Origin: a virus
Strand: one strand, 5' to 3'
Length of the DNA stretch: 64,000 nt
IMG/VR virus record: IMGVR_UViG_3300027747_002439
Coordinates: 1-64,000 of that record
Below, in pieces: positions 1-64,000 of this stretch (within the stretch, counting starts at the first letter, position 1; each line of letters starts with the position of its first letter). A program made the translations under genes and the position numbers. The notes below the pieces were generated by a model. The model worked only from the letters and a program-made list of their open reading frames with translations, was not told the DNA's origin and searched no databases.

Positions 1-1
1 A

Positions 2-184
2 ATAATTAACGCCCATATTATGGAACTTAAGGCTGAGCAGTACAGTCATGAACTCAGAAAAGTAGAGTTAGAGACTATAGGAAGTGTAGATAATGAAATA
101 CACACGAATATAACTAGAATAATCGGAGATTACAGCTTACAGATTAGCACTTTAGAATCTTTAAAGTCTAATTTGGCAGTATAA
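2..184 (+). CDS. Small helical protein, 5'-truncated by window edge
   Basis: The frame is open from the first bases and ends at TAA 182-184. An internal ATG at 20 would give 54 residues, but the frame continues upstream so the true start is not visible. The C-terminus (around RIIGDYSLQISTLES) resembles the end of the next protein (around KVIGNYNVQIAALEA), so I read the two as tandem paralogues. The sequence is charged and predicted helical, with no recognisable domain. Function unknown. Confidence 0.6.
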   Translation: MINAHIMELKAEQYSHELRKVELETIGSVDNEIHTNITRIIGDYSLQISTLESLKSNLAV

Positions 185-227
185 ATACTAAAAATAAAAT
201 AAATAACTACAATAGAAATGGAAGAAA

Positions 228-452
228 ATGTCAGATAAAGATATAACTAAGGAGCAAAAATTAACTATAGTTGCTTCTCGTATTCGAGGAATAAAAGTTG
301 ATAAGTTTAACGCCGAGTTAAACCTTATCGAGCAAAATGCCCTAGATGCACCTGAAGCCTCAATAGTGGCCAGTGCAAACAAGGTAATTGGGAACTACAA
401 TGTTCAAATAGCCGCGCTCGAGGCTCAATACACATCCATAGAGTCAGAGTAA
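228..452 (+). CDS. Small helical protein, tandem paralogue 2
   Basis: Encodes 74 residues, starting at ATG after an AGAAATGGAAGAAAA purine-rich stretch. The composition is Glu/Ala/Ile rich and probably helical. The last 25 residues (VIGNYNVQIAALEAQ) match the end of the preceding truncated gene, suggesting local duplication. It lies 43 bp after that gene and 9 bp before the next short ORF, in the same operon. No domain is recognised. A coiled-coil accessory protein is a guess only. Confidence 0.65.
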   Translation: MSDKDITKEQKLTIVASRIRGIKVDKFNAELNLIEQNALDAPEASIVASANKVIGNYNVQIAALEAQYTSIESE

Positions 453-461
453 TATACCTCC

Positions 462-647
462 ATGGAGACGCCAAAGACAAAACACGAACTTATGATTATT
501 GCACTTCAACAGCGTATCGGCGAGATCACCTCGCAGTACGAAGGAACTATCGCATCTTTGCGTGCAGATTTAACGCAAATAATGAACGTTAATGATATAG
601 TTAATCAAACACAAGACGAACGACGAGAAGAGATAACTAGTGCATGA
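462..647 (+). CDS. Small helical protein, possible third family member
   Basis: Encodes 61 residues, mostly charged and predicted alpha-helical. A segment QYEGTIASLRADL is weakly like the shared ending of the two upstream proteins (IxALEAQ), so it may be a diverged member of the same tandem family. Its end overlaps the next gene by 8 bp, typical of translational coupling. Function unknown. Confidence 0.55.
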   Translation: METPKTKHELMIIALQQRIGEITSQYEGTIASLRADLTQIMNVNDIVNQTQDERREEITSA

Positions 648-1110
648 AGTAAAAGATGGGTCACGCACGCTGCAGTTTAGCGGTAAGCTTCTTGCTGAAT
701 CATCTTCCTGGCGACCAGGGACGTATCGCTGGATCGAGTTTAAGCTATATAAAACGGATAACGGCTCGTATATTCTTTCTCGTATAGGCATATCCCTAAT
801 CTTCCACGGAGCTGCATGCCCGTTGGTAAAAAGATACGCTCTTACGGAAATGCCTATCTCTACGTTGGTAGATGATTCTCTTCCCTGCGAGGAGTGTCGT
901 CCTACACGTAGTGTTGCGATTATCTTTCCGGAGAAGCATCGCTATTGGGCACAGGTATCCGAGGAGCCAACTCCTGTCTTAGATGCGTTATATAAATACG
1001 ACCAAGGCGGCGCACGATACCTTACCAATGTTGCCCAGAGACTTTTAGAGGACGCGTCTGATATTGACCGTGGAATTGAGTCGGTGTATAGGATAGAGCT
1101 TATTCCTTAA
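640..1110 (+). CDS. Hypothetical protein with CxxC
   Basis: Encodes 156 residues from a GTG at 640 with a purine-rich GAGAAGAGA upstream; it overlaps the previous stop. The N-terminal half is beta-rich (repeated W/Y/F-alternating strands). A CEEC pair sits near residue 82 and the C-terminal third is helical. No family is recognised. It is the last gene before the promoter-containing gap preceding the kinase-like gene. Confidence 0.6.
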   Translation: MHEVKDGSRTLQFSGKLLAESSSWRPGTYRWIEFKLYKTDNGSYILSRIGISLIFHGAACPLVKRYALTEMPISTLVDDSLPCEECRPTRSVAIIFPEKHRYWAQVSEEPTPVLDALYKYDQGGARYLTNVAQRLLEDASDIDRGIESVYRIELIP

Positions 1111-1122
1111 ACAACTATTTAG

Positions 1123-1131
1123 TGTTATAAT
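1123..1131 (+). promoter_or_regulatory. Extended -10 promoter
   Basis: TGTTATAAT (TGn plus consensus TATAAT) lies 26 bp upstream of the ATG at 1158, in a 47 bp intergenic gap. No convincing -35 is visible, which is common for extended -10 promoters. The same TGTTATAAT core recurs at 16698 and 55342. Confidence 0.6.
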
Positions 1132-1157
1132 TTTCTTAGAGACAAAGGACGTAGTGA

Positions 1158-2174
1158 ATGTTTATAGTAGTTGAAGGTACAGACGCCTCAGGTAAATCTA
1201 CCCTTGTGTCTGAGATACAAAAACAACTTACTGACAAATTTCCTAAGCAGGAAATCGAGTTCTACCATAAGTCTAAGCCAGAAGAGATGTCGCGTCGATG
1301 GGTTTTATACGACTACGTTACGTCTATTGAAAAGGTAGATTGGTCTCAACGTATTGCGGTTGCAGACCGTTGGCACTGGGGCGAGGTAACATATGCCGCT
1401 GTTAAACGTCCTGAGACTGGTTCTGGCGACGGATACGGTTTACTTGGTGTTGCAGGGTGGCGTTGGACAGAGCTCTTTCTTAAATCCCGCGGTGTAGCTC
1501 AATTTTGGTTGTATCAACCTCTTGATGTTATTACTCGTCGTCTTAACACTCGCGGTGACGATTACATACAGGCAAATGAGCTCGAACAAATCTTAGAGCT
1601 GTATCATACCGCTGCTGCAAACTCTGCAGGACTTGCCGCGCGTCTAACACCCTCCCCTGATTCAATTGAAGAGATACCAAAACTTGCCTCGCATGTAATC
1701 AGTCGCGCCGAGGTATTTCAGGAGGACGCAAGGGCACTGGTAAAATTTCCAGAGTACATCGGACAAAGATTTCCACGCGTGTTACTTGTAGGAGATACAA
1801 GAAACATCACTAAGAAATACGGCGAGGAAACTATCCTGCCATTTATGCCTGTTGATGGAAACTCTGGCGAATTTCTACTTACCGCGCTAGAGTCTGACGC
1901 ATGGAAGACGATGGGTATTGTCAACATCAATGACATGTCCGCAGAGCGTTTTGATGATCTGTGGGCTACTCTACGCAGACCTCCTATACTTGCACTAGGG
2001 CGTCTTGCAGAGCGCGGGTTACGTAACGCAAACATTCCAGACTACATGTATACCGTTACATCTCACCCGCAATATGTGCGACGGTTCTTTAACTCAAGAA
2101 AAGAAGAGTACGGCGAAGCTATTACACGTTTATCTAACAAAAAAGATAGGGATGATCAATGGATACTGCGATAA
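1158..2174 (+). CDS. dNMP (thymidylate) kinase-like protein fused to a UDG-like domain
   Basis: Encodes 338 residues. Residues 1 to about 190 look like a thymidylate-kinase-type P-loop enzyme: EGTDASGKST at 6-15, then a DR-W motif and a lid-like RRLNTRGDD segment. From about residue 205 a second domain begins with VLLVGDTRN and continues to ALGRLAERGL and VTSHPQYVRRFF. This pattern resembles uracil-DNA-glycosylase-fold phage proteins (inference from motif order). It overlaps the thymidylate-synthase-fold gene by 16 bp, so a role in dNMP metabolism fits. The fusion is unusual. The substrate (dTMP or a modified dCMP) cannot be decided from sequence. Confidence 0.8.
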   Translation: MFIVVEGTDASGKSTLVSEIQKQLTDKFPKQEIEFYHKSKPEEMSRRWVLYDYVTSIEKVDWSQRIAVADRWHWGEVTYAAVKRPETGSGDGYGLLGVAGWRWTELFLKSRGVAQFWLYQPLDVITRRLNTRGDDYIQANELEQILELYHTAAANSAGLAARLTPSPDSIEEIPKLASHVISRAEVFQEDARALVKFPEYIGQRFPRVLLVGDTRNITKKYGEETILPFMPVDGNSGEFLLTALESDAWKTMGIVNINDMSAERFDDLWATLRRPPILALGRLAERGLRNANIPDYMYTVTSHPQYVRRFFNSRKEEYGEAITRLSNKKDRDDQWILR

Positions 2175-3010
2175 TCAATATACCTGACGGAGTTAACGGA
2201 TACGTTGACCTTGTTCAGCACGTTCTTAAGTATGGCAAGGAGGCAGCTCCTCGCGGTATGAAGACCCGCGAGATTGAGGATGCGATTATTCGCATTGAAG
2301 ACGTGTATAACACCTTACCTTTAGGTGTAGGACGTGGAACTGTTCCAGGTATCGGTGCGGTTGAGGCTTGCCAGCTTATCGCAGGTGCAAGCACACCTAA
2401 ACTTGTTATTGCCATCGGCCCACAGTTTGCTAACTATACCGAGGACAACGGACTATTTCACGGAGCATATGGAATTCGCACACAGTCACAGTATGCTCCT
2501 ATAGTTGAAAGACTTAAGGCAGACCCAGATACACGACAGGCGGTCGTTACGATTTGGAATCCGGAGCTAGATCTTCTTGCAAATAAGCGAGATTACCCGT
2601 GCACTATCCTGCATCAATTTAGAATTCGCAACAACAAACTTAACATGAGCGTGTACATGCGTTCAAATGACGTATGGCTAGGAGCGGCGTATGACTTCTT
2701 CCAGTTTACCCGCGTTCAACTTGCTATAGCATCTATCCTGGGCATCGAGCCAGGAACGTATCACCATCACGTCGGATCTCTTCATATCTACGAGCAACAC
2801 TACGACTCTGCAGAAAGTCTAAAGCATACGTACGTTCCGTACGAAAAGATCCCTGCGATAGTGGGCAACTCTTGGGGAGAAGTTTCAAACTTTGCCATGG
2901 ACGCACTAACTGCAGCAATTCATCACGAGGAAAAAGCTCTTCTGTACGGCCTTCACCATTTCGAGCAGTGGTATGCAAACGCCATGATTAAGGCAGTCAA
3001 TAAAAAATGA
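2159..3010 (+). CDS. Thymidylate-synthase-fold enzyme, likely dCMP hydroxymethylase type
   Basis: Encodes 283 residues with the thymidylate synthase core: catalytic Cys148 in DYPCTI, the phosphate-binding RSND at 168-171, and H209/Y211 in LHIYEQH. Aligned by eye to the family motif RSxDxxLGxPFN, the base-reading Asn is replaced by Asp179 (AAYDFF). In T4 dCMP hydroxymethylase and related dCMP-using enzymes this position is Asp. I therefore favour dCMP rather than dUMP as substrate, yielding 5-hydroxymethyl-dCMP or 5-methyl-dCMP. It overlaps the kinase-like gene upstream and, by 4 bp, the GT2 gene downstream. Plain thymidylate synthase remains the alternative. Confidence 0.85.
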   Translation: MDTAIINIPDGVNGYVDLVQHVLKYGKEAAPRGMKTREIEDAIIRIEDVYNTLPLGVGRGTVPGIGAVEACQLIAGASTPKLVIAIGPQFANYTEDNGLFHGAYGIRTQSQYAPIVERLKADPDTRQAVVTIWNPELDLLANKRDYPCTILHQFRIRNNKLNMSVYMRSNDVWLGAAYDFFQFTRVQLAIASILGIEPGTYHHHVGSLHIYEQHYDSAESLKHTYVPYEKIPAIVGNSWGEVSNFAMDALTAAIHHEEKALLYGLHHFEQWYANAMIKAVNKK

Positions 3011-4050
3011 AAATTCATGGAGTAGTCGTAGCAAGAAACGAGTGGCCTTTGTTGGGTCTCTCTATCTCACATGCGCTTTTTTACCATGTTGATAAAGTTT
3101 TTGTTATTGACCACTCCAGCACCGACGACACAAAAAATGGTCTTGCCGAGCTGCAAAAGGTTTGGCCGGATCAGATAGAGGTATTTAGATATGAGGATAA
3201 CCTATTTGACCAGGAAGCCTTAACTAATATTCTTCTACATATCAGTAATCAAGAAAATCCTGACTGGAACTTTATCTTCGACGCGGACGAGTTTTTAGTT
3301 AGCCCTACCGACAAAGATATAGAGGATCTTTTATCTAATCTAGGTGAAAAATGGAATGCCATAGCTATGCAGCTAGAAAACTACATAGTACCTGCAGGAT
3401 TTATTGACACTAGACTAGATGATTACCAGCTTGTAGATCACTATGTGACGTCTGTAAATCACGTAGGAGATCGTGACGAGTTCCACGAGCAGGTTAAGAG
3501 AAACGAGAAACTTCTTCACGAGTTTAGGGTTCCCTCAAAGATCCTGGTAAAAAACAACTCCGGTGACTTTGTTGATGCAGGACAGCATCAACTTAAATAT
3601 GGCGACGGCAAGTTCTGGGAGTTATGGGATACAACTGTTGCCGCGTCTAATAAGGAAGATTGGTTAATATGTCATCTACCTTACACAAGTCTTAAGAGGT
3701 TTAAGGCGCGTAAGGAAGTACACGAAAGAATTAACAACAACTTTGCAAATAGAGTATTCGCAAAAACAATAACACCAGAAGAAGATATCGCACAGATGTG
3801 GGATAGACTTCAGATGAAGCCTGGAGATGACAACCCTCTTCTTGTTCGTGACAACTCGTTCTCTGACAGCTTTAAGCCTCTAGTTGATAAGCTGGTTCCT
3901 TACTGGGGGAAAATACTTGCTCCAGAACACCATAATGTGATGTACAGAATATCATCTGAGGCAATAGAGTTTGCAGTCTCAATTACAAATAAATATATAA
4001 ACAAATGTGATCGGCTATGGGCAAACCAGAAAGGAGAACGCAGTGAGTAA
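3007..4050 (+). CDS. Glycosyltransferase family 2-type protein
   Basis: Encodes 347 residues. The N-terminus (VVARNEWPLLG, then DHSSTDDT) and a DADEF motif near residue 93 are typical of the GT2-like Glyco_tranf_2_4 group, where the DxD-type acid binds the nucleotide-sugar metal. The C-terminal 150 residues are helical and unassigned. An ATGA overlap couples it to the thymidylate-synthase-fold gene. That placement inside the nucleotide module, away from the surface-glycan island, raises the possibility that it modifies DNA bases. A role on surface sugars is equally possible. Confidence 0.8.
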   Translation: MKIHGVVVARNEWPLLGLSISHALFYHVDKVFVIDHSSTDDTKNGLAELQKVWPDQIEVFRYEDNLFDQEALTNILLHISNQENPDWNFIFDADEFLVSPTDKDIEDLLSNLGEKWNAIAMQLENYIVPAGFIDTRLDDYQLVDHYVTSVNHVGDRDEFHEQVKRNEKLLHEFRVPSKILVKNNSGDFVDAGQHQLKYGDGKFWELWDTTVAASNKEDWLICHLPYTSLKRFKARKEVHERINNNFANRVFAKTITPEEDIAQMWDRLQMKPGDDNPLLVRDNSFSDSFKPLVDKLVPYWGKILAPEHHNVMYRISSEAIEFAVSITNKYINKCDRLWANQKGERSE

Positions 4051-4210
4051 GGAACTAGAGGGGTTTGATCAAAGTCCGCTTCGAGAGGCAACAGTTCAAT
4101 TGCACGAGATGTACATTGAGCTTAAGTCCGCGGGTTTTAGCAAGAAGGAGGCACTACACTTAGTGTCAAAAATTCTTACAACATCGCTTTTTAAGGAAAT
4201 AGATGAGTAA
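4043..4210 (+). CDS. Small hypothetical protein
   Basis: Encodes 55 residues from GTG 4043, chosen because AAGGAG at 4031 sits upstream at a workable distance. A longer version from 4007 would lie deep inside the GT2 gene. The protein is helical, with a segment AGFSKKEALHLVSKILT resembling a small helix-turn-helix or UBA-like helical pair. It overlaps both neighbours by 8 bp. Function unknown. Confidence 0.6.
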   Translation: MSKELEGFDQSPLREATVQLHEMYIELKSAGFSKKEALHLVSKILTTSLFKEIDE

Positions 4211-4682
4211 TCGCCCTTCTTGGGACGAGGTCTGGATGCAGGTTGCAGATGCAATCGCGCAAAGATCTCGCTGCAGTCGTGCTCACATTGGAGCTGTTGT
4301 TGTGTCTAAGGACCAACGTATAAGCTCGACTGGGTACAATGGCCCTGCAGCTTTGTTTCCCGTTGAAGGAGACTGTATAGACTGGTGCCCCCGCGCGCAA
4401 GGCGTAACTGCACTCGATAACACATATGATTCGTGCCCGTCGATTCACGCGGAGTCTAACGCGTTGTTATACGTTGACCGTTCTCGCGTAGAAGGTGGTA
4501 CCATATACATAACAGATGCAGCATGCTATCAGTGCGCTAAGTTAATCTCTAACTCTGGAATTACTCGTGTCGTTATGCGTATTGGAGAGCGGTCGGCTCA
4601 TCGTTTGCCGGATGCAACTGTAGATTATTTTAAGAAATGCAACATCGAGGTAGTAATAACAGAGGACGTAAATGACAGTTGA
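4203..4682 (+). CDS. Deoxycytidylate (dCMP) deaminase
   Basis: Encodes 159 residues of the zinc-dependent cytidine/deoxycytidylate deaminase family. The HAE zinc/proton-shuttle motif (SIHAESNAL) and the second zinc pair in ACYQCAK are present, with the AxIGAVVV strand and a GYNGP loop in the N-terminal half. It converts dCMP to dUMP (or a dCTP/CMP relative). It lies in an overlapping operon with the thymidylate-synthase-fold enzyme and the DNA polymerase. If that enzyme uses dCMP, the deaminase would draw on the same pool. Confidence 0.9.
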   Translation: MSNRPSWDEVWMQVADAIAQRSRCSRAHIGAVVVSKDQRISSTGYNGPAALFPVEGDCIDWCPRAQGVTALDNTYDSCPSIHAESNALLYVDRSRVEGGTIYITDAACYQCAKLISNSGITRVVMRIGERSAHRLPDATVDYFKKCNIEVVITEDVNDS

Positions 4683-6495
4683 AGGATTAGGTGACGTACA
4701 ACTTCACCTCGTAGATAGCGTTGAAAAGGCAGGCGAGTTTCTAACCTGGCTTGGTGAGCGACGTCCTCACGATGCGATTGCGATTGATACTGAAACTGGA
4801 GAGTATCCAGGACAAGATCGTAAGGACGCTTTATCTCCTTGGCATGGACGCTTACGTTTAGTGCAGGTTGGCGATGGGCAACAGGCATGGGCAATGGCGT
4901 GGGACGAGTGGGCTGGCGCGTTCTATCAAGCTATGGATAAGTTTGATGGACAAATCGTTTGTCATAACATTGCGTTCGAGGCACGATGGTTTGACATTCA
5001 ATCACGTTGGAAATTGCCTTGGCACCGTGCGCACGACACTATGATTATGGCACACATCATTGATCCACTTGGTGTTGGCGCATTAAAACGTCTTGCAGCT
5101 TTATATGTCGATGGGCGTGCGGTTGCATTGCAGGATACATTAGATACAGAGCTAGCAACTAACGGCTGGACGTGGGGAACTGTTCCTACTAACTTTCAGC
5201 CTTACTGGGCATACGGCGCCTTAGACTGCATCTTGACTATGCGCTTATGGGAAAAGTTTTATGAAAAATGTGGCCCTGGCGGTGTGTACAACCAGGCATA
5301 CGAGCTAGAAATGGCAACACGTCGCATTGTTACCCGTATGGAAATTAACGGCGCACGTATCGACCTTGATTACTCTAAAAAGAAGTTTGATGAGCTAACA
5401 GAGTACGCAGGCTCAGTTAAGACTTGGGCTAAAGAAAAATACAACGGCGTCTCTATCGGCAGTAACCTTCAACTAGTGCGCTTGCTAGAATCACTTGGCG
5501 CAGAGATTAACGAATTTACGCCTTCAGGACAAAAATCAGCTTCAAAAGATCAACTTAAGCTGCTTACCATTGAAGGCAATGACGAGGTAAAGGCTTTAGC
5601 CGAGATTGTGTTAAAGCAACGTAAGGCAGATAAACTTGCTAACACATACTTTGCTAACTTCCTTAATGATAACGTTAATGGATTTGTGCACCCATCTGTA
5701 AAAACGCTTGGCGCTCGCACGTCTCGCATGTCTATCCAAAACCCAGCGCTACAGACATTGCCTAAGGGCGACGACGTTGTCCGCCGTGCGTTTATTCCTA
5801 AGGATGATGACCACGTCATTGTTACCTCAGATTTAGATCAGGTAGAGTTTCGAATGGTGGCTTCTCTTACAGGAGATCCAAACCTTATCGGTATGTTTCA
5901 TCAGGCAGACCTTACTGGCTCAGATCCGTTTACTGAAATTGGAAAAGAAGTATACAGCGATCCAAACTTCCAGCGTTCAGACAAGCGACGAGGTCTTATA
6001 AAAGGAATGATTTACGGTCGTCTCTACGGCGCAGGCGTCGCAAAACAAGCGCTTACCGCAGGAGTTCCCGAGAGCATTATGAAGACTGTAGTTAACCAAT
6101 TTGATGCGCGTTTCCCTGGCATGACTGGATTCCAGCAGAAAATTGAAGACGTTGGAATGCGTCGTCTTAAAGCAGAAGGCCAAGGGTATGTTTATACCTG
6201 GACAGGTCGCAGGCTTCCTTGCGATGAAGATCGAGTTTACACGCTGCTTAACTATCTAGCTCAGGGAGGCGCGGCTGAGATCTTTAAGGCAAATCTTGTA
6301 AAACTAGATCAGGCAGACTTAACCGAACTTCTTATCGTTCCTGTACACGATGAAATTGTTCTCAACGCGCCACGTAAGGACGTTGATGAAATCAAACGCA
6401 TTGTTAAGGAATGTATGACTACTACCGAAGGGTGGGCAGTTCCACTTACAGCAGGCATTGATGGTCCTATGGAGAACTGGGGAGAGAAGTACTAG
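4672..6495 (+). CDS. Family A DNA polymerase with 3'-5' exonuclease domain
   Basis: Encodes 607 residues. The proofreading exonuclease domain starts with AIDTETGEY near residue 40. Polymerase motif A is SDLDQVEFR near 386, motif B is KGMIYGRLYGAG near 447, and motif C is VHDEIV near 560. There is no 5' nuclease domain, so it is a phage replicative type like T7 polymerase. The motif B residue equivalent to E. coli Phe762 is Tyr, as in T7. It overlaps dCMP deaminase by 11 bp and touches the next gene's GTG. It is probably the main replication polymerase, working with the helicase and primase in this window. Confidence 0.95.
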   Translation: MTVEGLGDVQLHLVDSVEKAGEFLTWLGERRPHDAIAIDTETGEYPGQDRKDALSPWHGRLRLVQVGDGQQAWAMAWDEWAGAFYQAMDKFDGQIVCHNIAFEARWFDIQSRWKLPWHRAHDTMIMAHIIDPLGVGALKRLAALYVDGRAVALQDTLDTELATNGWTWGTVPTNFQPYWAYGALDCILTMRLWEKFYEKCGPGGVYNQAYELEMATRRIVTRMEINGARIDLDYSKKKFDELTEYAGSVKTWAKEKYNGVSIGSNLQLVRLLESLGAEINEFTPSGQKSASKDQLKLLTIEGNDEVKALAEIVLKQRKADKLANTYFANFLNDNVNGFVHPSVKTLGARTSRMSIQNPALQTLPKGDDVVRRAFIPKDDDHVIVTSDLDQVEFRMVASLTGDPNLIGMFHQADLTGSDPFTEIGKEVYSDPNFQRSDKRRGLIKGMIYGRLYGAGVAKQALTAGVPESIMKTVVNQFDARFPGMTGFQQKIEDVGMRRLKAEGQGYVYTWTGRRLPCDEDRVYTLLNYLAQGGAAEIFKANLVKLDQADLTELLIVPVHDEIVLNAPRKDVDEIKRIVKECMTTTEGWAVPLTAGIDGPMENWGEKY

Positions 6496-6710
6496 TGAAA
6501 CGTATATGGAGCCAAGTAAGAGATGCGCAGGCGCCGCTAAGAGTCAAAGTTGTTCTTGTGCTTCTTGTCTTGTACTTACTTAATCCTATTGATCTAATTC
6601 CAGACTTTATTCCTGTCTTGGGTCAACTTGATGACATACTAATCAGTGCGGCAGTTCTTCGCTGGGCCTCAAAGTACATTGATCTTGACATAAAGAAAGT
6701 AGCAAAATGA
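6495..6710 (+). CDS. YkvA/DUF1232-like membrane protein
   Basis: Encodes 71 residues from GTG 6495, overlapping the polymerase stop. A hydrophobic segment (VVLVLLVLYLL) is followed by NPIDLIPDFIPVLGQLDD, the signature of DUF1232 (YkvA) membrane proteins. It is sandwiched between polymerase and resolvase with 1-4 bp overlaps. The role of this family is unknown, and its presence in a replication operon is a curiosity. Confidence 0.85.
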   Translation: MKRIWSQVRDAQAPLRVKVVLVLLVLYLLNPIDLIPDFIPVLGQLDDILISAAVLRWASKYIDLDIKKVAK

Positions 6711-7159
6711 AATATATTCTTTCTGTAGACCCAGGCAAGGCAACAGGCATGACTTTATTCTCGTTTGAGCGCGGTGAAGAACCTGTCTTACTCTGGGCTG
6801 GGGAATATCAACAAGAAGAATATGCTAAGCCTATTCGCGACACACTTGTTGAATATCCTGATGTGACCGTTGTCTGTGAGCGCTTTATCATTAACGCCCA
6901 GACTGCTAAAAAGACACAGGCTCCCTACAGCCTTGAGCAAATTGGCATTCTTAAGCAATGTCTTATGGACGCAGGAAGAAAGGCAGATGATGTTATCTTC
7001 CAGTCACCTTCCGACGCCAAGGCGATGTTTGATAATCCTAAACTTAAGAAGCTAGAATACTGGTTTGTTGGCGGTGACGGACACGCACTCGATGCGATAC
7101 GACATGCCCTTCTTCAGTGTGTAAAGCTCGGATGGATCCCTAGAAGGCTCCTACAATAA
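6707..7159 (+). CDS. RuvC-like Holliday junction resolvase
   Basis: Encodes 150 residues of an RNase H-fold nuclease. It shows SVDPGKATGM near the N-terminus (first catalytic Asp), CERFI near residue 63 (Glu), and GGDGHALDAIRHAL near the C-terminus (acidic pair). The length is usual for phage RuvC-like resolvases. It is expected to cut branched replication or recombination intermediates before packaging. ATGA overlap with the YkvA-like gene; it ends the first part of the replication operon. Confidence 0.8.
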   Translation: MKYILSVDPGKATGMTLFSFERGEEPVLLWAGEYQQEEYAKPIRDTLVEYPDVTVVCERFIINAQTAKKTQAPYSLEQIGILKQCLMDAGRKADDVIFQSPSDAKAMFDNPKLKKLEYWFVGGDGHALDAIRHALLQCVKLGWIPRRLLQ

Positions 7160-7206
7160 ATAAAGTAGATACTAAGCAGAAATGATAAACATTTTCTGTT
7201 AAATCC

Positions 7207-7215
7207 TGTTAGTAT
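7207..7215 (+). promoter_or_regulatory. Putative extended -10 promoter of helicase operon
   Basis: TGTTAGTAT lies in the 87 bp gap before the helicase-like gene, preceded by CC as in the other CCTGTTA promoters at 16696 and 55340. An imperfect inverted repeat (CAGAAATG ... CATTTTCTG, 7179-7200) sits just upstream and could end the preceding transcript or bind a regulator. Confidence 0.4.
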
Positions 7216-7246
7216 AGCGAAATAATGACGAAAGGAACGACAAACA

Positions 7247-9049
7247 GTGCCAGTTGACGTAGAGCTTGATGAATCAGGCAAGCACGTAGTTATCAATACT
7301 GAGTGGCGTCTTAAGGAACTTTGCAAGAGTATTCCAGGAGCAAAGTGGGATGCAAAAACTCAGGTTTGGAACGTGCCTACAAGTTGGGCAACATGTTTAG
7401 CGTTACGCAGTACCTTCAAAACTGACCTTCAAATTGGCCCTAGATTGACCGCGTGGGCAACCAACGAAGTTACCACACGTATTACCCCAGCGAACACTTT
7501 GCGTGACCTAGAAACCCTGGAAGAGGGCAACGAGGACCTGTTTCCCCACCAGCGCGCAGGCGTTAAATTCCTATCAGTAGCCCGTAGAGCATTACTTGCC
7601 GATGAGCCTGGTCTAGGTAAAACAGCGCAGGCAATTAGAGCACTAAAGAAGCTTCAAGATGACGGGGAAGAAGTATTCCCTGCGCTTATCGTATGCCCTA
7701 ACACATTGAAAAAGAACTGGAAGCGTGAGTTCGACATGTGGTGGCCTGGAGTTGATGTAGAAGTTATTAAAGGTTCAGCTACCGCACGTCGCAAGATCTT
7801 TGAAAACGAAGCTGATGTGTACGTTATTAACTGGGAGTCCTTGCGCTCACATTCTCGTCTTGCGTCCTACGGGTCTATTGCCCTTGCGCGGTGTCAGGAG
7901 TGCGGCGGGCATGATGAAAAGGTTACTGTAAATCGCTGTGAGGTTCACAAGCGCGAGCTTAACATGATTGATTTCAAGTCTGTCGTCGCAGATGAGATCC
8001 ACCGCTCTAAGGAGCCAAAATCAAAGCAATCTCGTGCCCTATGGGCTGCAACAGGAGATGCAGATATTCGTTTTGCACTAACAGGCACGCCTATTGCCAA
8101 CAACGTATTAGACTTATGGTCAATCCTTCACTGGTTATCACCTGAAGAGTGGCCAAGCAAGACACGTTGGGTTGACCGTATGGTTAACGTTATGTTGAAT
8201 GCCTTCGGCGGCATGATGGTGTTAGGCGTAAAGCCTCACATGGAGGAAGAATTCTACGCAACTGTAAATCCTCGCATGCGTCGTATGCTTAAGGCAAAGG
8301 TATTGCCTTGGCTTCCTGAAATGATGTTTGAACGTCGCGATATTGAAATGTCTACTAAGCAAAAGAAAGCTTATGACCAGATGCGTGACACTATGATTGC
8401 AGAGCTTGAAAACGGCGAGGCAATTACCGCGCCTTCAGCACTAACACAGACAATCCGTCTGCTTCAGTTTGCAAGTTCTTACGCAGAAATGGATGTAAAC
8501 GAGGAAACTGGAGAGATGCGTGCAATTCTTGCCGAGCCTTCGTGCAAGGTTGATTCTCTTATGGACGATATCTCAAACGGTGACTTTGGCGATGACTCAG
8601 TTGCGGTTTGCGCTGTATCACGACAACTTATAGATTTACTTAGTGCAGAAATGACTAAGGCTAAGATTCCACATGGTCTCATCACTGGCGCCCAGGATGA
8701 AGATGAGCGTCAACAAGCAGTTGACGATTTCCAATCCGGCAAGATCAAGTGGATACTTTTTACAGCACAGGCTGGCGGTGTTGGAATTACACTTACTGCA
8801 GCTCGTCGTTTAGTAATGTTACAGCGTCCGTGGTCACTTGTAGATCACAAGCAGGCACTTGACCGTGTGCACCGTATTGGATCTGAAATTCATGACTCGA
8901 TTATCGTCACAGACTACGTCACAGATGGCTCCATCGAGGAAAGAGTTATTCAGGTCCTGTCAACTAAGGCTGATAACTTTGAACAAATCGTAAAGGACAA
9001 GGATAAGCTTCTCTCACTACTCAAAGACGATAAGGCAGGAAAACTATGA
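7247..9049 (+). CDS. SNF2-family DNA helicase/translocase
   Basis: Encodes 600 residues from GTG 7247 after GAAAGGAACG. Residues about 5-70 form a small N-terminal module with WDAKTQVWNVP, reminiscent of HARP-like domains. The SF2 core follows: Walker A DEPGLGKTAQA near 117, DEIH box near 248, LTGTPIANN near 277, and C-terminal motifs TAQAGGVGIT near 505 and QALDRVHRIG near 540. The last motif is typical of SNF2/SMARCAL1-like translocases. A likely role is fork remodelling or replication initiation. ATGA overlap with the RecB-like nuclease suggests they act together. Confidence 0.92.
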   Translation: MPVDVELDESGKHVVINTEWRLKELCKSIPGAKWDAKTQVWNVPTSWATCLALRSTFKTDLQIGPRLTAWATNEVTTRITPANTLRDLETLEEGNEDLFPHQRAGVKFLSVARRALLADEPGLGKTAQAIRALKKLQDDGEEVFPALIVCPNTLKKNWKREFDMWWPGVDVEVIKGSATARRKIFENEADVYVINWESLRSHSRLASYGSIALARCQECGGHDEKVTVNRCEVHKRELNMIDFKSVVADEIHRSKEPKSKQSRALWAATGDADIRFALTGTPIANNVLDLWSILHWLSPEEWPSKTRWVDRMVNVMLNAFGGMMVLGVKPHMEEEFYATVNPRMRRMLKAKVLPWLPEMMFERRDIEMSTKQKKAYDQMRDTMIAELENGEAITAPSALTQTIRLLQFASSYAEMDVNEETGEMRAILAEPSCKVDSLMDDISNGDFGDDSVAVCAVSRQLIDLLSAEMTKAKIPHGLITGAQDEDERQQAVDDFQSGKIKWILFTAQAGGVGITLTAARRLVMLQRPWSLVDHKQALDRVHRIGSEIHDSIIVTDYVTDGSIEERVIQVLSTKADNFEQIVKDKDKLLSLLKDDKAGKL

Positions 9050-9975
9050 CCGATCCAATAAGAATCTCAAACTCGGAGATTCAAACCTTCAAGGACTGCC
9101 GCAGACGATGGTGGCTTAGCTACTACCGTCGCCTTCAACCTAGAACTCAGCAGATGACTGGTGCTCTTGCACTTGGATCTCGTGTTCACGAAGCTCTTGA
9201 TATGTACTACGGCAAAGGTATTCCACTTCTTGAGGCTCACTCTGAACTTGTTGCAAAAGATAAGCTCATTCTTGAGGAATCATTTCGCGATACCTACGAT
9301 TTAGACTCTGAGGCAGAGCTTGGACGCATTATGCTCGAGGGTTACCTTCAATGGGTAGATGAAAATGGAATTGACGCAGAACTAGAGATGATTTCTACTG
9401 AAGAGATCATCGAGATGCCTTTGCTTAACGGTGAGGTTATCCTTCAAGGTAAGATTGATATGCGTGTTCGTCGCAAGGCTGACGGAGTGCGCATGTTTAG
9501 AGACTTTAAGACAGTCGGCGGCTCATTTACCGACTTCTCTGCCATGGCGCACATGAACGAACAGATTCTTACTTATATGATGCTTGAAACAGCGCAAAAT
9601 AAAGAAGGTGAACGCTCTGAAGGCGGAATCTTTACTATGCTTAAGAAGGTTAAGCGCTCTGCAAATGCAAAGCCTCCTTTCTATGAGCAAATTGAGGTAC
9701 GACATAATGTTTTTGCCTTGCGCTCGTTTTGGCAACGTATCCACGGTGTTTTAACAAACATGATGGACGCACGTAAGGCGCTTCAAGAAGGTGGAGATCA
9801 TCGTTTTATCGTGTACCCTAGTCCTTCGCGCGACTGCAAGTGGAAATGCTCATTCTTCTCAATATGTCCGATGTTTGACGACGGTTCAGCAGCTGAAGCT
9901 GCACTTGAAGACGCGTTCCAACCTTCGGATCCATATGCCTATTACGGCGTTGAAGAGAAGAAGGGTAACGCTTAA
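9046..9975 (+). CDS. RecB/Cas4-like PD-(D/E)XK nuclease with Fe-S-type cysteines
   Basis: Encodes 309 residues. The N-terminus (SNSEIQTFKDCRRRWWLSY) and the GSRVHEALD helix are typical of the PDDEXK_1 (RecB/Cas4) fold. The core has LQGKIDMRV then FRDFKT (D...DxK), and a QILTYMMLE helix. The C-terminus has CKWKCSFFSIC, which with the N-terminal Cys could bind an iron-sulfur cluster as in AddB and Cas4. It probably processes DNA ends for the Sak4/ssDNA-binding recombination genes that follow. Confidence 0.9.
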   Translation: MTDPIRISNSEIQTFKDCRRRWWLSYYRRLQPRTQQMTGALALGSRVHEALDMYYGKGIPLLEAHSELVAKDKLILEESFRDTYDLDSEAELGRIMLEGYLQWVDENGIDAELEMISTEEIIEMPLLNGEVILQGKIDMRVRRKADGVRMFRDFKTVGGSFTDFSAMAHMNEQILTYMMLETAQNKEGERSEGGIFTMLKKVKRSANAKPPFYEQIEVRHNVFALRSFWQRIHGVLTNMMDARKALQEGGDHRFIVYPSPSRDCKWKCSFFSICPMFDDGSAAEAALEDAFQPSDPYAYYGVEEKKGNA

Positions 9976-10014
9976 TAATGTTACAAACAAACAAAGAGAT
10001 GAAAGGAAACAGTG

Positions 10015-10791
10015 ATGTCTGACGTACAACGTTCGTTGACAATCATGGTTTACGGCGAATCAAAGGTTGGTAAATCAACCTTCGCAGTAACCGCACCATA
10101 TCCGCGTCTCATGCTTGACGTTGAGGGTGGGCACAGATTCCTACCTATCACCGTTAAGTATTGGGACCCTATTAGAGAAGAACCTCCAGTTGCTGATGGC
10201 ACCTGGGATACTGTAGTCGTTAACGTTCGCGACTACGATGTTGTTCTCAAAACATTCCAGTGGTTACAAACTGGAAAGCATCAGTTCAAGTCACTTATCA
10301 TTGACTCTATCTCTGAACTTCAAGTGAAGTGCATGGATTCAATTGCAGGCACTGAACAAATGAAGATGCAACAATGGGGCGAGCTACTTCGTCACATGGG
10401 TGCGCTATTGCGTGATCTGCGTGACTTAACAATGCACCCTACACAACCATTAGAAGCTGTTGTATTGACTGCTATGGCACGCCCTGGAGCAGACGGTCGT
10501 TCACGTCCGTACCTACAGGGTCAGCTTGCAATTCAAGCACCTTACTTCTATGACATCCTTGGCGCAATTACAGTAGAAACGTTTCCTAATCCGGACCCAC
10601 TGCAATCACCGTTTAAGGCACGTCGTATGTACGTAGAACGCACAGACGAATACGAAGCAGGCGAGCGAGTACAAGGTCGACTTGGAAAGATCGTTGAACA
10701 AGAAAACCTTGGAATCGAACGCATGCTTGACATGATTTTCGGTCCAAGTGTACCAGCAGTAACACCACCAACAACTAAGTCAGGAGAATAA
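10015..10791 (+). CDS. Sak4-like RecA-fold ATPase
   Basis: Encodes 259 residues. ATG 10015 is preferred over the adjacent GTG 10012 because AAGGA (10003-10007) is then at 7 bp spacing. Walker A GESKVGKST at 14-22, Walker B-like SLIIDSISEL near 100. This is the AAA_24/Sak4 family of shortened RecA-like recombinases in phages. It sits between a RecB-like nuclease and a DUF669-like ssDNA-binding protein, a standard single-strand annealing or recombination set. Confidence 0.88.
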   Translation: MSDVQRSLTIMVYGESKVGKSTFAVTAPYPRLMLDVEGGHRFLPITVKYWDPIREEPPVADGTWDTVVVNVRDYDVVLKTFQWLQTGKHQFKSLIIDSISELQVKCMDSIAGTEQMKMQQWGELLRHMGALLRDLRDLTMHPTQPLEAVVLTAMARPGADGRSRPYLQGQLAIQAPYFYDILGAITVETFPNPDPLQSPFKARRMYVERTDEYEAGERVQGRLGKIVEQENLGIERMLDMIFGPSVPAVTPPTTKSGE

Positions 10792-10796
10792 ACCAG

Positions 10797-11327
10797 ATGA
10801 GTTCACTCAATTGGGGCGATCTTGTAAAAGACGCCGGAGATGTAGGCAGTTTCGAACCACTACCAGATGGTGACTACGATCTCGTAGTTCAGGAAGCTGT
10901 TGCAAAGGTTTCACAATCAGGCAAGACTATGTTCTCGCTTAAAGCACAGGTCCAGGGCGGCGCACATAACAAGCGTCTTGTTTGGGATAACTTAGTTGTT
11001 ACTCCAGAATCACCTGCTGCTCTTGGTATGTTTTTCCGCAAGATGGCAGCTCTCGGTCTAGGCCGTGAGTTCTTTGCAACCAGTCCTTCTAACGCTGCAA
11101 TCGAGCAGGCAGTTAAGGGTCGCGCATTTCGTGCACAAGTTGGCTCTCGCACATGGCAAGGCCAAAAGAAGAACGAAATTAAGATGTACTATGTAGCTAC
11201 AGCGCCAGCAGGTATTCCTGCTTCCCCTGCAGCTGCAGCGCCTGCACCAGCGCCTGCACCTGCACCAGCGCCTGCACCTGCACCAGCGCCAGTAGTTGCT
11301 GCTGCTCCACCTTCAGCACCCTTCTAA
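10797..11327 (+). CDS. DUF669-like single-stranded DNA-binding protein with Ala-Pro tail
   Basis: Encodes 176 residues. Residues about 20-135 look like the DUF669/SSB-like family found beside Sak4 genes (LPDGDYDLVV, then RLVWDNLVVT). The tail from about 145 is a low-complexity Ala-Pro repeat ending APPSAPF. The final Pro-Phe recalls the C-terminal PF of bacterial SSB tails that recruit partners, but the acidic residues are missing. It lies 5 bp after Sak4. Confidence 0.8.
   Translation: MSSLNWGDLVKDAGDVGSFEPLPDGDYDLVVQEAVAKVSQSGKTMFSLKAQVQGGAHNKRLVWDNLVVTPESPAALGMFFRKMAALGLGREFFATSPSNAAIEQAVKGRAFRAQVGSRTWQGQKKNEIKMYYVATAPAGIPASPAAAAPAPAPAPAPAPAPAPAPVVAAAPPSAPF
11239..11290 (+). repeat. Ala-Pro codon repeat (18-bp unit)
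   Basis: An in-frame tandem repeat of GCG/GCA and CCT/CCA codons with an 18-bp unit (GCGCCTGCACCTGCACCA), repeated about 2.5 times. It encodes the flexible tail of the ssDNA-binding protein. Length variation between relatives is expected. Confidence 0.75.
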
Positions 11328-11351
11328 ATAGTACGCTAAGTACGTCTGGTT

Positions 11352-11385
11352 TATCACCTATTCCTGGTACAGTGAATAGGTGATA
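11352..11385 (+). promoter_or_regulatory. Perfect 12-bp inverted repeat (hairpin)
   Basis: TATCACCTATTC (11352-11363) pairs with GAATAGGTGATA (11374-11385) around a 10-nt loop that itself holds CTG/CAG. No T-run follows, so this is not a classic terminator. It could be an mRNA processing or stability hairpin separating the recombination genes from the next gene, or an operator. Confidence 0.65.
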
Positions 11386-11414
11386 TTCCAAATCTACTTA
11401 GAAAGGTAGTGGGT

Positions 11415-12626
11415 ATGAAGATAATCGTTACGGGTTTTACTGCGCTCCAGATTAACACTGAGAAGCGCACAATCCAAAAAATTGACGTGCCTGCTTCTAT
11501 CGTCAAAGCATTACGAGAAGCTGGTCACGATGTTGATTGGCGCAAGGTTACTCCTGGCGAGGATCTGTCGTCTTATGATGCAGCGTGGGTAAACCTTGCA
11601 CCGTTAAACTCACTTAACGGACGTCAAGGCGCTATGGGTGCGCTATACGTTTTATCATCAGGCTTGCCTTGCGTAGGATTCTTTGATGATTGGCAAACAA
11701 ATACAGTATTTAACGGCGCTCGCGCTTTAATTCGTAAACCAGAGATGTTGTATAAGCATCTACTTGTAGGAACTGAACATCGCGGTGACGAAGGCGCAAC
11801 TTACTTTAGTCGTGCAGATATTGACGCAGCTCTCGAGCGTGTCAGAGAATTAAACCCGGCGGCCGCTAAGAAGTGCTACGTTGAACGTTACTACATGATG
11901 GATACAGACGAGAACGTTCAGCCTTATGAAAAACGTTTAGTAGAGGCAGCACGTGATCTCATAGCAGATCGTTGGACTGCAGGTATGGTTCCAGTTTGTC
12001 CTATGTATTCTTTCGGTGATAGATCTATCGTGCGCAAGCGCATGCCTGTTGAGCTAGGACCTATTGAAGCTCTTGACCCAACATCAACTGTAATTCCAAC
12101 ACTTCAACCAGTAACTGCGCTTCAGCCAGAGCACAAGAAAAAGGCTTGGGTTCTTGGAGCTCTTATGCCACATGACACCTGGCTTGAAAGAAAAAATCCT
12201 GATTGGCATGTAGAAATTGTAGGCAGTCGTAAACTTATTAAGAAGCTTGGCGGCCAACGTTTTGATACCGAACAAGATGTACTTGAATTTTACAACAAGC
12301 ACTGGGGAATTCTTTCTCCACCGTATCCACACGCTGGTTCTGGTTGGTGGCGCTCACGTTTCCTCTACGCAGCGCATGTCGGCTCTATTCTTGTAACCGA
12401 TAAGGGTGAGGGCGATCCATTAGGTGATGCGTATAAGTTAAAGATTCCTGATGTTGAAAAGATGACAGACACGCAATTGCATGAAGCAGCAATGGCGCAA
12501 CGCGCCGCTCTTGCTCCATATTTACCAGAATACTCCGCATTTGTTGAACACTGTGACCGTATCATTAAGCGTGCAGTTGCAGAAGATAAAGGCATAGCAA
12601 GAAATGCAGACGGTACTCTCGTATGA
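11415..12626 (+). CDS. Putative GT-B-like glycosyltransferase, paralogue 1
   Basis: Encodes about 403 residues. ATG 11415 gives better spacing to AGAAAGG than the alternative GTG 11409. The N-terminus looks like a Rossmann domain (KIIVTGFTAL, then ASIVKALREAGHDVDW). The C-terminal half has a second nucleotide-binding-like region (HWGILSPPYPHAGSGWW, then HVGSILVTD), as in GT-B glycosyltransferases. The next gene is a clear paralogue. The family is not firmly recognised. Its position among replication and nucleotide genes makes DNA-base glycosylation a possibility, not a demonstrated role. Confidence 0.65.
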   Translation: MKIIVTGFTALQINTEKRTIQKIDVPASIVKALREAGHDVDWRKVTPGEDLSSYDAAWVNLAPLNSLNGRQGAMGALYVLSSGLPCVGFFDDWQTNTVFNGARALIRKPEMLYKHLLVGTEHRGDEGATYFSRADIDAALERVRELNPAAAKKCYVERYYMMDTDENVQPYEKRLVEAARDLIADRWTAGMVPVCPMYSFGDRSIVRKRMPVELGPIEALDPTSTVIPTLQPVTALQPEHKKKAWVLGALMPHDTWLERKNPDWHVEIVGSRKLIKKLGGQRFDTEQDVLEFYNKHWGILSPPYPHAGSGWWRSRFLYAAHVGSILVTDKGEGDPLGDAYKLKIPDVEKMTDTQLHEAAMAQRAALAPYLPEYSAFVEHCDRIIKRAVAEDKGIARNADGTLV

Positions 12627-13669
12627 GTAAAATTCTTATCACAGGTATGACTGCATCTCATGCGTCAGAGAAGGCTAACCTGCGCTCGTTATCTTTTGCC
12701 GGAGTAATGAGACGTGTTCTTGAACAACAAGGTCACGAGGTTATTCAGGAAAACCCAGAGGTATCCTGGAACACAAAGGATCTTGAACAATACGACGCGG
12801 TACTTGTCGGCATCAGCCCTATTACAAGTTTAAGTGCAAATCATGTCTATGGTGCGTTAAGTGTTATGGATGTGCTGCTTGATTCACCTAAGCTGCATCT
12901 ATTTATTGACGCGCCAGAGCCTGCAAAGATTACTGCAAGCCTACGCGCAATGGTTAAGACGCCTGACAACCTCACCAAGCCTTTTTACTCGTACCGCAAG
13001 GGATTTAGCCACGCGTCGGAATCGAACATGCTTAATAACCTTATAGAGGTAATAGAGGACCTTCTCACAAAGCCTTGGCCTGTAACGTTGTATCCGTCAT
13101 TGCCATGGACAAACGAGGAAGAGCACGTTGCAAATCTTTTACCTGAAGGAGCGCGTGATTCTCTTAAGGCAATTAACTTAGATTCATTTTTAATCTCAAC
13201 ACAGGACATGATTGAGACAGAGCGTCGTGATAAGTGGGCAGTGGAAAATTACTCTACGCGATGGGTTAAAACAACTACGGCTACATTGTCAAATCCTACT
13301 GTCCCTATGAAGTGGAACAAGTCATGGAGCGACGCGCAGGTTGATGTACAAATTGCAGCTAGCATAGGCGCTCTTATTCCACCGTATTCTTCAAGCACGT
13401 GGTGGAGTTATAGATACGCTCAATGCATGAACGCATTAACTGCAATCGCTACAGACTGGAAAGAAAGTAGTATTCTTGGGTCTTCCTGGACGCATCTTGC
13501 CTCAAGTATTGAAAGTATGTCCCAGGAGGAGCGTACTACGCTTGCACTAGAACAACGTAAGACGTATCTAGCGAGCATTCCTACACGAAGAGAAGCAACC
13601 ATAAACCTAACACAGGCGTTAGGTTTATTTACGAGAAAAGAGCAAACCAATGTCTATCTTGTTCAATAA
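12623..13669 (+). CDS. Putative GT-B-like glycosyltransferase, paralogue 2
   Basis: Encodes 348 residues and overlaps the previous gene by 4 bp. Shared features with paralogue 1: ILITGMTASH at the start, VMRRVLEQQGHEVI, YDAVLVGISPITSLS and a C-terminal GALIPPYSSSTWW. The last matches the GILSPPYPHAGSGWW of its partner. Paired paralogues may form a heterodimer or act in sequence on one substrate. It also overlaps the pyrophosphatase gene by 20 bp. Function is uncertain. Confidence 0.62.
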   Translation: MSKILITGMTASHASEKANLRSLSFAGVMRRVLEQQGHEVIQENPEVSWNTKDLEQYDAVLVGISPITSLSANHVYGALSVMDVLLDSPKLHLFIDAPEPAKITASLRAMVKTPDNLTKPFYSYRKGFSHASESNMLNNLIEVIEDLLTKPWPVTLYPSLPWTNEEEHVANLLPEGARDSLKAINLDSFLISTQDMIETERRDKWAVENYSTRWVKTTTATLSNPTVPMKWNKSWSDAQVDVQIAASIGALIPPYSSSTWWSYRYAQCMNALTAIATDWKESSILGSSWTHLASSIESMSQEERTTLALEQRKTYLASIPTRREATINLTQALGLFTRKEQTNVYLVQ

Positions 13670-14135
13670 CTGGTTAAGACGTACACGTGATCTACAAAAA
13701 GATGTGTACTTTATTAACTATGAAGAAATGGAAGGCGATAAGCCTCAAAATATTCGTCGTCTAGTTGAGTATATGCGTTGGAACATGCTCGCCATCGATG
13801 ACGAACTTGCAGAGATGCGTCAGGCAATATCGTGGAAGCCTTGGCAACATGATGCTCCATACGCAGATCGTGAAGAGATCATCAAGGAGGCTGTTGACGT
13901 CTTGCACTTTGTCGCAAATATCATCGTTGCGGCGGGCGGAACTGACGAGATGCTCGATAAGTTCTATCTTGAAAAGATGGAACGCAACAAGGAACGCCAG
14001 CTTAATGGGTACAAGGTTAAGGACGTAGGAGTAAAGTGTACTCTATGTCAGCGCGCAATTGATGACGTCGGCCGCGGCGCAAGCCCGGATATGTGTGCTA
14101 AATGTTTGCCTAAGGAGGTAGATTACAGTGCCTGA
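13650..14135 (+). CDS. All-alpha NTP pyrophosphatase (dUTPase_2/dCTPase-like) with C-terminal zinc knuckle
   Basis: Encodes 161 residues. The helical core has the paired acidic motif of dimeric dUTPase/MazG enzymes: MLAIDDELAEMRQAI near 47-61, then EEIIKEAVDVLHFVANI near 74-90. Residues about 130-155 add CTLCQRA and MCAKC, a likely zinc-binding tail. These enzymes hydrolyse dUTP or, as in T4 gp56, dCTP and dUTP. In this operon it could clear dUTP or normal dCTP. The zinc tail is an unusual addition. Confidence 0.82.
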   Translation: MSILFNNWLRRTRDLQKDVYFINYEEMEGDKPQNIRRLVEYMRWNMLAIDDELAEMRQAISWKPWQHDAPYADREEIIKEAVDVLHFVANIIVAAGGTDEMLDKFYLEKMERNKERQLNGYKVKDVGVKCTLCQRAIDDVGRGASPDMCAKCLPKEVDYSA

Positions 14136-14547
14136 GATTAACAAAGAGTGGATTAAAGAACAAATGCAGGAGGCAAAGGTTAAGGTAGGAGTTGGAAATG
14201 CACTACTAAAACTTCTTTCCGCGTGGGAACCTTTGAAGTTATCTAATCCTCAGCAAAAAGAGGTATTAGCGCTATTTAACCAACTTGCACTTGGCTACGC
14301 TATAACACCAGAGGTTGCTAATGAGATATGGGTTGACGCACAACCAGGAGCGATTACTGTTGGAGATCAGGTACGCGTAAAACTTGACGCATATCAAGGA
14401 TCTACTGGTGCGATGCATAACGGACGCAGAGGTAAGGTTGTTGGAATTCGCTATGGCGATATTATCTTTAAGTCTAATGACGACAAGCAGCCTGTACTTG
14501 ATGGCTCACACTACGCGCCTTATCAACTTCAGAAGAAAGTTCAATAA
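14128..14547 (+). CDS. Hypothetical protein with KOW/SH3-like C-terminal domain
   Basis: Encodes 139 residues from GTG 14128 after AAGGAGG, overlapping the previous gene by 8 bp. The N-terminal 60 residues are helical. The C-terminal part (GDQVRVKLDAYQG, then GRRGKVVGIRYGDI) has the look of a small SH3/KOW beta-barrel often used for nucleic-acid or ribosome contacts. No specific function is assigned. Confidence 0.65.
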   Translation: MPEINKEWIKEQMQEAKVKVGVGNALLKLLSAWEPLKLSNPQQKEVLALFNQLALGYAITPEVANEIWVDAQPGAITVGDQVRVKLDAYQGSTGAMHNGRRGKVVGIRYGDIIFKSNDDKQPVLDGSHYAPYQLQKKVQ

Positions 14548-14750
14548 TGAGATCTACAGTTGAGTTCTACATTACAGGATCTACCTTAACTGAGATTATG
14601 GAAGGTGCTAAGAAGCGTTGGCAAGATTTTTGCGGTGACGAAAGCGCAACCTTGCCTACGGACTCAGAGTTGCAGATCAAGGATAAACTTGATGACGGCA
14701 ACATACTTACAGGGATCATCACTATTCGCACGAAGGTAGAAGACAAATGA
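14547..14750 (+). CDS. Small hypothetical protein
   Basis: Encodes 67 residues. The ATG overlaps the upstream stop by one base and the downstream ATG by four, so it is clearly in the operon. Predicted beta-alpha-beta layout with STVEFYITGSTL at the start and ILTGIITIRTKV at the end. No family is recognised. Confidence 0.6.
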   Translation: MRSTVEFYITGSTLTEIMEGAKKRWQDFCGDESATLPTDSELQIKDKLDDGNILTGIITIRTKVEDK

Positions 14751-15067
14751 CAGAAAATGATGCAGTAGTTCAGTATCGCGTTGAGGCTTTACGCGAGGCC
14801 GCAAAAATAATTGCAGGTGATAGGGACGCGCAATACGGAAGACCTGAGGAAAACTTTGCACGTATATCGAAGGTATGGTCAATGATTCTTGGAGTCGATA
14901 TATCTACCGAAGACGTTGCAATGATGATGGTCGGGTTAAAGGTTGCACGCTACGCAAACAAGTCTGGGTTCCAGGGAGACACTTGGATTGACATCGCGGG
15001 ATACGCGGGTTGCGGGTATGAGGTAGGTATGTTGGAGCTAGAAAAGAACGCTAATCTTTCTGCGTAA
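14747..15067 (+). CDS. DUF6378-like phage protein
   Basis: Encodes 106 residues with the pattern seen in a widespread phage family (DUF6378 or similar): EAAKIIAGDRDAQYG, then ENFARISKVWS, STEDVAMMMVGLKVAR and DTWIDIAGYAG. The biochemical role of the family is not established; it is commonly found near phage nucleotide-metabolism genes. ATGA overlap upstream. It is the last gene before a 64 bp gap. Confidence 0.78.
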   Translation: MTENDAVVQYRVEALREAAKIIAGDRDAQYGRPEENFARISKVWSMILGVDISTEDVAMMMVGLKVARYANKSGFQGDTWIDIAGYAGCGYEVGMLELEKNANLSA

Positions 15068-15131
15068 ATAACGCGCGGTAAGTAAGATGTCGGTATAAGG
15101 TCCTACCCTAGGAACTACGAAGGGCTAAGCC

Positions 15132-16394
15132 TTGTCACAACATACCTTTATTGACTGCAACGGCCTTGCCGCGTTCATGAGTCTCGGCTTTGTGCAAAAT
15201 GACATGAAGATGATTCAACGCACTGGAACATTAAACTTTGGAAATGCTGTCGCAGATAACAACCGTCATCTTCTTGGAGATGACTGGACAGCAGAATTTT
15301 CAGATGATCCTAACGAATGGCGCGTGCAAAAAGCAGACATAGTTATGGGCTGTCCTCCCTGCTCTGGTTGGTCCGTATGGTCTGGCCCAGCAAATCGTGG
15401 ACCTGACTCTAAGGCGCACGAGCACACCGTAGCCTTTATGAAATACGCAGGACGAGTGAAACCACGCGCTATTGTTTTTGAGTGTGTTCAACAGGCGTAT
15501 ACACAGGGACGCGATGTAATGGTTAAGTATCGCGACATGGTTGAACAGATCTCAGGTAAAAAGTATGACCTATACCACGTTAAAGAAAACAACCTACAGG
15601 TTGGTGGATTTTCGTATCGTCCTCGCTACTTCTGGGTAGCAGTTGAATCAGGGCTTAAGTTTTCAACTCCGATTACCGAGCCAAAAGAACTTCCACGCAT
15701 TATGGACATCATCGGTGATCTTGCGGAGATGCCTCAGACATGGAACAAGCAAAAGTACACCGCGCCTGCTCCTTCTAAGTGGGTTAAGCATCTACGCACA
15801 AAGGACGGAATGGTTGACGGTCACATCGGTAAAACAAATATTCATGCGCAGCGCATTGAAGAGATCTTTAGTATCATCGGAAATGACGGCTGGGAAGGAA
15901 ATGGCGACACTGGGCAAGCGCTAAAGAAAGCGGTAGACTTAAACGACGGTAAGTTTCCGCAAAAATGGATTGACATTTCTCCTCGCGTTATTCGTAATAA
16001 CTTTAAGCTAGGGTTTTCACAGCCGTATCGTTGGAAAGAAGATCACTGGTGTAACGTATTGACTGGCTCCGCGCTAGATCACGTTGTTCACCCGACGCAG
16101 CCACGACTTATTACACATCGAGAATCTGCTCGTATGCAGGGACTTCCTGATGATTGGAATATTGAAGCTGCACGCGACTACTCACTTCTTGCGGCTGTAT
16201 GGGGAAAGGCTGTTCCAGTGCAGGCTGCCAACTGGCTTGGAAATGCTGTTAAGGATTCACTTGATGGGAATCCACAAGGACCAGACGCAGAGTTAATCGG
16301 AGATCGTGAATATCTTATCGACGCAGATAAGGGATTCTCTAGACACTACGCTAAGAAAAAGTGGTACAGTAGCCCTATGGAGACTGCTAGTTAA
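15132..16394 (+). CDS. C5-cytosine DNA methyltransferase
   Basis: Encodes 420 residues from TTG 15132 after GAAGGG. Catalytic motif IV is GCPPCSGWS with Cys77. Motif VI is reduced to FEC (IVFECVQQ, Glu kept), motif VIII is SYRPRYFWVA, motif IX is RESARMQGLPDDW and motif X is LGNAV. Motif I is divergent (FIDCNGLAAF). It transfers a methyl group, or possibly another one-carbon group, to cytosine C5 in DNA. It may protect phage DNA from host restriction. It follows the nucleotide-modification genes, and it has no partner nuclease nearby. Confidence 0.88.
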   Translation: MSQHTFIDCNGLAAFMSLGFVQNDMKMIQRTGTLNFGNAVADNNRHLLGDDWTAEFSDDPNEWRVQKADIVMGCPPCSGWSVWSGPANRGPDSKAHEHTVAFMKYAGRVKPRAIVFECVQQAYTQGRDVMVKYRDMVEQISGKKYDLYHVKENNLQVGGFSYRPRYFWVAVESGLKFSTPITEPKELPRIMDIIGDLAEMPQTWNKQKYTAPAPSKWVKHLRTKDGMVDGHIGKTNIHAQRIEEIFSIIGNDGWEGNGDTGQALKKAVDLNDGKFPQKWIDISPRVIRNNFKLGFSQPYRWKEDHWCNVLTGSALDHVVHPTQPRLITHRESARMQGLPDDWNIEAARDYSLLAAVWGKAVPVQAANWLGNAVKDSLDGNPQGPDAELIGDREYLIDADKGFSRHYAKKKWYSSPMETAS

Positions 16395-16693
16395 TGAGAA
16401 ATCTGCGCACGTATGATAGTGATCCCGTGCCAGTCTGCGAGCGCTGTTGGATTGAAGAAAACAGTTTGTGGGAAGCTGACAGCGTTGATATCAACGGCAA
16501 CATCATTACCCGTCTTATTAACGTCACCATACCCATCGAGCTATCCCCTGGTGCAGTTGGCGATTGCTACATATGTGGCCGTCTAACCGTTGTTGGAATA
16601 TATGTCTCATCCAGTGAACTTGATGGGCTAGACTTAGAGGAAGAACTTGAGGAAGAACCGGCACAGGAGGAGCCTAAGCCCGACGAGCTATAG
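16394..16693 (+). CDS. Small zinc-ribbon protein with acidic tail
   Basis: Encodes 99 residues, overlapping the methyltransferase stop by one base. CERC near residue 15 and CYIC near 57 form a probable four-Cys zinc site. The last 25 residues are Glu/Pro rich (LEEELEEEPAQEEPKPDEL). Such proteins are common in actinophages, with unknown function. A DNA-mimic or adaptor tail is speculation. Confidence 0.65.
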   Translation: MRNLRTYDSDPVPVCERCWIEENSLWEADSVDINGNIITRLINVTIPIELSPGAVGDCYICGRLTVVGIYVSSSELDGLDLEEELEEEPAQEEPKPDEL

Positions 16694-16697
16694 TTCC

Positions 16698-16706
16698 TGT
16701 TATAAT
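16698..16706 (+). promoter_or_regulatory. Extended -10 promoter
   Basis: TGTTATAAT precedes the MSMEG_6728-like gene (ATG 16733). The 15 bases TCCTGTTATAATTTA are identical to those at the 55339-55353 promoter, suggesting a shared phage promoter class. Confidence 0.65.
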
Positions 16707-16732
16707 TTACACAATGACGAACGGACGAATAC

Positions 16733-17260
16733 ATGCAAACATTTGTACCACAAACTGACTCCTTTGAGCGTATTGCTCAGGAGCTAGATAACAAGCGCCT
16801 TAACAAACAGGTACTTGAGGCATGGCAGCTTATGCTTGTCCTTACCTCGCTAAATCCACAAGGCGAGCACCGTGACCCTAAAGGCTGGCGCAATCACCCT
16901 GCGGCGAAGATGTGGGAAGGCCACGAAAAAGCCCTAGCCTTATACGCAACTACAATGTGTGACGAGTGGCTTAAGCGCGGTTACAAATCTACGATGATTC
17001 CTAAGATTCAAGGAACATTAACTCGCGCGCTTGAGCTAGATCGCATCAGCGACGAGCTAACATTCCCTTACTGGTTTAAGGATAAAGACACATACGAGCA
17101 AATCGCATCTACCCACAGGGTTGCGCTACTGCGTAAGGACTACGAGTGGTACTCACAGTTTGGCTGGCCAGAGGATAAAGGTTATCGCCCTGAGTATTAT
17201 CAATATCTATGGCCTGACGTCAACGGTGTCCTGCAACTAGGCACCTACAACAATATGTAG
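16733..17260 (+). CDS. MSMEG_6728-like protein (possible DNA repair glycosylase family)
   Basis: Encodes 175 residues. The pattern LDNKRLNKQVLEAWQLM, then GWRNHPAAKMWEGHEKAL and DEWLKRGY matches the MSMEG_6728 family of actinobacteria and their phages. Some annotations link the family to pyrimidine-dimer DNA glycosylases, but I cannot confirm that from sequence. It has its own promoter and a 139 bp downstream gap. A repair role would suit sunlit freshwater. Confidence 0.75.
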   Translation: MQTFVPQTDSFERIAQELDNKRLNKQVLEAWQLMLVLTSLNPQGEHRDPKGWRNHPAAKMWEGHEKALALYATTMCDEWLKRGYKSTMIPKIQGTLTRALELDRISDELTFPYWFKDKDTYEQIASTHRVALLRKDYEWYSQFGWPEDKGYRPEYYQYLWPDVNGVLQLGTYNNM

Positions 17261-17399
17261 GCATTGCTCAGTGACTCTTAGAGACACTTTCATACCTATC
17301 CTGAGGTAATTTATTACTTAAAAATAATCTGCGTTTATCCGCGCAAACATCTACCTTGTAGTGTAATATTCCCTTAACGACAGCACGCTAAGGGGAATT
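17261..17399. promoter_or_regulatory. Intergenic region with putative promoter
   Basis: 139 bp without an ORF. A -10-like TAATAT at 17364-17369 lies 31 bp before the GTG at 17400. An SD-like AGGGG (17391-17395) precedes that GTG. No clear hairpin terminator for the upstream gene is visible. Confidence 0.35.
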
Positions 17400-17744
17400 G
17401 TGAAAGACTCACGTATAGGTGAGCTTTTGTGGAAGGAATGGACGGGTGAAGGCTACGAGCCTCTTCACGACTATTCGGTTACCTTCTTCACAGAGGATCA
17501 TGTAGATCTAGAGAACGAGCTTATTCGTCGCGCATTGGCATCTGCCCTCCAGCGTGACGGTGTATCCGTGTCATTAGGCAACGGATTTAAGTATCTTGAT
17601 TCTTCATTGATTAACTATGGCTATGCGGGAGAAGTAGATGGCGACAACGAGTTAACAGCATGTGATGAAGATGGCGAAACACGCGAAGGCGACGGTGTAG
17701 ACAACCTAACTCCTGTTACATGGGTTGAGGTAGTCGCAGAATGA
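17400..17744 (+). CDS. Hypothetical acidic protein
   Basis: Encodes 114 residues from GTG 17400 with AGGGG just upstream. Overall acidic, with a beta-rich N-terminus (HDYSVTFFTEDHVDL) and an Asp/Glu-rich C-terminal half. It overlaps the WhiB-like gene by 4 bp. No domain is recognised. Confidence 0.6.
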   Translation: MKDSRIGELLWKEWTGEGYEPLHDYSVTFFTEDHVDLENELIRRALASALQRDGVSVSLGNGFKYLDSSLINYGYAGEVDGDNELTACDEDGETREGDGVDNLTPVTWVEVVAE

Positions 17745-18259
17745 GCGGATCGTTAGACTTAGGCTGGCAAAAAGATTCTGCATGTGGGCAACAGGTAAAC
17801 GACGAGTTTAAGGACTTCTTCTTTTCATCTGAGCCTGCAGAAAAATATCAAGCAAAGAATCTTTGCTTCTCATGTCCTGTAAGAAAAGAATGCTTAAAGT
17901 GGGCGTTAGAGCATAAGCAGATCTGGGGTATCTGGGGAGGAAAGGACGAAGGAGAAATTCGTCGCACACTTTCCGTATCATGGAACGGGCAGGAATCTCG
18001 ACGTCAACGTTTTCCGCAGTGTCCATTTTGTAATGCACGACCAAATAAACTTAAGACATTAGTTTTAGACGTTCCAGGCGGAGGGCGTTGGGCAACAATG
18101 CGTCTTGTTCAATGTGAGGCTTGTGATTTTACCTGGCGCTCACGAACAAGTGCAAATGCGGTTGATGCATATCATGTTCAACGCGAGGAAAAATTAGCAA
18201 AGAGCGAGCGCGACAAGGAAAAGAAAAAGAAGCCTAAGAAGGGAAAACCTCTACTGTAG
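17741..18259 (+). CDS. WhiB-family protein fused to a zinc ribbon
   Basis: Encodes 172 residues. The N-terminal 75 residues form a WhiB domain: SACGQQ, then CFSCPVRKEC and the G(I/V)WGG turn (IWGIWGGKDE). The four Cys should hold a [4Fe-4S] cluster. A second module has CPFC near 92 and CEACDFTW near 125, resembling a TFIIS/IS-type zinc ribbon, followed by a Lys-rich tail. WhiB proteins bind the principal sigma factor and alter transcription. The zinc-ribbon extension is atypical. The gene converges with the next leftward gene and overlaps it by 9 bp. Confidence 0.85.
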   Translation: MSGSLDLGWQKDSACGQQVNDEFKDFFFSSEPAEKYQAKNLCFSCPVRKECLKWALEHKQIWGIWGGKDEGEIRRTLSVSWNGQESRRQRFPQCPFCNARPNKLKTLVLDVPGGGRWATMRLVQCEACDFTWRSRTSANAVDAYHVQREEKLAKSERDKEKKKKPKKGKPLL

Positions 18260-19114
18260 CCAGCGATCCTTATACGCCGCAGCTCTATCTTCCTTATCCT
18301 TTAGATACTCGTACCACCAACGCGATGCGCGTGCATTTTCTGATAGCGTCAGGATACCATAGATAGTTCTGTTATCTAAGTATTGTGTAATTTTCTTATC
18401 GCGCGCGGAGTTAGAAAAGACCATGTACTCCCAGCGGTCAGAATCCTCTAGGTATGAAAGCTCTGAAAGATACTCACGCTTAATGAGGTATGTGCAGTGA
18501 ACACACATGCACTCGACTATTCCTTTAACTCTTTGATCCAGTATGTGGTAGTAGCTATCGTTTGCCACGATTGAACCGTAGTCATCTACGATGTGATGGT
18601 AGTTAGCGTAATACTGTCCAAGGTGTCCTTCGCGCTCCTTGGCGGTTTCCTCGTCATCTACGTTATCACCAAACGCAACAGCATAGCGAATAAACGGAGC
18701 AACGATTGGCAGGTTAAGTTTAATAAGCTCGTTCAACGTCTCTGGGAAAATAAAGTTATCGACGTCAACTACAAAGTAGTATTCGCAGTTGGTTTCTAGA
18801 CACTCGTTAAAACTTTGCTGGCGAATCTTTGCAAGTACCCTAAAACGTTCGCCATTCCACTCGTGTTGCTTAAAGCGCTCGACAGCCTGCTCGACGTTTT
18901 CAGTCTCGTACTTGTAACCCTTATATAGATGCCCGTTCTTTTCAACCCAGTTATTTAAGATTTGAAGGGTATTATCGGTGTTGTTATTTGTGCGGATATA
19001 TAAAAATAATTTTTCCTTAGGGTAATCCCACGCCTCAAGCGACTCAAGAAATAGAGGTAGTACCGCTTCCTTTTGCTTTACAAGAAGTGCAACAAATACA
19101 TCAGGCTGTTCCAT
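18251..19114 (-). CDS. Putative glycosyltransferase (GT-A type)
   Basis: Encodes 287 residues. It starts VFVALLVKQKEAVLPLFLES with a later FVVDVDNFIFPETL, where DVD fits the metal-binding DxD of GT-A glycosyltransferases. The layout resembles the ANP1/procollagen-galactosyltransferase-like group (GT25/GT62 neighbourhood), including TNNNTDNT after strand 2. It overlaps the upstream glycosyltransferase gene by 14 bp and is the last gene of the leftward glycan island. Confidence 0.75.
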   Translation of the reverse strand: MEQPDVFVALLVKQKEAVLPLFLESLEAWDYPKEKLFLYIRTNNNTDNTLQILNNWVEKNGHLYKGYKYETENVEQAVERFKQHEWNGERFRVLAKIRQQSFNECLETNCEYYFVVDVDNFIFPETLNELIKLNLPIVAPFIRYAVAFGDNVDDEETAKEREGHLGQYYANYHHIVDDYGSIVANDSYYHILDQRVKGIVECMCVHCTYLIKREYLSELSYLEDSDRWEYMVFSNSARDKKITQYLDNRTIYGILTLSENARASRWWYEYLKDKEDRAAAYKDRWLQ

Positions 19115-20165
19115 TTAGTTGTGCCTCAATTCCTGCTCGATAAAATCTTAGGTTTGTCTTTAAACGTTCGTCGTCAGGGTTACCGGCAAGCGCTAACTCT
19201 CCATATTGTACAGCCTTATCTCTGTCACCTAAATAATGTGCAGATAGTCCGCGCATGTCGTCAAGTTGCCAACGCCATAGCGCCTCGGATGAAAGATAGT
19301 GATCTGTCTTAGCGCATGCGGCGACAAGCTTACATGTTTCCCAGACTCCGCCCCAGTCGCCGGAGTCGTAGTAGCAGCGAACTTTTTCGTAGTAATTTTC
19401 TCCACAAGGATCAATTTCAATTGCCTTGTCTGCCCAGGCGTGCGCTTCTTCCTTCTTGCCGATGTTGCGCAAAGCCTCCGACGCCCAACGACAGACTGCC
19501 GCGCGTTCGATATACCAGTCTTTACTAAACTCAGTTACCTTTTCAGCCGCGCTAATAACAAGTTCCCATTGTCTATAGAAGTAATACTCACGGCATAGGT
19601 AAACCCATATGCGGTGATCCTCGCCAAACTCTTTTGACGCGGCGACAAGCATAGGCAAGTATTGGCCGCGAGATTTTGTATCGTCAGGCTTGTGATACAT
19701 CTTAACTCCGTGAATTTGGCAGCTGATAGCTTCCGTATCAAGCGAAGGAACAAAAACCTCGTGAATTGGATATTTCCAATACATCTTGTGTCGTGAGTGA
19801 AGGCGGCAACCCCACCAAACGTGTCCGGTGTCAAACTCACACCAACCTTTTGTAGCTCCGTCTACCCACTGCTTCTTAACTTCCTCAAAGAAGTTCTCAT
19901 CTACGAGCTCGTCCATGTCTAAGCTCAAACAGACATCTATGTCGTTAGGCAGCAGACTTTGTGCGGTGTTACGGGCGACATCAAAGCGCCAAGGCTTGAC
20001 GCTAATCTCATAGACAGTCACGCCGTGCTCGCGTAGGATCTCAACGGTGCGGTCTGTGGATCCAGTGTCGCATACAAGGCGGAAGTCCGCACCCTTTGTA
20101 GTTTCAGCCCAGCGGGCAGCGTGTTTTTCTTCATTCAACGAGATGGCGTATGCGGCAACTTTCAT
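19101..20165 (-). CDS. GT2 glycosyltransferase with C-terminal TPR-like repeats
   Basis: Encodes 354 residues. The N-terminus (AYAISLNEEKHAARW, then DTGSTDRTVEILRE) and SLDMDELVDE (DxD) are GT2 features. From about residue 200 helical pairs such as RWASEALRNIGKKEEAHAWA and SAHYLGDRDKAVQYGELAL look like TPR units that could bind a protein acceptor. TPR-linked glycosyltransferases often modify proteins (as in O-GlcNAc transferases), which fits a role on nearby fibres, though this is inference. Confidence 0.82.
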   Translation of the reverse strand: MKVAAYAISLNEEKHAARWAETTKGADFRLVCDTGSTDRTVEILREHGVTVYEISVKPWRFDVARNTAQSLLPNDIDVCLSLDMDELVDENFFEEVKKQWVDGATKGWCEFDTGHVWWGCRLHSRHKMYWKYPIHEVFVPSLDTEAISCQIHGVKMYHKPDDTKSRGQYLPMLVAASKEFGEDHRIWVYLCREYYFYRQWELVISAAEKVTEFSKDWYIERAAVCRWASEALRNIGKKEEAHAWADKAIEIDPCGENYYEKVRCYYDSGDWGGVWETCKLVAACAKTDHYLSSEALWRWQLDDMRGLSAHYLGDRDKAVQYGELALAGNPDDERLKTNLRFYRAGIEAQLNGTA

Positions 20166-20211
20166 GTGGATACCTTATCAAGAATATATTTAGAAAGTGT
20201 TCTTTTACTTA

Positions 20212-20409
20212 CTAAAACTTTGCTATAAATACGCCAGTAATGTCAAACTCTTTATGTTCAATGATTCCAGGGAAAGCCTGAAGAACTCTCTCGGTAGACC
20301 AATCTTCCTCGTGGTGGATCTCGTAAGGGTTTCCGCCCCACGCACCTTGCGGATGATGACCGATAGGTATAGAGATCATCGCGTGTCGAGCTTGCTTAGA
20401 AACAGCTTC
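20212..20409 (-). pseudogene. C-terminal remnant of a SAM-dependent methyltransferase
   Basis: Reading leftward from 20409, about 65 codons (EAVSKQARHAMISIPIGHH, then GNPYEIHHEEDWSTERVL) resemble the last third of a class I methyltransferase. No SAM-binding N-terminus is present. The reading frame runs back into the Gly codons of the fibre gene in the +1 frame. It therefore appears to be the tail end of a gene fused by recombination at a G-rich tract. A functional +1 frameshift product or an assembly error are alternatives. Confidence 0.6.
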
Positions 20410-20689
20410 CCCCGCCACCGCCTCCTCCAACAACAATAACTGACACATTTGCTGGACTTGAACTTGAGCCAACTGGTAAGGATGTGCTACCTGATGTAGT
20501 AAAGACTTGTTTAAGAGTTGGTGTAGTAGAGACTGTAGTCCATTCCAGACCTGTTGTAGATAAAGATGATGCGGTCAGTACTTGACCATCAGTGCCCACT
20601 GTAAGAGGAGCAGCAGTAGTAGACCCTGTTCTTACAACGAGGGCGCCTTTATCTCCACCAGTGGTTCCAGTTGCTCTTGCCTTTGTCAT
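20396..20689 (-). CDS. Truncated tail-fibre protein ending in poly-glycine
   Basis: Encodes 97 residues. The N-terminal part (GDKGALVVRTGSTTAAPLTV, DGQVLTASSLSTTGLEW) is the phage fibre adaptor pattern also seen in the 48895-49656 gene. It ends VIVVGGGGGGGSCF, exactly where the other glycine-rich fibres of this window continue with a long Gly-rich domain. It therefore looks truncated where the methyltransferase remnant begins. Whether the short product is used is unknown. Confidence 0.65.
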   Translation of the reverse strand: MTKARATGTTGGDKGALVVRTGSTTAAPLTVGTDGQVLTASSLSTTGLEWTTVSTTPTLKQVFTTSGSTSLPVGSSSSPANVSVIVVGGGGGGGSCF

Positions 20690-20798
20690 CTATCTATGTC
20701 CTTTACTATGTTTTTATTGCGCTTTTTATAAGACCATTCTCTCATTGTTATGGGGTTTTGTAGGTGTAAATATACCACATTTTTTTTGCGTTAAAAAC

Positions 20799-21458
20799 CT
20801 AAAATGACTCTGTTTTCCATGCTTTATAAGCCGGTCCAAATATACTTCCATTTCCCGCACGATAATGTTGTATGGACTCTTTATGAATAATGTAAGAGTT
20901 CGCACCTAAAAACTCTTGTACGCCCTCTTTAGTTTTTTCTAACGTTTTTAATATTGAATTTGTAAAAATTATGTACCCAACCTCATTTATTTCGTAATCA
21001 ACTACGCTTTTATACGTTATATTTTCATAGTACTTGTTTTTAATGCTAATTAAAAGCTCTTTTAAAAAAATACTAGATGATTCTGATGCAAAAATAGACT
21101 GTGTATATCCCCATATATTAGGTTCGCTAGAAACAACAAATTTTGAATCTGTTTTTAACCAACTTTCTATTGGTTTTTTACAAATCATATCAAGATCAGT
21201 ATATAAACCCCCATTTATATAAAGGCACATATACCTCCATAGATCTGACCTTAATACGTCTAATTTATAGGAGGTGTATATATTTTTCCACTCTTCACCA
21301 AAATGCTCTTCTACAAATATGGCTCTTTCTTTTCCAGAAACATATTTAAATTCCCAATCTGGATTTAAAGATTTCCAAGATTCAACACACTCTTTAGCCT
21401 TATCTGGAAGCTCGTCATATTCAGACTCATATGTTTGCCAAATTATTTTATTTATCAT
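20799..21458 (-). CDS. Glycosyltransferase with DxD (OCH1/capsular sugar type)
   Basis: Encodes 219 residues. NKIIWQTYESEYDELPD at the start and RSDLWRYMCLYINGGLYTDL with DLD near residue 95 are the signature of the Gly_transf_sug (OCH1-like) family. These enzymes transfer a hexose from a nucleotide sugar. The gene is AT-rich relative to the replication genes, as are its neighbours to 25.6 kb. It lies 2 bp downstream of the radical SAM gene. Confidence 0.88.
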   Translation of the reverse strand: MINKIIWQTYESEYDELPDKAKECVESWKSLNPDWEFKYVSGKERAIFVEEHFGEEWKNIYTSYKLDVLRSDLWRYMCLYINGGLYTDLDMICKKPIESWLKTDSKFVVSSEPNIWGYTQSIFASESSSIFLKELLISIKNKYYENITYKSVVDYEINEVGYIIFTNSILKTLEKTKEGVQEFLGANSYIIHKESIQHYRAGNGSIFGPAYKAWKTESF

Positions 21459-21460
21459 TT

Positions 21461-22447
21461 TTAAATACTTGAACTTAATGGCGGTGTTACGCCTTCATCC
21501 CACACAGCCCTAAAGCACTCTTTGCATACACCCTCATATGCTTTTTGAATTGCATTTTTTCTTTCTTGACTATTCCAAATATCTTTAATTGTTCTATTAT
21601 TTATGTTTTCATACACTGTTTCATAATTAAAATCTGCACAACACAAATAAACGTTTCCTGTAGCAGAAATAAATAATTCTTCTTCTGTGTAGTTAAATCC
21701 ACACCCAATAACTTTTCCATGCTGTTGGGTTTTAATTGCTGCTTGGTTTGAGATGACTTTTAAGCTAGAGAGAATGTTTGTTCTATCAGATAAATTGTTT
21801 CTTAAAAAAACCATAATGTTTGGAAACATTGATTGCATTGTATTCACTATTTTTTTATGCTCTTCATCGCTATAAAATGGAGCATTTTCCAAAACTTCCA
21901 TCCATCCACCATTTTCAAACTTAGCTTCTGGACTAATTCCATTAACTAATATCATTAATTTTTTTCCGCTAAAAGTTTGATACAAGGTGTCATTTGCGTA
22001 TTGCAAATTGGCAATTAACTTATCAAAAATTTTTGGATTAAATCCCGTAAACCTTGACCACTGTTCTCGTTCTATAGAAGGAACATTTAAAATAATATCT
22101 GTTACAACATCTCGATAATCATTTATCAAATCTGATTTGTTCGGCGTCAAATTAACACCGTTTGAAAATAAATACATTTTAATGTTGTATTTACGATGAA
22201 GGGCAAGCATCTCTTCAAAATGAGGGTATAAAAGAGTTTCATTATAATGAATTGGGTTATTATATATTTCAATATTGTCGGCAACAAAATCTCCGCGACC
22301 TTCATCAATTTGCTTAAGGATACTTTCCATAGTTTCTATGGTCATAGTTCCCCGATTTTCTTTTGGATTGCCCAAATATGCTACTGGGCAAAACCAACAT
22401 TTTGCGTTGCATAATCCATTTGGGTCTATGTTTATGTGCCTAATCAT
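21461..22447 (-). CDS. Radical SAM enzyme with SPASM-like C-terminus
   Basis: Encodes 328 residues. The CxxxCxxC motif is at residues 13-20 (CNAKCWFC) and binds the [4Fe-4S] cluster that cleaves S-adenosylmethionine. The C-terminal part has CGFN, then NVYLCCADF and VCKECF, consistent with auxiliary-cluster (SPASM) cysteines. The substrate is unknown. The position between an epimerase and a glycosyltransferase points to sugar or glycan chemistry (for example epimerisation or dehydration), but peptide modification is also possible. Confidence 0.9.
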   Translation of the reverse strand: MIRHINIDPNGLCNAKCWFCPVAYLGNPKENRGTMTIETMESILKQIDEGRGDFVADNIEIYNNPIHYNETLLYPHFEEMLALHRKYNIKMYLFSNGVNLTPNKSDLINDYRDVVTDIILNVPSIEREQWSRFTGFNPKIFDKLIANLQYANDTLYQTFSGKKLMILVNGISPEAKFENGGWMEVLENAPFYSDEEHKKIVNTMQSMFPNIMVFLRNNLSDRTNILSSLKVISNQAAIKTQQHGKVIGCGFNYTEEELFISATGNVYLCCADFNYETVYENINNRTIKDIWNSQERKNAIQKAYEGVCKECFRAVWDEGVTPPLSSSI

Positions 22448-23336
22448 TATTAGAAATCCATTCTTTAAGACCCACTTGTGGAGACCAGTTTAATACAGAT
22501 TTTGCTTTTTCTATGTTGGAAAGAGTCTCTTTTGCCTCCGTTGGACGCGGTTTAGTGTAAATAACGTTGTGATTAAACATGCTAGCAACTTCATTAATTG
22601 AGTAGTTTACTCCACTACCAATGTTAAATACTTGTCCCAAAAATGTGGGGTCTACATCTTTTGTTGCAGCTAAAATATTGGCGTTAACTACATCTTTAAC
22701 ATACGTAAAGTCACGGCGTTGTTCACCATCCCCTACAATAGTAAGCGGCATCTTAATTTCTTTTTGTCTTTTAAACGTACCAACAACGGGCGCATAAATA
22801 CCCTTTACTGGTTGGCGTTCTCCATAGACATTAAAATAACGTAAAGAAATAGTTTCTAAACCGTGGTGATTTGTATAAAAGCGGCATAGATCCTCACCGT
22901 TTACTTTAGAAATAGAATAGGGGTTTAAACAATCGTTAGGTTGAGTCTCCACATTGGGCACTAGGTTTTTTCCATAAGCGGAAGAAGTAGACGAATAAAC
23001 AACCCTTTTTACGCCCGCTTCTTTTGCACATTCTAAAACAGTTGCTGTTCCCAAAGAGTTTACACGTATAGTTTCAAGAGGTTCATTTATCGTTCTTTGA
23101 ATACGAGCTTGGGCAGCAAAATGAAACACGTAATCTGCCTTAAAATAAAGTCCTTTGGTTTGATCGTAATCGCATATGTCTAATACGTGGTTTTCAGCCT
23201 TTGAGTTCCAATAAAACTTTTCATTAGAAACAGCCGATTCATTGTCTATGACCACTACTTCGTGACCCTGACTTATAAGCGCATCTACTAAATTAGAGCC
23301 TATAAATCCAGCTCCGCCTGTAACCAGTGCTCTCAT
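22440..23336 (-). CDS. NAD-dependent sugar epimerase/dehydratase (GalE-like SDR)
   Basis: Encodes 298 residues of the extended short-chain dehydrogenase family. NAD-binding VTGGAGFIGSN at 5-15, YSSTSSAYG near 114-122 (catalytic Ser/Thr), and Y140-x3-K144 in NPYSISK. It probably interconverts UDP-hexoses, supplying a nucleotide sugar to the glycosyltransferases alongside. It overlaps the radical SAM gene by 8 bp. Confidence 0.93.
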   Translation of the reverse strand: MRALVTGGAGFIGSNLVDALISQGHEVVVIDNESAVSNEKFYWNSKAENHVLDICDYDQTKGLYFKADYVFHFAAQARIQRTINEPLETIRVNSLGTATVLECAKEAGVKRVVYSSTSSAYGKNLVPNVETQPNDCLNPYSISKVNGEDLCRFYTNHHGLETISLRYFNVYGERQPVKGIYAPVVGTFKRQKEIKMPLTIVGDGEQRRDFTYVKDVVNANILAATKDVDPTFLGQVFNIGSGVNYSINEVASMFNHNVIYTKPRPTEAKETLSNIEKAKSVLNWSPQVGLKEWISNND

Positions 23337-23343
23337 ATTGCTC

Positions 23344-24183
23344 CTAATAATATTTTTCTATATTAATATTTTTTTTATTTAATTTTACAAGGATATTAGA
23401 ATACGCTTTATCAAACTCTTCCCACGAATTAAGTTTTTTCCATTCACCAATTGACATGCTATTTTTATTAATGTTTTTAGCAAAATATTTTTTTAATCTT
23501 TCTTCATTATTTATATTTAAAAACTTTAATATTTTACCCTGTTCAAAAATTGATTGTTTTTCAACAAAATCTTCTAATCGTACGTTTATGTATTGCTCTT
23601 TATTTATCTGGTTTAATGACTCAAAAGACTGTGTAATCCTATCGTACCACCAATCAAGGCAGTCAAATTCATTTTTAGACCCCTCTACAGAAAAGTAGTC
23701 TCTCATTTTATAGATAGAATAGGCAGAGTCTCTGCCATCTCTAAACATATGAATAAACTTAGAATCTGGCATTATTTGAGTTATTCTGTGAGAATACCTT
23801 ATATTTGATGGGGTTGAGTCACCTATATATAAAGATCCTTGCTTAAACCCCTTTTGTTTTATAATAAGATTAAAATAAAAATTTTTAATTGTTTCTTCAG
23901 TTATATTTGCATTTATTTTTTTTAAGTCGTCAAAGAGTTCTTCAATATCTATAAAATTTTGTAACCCTATAGTTTTATTAGTTCCATACTTCCATGTTTT
24001 TTCAAAGTATGTGTTAAAGGTAGAAATATTTTTTGTTTCAAATAAATCTAAAAGGCCGTGTTTTTCTGTTAGAACTCTTATTTCTATTGGGTTACTTGCA
24101 TAAATTTTTGAATGGCTTCCTAAATACTCTAAGCAAACAGTTGTTCCACTTCTTCCTGTTCCACCAACAAAAAGTGGGATCAT
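23344..24183 (-). CDS. Sulfotransferase 1
   Basis: Encodes 279 residues. The 5'-phosphosulfate loop is FVGGTGRSGTTVCLEYL near residues 5-21 and the 3'-phosphate-binding motif is FIHMFRDGRDSAYSIYK near 138. Both are typical of PAPS-dependent sulfotransferases. It would move sulfate from PAPS to a hydroxyl or amine, probably on a glycan. It is very AT-rich. It overlaps the GT2 gene upstream by 4 bp. Confidence 0.88.
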   Translation of the reverse strand: MIPLFVGGTGRSGTTVCLEYLGSHSKIYASNPIEIRVLTEKHGLLDLFETKNISTFNTYFEKTWKYGTNKTIGLQNFIDIEELFDDLKKINANITEETIKNFYFNLIIKQKGFKQGSLYIGDSTPSNIRYSHRITQIMPDSKFIHMFRDGRDSAYSIYKMRDYFSVEGSKNEFDCLDWWYDRITQSFESLNQINKEQYINVRLEDFVEKQSIFEQGKILKFLNINNEERLKKYFAKNINKNSMSIGEWKKLNSWEEFDKAYSNILVKLNKKNINIEKYY

Positions 24184-24899
24184 TTTTCAAAAAAGCTTCT
24201 ATAAAAATTGTTTGTTTTTGACATGCCATTTATTTCATTAAAAAACTTTTCCCTGTACACTACTCTTAAATCGTCATCGTATCTTAAAATCATATTATCA
24301 TCAGTAACTTCTGCATAATATAAAACCTTATCTAACCTTCTCCAAGTAAATGGATTTTGTTTACAGTAGCGCACTACTCTTTGCCAGTAGTCTTCGTCAC
24401 CACTGTACTCTGTATTATCAAAATAACCAAATATTTCAAAAGCTTTTTTGCTAAAAAATCCGTGGGCTATATTTATCATTGGTGTAAAAGGTGGGTTGTA
24501 CCATTCTGGTGGAGGATTTCCTATTCTTATTTCTAAATCTTGAACGTTTAAAATATTTTCATCTTCATTAAAAACATTTAAAATTTCTTCAAACCTTGTT
24601 GGTTGTGAAAAGTCATCGGCATCGTGAGTTGTATAAATGTCGTAATCTTCTGTTTCCATAAAACGTATTCCAAGATTTTTACTATAAAAACACCCTTTAT
24701 TTTTTTCATTGCTTATAACACGAACTCTTGGATCGTATAAAAATTTATTTGCTTCTTCTAAAGAGTTATCTGAAGAGTTATCGTTGATTATAACTAAAGA
24801 AAAGTTTTCATGTGTTTGCTCAAGGATGCTATGAACAGCCCGTTTTAATAAACGAGCTTCGTTGTACACAGGTAATGAGACTAATATTTTTTTTGTCAT
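24180..24899 (-). CDS. GT2 glycosyltransferase
   Basis: Encodes 239 residues. Classic GT-A start ILVSLPVYNEARLLKRAVHS, then VIINDNSSDNS and a DADD metal site in TTHDADDFSQ near residue 96. A single-domain inverting-type enzyme. It overlaps both flanking sulfotransferase genes by 4 bp, implying coordinated synthesis of a sulfated sugar. Confidence 0.92.
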   Translation of the reverse strand: MTKKILVSLPVYNEARLLKRAVHSILEQTHENFSLVIINDNSSDNSLEEANKFLYDPRVRVISNEKNKGCFYSKNLGIRFMETEDYDIYTTHDADDFSQPTRFEEILNVFNEDENILNVQDLEIRIGNPPPEWYNPPFTPMINIAHGFFSKKAFEIFGYFDNTEYSGDEDYWQRVVRYCKQNPFTWRRLDKVLYYAEVTDDNMILRYDDDLRVVYREKFFNEINGMSKTNNFYRSFFEK

Positions 24900-25567
24900 A
24901 TGCTGTATCCTAAATTTTCAAACTCCCATTGCCAACTATCTTGAATCATGTTTAAGTGGCTTTGATTAAAAACATCTGTGTATACAATATTAGTTGGCCT
25001 AAACGCTTTTTCTCTTATTTTTAATTGTATTTTTGGTAAATTGTGTAAGGGCAAAACTGCGTTAATTTCGTCTTCTATTCCGTTTTCATAGTATAGTATT
25101 TTATTAACAGCAAGGCTTCCGTCATAGTGCAGGTATATGTTTTTTGAGCTTCTGTACCAAATCCACCCTAAATCGTCATTAAAGTATCTGTCGACCAAGT
25201 TTTGCCGTTCTTCTTTTTCTAGCGTGTTCCAAATAAAATTTTTTTGAATAAAGTATAATCTATGAAAAAAATCAGACAAAACTGCTTTATAGGGGTGTCG
25301 AACAAATACATAGGCATTGGCTTTACTTAAATCAAGTTTGTTTGCAATATCCACATAAGGGATGTGGTTATAAAAACCAATTTCATAATTGCGAGGTTTA
25401 TACCCAGCAATTTTAGGCTCATCTAATTTCCATGCTGGATTATCCGAAGTCTTTGGGGTTACTATTGCATTATCTGGAACAATCATAGAAAGAGGAACTT
25501 CAAGAGAAGTGCCACCTACTTTATGGTTTTTTAATAGAAGAAAATTATGGTCGGGGGAGTAAATCAC
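24896..25567 (-). CDS. Sulfotransferase 2
   Basis: Encodes 223 residues. KNHKVGGTSLEVPLSMI near 13-29 is the PAPS phosphosulfate loop, and AYVFVRHPYKAVLSDFFHRL near 86-105 is the 3'-phosphate motif. The layout is that of the membrane-associated carbohydrate sulfotransferase group rather than the aryl type. Two different sulfotransferases plus PAPS synthesis in one operon are notable. It overlaps DUF2061 by 4 bp. Confidence 0.85.
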   Translation of the reverse strand: MIYSPDHNFLLLKNHKVGGTSLEVPLSMIVPDNAIVTPKTSDNPAWKLDEPKIAGYKPRNYEIGFYNHIPYVDIANKLDLSKANAYVFVRHPYKAVLSDFFHRLYFIQKNFIWNTLEKEERQNLVDRYFNDDLGWIWYRSSKNIYLHYDGSLAVNKILYYENGIEDEINAVLPLHNLPKIQLKIREKAFRPTNIVYTDVFNQSHLNMIQDSWQWEFENLGYSI

Positions 25568-25893
25568 TCTCTACCCCATTTAATTTTGTTCCAAACCCTT
25601 TCGTGATAATAATAAAGAACAATTTTAACCACTAACTCAATACCTGAAGCAATAAGAGCTAGTTTAGCTTTATGCGTTAGTTCATAAATAATTATAAAAG
25701 AAATTAAATTGCCAAAAAATCTCCAACTAACTGCTTTAGCAAGTGATCGAGCATGGGATGCCCAAAAAATTGAGTTTACTTTTGTCGGCTGTGACCATAA
25801 TCTTTCTTCTGCTTTACCAATATTTTCCATTCCAACCCACCAATATTTAAATGCCGAGCTGCTTGCGTTTTTCAGTTGCTGAAATGGCTTCAA
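25564..25893 (-). CDS. DUF2061 small membrane protein
   Basis: Encodes 109 residues from a TTG at 25893 with a strong AGGAG six bases upstream. It overlaps the APS kinase gene by 47 bp. The C-terminal 60 residues (SLAKAVSWRFFGNLISFII, then YYYHERVWNKIKWG) are the DUF2061 signature with two membrane segments. The family is often encoded next to or fused with CysC adenylylsulfate kinase, which is exactly its neighbour here. Its function is unknown; sulfate uptake or PAPS channelling is possible. Confidence 0.88.
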   Translation of the reverse strand: MKPFQQLKNASSSAFKYWWVGMENIGKAEERLWSQPTKVNSIFWASHARSLAKAVSWRFFGNLISFIIIYELTHKAKLALIASGIELVVKIVLYYYHERVWNKIKWGRE

Positions 25894-26599
25894 TGTCTGC
25901 TCCTAACGATACTTGTTCAATTTTATAACCAACATCTCTACCATACACAATGTTAGTAATGTTAGGCATTTTTACTATCATTGCGCGTGTCATGTGAGGG
26001 TCTTGGGAAATGTAGTCTTTTACTTCATCAAAAGAAAGTGGGTCTTTAGGACTTGTTCCCTGAGTATTGCGAACACCAAGCATTACCTGCCCCGTGCGCT
26101 TTTTTGCCTCGTTATAAAGCGCGTGATGCCCTTCGTGCCAAGGTTGGTATCGACCTAGCATAAGAGTAGTTGGTTCTTTCCAATCGTATAACCCAGATTG
26201 GTTAATGATTGCATCTGTTTGACCCTCTGCGTCATAGCTCATCCAACGATAATCAAATTCAATTGGGTCTTCCCACAGTTTATTAGTGTCTTCAAAACGA
26301 CCTTCTTGAATTGTGTTCATCCATATAAGAATATCTGGTTTTCCAAACGATTGGCGAGTTGTTTGTGTTGGGCATACAAAATCAACTACAACATCTAACC
26401 CTTGACCAGAAAGCATACGAGCCATTTCACCCATACGCCGAGCATGCTCAATTCTATCTTCGACAGTAAAGCCTAAGTCTGAATTAACAGTAGAGCGAAC
26501 ATAATCTGCATTTAAATGAACAGCATTGATTCTATCTGATAGTTCAATGGCAAGGGTTGTCTTGCCACTGCCTGGTAATCCTATAATCTGAACAATCAT
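25847..26599 (-). CDS. APS kinase-like domain fused to a nucleotidyltransferase
   Basis: Encodes 250 residues. Residues 1-130 resemble adenylylsulfate kinase (CysC): GLPGSGKT at 7-14, LNADYVRSTVNSDLGF, then RMGEMARMLSGQGLDVVVDF. From about 145, MLGRYQPWHEGHHAL is the GRxQPxHxGH motif of cytidylyltransferase-fold enzymes, ending ISATEKRKQL. The first domain would make PAPS from APS. The second could be an adenylyltransferase making APS or a sugar/nicotinamide-type transferase. It is not the canonical ATP sulfurylase. The gene upstream of DUF2061 and two sulfotransferases supports sulfate activation. Confidence 0.85.
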   Translation of the reverse strand: MIVQIIGLPGSGKTTLAIELSDRINAVHLNADYVRSTVNSDLGFTVEDRIEHARRMGEMARMLSGQGLDVVVDFVCPTQTTRQSFGKPDILIWMNTIQEGRFEDTNKLWEDPIEFDYRWMSYDAEGQTDAIINQSGLYDWKEPTTLMLGRYQPWHEGHHALYNEAKKRTGQVMLGVRNTQGTSPKDPLSFDEVKDYISQDPHMTRAMIVKMPNITNIVYGRDVGYKIEQVSLGADIEAISATEKRKQLGI

Positions 26600-26600
26600 G

Positions 26601-27080
26601 TTATCCCCTTTTTTTATTTTTCCAGTCTATTACAAAATACTTATCAAAGTTTTCTTTTAAAAACTTTAAGTGTTCTTTAGTAGAAGCAATTTGAAAATCT
26701 TTGTCTTTAAGTTCTCTCATAAATGGACAATAAATTCTACCTTGTTTCATACATGTAATATGAAACGGGTAAAAATCTGAGGGAACATAATCACTGGTTG
26801 ATTTAAATACTGCTGTTTCAATCTTCCGCCTAATAGATGTTTCTTCTTCATCTATCTTAATACCGCAAAACGGACAAAGGTTTTCTTTAACTGCCCTTTC
26901 TTCGTTTTCAATGTTAAGGCGAATAACACTACCTTCTGGCAAACCTGGCATAGATTGAAATGGAACTGGTGATTTTTTATAAACAAACCTTTTGTTATTT
27001 CTAAACCAATCTTTTGATTGAGTAAAGAAAAAAGGTCTAGGCAAGCCTATAAAATTAATAACCTTTTCAGACCAAAGCAT
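26601..27080 (-). CDS. Hypothetical zinc-binding protein
   Basis: Encodes 159 residues. CPFCGIKI near 82 and a later PFHITCMKQGRIYCPFM (His/Cys set) suggest a treble-clef-type zinc site. A similar small family is seen in phages, with unknown role. It lies immediately upstream of the APS kinase fusion (1 bp gap) and shares a base with the upstream small gene. Confidence 0.65.
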   Translation of the reverse strand: MLWSEKVINFIGLPRPFFFTQSKDWFRNNKRFVYKKSPVPFQSMPGLPEGSVIRLNIENEERAVKENLCPFCGIKIDEEETSIRRKIETAVFKSTSDYVPSDFYPFHITCMKQGRIYCPFMRELKDKDFQIASTKEHLKFLKENFDKYFVIDWKNKKRG

Positions 27081-27274
27081 TATTCTGCTACTGGTGCCTC
27101 AACTACTGGTGCATGAATAAATGTTGTACCATCCCATGTATCGCCTATGTGTGCTGGTGTTTCAGGCTTTACTTCAACACAATAACTAGAAGTAACTTGT
27201 TCTGCTATTTCTAATGTGTTTGCAACAATAACATTTTCTACTACATTATCTTTTAAAACTGCAAATGTTTTCAT
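27080..27274 (-). CDS. Small fibre-associated protein
   Basis: Encodes 64 residues: FAVLKDNVVENVIVANTLEI, then AHIGDTWDGTTF. This short pattern commonly follows tail-fibre genes in phages and resembles the N-terminal part of fibre-assembly proteins. A chaperone or small virion component is inferred. It ends with a Val/Glu/Pro-rich tail. Confidence 0.6.
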   Translation of the reverse strand: MKTFAVLKDNVVENVIVANTLEIAEQVTSSYCVEVKPETPAHIGDTWDGTTFIHAPVVEAPVAE

Positions 27275-27282
27275 TTTTCTCC

Positions 27283-27825
27283 TTAGTATGCGTAAATATA
27301 AATAGTTGCTTGTGTCCCTATGCCGCCTTGAGCATTTCCATAGCCACCAGAACCACCAGTAGTAACATTTGAACTAGATGTTGTTGCTGAAGAAGCACGA
27401 GTCAATGTTGATGCACCAGGGTTAACTGTTGGTAAACTTGTTTGCGCAGACAATGATGCACCTGGGTTATTGTTTCCACCCCTACCACCAACAACAGTAA
27501 TGGCATTGTCAAATGATGAAGTACCACCATTACCGCCTGCTGCGTTGGTACTGGTTCCGCTTCTAGGACCTGCTGCGCCAACAACAACGGAACATCCAAC
27601 ACCAGGTGCTACCTGAACATAGCCAGCGCCCCAAATTCCATTTTGACCAGAGGTACCCGTGTATTGGCCATAACGCTCAGGACCGCCTGCTGCGCCGCCG
27701 CCTGATGAACCTTGAATTGCTACATAAACTAGATTGCAACCAGCAGGTGGGGTGAAAGTTCCTGATGAAGTGAAAGTAGCAAGATGCCGTAACTTTGAAT
27801 TTGATTGTAATTGATTTGTAGCCAT
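27283..27825 (-). CDS. Glycine-rich tail fibre/receptor-binding protein (short)
   Basis: Encodes 180 residues. The segment LATFTSSGTFTPPAGCNLVYVAIQGSS is followed by about 120 residues rich in Gly, Ser, Thr and Ala and ends IYIYAY. The motif FTSSGTFTP followed by a Gly-rich domain recurs in the larger fibres at 29800, 31162 and 62510. Probable distal fibre tip with polyglycine-type folding. It overlaps the upstream gene by one base. Confidence 0.72.
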   Translation of the reverse strand: MATNQLQSNSKLRHLATFTSSGTFTPPAGCNLVYVAIQGSSGGGAAGGPERYGQYTGTSGQNGIWGAGYVQVAPGVGCSVVVGAAGPRSGTSTNAAGGNGGTSSFDNAITVVGGRGGNNNPGASLSAQTSLPTVNPGASTLTRASSATTSSSNVTTGGSGGYGNAQGGIGTQATIYIYAY

Positions 27826-28163
27826 TATGAGTTCTCCGTTCCAAATATGCTAAATGATGAAGTTCCTAATGTGCTCCAAACATTTATTACATCTTCAGGT
27901 TGTAGACCAATACCCAATGTATAAGATTGAGATGATGCTACAGATACACCCACATTGTAAACAATATAATGTTTAGAACTTAATGATTGACCAGAAGGAA
28001 CTACCGCAATTCTGATTTCATCTGTAAAAGATGAACCAGTGTTTGTTATATTTATTGTAGAAACAACCGCATAGTTTCCTGTACCCGCTGGTACTGTGTA
28101 AGCAGTTGTGTCTGTTGATGCACTAGGAGCAGATTGCCCTAGGACTTTATATTGTATTGCCAT
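27825..28163 (-). CDS. Small beta-rich virion protein
   Basis: Encodes 112 residues, beta-strand rich: DTTAYTVPAGTGNYAVVSTI, ITNTGSSFTDEIRIAVV. The same plan (transition from TVP to TINI/IIVTNT) is seen in the 33290-33607 protein, so the two are likely homologous jelly-roll-like fibre or baseplate decoration proteins. Location between fibre genes supports this. Confidence 0.65.
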   Translation of the reverse strand: MAIQYKVLGQSAPSASTDTTAYTVPAGTGNYAVVSTINITNTGSSFTDEIRIAVVPSGQSLSSKHYIVYNVGVSVASSQSYTLGIGLQPEDVINVWSTLGTSSFSIFGTENS

Positions 28164-28166
28164 AGT

Positions 28167-29741
<1,575 letters not shown>

Positions 29742-29799
29742 GGTTACTCCTTTGCGATGTGCATATTATAGCGCGTTTTGAGCTAGAATGATTAAGAAT

Positions 29800-31149
29800 T
29801 TATGATGCTAAGTATCTAATAATTGTAATGCCTGAACCGCCAGCAGTTCCATCTGTGCCAACGGATGTATTTTTACTACCGCCACCACCACCTGTATTAA
29901 CTTTACCAGCAGTATTAATTGCGCCGCCGCCACCCAAACCAGCAGTACCCGCAGAAGCGTTTTCCCAATCGTAGAAAGCACCAACGCCACCGCCAGCGAT
30001 ATAACCACCAACACCAGTTCCAGTTACGCTAAGCCAAGATGAATAAGTGTTAGTTCCGTTACCACCGCTACCTGAAAGATAACCATAAGAATTTGCGCTA
30101 TTACCACCTACTGCGCCAGCACCGCCACCACCACCGCCATAGTTGTATTGTGAATAATCTGTATAACCTCTACCACCATTATTACCTTGGCCTGATGTTG
30201 CAGTACCGCCTGAATTACCTTTTACGCTACCACCGCCTGAACCGCCATTACCACCAACAGTTCCGCTTTGTCCCGCGCCATAACCACCACCAGTAGCGGT
30301 TATTGAAAGTGAACCGCCAATAATTGATGAGTTATTTCCTTGCCCACCGTTTGCATTATTGGCCCCAGCAGTACCACCTGCACCAACAGTTACGGCATAA
30401 GCAGTTGATGATGCAAATGATTGAGTATTAGAATTTAATACTCCACCTGCTCCACCGCCACCACCATATCCACCCGCTCCACCGCCTCCAGCAACTTGTA
30501 ACACATCACAACTTAATGATGTAGCAGGGGTAAATGTTCCACTGCTAAGGAATGTATGGTACCAATACGTACCGTCAGTCTGAATGTTTCCACCGCTAGC
30601 CTTTGGAGCGATAGCGGGTGTAGTGTCTACTGCGGCTAGTCCGTAGAGTGAGAAGGTGCTGTATTGAGCCCAACCGCTACCATTTACAGGCGCTATGTTA
30701 ATACTTGATATTGCCGCAGTTCCAGTCCAAATATTTGCCATTAAAGCCATATAAGCCGTAGTGGCATTATTTTCTGAAACACCATCGGAAGATATGGATT
30801 TTTGTATTCCCGAAACCGAATAATTAGGAATGTATATCTCAGAATTACCAAAAGTATTTGCCGTAGCATTTGCATAACCTGTGTAAGCCGTATAAGCATA
30901 ACCATTACTTGTTGTGTCACTACCAGCAACCGAACCTGTTCCATAAAGTCTGCGATAAGTATAATTAGTTGCAGTATCACCATTAAATTGCAATGCAGGG
31001 GAATCATTGGTGGCTCCTGTATTTGTGCCACGCGCAGATACAACAATTTTCAAATCGGTATAGCCAGATTGTGGAATGTTGCTGAATGTGACTGATGCTG
31101 CCGAGGCGTTAAGTTGAATGCGTTCTAGTAATACATAATTTGCTGGCAT
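29800..31149 (-). CDS. Glycine-rich tail fibre
   Basis: Encodes 449 residues. The N-terminal ~180 residues form a beta domain (YVLLERIQLNASAASVTFSN, GYTDLKIVVSARG, ending FSLYGLAA). A FLSSGTFTP linker then leads to a ~240-residue Gly-rich domain (VAGGGGAGGYGGGGGAGG) that ends GGSGITIIRYLAS. Its order matches the fibre at 31162. The Gly-rich part probably folds as polyglycine-II helices, as in receptor-binding adhesins of T2-like phages. Confidence 0.82.
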   Translation of the reverse strand: MPANYVLLERIQLNASAASVTFSNIPQSGYTDLKIVVSARGTNTGATNDSPALQFNGDTATNYTYRRLYGTGSVAGSDTTSNGYAYTAYTGYANATANTFGNSEIYIPNYSVSGIQKSISSDGVSENNATTAYMALMANIWTGTAAISSINIAPVNGSGWAQYSTFSLYGLAAVDTTPAIAPKASGGNIQTDGTYWYHTFLSSGTFTPATSLSCDVLQVAGGGGAGGYGGGGGAGGVLNSNTQSFASSTAYAVTVGAGGTAGANNANGGQGNNSSIIGGSLSITATGGGYGAGQSGTVGGNGGSGGGSVKGNSGGTATSGQGNNGGRGYTDYSQYNYGGGGGGAGAVGGNSANSYGYLSGSGGNGTNTYSSWLSVTGTGVGGYIAGGGVGAFYDWENASAGTAGLGGGGAINTAGKVNTGGGGGSKNTSVGTDGTAGGSGITIIRYLAS

Positions 31150-31161
31150 TAGTTAATCTCC

Positions 31162-32451
31162 CTATGACGCGTATCTGATAATGACAATGCCTGAACCGCC
31201 GGAACCAACTGTTGAGTCAGCACCTGCGCCACCACCAGTGTTGATAGTTCCTGATGAGTTATATGAAGGTAAACCTGATACGTTCTGACCACCGCCACCA
31301 AGACCACCAGCAGCGCTTTGTCCACCACCGCCACCGGCGTAGTAAACAGTTCCACTGGAATTCTGACCAGTAGTAGTTGCAAGGCCCCACTGTGAATAAG
31401 AAGAAGAACCTACGCCACCTGTTGTTGCACTACCAGAGCCATCTGTGCCTTGTGCTCCTGCACCACCACCACCGGCTCCTGCGTTACCGGAAGAAATATT
31501 TCCACCACGATTACCTTGATCGGATGTTGCTGCGCCTCCAGCATATGTGCGAGAACCGCCACCACCAGAACCACCAGTATTACCGGTTGCTCCAGTTCCA
31601 CCACCGGCGTCATAACCACCGCCACCGCCACCTTTAACAAGTGTGAGTCCAGCAATCTGTGAGTCGTTACCGTTGTTGCCTCTAAAAGTATCTGCTGTTT
31701 GAGCAGCGCCACCGGCGCCTACAGTTACTGCGTAACCTGTTGCGCTAAATGCTTGAGCAGTAAAGCCAAGTAGTCCACCTGCTCCACCACCGCCGCCGTA
31801 TGAACGACCACCTGAGCCACCACCTGCAACTACAAGTGCGTCGCAAGATAGTGCTTGGTTAGGAGTAAAGGTTCCTGATGATGTAAATGCGTGATAGGTA
31901 TATCCATCTGCTGCATAAGTAATAGTTCCACCAGTTGCTTTGGCAGTGGGTACTGCTTGTGCGCGGATGCCGTAGAGGGAGAAGGTTGTACCTACAGTAA
32001 AAGTAGTTGCTGCCCTAGAAAATATAACGCTAGTAATAGGGGCAGTATTGCGCCATAATCCTACATAAGCACCTAAATAAGCGCTTGCATTTCCCGTTCT
32101 AGCAAGAACGGTTTTGTAAGTAGTATTATTTGAATAGTTTTGAATATTAACAATAGAAGAAAATCTAGCGTTATTTACATCGCCAATCATTACATAAGCT
32201 TGATTAGAAAGTATTCCTGAAGAAGCCGAACTGCCATCACCCAAAATTCTTGTTGCTGAATAATTGGTAGAACTAGTATCTCCATTAAATTGAATACATA
32301 GATTAGAGGTACTTGCATCAGTTGTTGTTCCGTTAATTACTACTACTAAATCTGTATAACCGCTAATTGTAGTTAAATCAAAAGTAACACTAGATACAGG
32401 ACTTCCCGTTACAGTTGTAGATTGTAGCGCAACATAAGTATTAGTAGCCAT
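31162..32451 (-). CDS. Glycine-rich tail fibre
   Basis: Encodes 429 residues, paralogous to the 29800 gene: N-terminal beta domain with GYTDLVVVINGTTTDAS and FSLYGIRAQA, a FTSSGTFTPNQALSCDALVV link, then ~200 residues of Gly-rich sequence ending GGSGIVIIRYAS. It shares one base with the upstream gene and leaves a 12 bp gap to its paralogue, so the two probably arose by tandem duplication. Confidence 0.82.
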   Translation of the reverse strand: MATNTYVALQSTTVTGSPVSSVTFDLTTISGYTDLVVVINGTTTDASTSNLCIQFNGDTSSTNYSATRILGDGSSASSGILSNQAYVMIGDVNNARFSSIVNIQNYSNNTTYKTVLARTGNASAYLGAYVGLWRNTAPITSVIFSRAATTFTVGTTFSLYGIRAQAVPTAKATGGTITYAADGYTYHAFTSSGTFTPNQALSCDALVVAGGGSGGRSYGGGGGAGGLLGFTAQAFSATGYAVTVGAGGAAQTADTFRGNNGNDSQIAGLTLVKGGGGGGYDAGGGTGATGNTGGSGGGGSRTYAGGAATSDQGNRGGNISSGNAGAGGGGAGAQGTDGSGSATTGGVGSSSYSQWGLATTTGQNSSGTVYYAGGGGGQSAAGGLGGGGQNVSGLPSYNSSGTINTGGGAGADSTVGSGGSGIVIIRYAS

Positions 32452-33290
32452 TATTTAATCCCATACAAAGCAAAGGTTGAGTATTGATAAGCAGTACCAG
32501 AACCACCTATTGGAATAGTTATAGAAGTAATCGCAGATGTATTCATCCACACTCCAGAAGAAAAATCAGGTCCACCAGAACCGTTTTGATCAGAACCACC
32601 TAAAGACCTTGTAGTCTTGTATTTATTTACATTGGCGTAATCAAAAATATCAAAAATAAAAGAAAGTGGATATGTTGAAGTTGGAGAAACAACGGTGCCT
32701 AATTGTAAATTATTATTATTAGTTACTGCATAAGCAGACGCGGCACTTCCATTACCTCTTAAACCGTGAAAAGAGTAATTAGAACCACTATCTCCATTAA
32801 AGCGAGGAATTGGAACATCCGTTCCTGTATATGTTCCTCTAATCTGCAAATGGCTATACCCCACAGGAATACCTGCAAAGGTAATTGATGTTGCAGAAGT
32901 TGATAGAGTTACAGTTGCAAGAGAGTCATATCCACTATCGGGAAACCAAGCAACAGGCGTAGTAATCGAGCTTGATGCAGCGCTTGGTCTCGATGTCCCT
33001 GTAGCATTCGTCGCGGTGACAGTAAACGTATACGCGGTCTGCTCAGACAGTCCACTTACAGTGATAGGAGACGTTGCGCTTGTTCCTGTAAGTCCTCCTG
33101 GGCTCGACGTTGCGGTGAACGTAGTCGCCCCGTAAGCGCCAGGTGCGGTGAACGTAACAGACGCGGTAGAGTACGTAAGCGCGGTAGCGGTTCCAATGGT
33201 AGGCACCGACGCAACAGGCGTGATTCCCGCTATAAGAGACTTATAGCGATATCCACTCTGTCCCGCGTTCGAGAGACGTTGAATGGGCAT
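32451..33290 (-). CDS. Tail-fibre protein with fibronectin III-like domain
   Basis: Encodes 279 residues. Residues about 30-115 look like a fibronectin type III domain (TVSGLSEQTAYTFTVTATNA is diagnostic). The C-terminal domain (YDSLATVTLSTSATSITFAG to YSTFALYGIK) matches the N-terminal beta domain of the neighbouring glycine-rich fibres. So the FYALYG-type domain can be terminal or followed by a Gly-rich tip. Confidence 0.8.
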   Translation of the reverse strand: MPIQRLSNAGQSGYRYKSLIAGITPVASVPTIGTATALTYSTASVTFTAPGAYGATTFTATSSPGGLTGTSATSPITVSGLSEQTAYTFTVTATNATGTSRPSAASSSITTPVAWFPDSGYDSLATVTLSTSATSITFAGIPVGYSHLQIRGTYTGTDVPIPRFNGDSGSNYSFHGLRGNGSAASAYAVTNNNNLQLGTVVSPTSTYPLSFIFDIFDYANVNKYKTTRSLGGSDQNGSGGPDFSSGVWMNTSAITSITIPIGGSGTAYQYSTFALYGIK

Positions 33291-33607
33291 TAGACTATTT
33301 CAACTCCCGAGATGTGAAAGTTGACGGTAATCGCTGACGCTCCACCCGCGATAATTTTTGGTGTTGCGTTTGCAGGAATGACCTGCTTAAGATCCATGAT
33401 GACCGTATCATTTGCGGCGATAGAAACGGTTGTCGCAATTGCAACTCCGTCGATGGCAAGCGTATATGTTGCGCCGGACGCCGCGGTGTTTGTCACGATG
33501 ATGCTGGTGACGACCGTTGTTGTACTTGTCGTTGGGACGGTGTACAAGGTTGTTGCTGTGTTCGTTGTCGCTGCTCCGCGAAAAAGAACCTTTGAGGTTG
33601 TAGCCAT
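33290..33607 (-). CDS. Small beta-rich virion protein
   Basis: Encodes 105 residues: TSKVLFRGAATTNTATTLYT, VVTSIIVTNTAASGATYTL. Similar in plan to the 27825-28163 protein. Small Thr/Ala/Val-rich beta proteins of this type sit among phage fibre genes and are probably virion decorations or fibre caps. It overlaps the Fn3 gene by one base. Confidence 0.65.
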   Translation of the reverse strand: MATTSKVLFRGAATTNTATTLYTVPTTSTTTVVTSIIVTNTAASGATYTLAIDGVAIATTVSIAANDTVIMDLKQVIPANATPKIIAGGASAITVNFHISGVEIV

Positions 33608-33643
33608 TAGTTACTACGCCTTTCGGTTTGTTATATTTTTATT

Positions 33644-35404
<1,761 letters not shown>

Positions 35405-35470
35405 TCACTACTGCAATGGTATGGGGCATACTATACTATAAATCTCGATGTTTATCTTAAAGACGAGCAT

Positions 35471-35506
35471 AAAAAACTGCCCGCTCTTCCGAAGAAGAAC
35501 GGGCAG
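35471..35506 (-). terminator. Rho-independent terminator (leftward)
   Basis: Read leftward, CTGCCCG pairs with CGGGCAG (outer stem), with TTCTTC/GAAGAG pairing inside, followed by TTTTTT. It lies between the end of fibre 3 (35524) and the start of fibre 2 (35395), so it should limit transcription from fibre 3 into the downstream fibre genes. Confidence 0.85.
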
Positions 35507-35523
35507 CTTCCTTTAAGAAGGGG

Positions 35524-37986
<2,463 letters not shown>

Positions 37987-38013
37987 ATATGCTTTCTCAT
38001 TTCACTCGAGTGT

Positions 38014-38035
38014 TAGGAGCAGAGAGGCTCCTAAA
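38014..38035 (-). promoter_or_regulatory. 5'-UTR hairpin with promoter of fibre 3
   Basis: TTAGGAGC-AGAGAG-GCTCCTAA is a perfect 8-bp hairpin in the 99 bp gap upstream of fibre 3. A leftward -10-like TAGTAT/TATAAG lies at about 38043-38051. The hairpin would sit at the 5' end of the fibre mRNA and could protect it from decay. Confidence 0.5.
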
Positions 38036-38085
38036 AGATATCTTATACTAAATGAAAGAAGGTGATAGAGGTAAAAAACTGCAGC

Positions 38086-39873
<1,788 letters not shown>

Positions 39874-39886
39874 TTACTATCCTCCC

Positions 39887-42103
<2,217 letters not shown>

Positions 42104-42180
42104 TTATCAACATAGCAAAGACATCAATAGGAGACAGGTATATACTACCAAACATATAAAATCTTTACTTGGATACTTTA

Positions 42181-43374
42181 TTATTTATTAGCTGGAATTA
42201 CGCTAACATCGAGCCTTGGATCGTGATCTTTACCTACCACCATGGTCAATATACCTGGGTTAGACTCTAGACCACGTCGGTCTCTAAACCATGCGGAGCC
42301 TGGGTCGACCGTCGGACATTGCGCCCAAAATCTGCCGCCAACATCCATTGATCTAAAGTTGTGGAAATGTCCTGACAGCCAAACATCACATCCGCCCAGC
42401 GCAGTCTGGCCTGCAGCCTGCTCTGACAGATATTTAGTAACATCTTTTCCACTTTGATGACCGTGAAATAGTCCAATCATAGTTCCGCATACTTCTACCG
42501 CAAGTGTTTGATGATCTCTCGCAGGGAACCTAAACTCTACGTGTGATAGCGCGCTACTTTCCGCGCAGATAGACTGAGCTACGTTTGCAATATGAGTGTT
42601 CCATCCTTCAGATGGATCAAGCGCAACTTGGCGACTTACCTCGTCATGGTTTCCGTTTACTACCGCGACTACGACACGGTCTACCAACGGGGCAAACGCC
42701 TTTATTTGAACCATAAGCAGACCAATACCTACGCGTATTTGTTCGGTAAGACCCATGTCCGACGCGAAGTGGCTTTGTAGACGCCCACCTTGAGAAACGT
42801 TTCCTTCAACGTGATCTCCTAGCAGCGCGATAACAACCGTGCCTATTTCTCTTCCAACTTTTCTAAGGTCGTGTAGACGATGAACCGCACCTTCGGTTGC
42901 CGTCTGTATACGCTCTACGGTTTCCTTGGTTCCCTCTCCGTTAGCTTTCTTACCTAGTTGCTGGTCGCTGGGCGCAAAAATAAAGGCAAGGTCTCCAGTC
43001 GTCACCGAAGGCTTCTTGCCAGGCTTCCAATTTTGCATACTCTTCATTAGATCTTTTACGTCTAGGTCTAATTCTGTTTGAGATGATATTGGAACTATGT
43101 TAATTCTTTGCGATTCTAAAAGCTCGCCGTCGTACCTTTGCCAACGTGATTTTCTTACCGATGTAATTGCCCAATGGTCTGGGTTAAGGTCAAACTCAAC
43201 TAGTAACTCTCTTGCGTCAGGAATATCAGTAATCGGGCGTGGTATCGAGATTACATAACCGCCGTCGTCTCCTACGTCCATGCGCGGACGCCATGCCTCG
43301 TCGGGAGCGCTGTTCTTTGTCTTAAAGTCTGAGCCCGAGCGCCCTGGAACAGAGAGCTTATCAAATAATGTCAT
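42181..43374 (-). CDS. Calcineurin-like metallophosphoesterase
   Basis: Encodes 397 residues. Dinuclear-metal motifs are present: GDHVEGNVS near 191, NGNHDEVS near 244, FHGHQSGKD near 310 and SGHFHNF near 338. The N-terminal ~90 residues are unassigned. Such enzymes occur in many actinophages, with uncertain substrates (nucleic acid ends or cyclic nucleotides). It lies between the fibre genes and a small HTH-like protein. Confidence 0.85.
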   Translation of the reverse strand: MTLFDKLSVPGRSGSDFKTKNSAPDEAWRPRMDVGDDGGYVISIPRPITDIPDARELLVEFDLNPDHWAITSVRKSRWQRYDGELLESQRINIVPISSQTELDLDVKDLMKSMQNWKPGKKPSVTTGDLAFIFAPSDQQLGKKANGEGTKETVERIQTATEGAVHRLHDLRKVGREIGTVVIALLGDHVEGNVSQGGRLQSHFASDMGLTEQIRVGIGLLMVQIKAFAPLVDRVVVAVVNGNHDEVSRQVALDPSEGWNTHIANVAQSICAESSALSHVEFRFPARDHQTLAVEVCGTMIGLFHGHQSGKDVTKYLSEQAAGQTALGGCDVWLSGHFHNFRSMDVGGRFWAQCPTVDPGSAWFRDRRGLESNPGILTMVVGKDHDPRLDVSVIPANK

Positions 43375-43385
43375 CTAGTTAATAC

Positions 43386-43664
43386 CTACGCACTAATCTT
43401 AGGATTAGATCCGAAGCATCGGCACGCGCCGCGACGGTGCTTTGTCACCGCAGCGTCACCTACGTCTAATCCTTCGTCTCGTAGAGCAGCGGCAATAACC
43501 GTGTTAGGAAGACGTCCTGGAGCACCGTAAGGAACCTCAAGTACCTCGGCAAGCTTTGCCTTATCTTCCTTTGAAAGTTGTTCGCCTGTTAGTAGGCTTC
43601 CTATCTTGCACGGTAGACCCGCACCGATTCCTGAGGATTGAGATAAACGTTCTGCAAGTGACAT
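43386..43664 (-). CDS. Small DNA-binding-like phage protein
   Basis: Encodes 92 residues. ATG 43664 is chosen because GGAGAG sits just upstream; a TTG four codons earlier would overlap that SD. A helical protein with LPCKIGSLLTGEQL, then helix-turn-helix-like TVIAAALRDEGLDVGDAAV and HRRGACRC. The pattern recalls a common actinophage family often suggested to bind DNA. It could be a regulator or small terminase-like factor. Confidence 0.6.
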   Translation of the reverse strand: MSLAERLSQSSGIGAGLPCKIGSLLTGEQLSKEDKAKLAEVLEVPYGAPGRLPNTVIAAALRDEGLDVGDAAVTKHRRGACRCFGSNPKISA

Positions 43665-43894
43665 ATAGCTCTCCAAGTATTGTCTACACGCTACTTAACG
43701 GCATCTCCGGTTAAGTGAACCATAAGCCTTGAGCTAACGGTTAGGAAAATTGTAACAAGAAGTAAGCAAAAGTACTGCTTATTAGGCAAATAAATAGTTA
43801 ATTAAAAAGTAATGTTAACTGTACTTATAAGTGTACTTACAGCAGGAATACAGTACAGAAAGACGTAAAACAAGACAAAATAAAACTGCTTCTG
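43665..43894. other. Non-coding gap with short inverted repeats
   Basis: About 230 bp, AT-rich, without a convincing ORF. It contains AAGTAAGCA...TGCTTATT (around 43761-43785) and repeated GTAC elements with the palindrome ACTTATAAGT (around 43824). These could be operator sites or leftward promoters for the HTH-like gene. No function can be assigned. Confidence 0.3.
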
Positions 43895-44272
43895 TTATGC
43901 GGTTGAAGCCTTCTTTTTGCGTGGTGCCTTTGTCATCTTTGGTTCAACTGGAGCAGGGCCTTGATGCATTTCGGGAAGAGATAGAAGCTGAAGAAGAACG
44001 TCCTTAATAAACTTAACCTCTGTGGCTGTCTGCTTAGCTAGTTCCCCGTGCGTATTTATCTGATCCTTCATGGAGTTTCCTCCATTTTCCCAAAGTTGGT
44101 ACTCGACTCTTTCCATGCGTTCGGACATAGTTCTTCCTTTGTCGTCTACGCCGATGGCGGTCTCGACGCGGTTGATGACCTTGTAGATCTTATAGATGAA
44201 GGCTAGGAGAAATAAGCCTCCGCCTACGATTCCAACCATTGCGCCTACCTGCATTGATAGTTGATTAAGCAA
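43895..44272 (-). CDS. Holin-like membrane protein with coiled coil (DUF2746-like)
   Basis: Encodes 125 residues. One membrane segment near 13-30 (VGIVGGGLFLLAFIYKIYK) is followed by a charged helical domain and a Lys-rich end (MTKAPRKKKASTA). This is the layout of the DUF2746 proteins of actinophages, sometimes proposed as holins. It is the first gene of the leftward block and lies opposite the primase-helicase with a shared 228 bp promoter gap. Confidence 0.65.
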   Translation of the reverse strand: MLNQLSMQVGAMVGIVGGGLFLLAFIYKIYKVINRVETAIGVDDKGRTMSERMERVEYQLWENGGNSMKDQINTHGELAKQTATEVKFIKDVLLQLLSLPEMHQGPAPVEPKMTKAPRKKKASTA

Positions 44273-44500
44273 GGTAGTTGCCTTTCAGTTAAGTATCAAA
44301 GATATATCAAATTATATATTAAGGATTAAAGTATTAGTTGTTTTGGTTGTTTACTTATATGATACGTACCCTTTATAGTTGCCAAGTAACAAAGATTCTA
44401 AATAAGTGATATGATAGAGTTTCTCTAGAAAAATTAGAGTTTTATAATTATATTTGATTGGAGTTAACGACGAAAAGATGCTAGAGCAAGGTAACTGCGT
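44273..44500. promoter_or_regulatory. Divergent promoter region
   Basis: 228 bp between divergent genes. Rightward -10-like TATGAT occurs at 44358-44363 and again at 44410-44415, and TATAAT near 44452. A hairpin TCTCTAGAAAAATTAGAG lies at about 44421-44439. The region is AT-rich and likely drives the primase-helicase gene and the leftward membrane protein. Confidence 0.45.
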
Positions 44501-47122
44501 ATGAGCGCATGGGAGTCAGCAGAGGGACGTCTAGGTCCTGCTGCAAATTGGTACGCGACTCATAACTGGTCTATACTTCCTTGCTATGGAATCGTCGGAG
44601 GTCGTTGCACTTGTGGCGGCGCGCACGTTGAGCCAAAGGACGTAGGCAAGCACCCATCACTTCCAGAGTGGAACAAGTTTGCAACTACAGACGCTGCAAC
44701 TGTAGACTCTTGGTGGGACAGAGATCCAAACATGAACATCGGTGTCATGTGTCGCTCCAGTGGATTTTTTGTAATTGATATTGATCCGCGCTCAGGTGGA
44801 CCAGATTCATTTGAAAAGTTTGAAGCATTAGTCGAAGGATTCCTGCCTCCAACAGTTGAGGCAATCACAGGCGAGTACACAATCGCCGGTGGAAAGGTAA
44901 TGCGCGGTCGTCACCTATTTTATAAGTGCGAAGAGTCAGAGCAGCTTGTTGGAAATCTTAAGAAGGCAAACCTTCCGGGCGTTGATATTAAACACAATGG
45001 ATACGTTTTAATTACTCCATCACGACACTTCTCTGGAGTTTGTTACGAGTGGGCACCAGGTCATGCGCCGTGGGAAATTGAGATGGCAACCGCACCTGAA
45101 GAGTTACTGCAGTCTCTTCGTAAGAAGAATAGTCGTCGCGGTGGCACGAATCTTGGTGAAGGCGATTGGACTTTCCTAGAGGACCTAGACTTTGCTGGCG
45201 AGCGCATCGACGTAGAACGTTTGCTTGAGGAAGGAATTGAAGAAGGCTCACGCGCTGTTGATATTTACTCGATGACATGTGCGCTTGCTAATAAGTTTCC
45301 AATCAACACCGAGGCTGGTAAACTTGCAGTCGAAACTATGATGATTCGCTTTAACGCTGAAAAGGTGCGGCCTCCGCTTGAGCTTGAAGGCCAAGGCGGA
45401 TTGCTCATGCACGTTCGCAGAGCAATTCAGTTTGTTATTGACAATCCAAAGTCAGAGCGCATGTGGCCAGGACTACAGGAGTGGGCTAACAAGTCTCAAG
45501 ATGAAACACGCTCTAAGCCTACAAAGCAACAGGAAATTAGAACAACTGAAAATTATTCACCGCAGGATACATATAACGCACCAGGAACTATCGGCGGATC
45601 AATTACACAGTCAATCTCAGATGGCGATTCAATTTCTGAGGCGTCAAGTCTTTTAAAGATGGACGTGCCTAAGGATGTTGACGCTATTAACGAGAACGAC
45701 GGTGGAGAACCTGGTAAGCGCACACTTACAGATACGGGAAACGGTCGTCGTCTTGTAGATGCATTTGGTCCTGCAATTCGTTACACGCCAGGACTTGGTT
45801 GGTTTCACTGGGACGGCGGATACTGGAAACCTGACGTAGAAAATCTTGAACTACAAGAGTTAACAAAGAAGCTTGCGCCGGTTATTGCATCTGAAGTTGT
45901 TAACTATGAGGACGCAGACAAGCAAGCAGAGTTAATGAAGTGGGCATTGCAAGCAAAATCTAACTCGCGCATCGCAGGCTGTATCGAAAACGCAACGTCA
46001 GATCCTCGCGTGCAGGTTGAGGTTAACGCGTGGGATTCAGACGAGACACTACTTGGCGTTGCCAACGGAGTTATTGATCTTCGCACCGGTGAATTACTTA
46101 AGGGACGTCCTGATTTGTTTATTACTCGCCGCGCACCTGTTGCATACACCGCAGGAATGCGAAATGTTAAGTGGGAACAGTTCTTAGACTTTGCAACAGG
46201 CGGAGATAAAGAGCTGCAAGATTGGATTCAACGTGCAGCAGGTTACTCGTTAACCGGTCTACGTACATACGACGTAATGTTTTTGATCTATGGCCCTGCA
46301 GGTTCAGGCAAGAACACACTTGTTGAAGCGTTGGTTAAGTGCATGGGCACACAGCAATATGCCTGGCCTCTTGATTCTTCTATCCTTGCGCAAGGAGACG
46401 GTCACGCCAATGGCTCAGATCTTTATCACTGGGCAGAGTTACGCGGACGTCGTATGGTGTGGGTTGACGAGTTGCCCGAGTCTGAAAGACTTAAAGAAAA
46501 CTCAGTTAAGAAGCTTACAGGTTCTTCTGAAATCTCTGCACGTTCACCTGGTGAAAAACCATTTACGTTTTCATCGCGCGCGAAACTGTGGGTTACAACA
46601 AACCACAGACCTATCATTAACGATGATGCGATGTGGCGTCGTATTCGTCCTGTGCCATTGAACAACGTTCCTGAATCTCCAGACCCAGACTTGAAGCACT
46701 ATATATTTGATCCTGAAGGCGCGTTGCCTGCTGTTCTATCCTGGGCAGTTGAGGGTGCGATTAAACTGCTTGGCTCGTCTGCACGTGATGCTCTTGGAAC
46801 CTGTAAGGTTGTAACCGAGGCATCTGAGATCTACAGAAAGAACGAAGACCGTATCGGCATCTTCTTAAACGAAGAGACAAAGGAGTCTGAAGGAACGGTA
46901 GTTCCTATCAAGGCTTTGTACTCTGTATATCGTGCATGGAGTGAAGAACGCGGTGAAAGACCAATGACACAGATTGCATTCCAGCGTAAGATATCGGATC
47001 GCGGAATGACTGTAGTCGGTCTTGGTTCAAAGGCTGAAATTCAAGGTCGAATACTTGTTCCGCGCGCTGTACAAACTGGCGAGGTCGACTGGGGTCTTGC
47101 TTCTCGCTACTCTCGCGGATAA
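44501..47122 (+). CDS. Primase-polymerase/D5-like superfamily 3 helicase
   Basis: Encodes 873 residues. Residues about 10-200 are a bifunctional primase/polymerase (PrimPol) domain: VIDIDPRSGGPDS (metal Asp pair), GRHLFYK and KHNGYVLITPS. A linker follows. From about 440 the D5/P4-type helicase module appears: LGWFHWDGGYW, then Walker A YGPAGSGKNT near 598, WVDELPES near 650, and TTNHRPIINDDAMWRRI near 705. It unwinds and primes phage DNA. It is encoded apart from the polymerase operon. Confidence 0.93.
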   Translation: MSAWESAEGRLGPAANWYATHNWSILPCYGIVGGRCTCGGAHVEPKDVGKHPSLPEWNKFATTDAATVDSWWDRDPNMNIGVMCRSSGFFVIDIDPRSGGPDSFEKFEALVEGFLPPTVEAITGEYTIAGGKVMRGRHLFYKCEESEQLVGNLKKANLPGVDIKHNGYVLITPSRHFSGVCYEWAPGHAPWEIEMATAPEELLQSLRKKNSRRGGTNLGEGDWTFLEDLDFAGERIDVERLLEEGIEEGSRAVDIYSMTCALANKFPINTEAGKLAVETMMIRFNAEKVRPPLELEGQGGLLMHVRRAIQFVIDNPKSERMWPGLQEWANKSQDETRSKPTKQQEIRTTENYSPQDTYNAPGTIGGSITQSISDGDSISEASSLLKMDVPKDVDAINENDGGEPGKRTLTDTGNGRRLVDAFGPAIRYTPGLGWFHWDGGYWKPDVENLELQELTKKLAPVIASEVVNYEDADKQAELMKWALQAKSNSRIAGCIENATSDPRVQVEVNAWDSDETLLGVANGVIDLRTGELLKGRPDLFITRRAPVAYTAGMRNVKWEQFLDFATGGDKELQDWIQRAAGYSLTGLRTYDVMFLIYGPAGSGKNTLVEALVKCMGTQQYAWPLDSSILAQGDGHANGSDLYHWAELRGRRMVWVDELPESERLKENSVKKLTGSSEISARSPGEKPFTFSSRAKLWVTTNHRPIINDDAMWRRIRPVPLNNVPESPDPDLKHYIFDPEGALPAVLSWAVEGAIKLLGSSARDALGTCKVVTEASEIYRKNEDRIGIFLNEETKESEGTVVPIKALYSVYRAWSEERGERPMTQIAFQRKISDRGMTVVGLGSKAEIQGRILVPRAVQTGEVDWGLASRYSRG

Positions 47123-47142
47123 GGACTGGTCAAAGAACACCA

Positions 47143-47670
47143 ATGAAAAATAGCACACGAATTTCTATAGCGGTAGCCATTGCTCTTGCGATTACAACTC
47201 CGTCATATGCGGCAGATTGGGTAAAGCCAAAGGCAAAGTTGACACCTGGTATAACAAATCCAGATGTAACACAGGCAAACATTAAGGACAATATCTGTAA
47301 GTCAGGGTGGACAGATACCGTGCGTCCTACTACTACATACACAAATAAGCTAAAGGAAACACAGCTTGCAACAACCTATAAGTTCTTAGTTGCGACATAC
47401 GGAGCAGATCTATCCGGCTATGAAGAAGATCATCTTATTTCACTACAGCTAGGCGGATCACCTTCTGACCCTAAAAATCTTTGGCCGCAACCGTATGTAG
47501 GAGCAAATGCACGAAAGAAAGACGTCATCGAGACAAAGTTAAAGAGAATGATCTGTGCTGGAGCTATTACACTTAAAGACGCACAGAAAGCAATTTCTAA
47601 AGACTGGGTGGCAGCGTACAATAAATACTCTGTCCCCGCGGATGTAAAAGTTGTTGAATCAAACGGTTAA
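47143..47670 (+). CDS. Exported HNH-like nuclease
   Basis: Encodes 175 residues. The N-terminus is a Sec signal peptide (ISIAVAIALAITTPSYA, cleavage before ADW). The mature part has GITNPDVTQANIKDNIC and EEDHLISLQLGGSPSDPKN, matching a family of secreted HNH-like proteins common in actinobacteria. The DH-LGG-DPKNLWPQP pattern is a plausible metal-binding core. A phage-encoded exported nuclease next to lysis genes could degrade DNA at the cell surface. Confidence 0.75.
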   Translation: MKNSTRISIAVAIALAITTPSYAADWVKPKAKLTPGITNPDVTQANIKDNICKSGWTDTVRPTTTYTNKLKETQLATTYKFLVATYGADLSGYEEDHLISLQLGGSPSDPKNLWPQPYVGANARKKDVIETKLKRMICAGAITLKDAQKAISKDWVAAYNKYSVPADVKVVESNG

Positions 47671-47697
47671 TTAAAAACCAGTAGAAAGGAAAATAAT

Positions 47698-47763
47698 ATG
47701 TGTGCAACATGTGGATGCAGAAAATCAAAGCCAAAACCATCAAAGCCTAAGGGAGGTAAGTAA
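47698..47763 (+). CDS. 21-residue Cys/Lys peptide
   Basis: ATG 47698 follows GAAAGGA at good spacing. It encodes MCATCGCRKSKPK and a Lys/Pro/Gly tail, 21 residues in all. The MCxTCGC start is a recurring tiny ORF in actinophages, usually near virion or lysis genes. A metal-binding role of the three Cys is possible. It ends 2 bp before the endolysin gene. Confidence 0.65.
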   Translation: MCATCGCRKSKPKPSKPKGGK

Positions 47764-47765
47764 AA

Positions 47766-48530
47766 ATGGCAGCAGCACAAGGAACAGCAGCTCGCTTAGT
47801 AGAAGTGGCGCTAGCAGAGCTAGGCACAGCAGAAGGACCAAAGGATAATCAAACTAAGTATGGCGCGTTTACTAAGGCAAACTTTTTGCCATGGTGTGGT
47901 AGTTTTTGCATGTGGTCTGCAAATCAAGCAGGAGTAAAGCTTCCCAACACAGTTTCAACTGTTGCGGGCGCGACTGCGTTTAAGAAGGCAAAACAGTGGA
48001 CAGACGCAGCGTCAGCTACTCCTCAGCCAGGAGATCTTGTTTATTTTGATTTCTCTAGAGGAATGACAGCAGGTATTCAGCACGTCGGTATCGTAGTTAA
48101 GGATAACGGCGACGGATCTGTAACTACCATTGAAGGTAACACAGCAGGTAATGAAAAAGGAAGTCAAAACAACGGCGGAGAAGTTGCAAAAAAGATCCGC
48201 GCGTATAAGGCAAATAAAAAAGGTCTTCCTATTTTTGTTGTAGGTTTTGGTAGTCCAGTCTTCGGCGCGGCGGTAGAGGTAAAGGTTGAAAAGGCAGTAG
48301 ACACAACTGGACAGGTTTATCCAGGCGAGACAATCGACCCAGGAGAAGCTGGTATCCATATTGCTACAGTACAGAAAGCTTTAGGTATTAAACCAGCTGA
48401 TGGACAATATGGACCTGTAACTAAGAAGGCAGTAATTGCGTTTCAGGAGAAGAACCCTAAGCTAGGCGCGGCGGACGGGGTTATCGGCCCAAAAACTTGG
48501 AATGCTATTACAGGATTGCCCGTAAAATAG
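47766..48530 (+). CDS. Endolysin: CHAP amidase/peptidase with peptidoglycan-binding domain
   Basis: Encodes 254 residues. The CHAP domain (residues about 10-160) has the Cys in LPWCGSFCMWSAN, His in QHVGIVVKDN and the following TIEGNT. Residues about 190-250 are a PG_binding_1 domain: GIHIATVQKALGIKPADGQYG, then AFQEKNPKLGAADGVIGPKTW. It cuts host peptidoglycan at the end of infection. A rho-independent terminator follows. Confidence 0.92.
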   Translation: MAAAQGTAARLVEVALAELGTAEGPKDNQTKYGAFTKANFLPWCGSFCMWSANQAGVKLPNTVSTVAGATAFKKAKQWTDAASATPQPGDLVYFDFSRGMTAGIQHVGIVVKDNGDGSVTTIEGNTAGNEKGSQNNGGEVAKKIRAYKANKKGLPIFVVGFGSPVFGAAVEVKVEKAVDTTGQVYPGETIDPGEAGIHIATVQKALGIKPADGQYGPVTKKAVIAFQEKNPKLGAADGVIGPKTWNAITGLPVK

Positions 48531-48602
48531 CGCAAGAGCCTGGAAACAGGTATACAGTAATACTAGTTTTTGGTGTCCTGGGAGAGAACGCCTAAAACAT
48601 AA

Positions 48603-48645
48603 AGAGCCGGACAGCGTGAGTAATCGCGCGTCCGGCTCTATTTTT
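48603..48645 (+). terminator. Rho-independent terminator
   Basis: AGAGCCGGAC (48603-48612) pairs with GTCCGGCTCT (48630-48639), followed by ATTTTT. It ends the lysis operon. The leftward fibre gene 48684-48893 converges on it. Confidence 0.92.
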
Positions 48646-48683
48646 AGGTATAGATCTTTTAATCCTAAAAACAAGGAAAGTCT

Positions 48684-48893
48684 TTAACTTAAAAGTAGTT
48701 TTGCTTCGTCTGCTGTAATGCCGAGCTTGCTTAATAGTGCTTCTTTGGCTGCTGCCTTATCTGCTTCTTGCTGAGCAGCAACAGCATTGGCTGCTTGCTG
48801 TGCTTCATAGGCAGCAAATTCTTCATCGTTCATTTCACGGTCAATGACTGTGTCTGTTGATAGGTCGTGAATTCTTACCATTGGTCTGCTCAT
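48684..48893 (-). CDS. Small tail-fibre-associated protein
   Basis: Encodes 69 residues: MVRIHDLSTDTVIDREMNDE, then an Ala/Gln/Lys-rich helix and KLGITADEAKLLLS. Such short ORFs commonly follow fibre genes in phages. Possible assembly factor or small virion component. It lies one base from the fibre gene. Confidence 0.65.
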   Translation of the reverse strand: MSRPMVRIHDLSTDTVIDREMNDEEFAAYEAQQAANAVAAQQEADKAAAKEALLSKLGITADEAKLLLS

Positions 48894-48894
48894 A

Positions 48895-49656
48895 TTATTT
48901 TACTCCGTATAGTATGTAGGTACTTCCGCTTGTAAAAGCAGAAATACCATTTGATAAAAGTGTAATACTTGTAACCGCTGAAGTTACTCCAGTAGTTCCG
49001 CCAACCCCCATAGAAACATACATATAAGTGCTATATTGCCAACTTGAATACCAACTAACATATTTAGCCATAGAAGATTGTGTATATAAAGGAATATCCA
49101 TAACCATAGAATAAGTATAGTTGCCACCAAAACGACCTATATAAAGACTATCTATATTGCTAAATTGACTAGTATTTGCAGTTGAAGTATTAAGAGTATA
49201 AGTATAAGAATAATTGCTATTAGTATTACCATTAAGTTGAAGACCCATATTGGTAATTGAAGAATCACCTGTAACATTAAAAAGTTGCAGTTGCAAAGAT
49301 TTATAAGTTTGAGGAATAGAAGATATTGTTAGGCTAGAACCACCACCACTAGATATATCACCTGTGGCAATTTGAGTCATAGAACCAGCAGCAGGAGCAG
49401 CAGCCCACTTCAATCCAGTAGCAGCAGTAGAGTCTGCAGTAAGTACTGTATCGTTAGCACCTGCAGCAAGACGAGCAACAGTATCTGCTGCAGTAGCAGC
49501 AACAATGTCACCCTTAGCGTCTACAATAGATTTTGGAATCATAGTTGCAACAGTGGTATCAACTGAGGTGCCTAATGAGCGAATGGCTGAGGCGCCTTGT
49601 TGGACGAGAGATGAGTCATCGGGAGTTGTCCACCCGAAGTTGGTAGTTGTTGCCAT
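48895..49656 (-). CDS. Tail-fibre protein with repeat adaptor N-terminus
   Basis: Encodes 253 residues. The N-terminus (TNFGWTTPDDSSLVQQGASA, then AKGDIVAATAADTVARLAAG and TVLTADSTAATGLKW) is the phage fibre adaptor region, also present in the truncated protein at 20396. The C-terminal domain from ISSIPQTYKSLQLQLFNVTG to YILYGVK matches the LYG-ending beta domain of the glycine-rich fibres. It has no Gly-rich tip. Confidence 0.82.
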   Translation of the reverse strand: MATTTNFGWTTPDDSSLVQQGASAIRSLGTSVDTTVATMIPKSIVDAKGDIVAATAADTVARLAAGANDTVLTADSTAATGLKWAAAPAAGSMTQIATGDISSGGGSSLTISSIPQTYKSLQLQLFNVTGDSSITNMGLQLNGNTNSNYSYTYTLNTSTANTSQFSNIDSLYIGRFGGNYTYSMVMDIPLYTQSSMAKYVSWYSSWQYSTYMYVSMGVGGTTGVTSAVTSITLLSNGISAFTSGSTYILYGVK

Positions 49657-49922
49657 AGGATTTTCCTTAGAGTTTAGTTAGAGAAGACCAGATAAATGTT
49701 TCTGGTACTTCATTCCACTGTAAGGAAGAAGACACGTTTTCCCACGAGGTAGATACCTTCGAACTGGATGATACTGTGCCTACTACGAGCATAGTTTCCT
49801 TCTTCTCCGTATACAGGTTAAAGAAGGAGACTTACTGGCTTTAAAAGCTAAGTGCCCTAGATCAACGTTGTTATCATATACCTGTAACAACAATATGTCT
49901 TATACTATCTTGTCCAGACTTC
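49657..49922. other. Non-coding gap with inverted repeat near recombinase
   Basis: 266 bp with no credible ORF. GTTGTTA (49867-49873) and TAACAAC (49885-49891) form an inverted repeat just downstream of the leftward recombinase gene. This region could contain a recombination half-site. The rest shows no clear features. Confidence 0.35.
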
Positions 49923-50582
49923 TTATTTTTGCTGGTCTAATACGTACTTAATACTAGAAGCAGACCATTTCCCGCCATAAGCTGTAGGAATACCTTCAGC
50001 TTGCAATGTGTTTGCAATAACACGCAAAGAAAGACCCTTTTCTCGTTCTGCTATAATACGACTACGTATCTCGTCAGAGATAAGTTGCTTAGGGCCTAGG
50101 TCTACACCCCATACTTTACCTGTTGAGCGTCTATATGAGTGAACGTCCTTCTGACGCTCGGAGATGATAGATCTTTCCATCTCTGCGAGCGCGGACATGA
50201 TTGTCACGACAAAGCGAGACTGGTATGAAGAAGTGTCCAGATTAAGATCAAGAAGAACAAGGCGCCAGTCGTACGTCTTAGAGTGGTCAATGATAGATAG
50301 GAAGTCTTGAGTTGAGCGAGATAGGCGATCTAGGCGGGTAACAAATAATGCATGGGCTTTGCCTAACTCAAGATCTAATAAGGCCTTACGGAGGACGGGA
50401 CGGCCTTTAATTGATTTGCCAGAGCGTCCTTCCTCGCGTATCAATTGTACATTTTTATACCCTGCAAGCTCCGCGGCCTGGCGCAACGTGCGCTCTTGAA
50501 CCTCTAGCGAGATGCCGTCTTGAACCTGCATAGACGTAGATACACGTGCGTAAAGTAGCGCTATCTTGTCGTCAAGTTCCAT
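49923..50582 (-). CDS. Small serine recombinase (resolvase/invertase family)
   Basis: Encodes 219 residues. The catalytic domain starts IALLYARVSTSMQVQDG, with the nucleophile Ser in ARVST, then FVTRLDRLSRS near residue 81 (the conserved Arg pair) and the long helix MSALAEMERSIISERQKD. The C-terminal part (IANTLQAEGIPTAYGGKWSA, SSIKYVL) is a DNA-binding domain. The length is that of resolvases or invertases, not large serine integrases. It is flanked by fibre genes and inverted repeats. Fibre-gene inversion or phage integration/resolution are both possible. Confidence 0.88.
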   Translation of the reverse strand: MELDDKIALLYARVSTSMQVQDGISLEVQERTLRQAAELAGYKNVQLIREEGRSGKSIKGRPVLRKALLDLELGKAHALFVTRLDRLSRSTQDFLSIIDHSKTYDWRLVLLDLNLDTSSYQSRFVVTIMSALAEMERSIISERQKDVHSYRRSTGKVWGVDLGPKQLISDEIRSRIIAEREKGLSLRVIANTLQAEGIPTAYGGKWSASSIKYVLDQQK

Positions 50583-50598
50583 TAAGATATCATACCCT

Positions 50599-50621
50599 AT
50601 TTAGCTTAAAATGTGCTAAAT
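50599..50621. promoter_or_regulatory. Inverted repeat upstream of recombinase
   Basis: ATTTAGC (50599-50605) and GCTAAAT (50615-50621) are spaced by nine bases, directly upstream of the recombinase start. A second pair, TGTACATT (50628-50635) and AATGTACA (50665-50672), follows. This geometry suits an operator or recombinase binding site. No experimental support. Confidence 0.45.
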
Positions 50622-50778
50622 ACCATATGTACATTTATTGCAGACATAATACTTTGTCCGTTCTAATGTACAATTCTTACAAACAAACAAGAGAATCAAA
50701 CTGCTGTAAACCCTTAAGTTGAAGGGTGTATGCTTTTAAGGCGTCTTTACGCGGTATGAGAGGGCTTAGAGTTTTGAA

Positions 50779-52775
<1,997 letters not shown>

Positions 52776-52821
52776 AATACCCCTACCCTAAAAACTAGTT
52801 AGGTCTAATCTATCATACTCC

Positions 52822-52867
52822 AGCTACTTCTTAGTAGGACTTCTTGGTGCCTTATGAGGAAGTAGCT
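52822..52867. promoter_or_regulatory. 9-bp inverted repeat in divergent intergenic region
   Basis: AGCTACTTC (52822-52830) and GAAGTAGCT (52859-52867) flank 28 bases. It lies between the leftward virion gene and the rightward glycine-rich fibre, and could be a hairpin terminator for neither side (no T-run), or an operator. Confidence 0.4.
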
Positions 52868-52901
52868 AGTTGAAACTTAAACTATCGCTTTGCTGTTGTT
52901 G

Positions 52902-52910
52902 TGATAAAAT
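52902..52910 (+). promoter_or_regulatory. Promoter for leaderless fibre mRNA
   Basis: Extended -10 TGATAAAAT ends six bases before ATG 52917, so transcription should start at or next to the A of ATG. No Shine-Dalgarno lies between. The same arrangement, GATAAAATAAGCCTATGCC, precedes the homologous fibre at 56556. Confidence 0.6.
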
Positions 52911-52916
52911 AGCCTT

Positions 52917-53756
52917 ATGCCACTTATAGGAACTAGCGCATCACAGAATACAAAATCATTTTTAACATTTAACGTCGAGTACTTAGTTATTGCTGGTGGT
53001 GCATCTGGAGGTTCTACTTATCACGGCGGAGGCGGCGGAGCAGGAGGATATAGGTCCTCAGTAGTAGGAGAACTTTCAGGAAGAAATACTTCAGCAGAAG
53101 CAGTTTTATCTTTAACTGCAGGCGTCAGTTATGGCGTCACAGTAGGAGGTGGTGGAGCTAAAACTGCATATGTTGGAACAAATGGAACTGATTCTGTATT
53201 TTCAACAATAACTTCTTTAGGCGGAGGAGCAGGAGTACATGCTACTAACACTGGATACACGGGAGGTTCTGGTGGTGGCGGAGGAGCAAATAGCACTGGA
53301 AATGGTGGACAAGGAACAGCTGGTCAAGGATTTAATGGTGGAGGAGGAAGTCATCCTTGGGGTGGTGGAGGCGGTGGAGCTGGTGCTGTAGGCACAACAG
53401 GGGGACCAGCAACTGGAGGTAATGGAATTGCCTCATCAATTACTGGCACATCTGTATATCGTGCAGGCGGTGGCGGAGGGTCACCAATGGACGGGGGAGC
53501 AGATGGAGGTCTAGGCGGGGGTGGAGCTTCTGGTGCAGACTACGGAACAAGCGGCACAGCAAATACTGGCGGTGGCGGTGGTGGAAACGATAGAATTACT
53601 GGTGCGGCAAATACAAATCAAGGCGCTGGAGGATCAGGTGTGGTTATACTAAGAGCAACTAGCGCAGCACGCACAACAGTAGGCTCGCCGGTATACACAA
53701 CTTCTGGAAGCTATCATATCTATCAATTTAACGCTTCGGGGAGCATAACCTTTTAA
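52917..53756 (+). CDS. Glycine-rich fibre/adhesin, leaderless
   Basis: Encodes 279 residues. It starts PLIGTSASQNTKSFLTFNVE, then YLVIAGGASGGSTYHGGGGG and a Gly-rich body ending GAGGSGVVILRAT, followed by a short YTTSGSYHIYQF end domain. It lacks the N-terminal beta domain of the leftward Gly-rich fibres. The start resembles the fibres at 56556 and 62510. Separate transcription suggests dispersed duplicated modules. Confidence 0.8.
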   Translation: MPLIGTSASQNTKSFLTFNVEYLVIAGGASGGSTYHGGGGGAGGYRSSVVGELSGRNTSAEAVLSLTAGVSYGVTVGGGGAKTAYVGTNGTDSVFSTITSLGGGAGVHATNTGYTGGSGGGGGANSTGNGGQGTAGQGFNGGGGSHPWGGGGGGAGAVGTTGGPATGGNGIASSITGTSVYRAGGGGGSPMDGGADGGLGGGGASGADYGTSGTANTGGGGGGNDRITGAANTNQGAGGSGVVILRATSAARTTVGSPVYTTSGSYHIYQFNASGSITF

Positions 53757-53772
53757 CTATTAAGAATTAAAG

Positions 53773-53815
53773 AGAGCCGGGAGCATATTTACATATGCAA
53801 CCGGCTCTTTCTTTT
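53773..53815 (+). terminator. Bidirectional-type terminator
   Basis: AGAGCCGG (53773-53780) pairs with CCGGCTCT (53801-53808), with an inner GCATAT/ATATGC stem; TTTCTTTT follows on the plus strand. It separates the rightward fibre from the leftward exported protein ending at 53822. Confidence 0.9.
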
Positions 53816-53821
53816 AACTAA

Positions 53822-54958
53822 TTACTTGTTAATTGTCTCACCGTAGATAGTTGTCTCTTGTCCTGTTGCTAGATCGCGAAGAACAAGCTTAACGGTATAC
53901 TCGCTGCTAGACCCTAACGAGTTAACGTCGATAGTCTGTGCAGACCCGTCGGTGCCAATCGCGGTAGTAGACCCTGTCTTCTTATCAACAACCATAAGGG
54001 TTGCCCAGGTCTTATTACCATCAAAGTTCGTCACCGCAGGTATTGAGATCGTTGCCTGACGAGCGCCCGACGTGTCGGTGGTTACCGCCTGGGTTACCGG
54101 AGCAGCAATCGTAGCAACATCACGTGCAGCGTCTCTTGCAGCAACGGTAGCAGGAAGTGTTGCAGCTACTGTAGCAATTACCGGATTTGAGATGACTCTT
54201 TCCGTGTTTGTCACGGAGTCACGAATAACGGTCTTAACTGTAACGTTCTGCCCTTGAGGTACGTCCGTTACTGTCACCGCAGTTTGTGATGGAGCTAAAC
54301 CAATAGCAGTGGTAGATCTACCGTCCGTTATGACGTAGACAGATACAGATGACGTTAAAGGAAGATTTGCAACGTCAGGTACCTGAATATTAAGAGAAAC
54401 TGAGTTATTCGTAGCAACAGTTTGAGATACGACAACCGGAGTGTTAGCCTCGGCTACAGCGTTACCCATCGGTTGTACTAGTGAAAGTAGCTCGTTTAGA
54501 ATAACATCATACGAAGGTGTAACAACCTTGCCTGTATCCTGTAGAACAGAAATGATGGATCCCTGTGTAACTGGCTTAAATCGAATTACTCCATTTGAGT
54601 CTACGTACTTGACTCCCTTTGACACAGGAAGCTTTACGATAATGCCGTACGCATCAATCTTGCGATTAGGCGTATAACCGTCCCAGGTAACAATCTTATC
54701 AACAACTCCGCCAACGATAACTGCATACTGCGCCTTTGGCCTAGGAGCTTCTGTCTGAAGAGACATCTGAGGAGTAGAAAAAATTTCGTCTGCGGTAATT
54801 AAAAAGTAGCCGTCTGCCCTAGTCTGAAGCAGATCGTCTCCTGCCATGCGGGAAACTGTGGAGCTAGAGTCTGTGTCAATTGCCCAGTCCGCGTGAGCAG
54901 GTGTTGCGATGAGAGTTGCCATGGAAACAATCCCAAGTAGCGTTATACGTCTTTTCAT
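53822..54958 (-). CDS. Exported beta-sandwich protein
   Basis: Encodes 378 residues. Sec signal peptide (RITLLGIVSMATLIATPAHA, cleavage before DW). The mature part contains PKAQYAVIVGGVVDKIVTWD and two similar C-terminal Fn3/Ig-like units (SSVSVYVITDGRSTTAIGLA, and KTWATLMVVDKKTGSTTAIG with DLATGQETTIYGETI). The two repeats share SxVxTxGSTTAIG. Probably acts on the cell surface or periplasmic side. Function unknown. It has GAAAGG as SD. Confidence 0.75.
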   Translation of the reverse strand: MKRRITLLGIVSMATLIATPAHADWAIDTDSSSTVSRMAGDDLLQTRADGYFLITADEIFSTPQMSLQTEAPRPKAQYAVIVGGVVDKIVTWDGYTPNRKIDAYGIIVKLPVSKGVKYVDSNGVIRFKPVTQGSIISVLQDTGKVVTPSYDVILNELLSLVQPMGNAVAEANTPVVVSQTVATNNSVSLNIQVPDVANLPLTSSVSVYVITDGRSTTAIGLAPSQTAVTVTDVPQGQNVTVKTVIRDSVTNTERVISNPVIATVAATLPATVAARDAARDVATIAAPVTQAVTTDTSGARQATISIPAVTNFDGNKTWATLMVVDKKTGSTTAIGTDGSAQTIDVNSLGSSSEYTVKLVLRDLATGQETTIYGETINK

Positions 54959-54985
54959 CTTAGTGCCTTTCGTAGTGTGTCATTT

Positions 54986-54993
54986 AGTATAAT
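54986..54993. promoter_or_regulatory. Overlapping divergent -10 elements
   Basis: The sequence AGTATAAT at 54986-54993 contains TATAAT rightward (54988-54993) and TATACT leftward (complement of 54986-54991). It can serve the exported protein leftward and the acidic protein rightward. Confidence 0.5.
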
Positions 54994-55060
54994 AGACAAT
55001 ATCACATAGAGGCCAGAACGTACAACTATCACCGCAGGTTTTGTGGGATACTATCTATCA

Positions 55061-55336
55061 ATGGAATTCAACGACGATATAGACCCTGATTTTGGTAGAG
55101 ATGATGATGTTCTAATGCAGTATCTTGAGGAGGAAGGGCTACTCCTCGTCCCCGTTGAGTTCATGAAGGAACTGATGGCTCTCATGGAGACATACATCCA
55201 GAACGTATGTGACGTAGATAGGGATGAACTTAGCGAGATCTTAACCCGTCTAGAGGATCTTCTAGGGGAAGACGGCATGATGGACTTATCTATTGAAGGT
55301 ATCGTCGGCTGGGTAAATACGCTAAAAGCTGTCTAG
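55061..55336 (+). CDS. Small acidic protein
   Basis: Encodes 91 residues from ATG 55061 (an upstream GTG at 55043 with a weak AGG is an alternative, giving 97). Asp/Glu-rich N-terminus (EFNDDIDPDFGRDDDVLMQY) and helical body with EFMKELMALMETYI and DELSEILTRLEDLL. Overall highly acidic; a DNA-mimic or inhibitor function is a guess. No family is recognised. Confidence 0.6.
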   Translation: MEFNDDIDPDFGRDDDVLMQYLEEEGLLLVPVEFMKELMALMETYIQNVCDVDRDELSEILTRLEDLLGEDGMMDLSIEGIVGWVNTLKAV

Positions 55337-55341
55337 GATCC

Positions 55342-55350
55342 TGTTATAAT
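55342..55350 (+). promoter_or_regulatory. Extended -10 promoter of candidate RNA
   Basis: TGTTATAAT within TCCTGTTATAATTTA, identical to the 16695-16709 promoter. No ORF starts within 250 bp downstream. It points to a non-coding transcript. Confidence 0.55.
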
Positions 55351-55356
55351 TTAAGC

Positions 55357-55592
55357 ATCGCCACTGGCCTGGTGCCGCCATCAGTAGCTTGTCACAACGA
55401 AAGCGAACCTTCGCTAATCCCGCCAATGCGAATCGTCCTGGATAAGACGTACAACTGTCATCCACTCCAACTTCAGAGTTGAGTGTCTAGCACTGGCTGG
55501 GTAGACATCGAGTGGGTTGTTGATTAGCGAGCTATCGTTACGGGTAGCATAAGAAGCGCTGCCAGTGCTAGACCCGATTCTTTCTAATTTTT
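55357..55592 (+). ncRNA. Candidate structured non-coding RNA
   Basis: A 270-bp gene-free stretch with a strong promoter at its left end and, at its right end, a 13-bp perfect stem (GTCTAGCACTGGC 55485-55497 with GCCAGTGCTAGAC 55561-55573) followed by a T-rich run ending ATTTTT. Internal hairpins: AGCGAA-CC-TTCGCT (55402-55415) and CACTCcAACT-TCAG-AGTTGAGTG (55463-55485). CACTGGC at 55362-55368 could alternatively pair with GCCAGTG at 55561-55567. I recognise no known RNA family. RNA gene versus 5' leader of the next gene is unresolved. Confidence 0.5.
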
Positions 55593-55597
55593 ATGAT
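55592..55597 (+). promoter_or_regulatory. -10 for cupin gene
   Basis: TATGAT lies 11 bases before ATG 55609, with no Shine-Dalgarno between, so a leaderless or near-leaderless mRNA is likely. Confidence 0.45.
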
Positions 55598-55608
55598 ACA
55601 GTTCATTC

Positions 55609-55959
55609 ATGACACCGGAGATCTTTGTTCGCCCTTGGGGCTTCTATGTAATCCTTCACACTGAGCAAAAAGTACAGGTCAAACGAATACACGTTGAAAA
55701 CGGAAGTCGTTTAAGTAAGCAATCACACAAACACCGCGCGGAGCATTGGTACATCACGCAAGGTTACGCGGAGGTCGAGCTATTTGACCAGATACTTCAT
55801 CTTGGCCCAGGAGACTACGTCTCAATTGGGGTTGGAGAAGTTCACCGCGTAAGAGCCGAAGGCGAAGGCGACCTCGTCTTTATCGAGATTCAAACAGGTG
55901 AGTATCTTGGAGAAGATGACATCATTAGATATGAAGATGATTTTGGACGTGTTGAGTAG
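55609..55959 (+). CDS. Cupin: mannose-6-phosphate isomerase type II-like
   Basis: Encodes 116 residues. The cupin metal motif is seen in QSHKHRAEHWYITQGYAEV (His, His, Glu) and HRVRAEGEGD. RPWGFYVIL at the start and EIQTGEYLGEDDIIRYEDDF at the end match the type II M6P-isomerase (ManC C-terminal) domain. Might interconvert fructose-6-P and mannose-6-P or act as a 3,4-ketoisomerase/sugar-binding cupin. It fits supply of sugars for glycan decoration. It is followed immediately by a methyltransferase overlapping its stop. Confidence 0.85.
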   Translation: MTPEIFVRPWGFYVILHTEQKVQVKRIHVENGSRLSKQSHKHRAEHWYITQGYAEVELFDQILHLGPGDYVSIGVGEVHRVRAEGEGDLVFIEIQTGEYLGEDDIIRYEDDFGRVE

Positions 55960-56516
55960 TGGAGCAAGAGCTTCCTACGTGGTTTAACCACGTTAAACCA
56001 AACTTTGAAAACTACCTGAGGATTGAATCTCCCTTAACTGTTTTACAGATCGGAGTATATGAGGGTGACACAACACAGTGGTTATTAGACAATAAAAACA
56101 TCAACAGGATAGTAGACGTTGACACCTGGGAAGGCTCAATAGAGCACGAAGGTACCTTTGACTTTAACCAGGTTGAGAGAGTCTACGACGAGCGATTTGC
56201 TAAAATTGAAAAGGTTGAAAAGCGTAAGGGCACAAGTGATAAATACTTTGCGACATGCCCTGCAAGTGAAAGATTTAACGTTGTCTACATAGACGGAGAT
56301 CACACCGCACTGCAGACCGTGATTGATGCCCTTCATGGCTGGCGCGTGCTGGAGGTTGGCGGGATCATGATATTTGACGACTACGACTGGCACATGTATC
56401 AAGGAACACCCTTACACCCTAAGGACGGTATTGATTGCGTTCTAAGGCTGTTTAGAGGACGCTACAACCTTATCGTTACGAACTACCAGGTCTGGATTCG
56501 TAAGACCGCGGAGTAG
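55959..56516 (+). CDS. Class I SAM-dependent methyltransferase
   Basis: Encodes 185 residues from GTG 55959, overlapping the cupin stop. Motif I is VLQIGVYEGDTT; VVYIDGDHTALQTVIDAL and GGIMIFDDYDW match the Methyltransf_24 group. Targets in that group are small molecules or sugars. Co-expression with a sugar isomerase suggests methylation of a sugar or glycan. Confidence 0.82.
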   Translation: MEQELPTWFNHVKPNFENYLRIESPLTVLQIGVYEGDTTQWLLDNKNINRIVDVDTWEGSIEHEGTFDFNQVERVYDERFAKIEKVEKRKGTSDKYFATCPASERFNVVYIDGDHTALQTVIDALHGWRVLEVGGIMIFDDYDWHMYQGTPLHPKDGIDCVLRLFRGRYNLIVTNYQVWIRKTAE

Positions 56517-56543
56517 GCTTTTATCAATCATATGTAGATAAGA

Positions 56544-56549
56544 TAAAAT
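56544..56549 (+). promoter_or_regulatory. Promoter for leaderless fibre mRNA
   Basis: TAAAAT at 56544-56549 ends six bases before ATG 56556; GATAAAATAAGCCTATGCC parallels the 52902 promoter. No SD. Confidence 0.6.
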
Positions 56550-56555
56550 AAGCCT

Positions 56556-57452
56556 ATGCCTATTCTTGGAACAATCGCGAGCGGGTACAATGTACCTTTG
56601 TCAATTGTCACTGGCGGTACACTTACTAGTGACGCAACTTATTACTACCGTACATTTACTTCTACCGCAGACTTAGTAGTCACTGCAGCTCCTCTTACTG
56701 CAGATGCTCTTGTAATTGCAGGCGGAGGCCCAGGCGGAAATAACTCGGCTGGAGGATACGCTTCTGGCGGTGGAGCTGGTGGAGTTCAATATGGAGCTGC
56801 AACTTCTTTTTCGGCGGGAACTTACACGGCAACAATTGGTGGCGGTGGCAGCCTTGGGTCTAATGGAGTTGATTCTTCACTAGGTTCTTTATTTATCGCA
56901 AAGGGCGGCGGTAGAGGCGTATTAGCTAGTGCTGTAGACGGAGTAGCTGGCGGATCTGGCGGTGGAGCAAGCGGTAATCAGGGCACATCAGCAACAGCAA
57001 CAGGTGGCGCAGCTACAAGCGGCACTGGCGGAATTTTTTATGGAAATAAAGGTGGAGATTCTTTTGGTGGCACAAACGGTGCGTATCCAGCGCAAGGTGG
57101 CGGAGGCGGCGCGGGCGCAGCAGGAGGTAGCGTGTCTCTTAGCGGAGGGTACGGAGAAACTCCTGGCGGGTCGGGCGGAGATGGATTAAGCACTTGGTCA
57201 TCTTGGGCAACTGCAACTGGAACTGGTAGAAGCGGATATTACGCAGGTGGTGGATGCGGCGGATACAGAGTTGATGCTTCTAGTGGACAAGCTGGCGCAG
57301 GTGGAGGCGGTGGGTACGGAGTTGCAGGTGGCACTAATACTGGTGGTGGCGGCGGCGGAGCTTTGAACGGCGGTCAATACAATACAGTAAGTGGCATAGG
57401 TGGATCTGGTATTGTTATTGTTCGCTATCTTCGTTCTGCAGTGGGTGGTTAA
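56556..57452 (+). CDS. Glycine-rich fibre/adhesin, leaderless
   Basis: Encodes 298 residues. Start PILGTIASGYNVPLSIVTGG, link FTSTADLVVTAAPLTADALV, then about 220 residues of Gly-rich sequence (AGGGPGGNNSAGGYASGGGA) ending GGSGIVIVRYL. The same ending (GGSGI-I-RY) marks all Gly-rich tips in this window. Not N-terminally anchored like the leftward fibres, so it may be secreted or attached through another fibre. Confidence 0.8.
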   Translation: MPILGTIASGYNVPLSIVTGGTLTSDATYYYRTFTSTADLVVTAAPLTADALVIAGGGPGGNNSAGGYASGGGAGGVQYGAATSFSAGTYTATIGGGGSLGSNGVDSSLGSLFIAKGGGRGVLASAVDGVAGGSGGGASGNQGTSATATGGAATSGTGGIFYGNKGGDSFGGTNGAYPAQGGGGGAGAAGGSVSLSGGYGETPGGSGGDGLSTWSSWATATGTGRSGYYAGGGCGGYRVDASSGQAGAGGGGGYGVAGGTNTGGGGGGALNGGQYNTVSGIGGSGIVIVRYLRSAVGG

Positions 57453-57456
57453 GTAA

Positions 57457-57462
57457 TATAAT
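57457..57462 (+). promoter_or_regulatory. Promoter for leaderless DUF3039 mRNA
   Basis: TATAAT lies seven bases before ATG 57470, without SD. Confidence 0.55.
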
Positions 57463-57469
57463 TGCAAGT

Positions 57470-57697
57470 ATGAGCGACGTAATAATAGAAGTTGATACTG
57501 AAGCAGATCTGCGCACTAACAGCGGAGATCACGACAAGTTTTCGCATTATATTCACCGCGATGCAGCAATGGAAGCATACGTAGAAGGCAAGCCTGCTAT
57601 CGCTTTATGTGGAAAAATATGGGTTCCAACAAGAGACGGAACAAAATTTCCTGTCTGCAAGCCGTGTAAAGAAATCTTTGAAACACTAGGAAGTTAA
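57470..57697 (+). CDS. DUF3039 zinc-binding protein
   Basis: Encodes 75 residues: DKFSHYIHRDAAMEAYVEGK, then AIALCGKIWVPTRDGTKFPV and CKPCKEI. This matches actinobacterial DUF3039. The Cys in ALCGK and the CxxC likely form a zinc site, perhaps with His in FSHYI. The family is restricted mostly to actinobacteria and their phages, supporting the host assignment. Function unknown. Confidence 0.85.
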   Translation: MSDVIIEVDTEADLRTNSGDHDKFSHYIHRDAAMEAYVEGKPAIALCGKIWVPTRDGTKFPVCKPCKEIFETLGS

Positions 57698-57718
57698 CAC
57701 GCTTTAACGAAAAAGCAG

Positions 57719-57724
57719 TATAAT
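57719..57724 (+). promoter_or_regulatory. -10 for ribonucleotide reductase
   Basis: TATAAT at 57719-57724, with an SD AGGGGG at 57763-57768 before GTG 57774. This transcript has a leader, unlike its neighbours. Confidence 0.5.
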
Positions 57725-57773
57725 TCGTCATCTAATTTTGATCTAAAATTACAACATATTCCAGGGGGTTTTG

Positions 57774-59813
57774 GTGAGCTTTTTCTCTTTCAAACTAAGC
57801 GATGATTTTGTGCAAGGGTATCGAGGAAAGAAAGCTCCTTTTGGCTACACTGATGCAGCAGGAAACTCTGTTGGAGAAATTACTTTTCTTCGCACGTACT
57901 CTCGCTTAAAAGAAGACGGCACCAAGGAAACTTGGGCTGACGTATGCGAGCGTGTCATCAATGGCATGTACTCTATTCAAAAAGATCACTGCAAAAGCCA
58001 AAGACTTCCTTGGAATGATTCAAAGGCACAGGCATCTGCAAAGGATGGATTTGATAGACTATTTAATCTAAAGTGGACACCGCCAGGTCGTGGTCTCTGG
58101 GTTATGGGTACTCCTTTAGTTAACGTGCAAAAGAACTCTGCAGCACTGCAAAACTGTGCATTTGTTTCAACACTTGAAATGACAAAGCAAAACCCAGCAA
58201 AGCCTTTTGCGTTTCTTATGGAAGCGTCAATGCTCGGCGTTGGTGTAGGATTTGATGATAAAGGTGCAGACAAAGATTTTGTGATTTATTCACCGCAAGG
58301 AGAGGAAACATACGTTGTCCCAGACACAAGAGAAGGATGGGTTGAATCACTCTCAATCATCCTCAATGCTTACCTCAAGCCAGATCAGAAGGCTCCATTA
58401 TATGATTACAGCCAAGTCCGCCCAGCAGGTATTCCAATCAAGACGTTCGGTGGCACAGCCGCAGGACACGAACCGTTAGAACGTTTACACAACTACATCC
58501 GTAAACTATTTGAAGGACGCGCCGGTGAAAAAGTTACTCGTACTGATCTTGCTGACATCGGTAATCTTATTGGCGTGTGCGTTGTTTCTGGCAACGTTCG
58601 TCGCTCAGCTGAACTTCTAATCGGTCGCCTTGATGACGATACGTTCCTAAACCTTAAGAACACAGAGCGTTTCCCAGAGCGCAATAGCTATGACCCAGCA
58701 TCACCGGGTTGGGGCTGGATGTCAAACAACTCCATTGAAACAACAGTAGGACAAGATCTAGACAAGATCGTTGAGGGCATTGCCCGCAACGGAGAGCCTG
58801 GCGTAGTCTGGATGGACGTATCACGTAAGTATGGTCGTTTAGCAGATCCAGTAAACAACAAGGATCACCGCGTAGTTGGATACAACCCTTGCGCAGAGCA
58901 GTCACTTGAATCATACGAGTGTTGCACGCTTGTTGAGACGTATCTAGGACGTCACGATTCACTAGAAGACTACAAGCGCACGTTGAAGTTTGCATATCTA
59001 TATGCTAAGACAGTGACGCTGCTTCCTACTCACTGGGAGGAGACAAACGCAATCATGCAACGCAACCGCCGTATCGGAACTTCAATGTCCGGTGTAGCTA
59101 ACTTTGCAGACAACGTTGGTTTACCAACTCTGCGTGAGTGGATGGACGAAGGATACAAGACAGTCAAGACGTATGACAACACGTATTCAGAGTGGCTTGG
59201 TATTCGTGAGTCTATTAAGATGACTACCGTTAAGCCTTCAGGTACAGTTTCAATCTTGGCAGGAGAGTCACCGGGAGTTCACTGGACACCAGGCGGAGAG
59301 TACTTTAACCGCGCAATTCGTTTCTCTAACGAAGATCCAATGTTGCCTCTCTTCAAGATGGCAAACTACAGAGTTGAGCCTGCGTCAGAGTCACCAGACT
59401 TTACGAGCGTCGTGTTCTTCCCTATCAAGTCAAGCGCTAAGCGTGCCGAGAAGGAAGTATCAATCTTTGAGAAGACAGCAATCGCCGCAACAGCGCAGCG
59501 CTACTGGTCAGACAACTCTGTCTCTGTAACCGTATCATTTGATCCTGAAAAGGAAGCGGAGCACGTAGGAACAGTTCTTCACATGTACGACGGACAGTTG
59601 AAGACAGTGTCCTTCCTGCCGATGGGTAACTTCACATATCCGCAGATGCCATACACGCAGATCACCGCAAGTGAGTATGAGGATGCGACGATGAAGTTGT
59701 TTCCTATTGACTTCACCGGAGTCTACGCAGGAATGGCGTCGGATGCAATCGGAGATGCGTACTGCACAACTGATGCGTGCGAGGTTAAGCTTATCGTGGA
59801 GAACATGAAGTAA
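57774..59813 (+). CDS. Class II (adenosylcobalamin-dependent) ribonucleotide reductase
   Basis: Encodes about 679 residues from GTG 57774, favoured by AGGGGG five bases away. Monomeric RTPR-type enzyme: first redox Cys in ALQNCAFVST, active-site NPCAEQSLESYECCTL (radical/acid residues) and C-terminal Cys pair in YCTTDACEV that is re-reduced by thioredoxin. It makes dNTPs for phage replication without oxygen chemistry and needs host cobalamin. No second subunit is encoded nearby, as expected. It overlaps the next small ORF by one base. Confidence 0.93.
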   Translation: MSFFSFKLSDDFVQGYRGKKAPFGYTDAAGNSVGEITFLRTYSRLKEDGTKETWADVCERVINGMYSIQKDHCKSQRLPWNDSKAQASAKDGFDRLFNLKWTPPGRGLWVMGTPLVNVQKNSAALQNCAFVSTLEMTKQNPAKPFAFLMEASMLGVGVGFDDKGADKDFVIYSPQGEETYVVPDTREGWVESLSIILNAYLKPDQKAPLYDYSQVRPAGIPIKTFGGTAAGHEPLERLHNYIRKLFEGRAGEKVTRTDLADIGNLIGVCVVSGNVRRSAELLIGRLDDDTFLNLKNTERFPERNSYDPASPGWGWMSNNSIETTVGQDLDKIVEGIARNGEPGVVWMDVSRKYGRLADPVNNKDHRVVGYNPCAEQSLESYECCTLVETYLGRHDSLEDYKRTLKFAYLYAKTVTLLPTHWEETNAIMQRNRRIGTSMSGVANFADNVGLPTLREWMDEGYKTVKTYDNTYSEWLGIRESIKMTTVKPSGTVSILAGESPGVHWTPGGEYFNRAIRFSNEDPMLPLFKMANYRVEPASESPDFTSVVFFPIKSSAKRAEKEVSIFEKTAIAATAQRYWSDNSVSVTVSFDPEKEAEHVGTVLHMYDGQLKTVSFLPMGNFTYPQMPYTQITASEYEDATMKLFPIDFTGVYAGMASDAIGDAYCTTDACEVKLIVENMK

Positions 59814-59992
59814 TGCCACAGTACGAATATCATTGCAAGAATGGTCACTACAACCTCATAGAGCGTAGCATAAGCGAGCCAGAGGGTAATCCAACCTGCA
59901 CCGCTCCGGAGTGCTCTGAAGAGCTTAAGAGACAGTACAGCGTACCTTCAATAAGCTTCAAAGGAAACGGGTTTTACTCAACGTCTAAATGA
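59813..59992 (+). CDS. FmdB-family zinc-ribbon protein
   Basis: Encodes 59 residues: PQYEYHCKNGHYNLIERSIS, then PTCTAPECSEELKRQYSVPS and FKGNGFYSTSK. This is the FmdB/CxxC-type regulatory protein pattern, although the first CxxC is C-K-N-G-H. It is translationally coupled (TAATG) to the RNR gene, so a role in RNR regulation is possible but unproven. Confidence 0.75.
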   Translation: MPQYEYHCKNGHYNLIERSISEPEGNPTCTAPECSEELKRQYSVPSISFKGNGFYSTSK

Positions 59993-60015
59993 CGTACTTT
60001 TGTCATAGTTCAATA

Positions 60016-60021
60016 TAGAAT
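60016..60021 (+). promoter_or_regulatory. Promoter for leaderless whiB mRNA
   Basis: TAGAAT (inside TATAGAAT) ends six bases before ATG 60028; no SD. -35 is not obvious. Confidence 0.45.
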
Positions 60022-60027
60022 TATTTA

Positions 60028-60330
60028 ATGGCAAAACATAACCCGCAGCTTCTCAACCTGCGCCCTGTCTATGATGACTGGGCATGGCAGGAACAGTCTA
60101 ACTGTCGTGATGTAGATTCAGATCTATTCTTTTTAGATCTGATGGCACGTGGCAAGGAAAAACGTGAAAAAGAAAAAGCTGCCAAGAAGGTGTGTAGAGG
60201 TTGTCCTGTTTTGGAACAATGCTTAAGTCATGCTCTTTCAATTCCAGAGTTCTTTGGTGTCTGGGGCGGAATGACAGCGGACGAACGAAACTTTATTCTT
60301 CGCAAGCAAGGATTAAGAATAGTTAAGTAA
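60028..60330 (+). CDS. WhiB-family regulator 2
   Basis: Encodes 100 residues: SNCRDVDSDLFF, KVCRGCPVLEQCLSHAL and FFGVWGGMTADERN. Four Cys for an iron-sulfur cluster and the G-VWGG turn. Basic C-terminus (LRKQGLRIVK) may contact DNA. Phage WhiB proteins can alter host sigma-factor-dependent transcription. Adjacent to a third WhiB gene. Confidence 0.9.
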   Translation: MAKHNPQLLNLRPVYDDWAWQEQSNCRDVDSDLFFLDLMARGKEKREKEKAAKKVCRGCPVLEQCLSHALSIPEFFGVWGGMTADERNFILRKQGLRIVK

Positions 60331-60351
60331 GTGTAAACTAAAAACTTATAG

Positions 60352-60380
60352 TTTACAAGAATTCCTATTGTGTGTATGGT
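60352..60380 (+). promoter_or_regulatory. Promoter (-35 and -10) giving leaderless whiB3 mRNA
   Basis: -35 TTTACA (60352-60357), 17-bp spacer, -10 TATGGT (60375-60380), predicted start at ATG 60387 with no leader. Confidence 0.6.
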
Positions 60381-60386
60381 CCGTCC

Positions 60387-60674
60387 ATGGCACTAGACAT
60401 ACAGCTATCTAGCAATTACCCTGTCTTCAAAGATCTTGGAGTCCCTGCTTGTGCGACTACAGATCCTGAGATTTTCTTTCCAGAAAAAGGAGCAAAGGGC
60501 CAATCTCAATACATCATTGGCGCAGCGCGAAGAATGTGTGCAGGCTGTCCTTATAAAGAGCCGTGCCTTGCATGGGCAGTAGAGCACGATGAAATGGGAA
60601 TCTGGGGCGGAACTACCCAGAAAGAACGACGTGTTCACCGCAGAAAGTTAAAAGTAACAAACAGCAATAAATGA
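60387..60674 (+). CDS. WhiB-family regulator 3
   Basis: Encodes 95 residues from ATG 60387, chosen as the +1 position of the promoter; a GTG at 60372 would give 100 but lies inside the -10. Motifs: PACATTDPEIFF, RMCAGCPYKEPCLAWAV and EMGIWGGTTQKERR. Four Cys and G-IWGG turn retained. Divergent from WhiB 2, so the pair probably has different targets. Confidence 0.9.
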   Translation: MALDIQLSSNYPVFKDLGVPACATTDPEIFFPEKGAKGQSQYIIGAARRMCAGCPYKEPCLAWAVEHDEMGIWGGTTQKERRVHRRKLKVTNSNK

Positions 60675-60728
60675 TAGAATAATAAAGCTTCTTGGGAGAG
60701 GTAAGCAAACCTTACTACCTCTATCCCT
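60672..60728 (+). promoter_or_regulatory. Promoter and leader hairpin of membrane-peptide operon
   Basis: TGATAGAAT (60672-60680) gives an extended -10. The leader then folds as GGGAGAGGTAAG with CTTACTACCTCTATCCC (AGAGGTA 60697-60703 with TACCTCT 60716-60722), just before the SD AGGGAG of the holin-like gene. It may modulate expression timing. Confidence 0.5.
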
Positions 60729-60739
60729 AGGGAGATTAT

Positions 60740-61033
60740 ATGGCAAAAAAGAACGACATTATGGAAGCTGATGTTTCAGTGGCAGCAGGACCAGTCACCG
60801 CGATTAAGAACATCTTGCTTCGTATCATAGCAGTATTCGCTGCATCAGGACTTAGTGTTATCGGCGCTGGCGCTGTTGTTGGAATTAGCACCGCGAAGGC
60901 AGTAATCCTTGCTGGAACACTTGGTGTTGCAACTGTAGTTGAGCGCCTTGCTCGTGGATTCATGGACGATGGAAAACTTACCGTTCAAGAAATTAACGCT
61001 GCATTTAACTCTGTAGACAAGAAGGCTAACTAA
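60740..61033 (+). CDS. Holin-like membrane protein 1
   Basis: Encodes 97 residues after AGGGAG. Hydrophobic segment(s) near 22-75 (ILLRIIAVFAASGLSVIGAG, then AVVGIST, AVILAGTLGVATVV), ending with a helix DGKLTVQEINAAFNSVDKKA. Typical size and layout for actinophage holins or membrane gp. The C-terminal helix resembles the end of the next peptide (EDVNTAFAAVDKRA), so the two are related. Confidence 0.72.
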   Translation: MAKKNDIMEADVSVAAGPVTAIKNILLRIIAVFAASGLSVIGAGAVVGISTAKAVILAGTLGVATVVERLARGFMDDGKLTVQEINAAFNSVDKKAN

Positions 61034-61035
61034 AT

Positions 61036-61191
61036 ATGAGCCCTACACTAAAGCTAGGACTTATGGTTTTTGGAACTTTAGGCGTTATATACATAGTCTC
61101 TTACTTGACGGCTGAAATCATATTTAGACTTACAAAAGAGGACGTTAACACGGCATTTGCCGCGGTAGACAAGCGAGCAGCTGCAGAATAA
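61036..61191 (+). CDS. Small membrane protein 2, paralogous tail
   Basis: Encodes 51 residues, ATG 61036, two bases after the previous stop. A single membrane helix (LGLMVFGTLGVIYIVSYL) and the tail KEDVNTAFAAVDKRAAAE, resembling the tail of membrane protein 1. Two-component holin or holin/antiholin pair is possible; no direct evidence. Confidence 0.68.
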   Translation: MSPTLKLGLMVFGTLGVIYIVSYLTAEIIFRLTKEDVNTAFAAVDKRAAAE

Positions 61192-61204
61192 CCCGTAGAC
61201 ACCT

Positions 61205-61348
61205 ATGTCTACATTTAATGATTCTTACGGCTTTATGAGTAATGAACGACGTATGCAGCAATGGACGTGTGCCATTTGTGACAAGGTATATGTTGTTTCA
61301 TCGCTAGCAAGAGACTGTGAGGATAGACACCTAGCTACTGAGAAGTAG
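61205..61348 (+). CDS. Small zinc-finger-like peptide
   Basis: Encodes 47 residues with CAICDKVY and a later DCEDRH, a possible CCCH-type metal site (CxxC...CxxxH). The frame starts 14 bp after the previous gene and closes before the next gene's SD region. Function unknown. Confidence 0.5.
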   Translation: MSTFNDSYGFMSNERRMQQWTCAICDKVYVVSSLARDCEDRHLATEK

Positions 61349-61371
61349 TTAGAAAAACCTATAGGAGAATA

Positions 61372-62388
61372 ATGAAGTTAATACGTAACATAGCAATGAC
61401 ATCTGTCGTTGCGCTAGGTCTTGGAGCTGCAGTTGCACTCCCGGCAAGCGCTGCGGACATGTCACTATCAGTAAAGGTCGGAGCAGCTGTTGCAAGTTCG
61501 AACGCAACAACAGCTTTAGTACCTGCAGTAGTAACGGTTCCAGCAGATAACACAATCGACGAAGCAGACGTAGTCCGTTTGGTCGCAACTGTAGACGCAG
61601 GTACCTCAGTTTCATTCGTCGCAACAGGAGCTATCAAGCTCGTTGCAGCTCTAGATAATCCAGCGGCAGTGCGTGTACGCTCGACAGACGGAGCTTCATC
61701 AGTTGTTGTAGCAACAGGAACAGGTAACACTGCAACTGTTTATGCTTACACAACTAATGTAGCGGCAGGTACAATCATCGTTTCTAACGGTGGAGTTACC
61801 AACACAATTTACATGAAGGGCACAGCAGGCGCAGCATCAGCAGTTTCTGTAGTTGCTCCTTCAGCTGTAGCTTCTGGCACAGTGGCAACATACACATTTA
61901 CAGCTCTAGACGTTTTCGGCAACAAGGTTTCCGGCCTTGCGATTAACGCTACAGTTGCAGGTGCAACAGTTGCTTCAACTGGCCTTAACGTGGCAACAGT
62001 GACAACAGCGGTTGATACAGCTACAGTAGGTCTTGGCAACGCAGAGCTTAAGGTTCTTGCTCCTGCTACTGGATCTATTACAGTTGTAGCAACAGCTACA
62101 GGCGTGGCTGCAGTTGCAGCTACAACAGTCGTAAGCGATCTTGCAGCAGAACTTGCAAAGGTCAAGGCTGAACTTGCCGCTGAGAAGGCAGGACGCGCAG
62201 CTGATAAGACTGCAGCGGACGCGGCAATGGCTAAGGTAGTAGCGGATAACGCGGCTGCTAAGGTTGTTACAGATAAGGCAGTTGCTGATCTTTCAGCCGC
62301 AGTTGCTAAGCTCAATAAGGACATGGCCTCAATTAAGGCTAAGTACAACGCGATGGCAAAGAAGTATAAGTTCACCGCGATTAAGTAA
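61372..62388 (+). CDS. Exported surface-like protein: Ig-like and Ala/Lys coiled coil
   Basis: Encodes 338 residues. Signal peptide IRNIAMTSVVALGLGAAVAL-PASA, cleavage before AD. The middle (SGTVATYTFTALDVFGNKVS) resembles a bacterial Ig-like (Big_1) domain. Residues about 258-325 form an Ala/Lys-rich coiled coil (ELAKVKAELAAEKAGRAADK, NKDMASIKAKYNAMAKKYKF). This arrangement resembles cell-surface proteins of freshwater actinobacteria (acI), and could be host-acquired. Possible superinfection or surface-masking role. Confidence 0.75.
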   Translation: MKLIRNIAMTSVVALGLGAAVALPASAADMSLSVKVGAAVASSNATTALVPAVVTVPADNTIDEADVVRLVATVDAGTSVSFVATGAIKLVAALDNPAAVRVRSTDGASSVVVATGTGNTATVYAYTTNVAAGTIIVSNGGVTNTIYMKGTAGAASAVSVVAPSAVASGTVATYTFTALDVFGNKVSGLAINATVAGATVASTGLNVATVTTAVDTATVGLGNAELKVLAPATGSITVVATATGVAAVAATTVVSDLAAELAKVKAELAAEKAGRAADKTAADAAMAKVVADNAAAKVVTDKAVADLSAAVAKLNKDMASIKAKYNAMAKKYKFTAIK

Positions 62389-62402
62389 AGTAGGTCATTA
62401 AG

Positions 62403-62431
62403 GCGGGGTCAGGAAACTGGCCCCGCTTTTC
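62403..62431 (+). terminator. Rho-independent terminator
   Basis: GCGGGG-T-CAG (62403-62412) pairs with CTG-G-CCCCGC (62417-62426), followed by TTTTCTT. It ends the exported-protein transcript. Confidence 0.93.
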
Positions 62432-62460
62432 TTATGCCTTAAGACGCTTTGTCCGTACTA

Positions 62461-62482
62461 GTATAGAATTGGTATAGAATTG
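62461..62482 (+). repeat. 11-bp tandem direct repeat in promoter region
   Basis: GTATAGAATTG occurs twice head-to-tail (62461-62471 and 62472-62482). Each copy contains TAGAAT, a -10-like hexamer, so two overlapping promoters or an operator pair are possible. SD GAGAAGGA lies at 62495-62502. Confidence 0.6.
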
Positions 62483-62509
62483 TATGTATATTTAGAGAAG
62501 GATAAACTA

Positions 62510-64000
62510 ATGCCAATTCTTGGAACTGCCGCTTCAGCGGGAGCGTTGAGTCGTTTAACACTTGCAGTTGACTACCTTGTTGTTGCAGGTGGTGGTGGTG
62601 CAGGATTTGCTGCTTCAAATGCTGGTGGTGGTGGCGGCGGAGCAGGAGGTTTACGCTCTACTGTTACTGCAACTGGTGGTGGTGGTTCACTAGAAACTGT
62701 TTTATCAATGGCACTTAATACTGCATACACAGTAACTGTTGGTGCTGGTGGTAATGGTGGAATACAATCTTCAACAACTTATGCTACTCAAGGTGGTAAT
62801 TCTGTATTTTCTACTATAACTTCTATTGGTGGTGGTAAAGGAAGTTCATCAGGTATTAATTCAGCAAATGCTGCACCTGGTACAGGTGGTAGTGGTGGTG
62901 GTGGTACTGGAGATTATTCTGTTGTTTCTACGGGCGCTGCTGGTACAATTAATCAAGGTTATGCTGGTGGTGATGCTGCTGTTGGAATTAGTGGTTATGA
63001 CCAAAGTCCTGGCGGTGGCGGTGGCGCTGGTGCTGTTGGTGGTAATTATTCAACACAAGGTAATGGTGGTAATGGTGTAGCCACATCTATTTCAGGCTCA
63101 TCAACTACTTATGCTGGTGGTGGTGGTGGTGGTTCATCTTATCGTTACGGCTCTGCAACTGGCCCTGGTACTGGTGGAACTGGCGGTGGAGCAAATGGAA
63201 ATACTAACAATGGTTCATCTAATACAGGCGGTGGCGGTGGCGGCGGTGCTTATCAAGCCAATAAAAATGGAGGCAACGGCGGCTCAGGAATTGTTATAGC
63301 CCGATACTCAGGCACTACACAAAAAGCGATTGGTGGAACTGTAACCACATCAGGTGGAAATACAATTCACACATTTTTATCTTCAGGTATTTTTTACACT
63401 GCTGCACCTAAGGCAACTGGCGGAACTGTAAGTTACGCTGATGGATATGTGTATCACGCATTTACTGGGTCAGGTACATTTACTCCAACCATATCCTTAA
63501 GTGCAGATATATTAGTTGTTGCTGGCGGAGGTGGAACTTCACAAGATTCAGGTGGCGGTGGTGCTGGTGGATTATTAACTTTTAGTTCTCAATCCCTTAC
63601 TGCTCAGGCATATACTTGCACAGTAGGTGCAGGTGGTACTACTGCTACTGATAATTATGTTGATGATGCAACAAGCGGTAATGATTCTCAATTTGGTTCC
63701 TTGACCCTTTGTGTTGGTGGTGGTAGAGCAAGGTATAGAAGCCAAAACCCTACTGGCGGATCAGGTGCAGGTGGTAACTCTAATAATGGTGGGGGAACTA
63801 CTAATCCTGGAAGTGGTACTTTTGGACAAGGTAACGCTGGCGGTACTGCTGCATTTTGTACTGGTGGTGGTGGAGGTGCTGGTGGAGTTGGTGGAAATGC
63901 AAACGGTTCAGTAATCGGTGGAACTGGTGGAATTGGTGCAACATCTGCCTTAATTAACGCAATGGGTTCTGCTACATCAACAGGTCAATTATCGGGTGGT
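62510..64000 (+). CDS. Glycine-rich fibre/adhesin, 3'-truncated by window end
   Basis: ATG 62510 after GAGAAGGA; the frame stays open for 497 codons to the last base. Start PILGTAASAGALSRLTLAVD, then YLVVAGGGGAGFAASNAGGG, a Gly-rich domain ending GGSGIVIARYS near residue 265. A second unit then follows (SYADGYVYHAFTGSGTFTPT, ISLSADILVVAGGGGTSQ) with another Gly-rich domain. So it is a tandem duplication of the tip unit within one gene. A T/G-rich bias is clear. Confidence 0.85.
   Translation, partial: MPILGTAASAGALSRLTLAVDYLVVAGGGGAGFAASNAGGGGGGAGGLRSTVTATGGGGSLETVLSMALNTAYTVTVGAGGNGGIQSSTTYATQGGNSVFSTITSIGGGKGSSSGINSANAAPGTGGSGGGGTGDYSVVSTGAAGTINQGYAGGDAAVGISGYDQSPGGGGGAGAVGGNYSTQGNGGNGVATSISGSSTTYAGGGGGGSSYRYGSATGPGTGGTGGGANGNTNNGSSNTGGGGGGGAYQANKNGGNGGSGIVIARYSGTTQKAIGGTVTTSGGNTIHTFLSSGIFYTAAPKATGGTVSYADGYVYHAFTGSGTFTPTISLSADILVVAGGGGTSQDSGGGGAGGLLTFSSQSLTAQAYTCTVGAGGTTATDNYVDDATSGNDSQFGSLTLCVGGGRARYRSQNPTGGSGAGGNSNNGGGTTNPGSGTFGQGNAGGTAAFCTGGGGGAGGVGGNANGSVIGGTGGIGATSALINAMGSATSTGQLSGG

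Follow-up and report, generated by a model that had tools for sequence, protein, structure and literature searches.

In ATP sulfurylases of the Sat family, sulfate is bound by the Gln and Arg of a QxRNPxH motif, and in PAPSS1/2 such a domain is joined to an APS kinase. Phage-borne cysC genes have been described from fresh water and assigned to assimilatory sulfate reduction (PMC10914622), and in Pelagibacter ubique AprBA has been reported without sat or cysDN (PMC5069961). The locus considered here lies in a 64,000-nucleotide viral stretch, referred to as the window. It encodes a protein, termed KN, in which an APS-kinase-like domain is fused to an HxGH nucleotidyltransferase domain (NT), among genes for sulfotransferases and glycosyltransferases. 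The features are as follows.

18251..19114, minus strand: Anp1-like glycosyltransferase-like gene
19101..20165, minus strand: GT-TPR glycosyltransferase-like gene (PHROG 13126, 1.3e-69)
20799..21458, minus strand: DXD glycosyltransferase, Gly_transf_sug (Pfam 3.7e-18; kept in L011, L015 and L026)
21461..22447, minus strand: radical SAM/SPASM protein (Pfam SPASM 2.8e-11, Radical_SAM 3.6e-8)
22440..23336, minus strand: NDP-sugar epimerase/dehydratase, SDR (Pfam Epimerase 4.6e-60; 7 nt from ST3)
23344..24183, minus strand: ST3, Sulfotransfer_3-type sulfotransferase (Pfam 3.4e-22)
24180..24899, minus strand: GT2 family glycosyltransferase (Pfam Glycos_transf_2)
24896..25567, minus strand: ST2, divergent Sulfotransfer_2-type sulfotransferase (sub-threshold Pfam match, motifs)
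25564..25893, minus strand: DUF2061 small membrane protein, domain at residues 51-102 (Pfam 1.8e-15, hydropathy peaks)
25847..26599, minus strand: KN, lid-less APS-kinase domain (residues 1 to about 135) and NadM-like HxGH NT (about 138-250), proposed compact PAPS synthase (Pfam, PHROG, AF2, Foldseek, residue conservation)
25850..26185, minus strand: NT domain of KN, HxGH nucleotidyltransferase, proposed ATP sulfurylase (alignment, PDB profile matches, AF2, Foldseek, gene context)

The five open reading frames that the original prediction had placed between 23344 and 26599 were verified at their coordinates, all on the minus strand and forming one tightly packed operon, with an overlap of 47 nt between KN and DUF2061 and of 4 nt each at the DUF2061/ST2, ST2/GT2 and GT2/ST3 junctions. 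The operon runs past the end of ST3 through the epimerase, the radical SAM/SPASM protein and the DXD glycosyltransferase, and is low in GC (0.33, against 0.45 for the window). The GT-TPR and Anp1-like genes have a higher GC than the operon and probably belong to an older phage locus; their counterparts in a related phage (L252) are 96% and 90% identical, and no homologues of ST2, GT2 or ST3 were found in the stretch of that phage examined. The cassette recurs in identical form in another contig (L002 of IMGVR_UViG_3300027741_000002). Collagen-like tail-fibre genes directly precede the cassette, and a WhiB gene at 17741-18259 bears out the earlier description of the genome as actinophage-like.

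KN aligns from end to end with PHROG 10255 (2e-66), so the fusion is real and already known in phages. Only residues 2-84 correspond to Pfam APS_kinase (PF01583; E=7e-16, 59 bits against a cut-off of 21.1), covering positions 4-91 of the 152 in that model, and a further match to CTP_transf_like (E=2e-4) lies barely above its cut-off. In the AF2 model (pLDDT 88.6), all of the 50 Foldseek matches listed are APS kinases or PAPS synthetases, and score and fold together place the kinase domain in PF01583. Against the apsK equivalog model TIGR00455 it reaches 57.5 bits, below the cut-off of 138.7. The P-loop, D32, R35, F44, R49, R55, F74, P77, R82 and R101 do not differ between KN and E. coli CysC, and F102 is nearly invariant. 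The lid helix of CysC is deleted, however, and a conserved Asn is replaced by H or Q and a conserved Ser by C, which counts against the production of PAPS; on the conserved core, we infer that the domain phosphorylates APS to PAPS.

The NT domain comprises 112 residues, and an alignment of 36 sequences has revealed the motifs GRYQPWHEGH, R177, YGRDVGY and ISATxxR. Its AF2 model (pLDDT 90.4) was assigned by Foldseek to the NMNAT/PPAT fold, and its profile matches NadM/NMNAT entries of the PDB over positions 6-75 of 115, which represent the ATP-binding half only. This likeness to NMN adenylyltransferase in sequence and fold counts against a sulfurylase reading, as does the absence of the Sat signature: KN has no Pfam match to the Sat domain PF01747, and the Gln and Arg of QxRNPxH are absent at the aligned places of NT. 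Alignment of NT with Sat by hhalign gave a probability of 12% over 23 columns around the HxxH motif only, and Sat is not among the 50 Foldseek matches listed for the NT model, results which exclude NT as a Sat homologue. An ordinary NMNAT is likewise disfavoured by scores of at most about 34 bits against curated NMNAT models whose cut-offs, none of them reached, range from 112 to 449, and by the setting of the domain in sulfur metabolism. The suggestion that the HxGH domain might be an ATP sulfurylase has thus been retained in part, with membership of the Sat family given up and the sulfurylase role suggested by genomic context.

This context extends well beyond the cassette. At one locus (L191) NT is fused to a full-length APS kinase scoring 243 bits, above the apsK equivalog cut-off; a truncated locus (L192) also carries a fusion of NT to an APS kinase, and in a 385-kb phage (L255) the genes for a full-length APS kinase, a separate NT and a sulfotransferase adjoin one another. 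In SAR11, NT can occur without a kinase (L234, L239) and sits in the aprMBA operon. NT and AprA were found together in 58 SAR11 genomes, NT only in 20, AprA only in 9 and neither in 60, a distribution for which the Fisher test ignores relatedness and in which many genomes are probably incomplete. Where both are present, no more than 6.5 kb separates NT from AprA in 31 of the 58 genomes, and 55 of the 58 have neither Sat nor CysN. Since NT is fused or adjacent to full-length APS kinases and occurs in a SAR11 apr operon where Sat is missing, it is proposed to be an ATP sulfurylase, which would have evolved independently and be unrelated to Sat. On balance, we favour the broader reading that NT constitutes a new ATP sulfurylase family derived from the NMN adenylyltransferase fold, independent of Sat and CysDN. 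It would provide the missing sulfate-forming step beside AprBA in SAR11 and, fused to a lid-less APS kinase in hundreds of phages, would form a compact PAPS synthase feeding diverse sulfotransferases.

The cassette had been considered unusual, a view that is not supported: KN is common in environmental phages, hundreds of viral contigs carry it and at least 593 stretches match it, and a rare cassette can be excluded. In a DNA-level search of cultured phages the cassette was not found. KN itself is present in a cultured phage, Stenotrophomonas phage Suzuki. Genes adjoining KN encode sulfotransferases from Pfam families 1, 2 and 3, both in numerous phages that are not related to one another and in several contigs of bacteria. 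A position test placed a sulfotransferase within 2 kb of KN in 9 of 12 contigs, compared with 2.6 expected (p=1e-5), and in 4 of 7 when contigs of at least 20 kb were considered (p=7e-4); in a second sample 39 of 78 loci had a sulfotransferase beside KN. Among contigs picked by primase rather than by KN, both assessable sulfotransferases directly adjoin a KN. Whole contigs also differ, a sulfotransferase being present in 12 of 50 with KN and 3 of 50 controls (p=0.023), but the rate per megabase shows no significant difference (p=0.19), so this enrichment has been dropped as an argument. Many KN phages, some of them larger than 100 kb, have no detected sulfotransferase, which counts against a sulfation reading.

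The two sulfotransferases of the cassette differ in how readily they are recognised. ST3 scores 80 bits against Sulfotransfer_3 (cut-off 27), carries the motifs GGTGRSGTT and FRDGRDS, both kept in its orthologue, and has a tyrosylprotein sulfotransferase as its best PDB match (1.2e-7). ST2 does not reach the Sulfotransfer_2 cut-off (17.4 bits against 22, E=0.005), and its orthologues score 20-21 bits or have no Pfam match; one of them (L011) gave E=1.1e-6 in a single-genome scan, just short of the cut-off. Its profile returned partial matches at chance level only among PDB sequences. Nevertheless, ST2 carries KVGGTS and RHPY...S, two PAPS-binding motifs kept in ten orthologues; K16, V17, S21, R90, P92, Y93 and S98 do not vary across the 11 sequences compared. 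KN was found in most ST2 contigs, being absent only from three short pieces. GT2 has a strong Pfam match (E=4.7e-26), and its gene order is the same in L011, L015 and L026. The DUF2061 protein matches PF09834 over the full domain (1-52 of 52; 57.5 bits, cut-off 23.1), although its true start may lie further in. Of 84 KN loci, 68 contain a DUF2061-like open reading frame, in most cases as the gene immediately downstream of KN.

What the sequence itself shows, namely the identities of the genes, their catalytic motifs, their arrangement in an operon and the association of KN with sulfotransferases, points to a self-contained sulfation module, to which we assign a probability of about 0.7. In this model, NT would convert sulfate and ATP to APS, the fused lid-less kinase would convert APS to PAPS, and ST2 and ST3 would transfer the sulfuryl group from PAPS to a glycan or protein. 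The acceptor may be assembled or altered by the glycosyltransferases, epimerase and radical SAM protein encoded alongside, and the DUF2061 protein may help at the membrane. As the cassette directly follows collagen-like tail-fibre genes, a virion fibre or the infected host surface would be the likeliest target.

It is possible, though we consider it unlikely, that the kinase makes PAPS from APS supplied by a host sulfurylase and that NT has another role, for example in making NAD or in adenylylating a different acceptor. The nearest relatives of NT in sequence and fold, NadM/NMNAT and PPAT, favour this explanation, as do the missing sulfate-binding residues of Sat. It accounts poorly for the repeated pairing of NT and APS kinase in three different arrangements (KN, the reverse NT-kinase fusions and separate genes), for the kinase-free NT of the SAR11 apr operon where Sat and CysN are missing, for a PDB match confined to the ATP-binding half and for the unreached NMNAT cut-offs. 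The link between KN and sulfotransferases would still stand under this explanation.

Two further roles for KN appear far less probable. It could act in a glycan or nucleotide pathway by phosphorylating and adenylylating or cytidylylating a nucleoside or small alcohol, with the sulfotransferases using host PAPS. A P-loop kinase joined to an HxGH transferase does recall NadR-type salvage enzymes, and the KN domains match NadR-type models weakly; this kinase domain, however, resembles APS kinases specifically, both in sequence and in fold, and elsewhere NT partners full-length APS kinases. The remaining possibility, marginally the least probable, is an auxiliary metabolic gene, as for freshwater phage cysC, with PAPS passing to CysH and sulfide to cysteine. 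Lake phage cysC and cysH are common and transcribed (PMC10914622), but KN is flanked by sulfotransferases rather than reductases, and the likely hosts, judging from WhiB, are actinobacteria, a group in which assimilatory sulfate reduction is absent altogether from cultured freshwater acI members (PMC5301498). CysH (PAPS_reduct, PF01507) was found in 0 of 50 KN-bearing records, by a search whose positive control matched in 14 of 14 genomes, and on this absence assimilatory sulfate reduction was rejected. Together with the linkage across unrelated phages, the same result supports the original prediction of PAPS production by the phage to supply the sulfotransferases that it encodes.

Should the sulfation module be confirmed, a widespread phage gene annotated merely as a kinase would be a complete PAPS synthase, and sulfation of the virion or host surface would be a common, so far unrecognised phage strategy. 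NT would represent a further kind of ATP sulfurylase, with which SAR11, among the most abundant ocean bacteria, could complete sulfite oxidation without the Sat reported missing (PMC5069961). Counts of phage cysC that have been taken as evidence of sulfur assimilation by viruses would then call for reinterpretation.

When compared to known systems, KN shares with PAPSS1/2 the order of kinase and nucleotidyltransferase in one chain, the APS-kinase fold and core residues, and a second domain of the HxGH superfamily. Unlike PAPSS1/2, it has a total of 250 residues, a kinase without a lid helix and a second domain of about 112 residues that is NadM-like, with homology to Sat limited to the HxxH motif. 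The P-loop, D, R, F, R and FxxP core is common to KN and CysC (PF01583, TIGR00455), whereas KN matches part of the Pfam model, falls under the apsK equivalog cut-off and has lost the lid helix. NT resembles NadM/NMNAT in GRxQPxHxGH, ISxTxxR and overall fold, and differs in its unmatched acceptor-binding half, in scores far under the NCBIfam cut-offs and in a context of sulfur metabolism rather than NAD. Like the freshwater phage cysC genes, KN is APS-kinase-like and phage-borne; those genes have been placed in assimilatory sulfate reduction (PMC10914622), whereas KN is tied to sulfotransferases and not to CysH.

The placement of the five genes in the original prediction was borne out by an ORF and Pfam check, all five being real and their coordinates right. 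They form a minus-strand run from 26599 down to 23344, where neighbours overlap by 4 nt (KN and the DUF2061 gene by 47 nt), and the run extends past ST3 to 20799 through an epimerase, a radical SAM/SPASM protein and a DXD glycosyltransferase. The features concerned are as follows.

17741-18259, plus strand: WhiB transcription factor (Pfam 5e-17), directly adjoining the glycosyltransferase block
23344-24183, minus strand: ST3, a Sulfotransfer_3-type protein
24180-24899, minus strand: GT2
24896-25567, minus strand: ST2, a divergent Sulfotransfer_2-type protein
25564-25893, minus strand: DUF2061
25847-26599, minus strand: KN, a lid-less APS-kinase domain fused to a NadM-like HxGH nucleotidyltransferase domain (NT)
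26601-27080, minus strand: gene just upstream of KN (1-nt gap), matched by neither Pfam nor PHROG
49923-50582, minus strand: serine recombinase/resolvase (Pfam 6e-33)

A series of collagen-like tail-fibre genes precedes the cassette on the same strand. The block has a GC content of 0.33 (window: 0.45) and is therefore probably a recent insertion. The source virus record comprises 74,850 bases, and a stretch identical to the cassette region also occurs in a 129.5-kb record (L002). The window's flanking glycosyltransferase-like genes (18251-20165) are kept in the related phage L252 (96% and 90% identical), where the KN and sulfotransferase beside them differ from the window's, so that the cassette seems to have been exchanged at one fixed site behind the tail fibres. 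Two homologues of the 26601-27080 gene lie near KN in L011, and likewise two in L012. Since whiB serves to assign freshwater actinophages (PMC6802176), the WhiB gene points to an actinobacterial host, and given the serine recombinase the phage may be temperate.

The Pfam APS_kinase model is matched by KN only at positions 4-91 of 152. Alignment with E. coli CysC and the L191 kinase has revealed the loss of 16 residues around the lid, in the region where CysC reads RDPKGLYKKARAGE, while the P-loop, D32, R35, F44, R49, R55, F74, P77, R82 and R101 are kept and F102 nearly always so; a conserved Asn is replaced by His or Gln, and the Ser of FISP by Cys. In CysC structures, the Arg and Phe residues kept here belong to those that hold APS. 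With an AlphaFold model of KN (pLDDT 88.6, pTM 0.83), Foldseek gave APS kinases or PAPS synthetases in 50/50 among the matches listed. From this strong homology, the kinase half is predicted to act like an APS kinase, although a non-standard one by the strict apsK equivalog cut-off (57.5 vs 138.7 bits). A set of 36 diverse NT sequences has in common the motifs GRxQPxHxGH, YGRDVGY and ISA(T/S)xxR and one Arg that never varies (R177 in KN), with a GRGVGY variant in the 385-kb phage L255 and many SAR11 copies. The nearest known structures to NT are NadM and archaeal NMN adenylyltransferase, the profile match ending after the ATP-binding half. No homology to the ATP sulfurylase Sat was found beyond the HxxH motif, and NT lies far below all NMNAT cut-offs, so that sequence alone is silent on the adenylylated acceptor.

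In a single-cell OCS116 genome (L191), NT is joined to a kinase above the apsK cut-off (243 vs 138.7), and L192, from a different assembly, carries this fusion too, truncated where the contig stops. L255 carries, next to one another, genes for a full-length APS kinase, for an NT belonging to the family of KN's (E=1e-29 across the whole domain) and for a Sulfotransfer_3 protein. A 74-aa membrane protein, DUF2061-like by eye and with no Pfam match, is encoded immediately after another phage full-length APS-kinase-like gene (L256:3004-3812). In SAR11, kinase and NT are frequently two separate ORFs, and many genomes carry kinase and NT (e.g. L238, L244), or NT without kinase (L234, L239), ahead of aprM-aprB-aprA, the Apr genes being assigned by reading of sequences, consistently with published P. 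ubique AprBA. In a set of 147 Pelagibacteraceae genomes, both NT and AprA occur in 58, NT alone in 20, AprA alone in 9 and neither gene in 60 (Fisher p=2e-14, uncorrected for relatedness); the two genes lie within 6.5 kb in 31 of the 58, and Sat and CysN are both absent above cut-off in 55. P. ubique is reported to have AprBA and to lack sat and cysDN (PMC5069961), which leaves a gap at the step from AprBA-made APS to sulfate, for which NT is the obvious candidate in SAR11. Sat was not found in 15/16 of the first bacterial genomes with KN or NT; CysN exceeded its cut-off in 4/15 of those searched, so the case for a missing sulfurylase is best in SAR11, in OCS116 (G062) and in a single SAR116 genome (G058). 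In many other SAR11 genomes (L226, L230) the kinase and NT genes are placed outside the apr operon, flanked, by eye, by a Rieske-type oxygenase-like gene on one side and an enoyl-CoA-hydratase-like gene on the other.

Sulfotransferases adjacent to KN, in phages and bacterial contigs, include Sulfotransfer_1, _2 and _3 and forms under Pfam thresholds. The bacterial contigs are L187 (362-kb, SAR116), L188, L189 and L195, of which the last three may be prophages or phage pieces binned with bacteria. In the first set, Pfam detects a sulfotransferase in 12/50 KN records; it lies no more than 2 kb from KN in 9 of the 12 (expected 2.6, p=1e-5) and in 4/7 on contigs of at least 20 kb (p=7e-4); several genes immediately upstream of KN are weak Sulfotransfer_1/2/3 matches. 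CysH (PAPS reductase) was not found in the 50 records searched. Both assessable sulfotransferases in primase-chosen records directly adjoin a KN. A second set of KN loci, found with the L191 protein, not dereplicated and with two queries drawn from the set itself, has a sulfotransferase within 1.5 kb in 39/78; six representatives pass Pfam cut-offs. ST2 shares a stretch with KN, sometimes in other order, in L011, L012, L015, L026, L090, L094, L098 and L099, and lacks it only in three pieces of 4.0-8.9 kb (L091, L092, L093). The order KN-DUF2061-ST2-GT2-(ST3)-GT is preserved at ~50% ST2 identity. Many phage contigs (L268, L321 and similar) have a Sulfotransfer_3 domain near KN in proteins of 475-568 aa with weak TPR matches.

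It is proposed that NT would convert ATP and sulfate to APS, which the KN kinase, by strong homology, would phosphorylate with ATP to PAPS, the donor from which ST3 (strong homology) and ST2 (weaker evidence) would sulfate an acceptor. The nearest solved relatives of ST3 are tyrosylprotein sulfotransferases (1e-7), making a protein acceptor possible; a glycan is the reading favoured by the neighbouring genes for GT2, the epimerase and the DXD transferase. The tail-fibre genes alongside suggest that the target is on the virion, and a modified host surface is a possible alternative. Assimilatory sulfate reduction is missing from cultured acI freshwater actinobacteria (PMC5301498), so that a phage of such a host would need to supply PAPS itself; acI as the host here is a guess. 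No sulfotransferase was detected in a large KN-DUF2061 phage group, some contigs exceeding 100 kb; their sulfotransferases may be too divergent, the PAPS may go to a host enzyme, or KN may serve a different purpose there. A second locus type, where no sulfotransferase was seen, has KN and usually DUF2061 amid small conserved genes (L016, L045, L053, L054, L058, L066, L070, L072, L074 and similar).

In the open-licence literature, no description was found of the fused KN enzyme, the KN-sulfotransferase link or NT as an ATP sulfurylase. Phage cysC genes are already known, separately from phage sulfotransferases (PMC10914622), and the latter have likewise been reported, with their function called unclear (PMC10580990).
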